Below are positions 1 through 5,460 of a DNA stretch of 5,460 nt, piece after piece. This DNA comes from Terriglobia bacterium. Its GTDB lineage: Bacteria > Acidobacteriota > Terriglobia > UBA7540. Numbering within the stretch: position 1 is the stretch's first letter; each line of letters opens with the position of its first letter. Both the position numbers and the translations under genes were made by a program. Under the pieces are notes generated by a model. The model ran no database searches and was not told the DNA's origin. It saw only the letters and a program-made list of their open reading frames with translations. The stretch covers positions 1 through 5,460 of the forward strand of contig JASHYZ010000105.1 in NCBI GenBank assembly GCA_030042795.1, given 5' to 3'.

Positions 1-418
1 CAGATTCAGGCACGCTCGAAAGATACGGTTTGATGTCCAGGATCGGAGTGCCTGCCAGCATGTCGACGCCTTGCACGCGAAGGCAGTTACCCTCGTGGTC
101 GAGCAGGCGCACCACCGTTAGCCCGATCGGATTTGGCCGGTACGGCGACCTTGTAGCAAACACCCCGTGAGGATGGGTGTTACACGGCGGCGTGCCCACC
201 AATTCATAGCCTTGGCTTCGATCAAAGACCCAGAAAACATAAAGGTGAGAAAACCCTTCGATGTCTCGCAAGCCTTCTTCGAACTCGGGTAGTATTTCAA
301 GAGTTCCCTCTTCCTCGTGCTTTGCTCCCCAAATCGCTGCCCTCGACCCTCCAATTGCACTCTCGCCGCATCAATCGCGATTCTTGGGCGTCCGAACTTC
401 GCTTGACACACGCTCCAC
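1..418 (-). pseudogene. trmO: TsaA/TrmO-like tRNA methyltransferase, 5' part with in-frame stop, 3' end off the left edge
   Basis: Reading the minus strand in one frame gives an unmistakable TsaA/TrmO-type domain: EGTLEILPEFEEGLRDIEGF (about 312-253), then SHLYVFWVFDR, then the family signature HGVFATRSPYRPNPIGL (about 172-122), then GVDMLAGTPILDIKPYL before the window edge. Family members (TrmO) use SAM to N6-methylate threonylcarbamoyladenosine-37 of some tRNAs; the beta-barrel domain is usually about 130-150 residues. Upstream the frame continues as VRTPKNRD, which fits the family's N-terminal strand, but a TGA at 373-371 interrupts it directly after that Asp. Between this stop and the conserved TLEI strand there is no ATG, GTG or TTG in frame, so no ordinary start restores the protein. 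The GTG at 418-416 is the assumed original start and is uncertain; another GTG lies at 409-407. I infer a nonsense-inactivated gene; a sequencing error or an unusual start such as ATT remains possible. The longest open frame in this interval is out of frame with the domain and is a shadow. Confidence 0.75.
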
Positions 419-432
419 TGATGCTGTACATA
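403..432 (+). promoter_or_regulatory. possible sigma70-type promoter for the sulfotransferase-like gene
   Basis: A perfect TTGACA hexamer at 403-408 is followed after 18 bp by TACATA at 427-432, a weak match to a -10 box. Transcription would start near 440 and leave an untranslated leader of about 125 nt carrying the hairpin at 515-537. The site overlaps the 5' end of the broken trmO-like gene. The -10 match is poor, so this is only a candidate. Confidence 0.25.
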
Positions 433-514
433 AGTGTATCGGTCACAGTCCCGTACCTTCTCCGCGCTCTCGCTGACGGCTCGAATGGGCTGTCACGGCT
501 CCTAACCGGGCGTC

Positions 515-537
515 ACGCATCTTTATGCAAGATGCGT
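515..537. repeat. perfect 9-bp inverted repeat upstream of the sulfotransferase-like gene
   Basis: ACGCATCTT (515-523) and AAGATGCGT (529-537) are exact reverse complements separated by TATGC. The repeat ends 28 bp before the ATG at 566. There is no T-run on either side, so a rho-independent terminator is unlikely. It could be an operator for a dimeric regulator or an mRNA leader hairpin near the ribosome entry site. Only the symmetry is seen; function is unknown. Confidence 0.6.
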
Positions 538-565
538 TCGCTGGGACTGTCGCAACGTTCTGTAG

Positions 566-1480
566 ATGCAACTACTTCACAGGCTCATCAGATTTGTTCG
601 GAAACCACCTCGCGAGAAATTGACGGCGGTCCAGGTCAAGGTGCAAGCCTACTGGCCCCACTGGTACGGACCGCAGGGTGTCCGAAGCCATTTGGAAGAC
701 TGGGGTAGGAGAGTTCCGCACCATGGAAACGATAGGACGGCTTACATCATTGGACTGTTTGGCACCGGGCGTTGGTACATCAATGAGCTGATGGTGAAGA
801 GTATTGGAGAGAGGAGGAAATATTTTAGGGACAAGGTCCGCCTCCATCCCGGCCCAACATCCATGATCTATAGCGGTCATGCCACGTTGAAGTATGCGTC
901 TCGCGCTCAGGCGTTGCCAGCGGTAACGAGCCGCATCTTGGAAGCTGTCACAGCAGGAGTTGCCGATTTGATCTTCATTTATCGTCATCCGCTTGATTCG
1001 TTGTTGACAAATTGGGTTTACTGGCGGACAAGCATTCGCGACAGCAAGGGGAGGGGCATCGTTGGTATCTTGCGGGCTTACAAAAACACTGGCGAACTGT
1101 GTGCCGATCTGGAACGGAATTTTCTTGAATTCAGGGCGTTTGCTGAAGGCAATCCTAATTTTTTCGCGATGGCGCCTGGGACCCGATTTCTGTCCTTCCG
1201 CGAATTTGTTGAGGAAACCGAGCTCTATCTCCAGTCCCCTGCGCTCAAGCTGCGGCTTGAGGACTTCATGATCGATCCTCTAAGCGAGTTTTCCAAGATC
1301 GTCGAAGTCATGTCCGTTGATCTTGATTTGAGCCGCGTAAGTTTGACTCCTCCCAGAGCCAAGCCCTACAACTTTTTGGCTGTTAAGGAAAAGGTAGCTC
1401 GATTTAGGGAGTTTATCAGCGGACTGGATATTGAGACAAAAGCGCGGATTGAGAGAATCGGCTATAGCCTTGGGGACTAA
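566..1480 (+). CDS. sulfotransferase-like protein (P-loop, PAPS-type fold), 304 aa
   Basis: The 304-residue protein shows the general plan of a sulfotransferase. A short strand followed by a glycine-rich loop, YIIGLFGTGRWYINEL (residues 60-75), sits where the 5'-phosphosulfate-binding loop belongs. Next comes DLIFIYRHPLDSLLTNW (134-150), matching the 3'-phosphate-binding segment with the usual Arg140 and a Ser at 145, and then a late RLEDF (230-234) typical of the family. The loop is a variant rather than the canonical PKSGTTW form, so the donor may differ from PAPS. No signal peptide or membrane segment is evident; a cytoplasmic protein is expected. The ATG at 566 is the first possible start because TAG immediately precedes it (563-565); no good ribosome binding site is visible, so a later start is possible. 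GC content is clearly lower than in the facing cluster (about 40% in sampled 60-base lines at 961 and 1381), suggesting a separate origin. The gene converges on the methyltransferase. Role inferred: transfer of a sulfo, or possibly phosphoramidate, group to a surface glycan. Family call fairly sure, substrate unknown. Confidence 0.8.
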   Translation: MQLLHRLIRFVRKPPREKLTAVQVKVQAYWPHWYGPQGVRSHLEDWGRRVPHHGNDRTAYIIGLFGTGRWYINELMVKSIGERRKYFRDKVRLHPGPTSMIYSGHATLKYASRAQALPAVTSRILEAVTAGVADLIFIYRHPLDSLLTNWVYWRTSIRDSKGRGIVGILRAYKNTGELCADLERNFLEFRAFAEGNPNFFAMAPGTRFLSFREFVEETELYLQSPALKLRLEDFMIDPLSEFSKIVEVMSVDLDLSRVSLTPPRAKPYNFLAVKEKVARFREFISGLDIETKARIERIGYSLGD

Positions 1481-1513
1481 GTTGAGCAGCTTCAGGAGAT
1501 TCCCAATCTGAAC

Positions 1514-1543
1514 GGTGAGGCCTCGTGCTCGCTACGCCTTACC
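1514..1543. other. weak stem-loop in the convergent intergenic gap
   Basis: Between the converging stop codons (1480 and 1552), GGTGAGGC (1514-1521) can pair with GCCTTACC (1536-1543), counting one G-T pair, around a 14-base loop. This is the only pairing I see in the gap. It lacks a T-run on either strand and the loop is large, so calling it a bidirectional terminator would be speculative. Confidence 0.2.
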
Positions 1544-1551
1544 GGGAGCGC

Positions 1552-2319
1552 CTATGCGCGCCGGGCCGCCCAGGCGCGGGTCCAGTAAATTGTCTCGATC
1601 GCCTCGCAGCCAGCGACGTGCTTCTCTACAAAGTCCAGGAACTGCCGGAAAAGTTGCGGGCCTAACTGCACTTGCAGATCGTTTACGGAGCGCCAAGCAC
1701 CGATATACTGCTCTGGCGTTTGACGCACGGAATGCCTGCCTTCCAGGTAAATTACCTCGACGAATTGGGGCTTGGCGCTCAACATATCGGTTAGTCGCTC
1801 GGTGATGCCGGAGCGGCCGGACGATATTCGCTGGATGCCAGGCTTGAGCCGCACGATCTGCGCTTCGATTTCGGCCAGCAGCGGGTTCGCCTCAATGAGG
1901 CGTGGATTCCACAATGCAGCGAAGACGCCGCCCGGCCGCAGGATGCGGTGGAACTCGTCGCACGCTTTATCAAAATCCGCCCAGTGGAGCGACGAGGCCA
2001 TGCTGACAAGATCGGCTGAGCCTGCCGGCAAGCCTGTGGCCTCTGCTGAACCTTTGTACCAGACAATGTTTTCGTCGCGCGAACTCTCGATCCCTTGCGC
2101 ACGCATTTCGTCGTTCGGTTCCACGGCCACGACGGAATGGACCCCGCGGGCGGCGAGCATGCGTGTCCAGATGCCGGTGCCAGCGCCAAGGTCGGCAGCG
2201 TCGATGCTGGCCACATCGCGTCCGACATACCCCAGGATCGCGGTGGCAACCTGCGGCGCATAGCCTGGCCGGAACTTGGCATAGTCGCCAGCCAATCCTG
2301 TAAAATCCCCGTGTTTCAT
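1552..2319 (-). CDS. class I SAM-dependent methyltransferase, possible phosphoramidate O-methyltransferase
   Basis: The 255-residue protein has a UbiE/type-11-like Rossmann methyltransferase domain: FTGLAGDYAKFRPGY near the N-terminus, motif I DLGAGTGIWTRML (residues 43-55), an acidic end of strand 2 at AVEPN (65-69), GSAEATGLPAGSADLV (90-105) with the motif-II-like Asp, and FHRILRPGGVFAALWN (123-138). Residues 140-255 form a helical and strand C-terminal cap that probably binds the acceptor. ATG 2319 is chosen because a TAG lies four codons upstream in frame; the ribosome binding site is poor. The gene is last in the minus-strand unit, 87 bp after the nucleotidyltransferase. In Campylobacter the equivalent cluster carries two methyltransferases, Cj1419 and Cj1420, linked to the O-methyl group of MeOPN, so a similar role is inferred here from context only. 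This broad family also methylates small metabolites, quinones and lipids, so the substrate cannot be read from the sequence. Confidence 0.85.
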   Translation of the reverse strand: MKHGDFTGLAGDYAKFRPGYAPQVATAILGYVGRDVASIDAADLGAGTGIWTRMLAARGVHSVVAVEPNDEMRAQGIESSRDENIVWYKGSAEATGLPAGSADLVSMASSLHWADFDKACDEFHRILRPGGVFAALWNPRLIEANPLLAEIEAQIVRLKPGIQRISSGRSGITERLTDMLSAKPQFVEVIYLEGRHSVRQTPEQYIGAWRSVNDLQVQLGPQLFRQFLDFVEKHVAGCEAIETIYWTRAWAARRA

Positions 2320-2330
2320 TCCGAGTTGTA

Positions 2331-2350
2331 GCTAGCGGTGATCCGCTGGC
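2331..2350. other. imperfect hairpin between nucleotidyltransferase and methyltransferase genes
   Basis: On the plus strand GCTAGCGG (2331-2338) and CCGCTGGC (2343-2350) are inverted copies with one mismatch and a 4-base loop. In the minus-strand transcript the hairpin lies 11 nt before the methyltransferase ATG. There is no T-run after it, so it is not a convincing terminator; it could reduce translation of the methyltransferase or stabilise mRNA. The rest of the 87-bp gap (2320-2406) shows nothing recognisable. Confidence 0.3.
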
Positions 2351-2406
2351 GGCTTCGACAGACGCCAACCTCCCGATGACCGGCCTGCCGTGTGATTCGA
2401 TCGCGT

Positions 2407-3183
2407 TCATCCTGTCGGCTTCGTGCCGGCTGGCGGATCTTCGAGCAGGAGCTCCCCTTTCTCTACCATGTCCTCGTACAGCGCCACGTCTTCCGGATTG
2501 TCGATCTCGCCCCACTGACCATCGGTGGCAAAGGTGTCTATGGGTACGGTCTTTGCCACCAACAACCGTCGGAGCAATGCTGTCATATCGAGGCAATCGC
2601 GGGTGGGTTGCTCGACGGTATCGAGCAGCGCCGCCACGGTACGCCACGCCGGTGGCGTAAATTTCAAGAGGCCCATATATTGGCCTTGGATGTCTTCGAT
2701 CCGCTTCGTTTTGCCGCCGATTTCCAGCAGTTGACCTGCACCATCGATTCGGAAGGTCTCGGCATCGGCCAACGGATCGTCGAAGCGCCGGCTCCACAAG
2801 CGGTGCCAGGCCCGGTCGTAGCTGATCACCAACTGGCCCGGAGCACTGGCCAGACCGCGCACCAATTCGCTGCGATAAAAGATGTCGCCATAGCTGACGA
2901 TGACCGGCGCCGAAGAGAGCCAGGGAGCGGCCGCAGCGAGCGACATCACGATGTTGGTGTCAGCCCATCGTTCGTTGGCGAAATAGGAGAGGCCTGCAAA
3001 ATCGATCATCTCCGCGCGATAGCCGCGGACCACTCCGATTTTGTCCACCCCGCCCTGCCGAAGCGCCGCGATCTGGCGCTCGATTAACGGCTTGCCTTTA
3101 AGTTCGACCAAGCACTTCGGACGGTCACCGGTCAGATGCCCCAGACGGCTGCCTCGACCGGCCGCGAGAATAACTGCGCGCAT
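2407..3183 (-). CDS. nucleotidyltransferase, likely CTP:phosphoglutamine cytidylyltransferase (Cj1416-like)
   Basis: The 258-residue protein is a nucleotidyltransferase of the sugar-phosphate type. It opens with the NTP-binding signature AVILAAGRGSRLGHLT followed by RPKCL (residues 3-25, with Arg13 and Lys23), then KPLIERQIAAL. A metal-site motif SYGDIFY has Asp100, and the C-terminus carries GQWGEIDNPEDVALYE (222-237), the W-x-E-I-D element seen in cytidylyltransferases of this type. It is cytoplasmic, of ordinary length, with no extra domains. In C. jejuni, Cj1416 joins CTP and L-glutamine phosphate to give CDP-L-glutamine and pyrophosphate; I propose the same reaction because of the flanking kinase and amidotransferase, not from the sequence alone. 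Without that context it could be a sugar-1-phosphate or phosphocholine nucleotidyltransferase. The start overlaps the amidotransferase stop by one base (TAATG at 3185-3181), and an AGGG about 8 nt upstream can serve as ribosome binding site, so translation is probably coupled. Confidence 0.85.
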   Translation of the reverse strand: MRAVILAAGRGSRLGHLTGDRPKCLVELKGKPLIERQIAALRQGGVDKIGVVRGYRAEMIDFAGLSYFANERWADTNIVMSLAAAAPWLSSAPVIVSYGDIFYRSELVRGLASAPGQLVISYDRAWHRLWSRRFDDPLADAETFRIDGAGQLLEIGGKTKRIEDIQGQYMGLLKFTPPAWRTVAALLDTVEQPTRDCLDMTALLRRLLVAKTVPIDTFATDGQWGEIDNPEDVALYEDMVEKGELLLEDPPAGTKPTG

Positions 3184-3785
3184 TACTCAACCCTGAAAAA
3201 GCGCCGGAAGAGTAGCACGTCGGCGGGCGAGAACGGCGCGGACCGCTCAGGGTGCCACATGATTCCAGTTATAGGCTGGGCCGAATGGCGAACGGCCTCG
3301 ACAACACCGTCGTCGGCAACCGCCCAGACTTCGAGCGGCGGTCGTGAGTTGAAGGCGGCGAAGTGGTGGTAGCTGTTTACCTCCCTCAGTTCGCCGTCGA
3401 CATGGATCACCTGACTCTTGGCCACATGGCCTTCCACACGGCGGAGCCCAATAGCGAAATGCTGCTGGATCACCTGCATGCCCCGGCAAACGCCCAAGAC
3501 CGGCAGTCCGCGCCGCGCCGCCCAACTGAGCAGGCCGTGCTCGACGGCGTCACGCTCCGGGGCATCGCCGCCATATTCCGCCAGATCGTTCCCGCCGGTT
3601 AGCAGCAACCCGGCGATATCTGCCCACTCACACAAGGCAAGCGCCGTATCCGTGACATTGGGCAGCAACACGGGAAAGAGCCCACAGGCCGCCAGGAACT
3701 TTGTCCACGCTTGATCCAGGCAATCACGGCGCTCGCCATACTCGGGAATGATCGATACCCGCTGGGTGACGGCGACCGCTTTCAT
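3183..3785 (-). CDS. class I glutamine amidotransferase-fold hydrolase, likely gamma-glutamyl-CDP-amidate hydrolase (Cj1417-like)
   Basis: The 200-residue protein is a stand-alone class I GATase-fold peptidase related to gamma-glutamyl-GABA hydrolases (PuuD type). The oxyanion region GLLLTGGNDLAEYGG (residues 59-73) precedes the nucleophile elbow GVCRGMQ with Cys100 (codon 3488-3486). Next comes NSYHHFA (137-143) and the His-Glu pair in MWHPER, His178 and Glu180, completing the triad. There is no synthase domain or ammonia channel partner in the window, which suits a hydrolase. In C. jejuni, Cj1417 cleaves gamma-glutamyl-CDP-amidate to cytidine diphosphoramidate and glutamate; the same role is inferred from the neighbours. 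The start MKAVAVTQ at 3785 is preferred over an in-frame ATG 60 bases upstream: it aligns with the usual beginning of the fold and gives an ATGA overlap with the preceding gene's stop. It also overlaps the next gene by one base. The alternative is a polyamine or amino-acid gamma-glutamyl hydrolase. Confidence 0.88.
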   Translation of the reverse strand: MKAVAVTQRVSIIPEYGERRDCLDQAWTKFLAACGLFPVLLPNVTDTALALCEWADIAGLLLTGGNDLAEYGGDAPERDAVEHGLLSWAARRGLPVLGVCRGMQVIQQHFAIGLRRVEGHVAKSQVIHVDGELREVNSYHHFAAFNSRPPLEVWAVADDGVVEAVRHSAQPITGIMWHPERSAPFSPADVLLFRRFFRVE

Positions 3786-5460
3786 GCGATCACCAAGACC
3801 CTCTGGTTCGTGCAGTCGAGGCAGAGCTTGCGCGCCGTCTGCCACTGCCGGAACAGACCTTCGCCGGCCCCGATCACCGCGGGAATGCCGAGTTCGCCGG
3901 CACGGATCGCCATGTGTGAATTGGCGCCACCGAACTGGGTGACGAATCCACTGATCTTGCGGGTAAAGATCCAGTCAAAGCCGGGGTCCGCGCTGGGCAC
4001 AAAAAGAATCCGTCCGGCGAAGGTCTCCGGCGGGTCGGTAACCGAGGCCAGCGGTGCAATGATGCTTTTTCGTGTAATGAAATTGGGCTGGCTTGGGGGA
4101 ACGTGAAATGCGACGACCTGGTCGGGCGATGCGATGATCGGCGGTAGCACAAGATCGCGCGTGAGCGCGTGACGCTCTTTGCCCTGAGCAATACTCTGCT
4201 GTAACGCCTGGCAAACTGAACCGCTCTCGCTGTAAAGCTTGCGAATGGCACCGTAGTCCAGAAATGCGCAATCCTCCGCTGAAAGGCCGTTATCCTCGCC
4301 CAACTGCCGGATCAGCGAGAGAGCGTCGCTCAGGCTCCGTGTAAACACGAACTTCGCAAATTCCCGGCCCTCAATGCCGGCCTTAATGAACTCGATCAAA
4401 CTCAGTACGTCAATCTCGAGCCCGTGTTCCTTGAGCAGTTGCTCGATGTGGCGCAACTGCTCGATGGAGAGCACGAAGCGGGGTGGAGGAGGCGCCGGCG
4501 GCTGGGCGCTCGACCAGTCGAAATACAGATCAGGCGCCTCGTCGTAACGGGGCGAGAGGATGTCGTAGGTTCCCGGCCGGAGGTGGCCGTAGCGCGCCAG
4601 GAACTCTGCCTTTGGAAGTTCTGCAAAATCCCGCCCGATGTGCGACCCGATGCCGTCGACGCTAGCCATGAATGTCGCGCTCTCTTCAGTGCCGAGAACC
4701 CCCACGTCTACCAGGGACTGGAGCATCTGAACCGCTATGAAGCCCGCCCGCGCGAGGCCGGCGAAAGGCAGCGTACCGTATCGCTTGCAGTCTTCGATCA
4801 GCCAGTAAATGCGGCTGATCTTGTCGATTTTTGCGTTCCAGATGGCCGGAAGCCGCTGTGCCAGCAAGTCAATCTTTGCGCGGTCAAGCCGCCACAGCGC
4901 GGTCTCACCGTGCATGATTCGATTCGTCAGGCGCCGTAAGGCGCCGGCGAGTTCCTCAAGATCTTGCGGAGAAAATCCGCTCTCGGCGAGCTTGCCCATC
5001 CGCTTCGGCAAGTCGAGGCTGTAGCAGGAAAAAATGATCTCGAATTCGACCTTGTCGTGAAGCCGCGGCTCGGAGAGAAGACGATCAATGTAGTAATTCG
5101 CGAGGCGCGCGGCAAGATCGTCGGGCAGGTCGCGCGGGATAAACGAGTTGAAGCTCACCCGCACGTCGATGTAGGGCAGCCCGTGAAAACTGACCATCAG
5201 CGGAAAACTACGAAGATTCCGATACCCGTAGTTGTCCCGCTGATACGCCCAGATGGCGTCGGTGATGAGTTCGCTATAAAGCGACAACGACAGGGGATAG
5301 GGCCGCAACCCGATCATTTCTGCTGGATTCCAGTCCGGCATGACCCCGAATATCGCACGGCTGCCGTGGAGGTAAGGGTGCGGGCGGCTCAGTAACTCGA
5401 CTTTGCGCGCCACCTCCACCAGCGCGGCGTCGACCTTGGCGTCCATTGCCGGCTCTTGAC
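3782..5460 (-). CDS. PEP-synthase-like phosphotransferase, likely L-glutamine kinase (Cj1418-like), 5' end off the right edge
   Basis: The C-terminus is a PEP-utiliser swivelling phosphohistidine domain. It has ADPGFDWIF followed by FGGANSHMAIRAGELGIPAVIG, with the catalytic His in the NSH motif (codon 3916-3914). A central region contains PDWNPAEMIG, PLSLSLYSELITDAIWAYQR and YGHLRPGTYDI, and a proline-rich linker PPAPPPP lies at 4501-4481. The protein ends about 45 residues after the catalytic His, so it lacks the C-terminal PEP/pyruvate barrel that follows this domain in PEP synthase and PPDK. This layout matches C. jejuni Cj1418, which uses ATP and a phosphohistidine to phosphorylate the L-glutamine amide, the first step of phosphoramidate synthesis. 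An ATG at 5446 would give 554 residues. The frame stays open to position 5460 and the N-terminal ATP-binding domain expected for the family is not seen, so the gene probably starts beyond the window. Its TGA overlaps the next ATG (ATGA). The family call is firm; the glutamine substrate is inferred from the gene order. Confidence 0.85.
   Translation of the reverse strand, partial: QEPAMDAKVDAALVEVARKVELLSRPHPYLHGSRAIFGVMPDWNPAEMIGLRPYPLSLSLYSELITDAIWAYQRDNYGYRNLRSFPLMVSFHGLPYIDVRVSFNSFIPRDLPDDLAARLANYYIDRLLSEPRLHDKVEFEIIFSCYSLDLPKRMGKLAESGFSPQDLEELAGALRRLTNRIMHGETALWRLDRAKIDLLAQRLPAIWNAKIDKISRIYWLIEDCKRYGTLPFAGLARAGFIAVQMLQSLVDVGVLGTEESATFMASVDGIGSHIGRDFAELPKAEFLARYGHLRPGTYDILSPRYDEAPDLYFDWSSAQPPAPPPPRFVLSIEQLRHIEQLLKEHGLEIDVLSLIEFIKAGIEGREFAKFVFTRSLSDALSLIRQLGEDNGLSAEDCAFLDYGAIRKLYSESGSVCQALQQSIAQGKERHALTRDLVLPPIIASPDQVVAFHVPPSQPNFITRKSIIAPLASVTDPPETFAGRILFVPSADPGFDWIFTRKISGFVTQFGGANSHMAIRAGELGIPAVIGAGEGLFRQWQTARKLCLDCTNQRVLVIA

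Follow-up and report, generated by a model that had tools for sequence, protein, structure and literature searches.

A probable phosphoramidate donor cassette beside a sulfotransferase-fold gene in a soil bacterium related to Acidobacteriota

The locus

The window, by which we mean the whole stretch of 5,460 nucleotides that was analysed, contains according to its ORF list four cassette genes, all on the minus strand, and a further gene on the plus strand:

566..1480, plus strand: ST-family gene, sulfotransferase-fold protein, predicted phosphoramidoyl transferase
1552..2319, minus strand: methyltransferase, class I SAM type (Methyltransf_11), frequent partner of the cassette
2407..3183, minus strand: nucleotidyltransferase, predicted cytidylyltransferase with a Cj1416-like role
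3183..3785, minus strand: hydrolase of class I GATase fold, predicted gamma-glutamyl-CDP-amidate hydrolase
3782..5458, minus strand: kinase, predicted glutamine kinase of which the C-terminal 558 codons are present, its frame continuing past the window edge

A sequence-only reading had described the four minus-strand genes, and our analysis confirms their coordinates, their families and their intact motifs; its span, 1552..5460, leaves out the plus-strand gene. Neighbours overlap by a few bases, at an ATGA junction between kinase and hydrolase, and at a TAATG junction between hydrolase and nucleotidyltransferase. Among the window ORFs with family matches, none is a capsule gene.

The kinase seems to stand alone because the window ends inside its gene: the "barrel-less" enzyme of the sequence-only reading is an artefact of this edge. 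In relatives, the part that lies beyond it comprises two domains: PPDK_N, which binds ATP, and, at the N terminus, one that is APS-kinase-like (CDP-amidate kinase-like). The best relative among the matches listed (P0001, 970 amino acids, 92% identical) has the Pfam architecture PF01583+PF01326+PF00391. The piece at hand comprises the central region and the phosphohistidine swivel domain, with the motif GGANSHMAI intact and His511 in it (numbering of the 554-aa piece). It scores 711 bits against the NCBIfam model NF004508 (cut-off 501), over model positions 229-788 of 789, and 53.7 bits, over the cut-off, against the Pfam PEP-utilizers. NF004508 is PRK05849, a model named "hypothetical protein" that presumably covers Cj1418; ten of the 120 kinase relatives listed, 81-87% identical, have the source name "glutamine kinase".

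The hydrolase belongs to the Peptidase_C26/GATase families of Pfam, and its triad Cys100/His178/Glu180 is intact. Its best NCBIfam match is NF045546, the gamma-glutamyl-CDP-amidate hydrolase, with 121.7 bits for a cut-off of 250; in the nine genomes of relatives searched, seven matched this model and none reached the cut-off. Consequently, our claim is that the protein works like this hydrolase, and not that it is the same equivalog. The nucleotidyltransferase is an NTP_transf_3 protein with an intact GRGSRL...RPK motif, whose best solved structure by sequence is the CTP:phosphocholine cytidylyltransferase 1jyk (E 9.5e-13, residues 2-102). The methyltransferase keeps its DLGAGTG motif and is a candidate for O-methylating either the phosphoramidate or the acceptor. 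In all four proteins, the active-site motifs presumably have the roles usual for their families.

We rejected the idea that the cassette itself consists of defence genes: in PADLOC, at E<=0.01, there is no match for the ST protein, the kinase, the hydrolase or the nucleotidyltransferase, and the match of the methyltransferase to mads_2 (51.4 bits) is taken as generic SAM-methyltransferase similarity.

Conservation of the cassette and its host

The host had been thought to be an alphaproteobacterium. This is contradicted by the nearest loci, which come from MAGs of Terriglobia/Bryobacteraceae type: L001, in a Terriglobia MAG, shares 84% DNA identity with the window over 4.8 kb, and 17 of the 19 ST-family loci have titles of Acidobacteriota-type MAGs.

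The counts that follow come from genomes that are related to each other, many of them incomplete MAGs. Hydrolase and nucleotidyltransferase accompany the kinase in each of the 12 kinase-holding ST-family loci, in 6/6 further Acidobacteriota loci and, within the same stretch, in 14/16 loci from samples of two other phyla, including L083, where the pair and the kinase are about 6 kb apart. Such linkage across loci implies that the grouping is not due to chance. The methyltransferase is found with the kinase in 11, 6 and 9 of these 12, 6 and 16 loci respectively, one of the last nine being weak (62 bits); in L008, L011 and L015 it is of a type 31-35% identical to ours, and lies between the core genes of the cassette. 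The APS-kinase-like domain is present in 11 of the 12 kinase-holding ST-family loci, and the twelfth, L001, is cut by its contig end.

The cassette is less singular than the sequence-only reading had it: the kinase is over its cut-off in 14/398 genomes sampled from the phylum of G017, a MAG titled Bradyrhizobium, and in 5/297 sampled from the phylum of G004. Plasmids also gave matches, and nine of the 14 stretches were examined (H5, H6, H8, H12 and H14 left out); a sulfotransferase is listed in only two of the eight that are annotated, the ninth being unannotated. There is also one unannotated phage match, H15.

The ST family and other candidate transferases

Fold prediction identifies the ST protein as having the sulfotransferase fold, that of PAPS enzymes, and no Pfam sulfotransferase family matches it at E<1. 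In Foldseek comparisons with sulfotransferases, TM-scores are low (about 0.3-0.45, rmsd 8-15), and only the VIA alignment is strong. The family counts 1030 proteins at E<=0.001; the 120 members listed carry no Pfam domain. The 5'-loop of the family reads GLFGTGRxY, with G63, G66, G68, R69 and Y71 invariant in 36/36 sequences. In a large branch, from soil bacteria of Bryobacteraceae type, the fusion partner is BrxC, a BREX protein, represented by its N-terminal ATPase half; around these fusions no BREX genes were recognised, judging from the beginnings of ORFs only. Of 29 pattern matches in viral contigs, none was confirmed as an ST protein.

Sulfotransferases of known Pfam families are neighbours of the kinase in 11 of 22 loci, and absent nearby from the other 11. 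Since the proteins for Pfam annotation had been picked by eye (sets of 10 and 20, the latter from 171 non-core ORFs), this count is based on uniform genome searches, which missed the sulfotransferase of L052 (28.9 bits, cut-off 27), here counted as absent. A regular expression for sulfotransferase motifs returned nothing among 606 ORFs less the core matches; it was dropped, having missed genes that were later confirmed. We also considered the rule that an APS kinase entails a sulfotransferase neighbour: it fails, with 7/15 loci that have the APS kinase against 4/7 that do not. Other candidate transferases are a Glyphos_transf protein in L086, a CDP-glycerol glycerophosphotransferase in Vibrio alfacsensis and a CDP-alcohol phosphatidyltransferase in Agrobacterium vitis.

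A proposed pathway and its alternatives

Family content and gene order fit the kinase, hydrolase and nucleotidyltransferase of Cj1418-1417-1416 and in this respect support the sequence-only reading; the score of the hydrolase lies under its cut-off. With the APS-kinase-like domain fused to the kinase in relatives, the Cj1415 step would be covered too, and the phosphoramidate reading gains strength. We propose that the soil host, a relative of the acidobacteria, probably makes an activated P-N group like that of the Campylobacter capsule, with part of the gene set in the window, and that the ST gene beside the cassette may encode the enzyme that attaches this group. That the window holds most of a five-activity donor pathway, along with a candidate enzyme for using this donor, has in our estimate a probability of roughly 0.6.

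The nucleotidyltransferase would join the product of the predicted glutamine kinase to CTP, yielding gamma-glutamyl-CDP-amidate, from which the GATase-fold hydrolase would free glutamate to give CDP-amidate (CDP-NH2). The APS-kinase-like domain, beyond the window edge and fused in relatives, would then phosphorylate the 3'-OH. The ST protein would accept the resulting 3'-phospho-CDP-amidate as an analogue of PAPS and transfer the phosphoramidate to an acceptor hydroxyl, leaving cytidine 3',5'-bisphosphate, and the methyltransferase would add an O-methyl to the phosphoramidate or to the acceptor. This scheme rests on gene families, intact motifs and genomic linkage, on the domain fusion of the relatives and on the predicted fold; from these we infer each of the reactions in the host, the point at which the methyl is added and the nature of the acceptor, for which a cell-surface glycan is our default guess. 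The organism would then bear a phosphoramidate-decorated glycan.

A rather unlikely alternative keeps the donor pathway, but has the ST protein use PAPS, like an ordinary sulfotransferase, to sulfate the same glycan; the phosphoramidate would be moved by an enzyme of the CDP-dependent glycerophosphotransferase type or of the Cj1421/Cj1422 type. The fold is indeed that of PAPS enzymes, and linkage of sulfotransferases to the cassette fits mere sulfation of the same glycan as well. A canonical apsK is over its cut-off in 11 of the 17 ST-bearing genomes, five of the 11 also having a PF01747 ATP-sulfurylase, and PAPS is therefore probably available there. Moreover, sulfotransferase neighbours do not track the APS kinase, and the L086, Vibrio and Agrobacterium cassettes adjoin their other candidate transferases instead. 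However, the other six of the 17 have neither canonical apsK nor PF01747 (CysDN being outside the search and the MAGs incomplete), and almost all genomes with an ST protein also have the kinase (16/17); the exception, the Bradyrhizobium MAG G017, has an ST protein and an APS kinase, with the glutamine kinase not over the cut-off and no hydrolase match. Finally, sulfotransferases of several Pfam types adjoin the cassette more often than they adjoin rmlB.

It is improbable that the locus is a sulfation operon, with the ST protein supplied with PAPS by the APS-kinase domain and the core trio doing unrelated work. The domain is of the APS-kinase family and sits with a sulfotransferase fold, cysD/cysN lie next to the cassette in V. 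alfacsensis, and for C. jejuni HS:19 a cysD-cysN-cysC-sulphotransferase cluster has been proposed as a means of sulphating biomolecules (PMC8743553). Yet the domain is fused to a glutamine-kinase-like protein and is under the apsK cut-off in all 17 ST-bearing genomes, the best NCBIfam match of the hydrolase is the gamma-glutamyl-CDP-amidate hydrolase model, and the trio stays together in five loci that yielded no APS kinase (L079, L082, L083, L091 and L092). Similarly improbable is that the trio acts on another amide or alcohol to yield a different CDP- or NDP-activated compound, as the phosphocholine cytidylyltransferase relative and the low hydrolase score could suggest, since all activities of the known pathway stand in one block with a fused 3'-kinase and the name "glutamine kinase" recurs among the relatives.

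Returning to phosphoramidate transfer, we conjecture that the sulfotransferase fold was recruited for it, perhaps several times, and that the BrxC-fused branch maybe couples the modification to an ATP-driven, possibly phage-defence-derived machine: a tentative view, to which we give slightly less than even odds. Enzymes reading 3'-phospho-CDP-amidate as a PAPS analogue would explain the final 3'-phosphorylation by an APS-kinase-like domain. If true, this names a missing class of phosphoramidoyl transferase, and a role is proposed for the roughly one thousand members of the ST family. The pairing of ST gene and cassette offers a concrete test of who transfers the phosphoramidate, and of why its donor has a 3'-phosphate.

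Comparison with known systems

P-N bonds are rare on natural products and glycans. Phosphoramidate is not limited to Campylobacter: the lipopolysaccharides of Xanthomonas campestris and Shewanella bear it, reported as free of the O-methyl group (PMC3907429). The likely makers now extend to soil Acidobacteriota and to a few percent of the sampled phylum of G017. The enzymatic details of methyl phosphoramidate addition to the Campylobacter capsule are called "currently unclear" in a paper from 2026 (PMC13276843). In the open-access papers searched, no link was found between sulfotransferases and phosphoramidate transfer, or between the cassette and Acidobacteriota. The word "sulfotransferase" is absent from open-access papers that contain both "MeOPN transferase" and Cj1422, and in PMC8708908, "methyl phosphoramidate" and "sulfotransferase" are both confined to the reference list. 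A paper on C. jejuni HS:19 treats the proposed sulphation cluster and MeOPN as separate matters (PMC8743553), which indicates that both chemistries can share one genome.

PAPS sulfotransferases typically have a 5'-loop of PKSGTTW type. Unlike those such as Teg12, StaL and SULT1/2, the ST protein has no Pfam sulfotransferase match, a GLFGTGRxY loop and a CDP-amidate cassette as genomic partner. Plasmid AZO_p6 of Azospirillum lipoferum 4B resembles our locus, with APS kinase, methyltransferase, PEP-utilizing enzyme, hydrolase and cytidylyltransferase, and a sulfotransferase one gene on; it differs in being alphaproteobacterial, in its kinase (57.6% identical) and in having the APS kinase in a separate gene of 846 codons. 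The closest model, compared by family and gene order, is the MeOPN pathway of Campylobacter jejuni (Cj1415-Cj1418): both gather a glutamine-kinase-family protein, a GATase-fold hydrolase, an NTP-transferase and a methyltransferase in one locus, with an APS-kinase-like 3'-kinase in our case seen in relatives, and the order kinase-hydrolase-nucleotidyltransferase of Cj1418-1417-1416 is the same as here. In contrast with C. jejuni, these relatives carry the APS-kinase-like domain and the glutamine kinase on one polypeptide, a sulfotransferase-fold gene adjoins the cassette, the host is of Acidobacteriota type and the hydrolase scores under the equivalog cut-off.

The cassette genes and their host

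The four minus-strand genes that the sequence-only reading took for a cassette are real and closely packed in the window, next to a plus-strand gene for a sulfotransferase-fold protein (ST), a predicted phosphoramidoyl transferase.

Genes of the cassette and its neighbor
566-1480, plus strand: ST
1552-2319, minus strand: methyltransferase
2407-3183, minus strand: nucleotidyltransferase
3183-3785, minus strand: hydrolase
3782-5458, minus strand: predicted glutamine kinase

The kinase reading frame is open through base 5458, so the window end falls within this gene. Its closest relative, protein P0001 (970 aa, 92% identity across the common part), has an APS-kinase-like domain (PF01583), then an ATP-binding PPDK_N domain (PF01326), then the portion present in the window. 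The GC content of the window is 58.8%. A Terriglobia MAG contig, L001, matches window bases 682-5446 (84% DNA identity across 4.8 kb) and contains all five genes in an unchanged arrangement; the host is thus most likely an acidobacterium of the same kind, and not the alphaproteobacterium suggested earlier. The proposed pathway, of the type that makes the O-methyl phosphoramidate (MeOPN) of Campylobacter, is probably right, but its form is fused, more widespread, and in another phylum than was claimed. The window hydrolase falls below the NCBI equivalog cut-off, which counts against this pathway. A partial gene of the TrmO/TsaA tRNA methyltransferase type (2-271, minus strand; 96.6 bits, cut-off 93.25) extends beyond the window start; it is transcribed away from the ST gene, to which it seems unrelated.

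The ST family and the cassette

Scanning one genome per species for the ST family yields 19 loci, of which 17 are titled as Acidobacteriota-type MAGs, the exceptions being L008 (Verrucomicrobia) and L019 (Bradyrhizobium, 36% identity). The kinase is found in 12 loci, always with the hydrolase and nucleotidyltransferase alongside (12/12); the methyltransferase is present in 11 of these 12, L009 being without it, and the APS-kinase domain also in 11, the other being L001, a cut locus. Three loci hold one cassette gene alone, either a methyltransferase at the contig end (L005, L014) or an APS kinase (L019), and four (L003, L010, L012, L018) hold none.

Taking L010 with L007, and L018 with L003, which are titled as the same MAGs, there are 17 ST-bearing genomes, and the kinase is over the cut-off in 16. 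The exception is the Bradyrhizobium MAG, where genome searches find the ST and an APS kinase, and neither a glutamine kinase over the cut-off nor a hydrolase match. An even sample of 297 genomes from the phylum of ST-bearing genome G004 has the kinase over the cut-off in five, including G004, and the ST family in G004 only; in one sample genome (G151) the kinase is in two pieces, both below the cut-off. Comparing 16/17 with 4/296, Fisher's test gives 3e-22, kinship being ignored.

L019 shows its APS kinase and 36% ST with a methyltransferase, RgpF and, judged by eye, dTDP-rhamnose-type genes; it also encodes a protein of 1382 aa that matches Sulfotransfer_3 weakly and carries a GT2 domain. A protein of 420-440 aa adjoins the ST gene at L002:10886-12214, L013:2432-3760, L014:10791-12059 and L017:10757-12061. 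It seems, by eye, to start like a Tat signal and to continue with a metallophosphatase-like stretch; for the L013 copy, Pfam gives no match at E<0.01.

The window ST is unfused. In four loci the ST domain forms the C-terminal end of a protein of 823-965 aa.

Fusions of a BrxC-like part with ST
L003, 362-3259, plus strand
L009, 3794-6568, plus strand
L017, 7862-10756, plus strand
L018, 8030-10501, plus strand

Their first ~520-555 residues match the N-terminal half of BREX BrxC/PglY (for L003, NF033441 at 387.5 bits, cut-off 400, and PADLOC PDLC02476 at 385.9 bits), and their mutual identity is 50-62%. A database search with linker plus ST returned 248 proteins; among the 120 matches listed, 97 align with the BrxC-like part over more than 350 residues and contain ST as well. 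No other BREX genes were recognised by eye near the four fusions.

Cassettes with other sulfotransferases

Six kinase loci, L052-L057, are without ST nearby, the genomes of L056 and L057 bearing it elsewhere. Each contains the hydrolase, nucleotidyltransferase, methyltransferase and both kinases (glutamine kinase and APS kinase), 33-81% identical to the queries; in L052-L055 the APS kinase is encoded by a gene of its own. The kinase is also over the cut-off in 14/398 genomes from the phylum of the Bradyrhizobium MAG, and in 2/194 from that of genome G008, itself one of the two. With G008 left out, these samples provide 16 kinase loci in 15 genomes (L079-L094): hydrolase and nucleotidyltransferase occur in 14/16 stretches, APS kinase in 9/16, methyltransferase in 9/16 (one weak), and the ST family in 0/16.

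We searched all 21 genomes of both sets with PF13469 and PF00685. A match lies within 5 kb of the kinase in 11/22 loci, and within 10 kb likewise in 11/22; uniform placement with per-genome sulfotransferase numbers predicts 0.35 and 0.62, a model that exaggerates the surprise because sulfotransferase genes cluster with surface-glycan genes. Around the control gene rmlB (TIGR01181), a sulfotransferase is within 5 kb at 0/20 places and within 10 kb at 2/20 (Fisher, 1.6e-4 and 0.006). Protein-level and genome scans reveal several types.

Sulfotransferase types near the cassette
TPR-Sulfotransfer_3: L079, L089, L090
Tandem Sulfotransfer_3: L056, L083
Sulfotransfer_1: L080, L088, L094
Gal-3-O-sulfotransferase, weak: L055 (17.7 bits, below cut-off 27; left out of the count)

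A 40% identical homologue of the L055 protein, in L054, was left out as well. Beside these two proteins, a B12-binding radical SAM enzyme adjoins the cassette (L054:1677-3089, plus strand; L055:7200-8738, minus strand), possibly for an extra methylation or tailoring step. Nine plasmid stretches with the kinase were opened, one of them unannotated; two of the eight annotated ones have a sulfotransferase, 2.7 kb past the kinase in Azospirillum lipoferum 4B, and on the opposite strand, about 4.4 kb off, in A. ramasamyi.

A sulfotransferase merely sulfating the same glycan would produce an identical linkage with the cassette, and PMC8743553 proposes a sulphation cluster in C. jejuni HS:19, apart from the MeOPN genes.

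A proposal for the transfer step

Sulfotransferases bind two features of PAPS, the ribose 3'-phosphate and, on the 5'-phosphate, a group that can be transferred. CDP-phosphoramidate 3'-phosphate has both, and each molecule is made by an APS-kinase relative. We therefore propose that phosphoramidate could be moved by sulfotransferase-fold enzymes. In C. jejuni, Cj1415-Cj1418 produce CDP-phosphoramidate 3'-phosphate, the likely donor according to PMC11800397. In 17/17 ST-bearing genomes, the APS-kinase-like domain linked with the cassette (fused in 16, encoded on its own in the Bradyrhizobium MAG) scores under the apsK cut-off, and 11/17 have a further apsK that passes it, which argues that the cassette domain is not an ordinary APS kinase. 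Between ST and kinase, L008 has a gene of the inositol-phosphatase family that resembles CysQ (TIGR01331, 113.5 bits, cut-off 228.8; best match a histidinol-phosphatase model, 118.4, also below cut-off), whose product could remove the by-product of the transfer.

The absence of a Pfam sulfotransferase near 11/22 kinase loci counts against such a transfer, and whether a locus has an APS kinase is no guide to a sulfotransferase neighbor (7/15 loci with it have one, 4/7 without it). The gene content of the Bradyrhizobium MAG, where ST and an APS kinase occur apart from the rest of the pathway, and the sulfation of the same glycan described above also speak against it. Since CDP-glycerol phosphotransferase or CDP-alcohol phosphatidyltransferase genes take the place of a sulfotransferase in some cassette loci, there may be phosphoramidate transferases of more than one kind. 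On Agrobacterium vitis plasmid pRvVAT039a, the stretch with the kinase, hydrolase and cytidylyltransferase continues with LysE and a gene for a CDP-alcohol phosphatidyltransferase, and neither an APS kinase nor a methyltransferase is annotated in it; this cassette may have a different phosphoramidate product.

The larger point is that the pathway is paired with sulfotransferase-fold proteins, and the transfer step becomes testable. The window cassette is predicted to work like the Campylobacter pathway, a claim of similar function and not of the same equivalogs.
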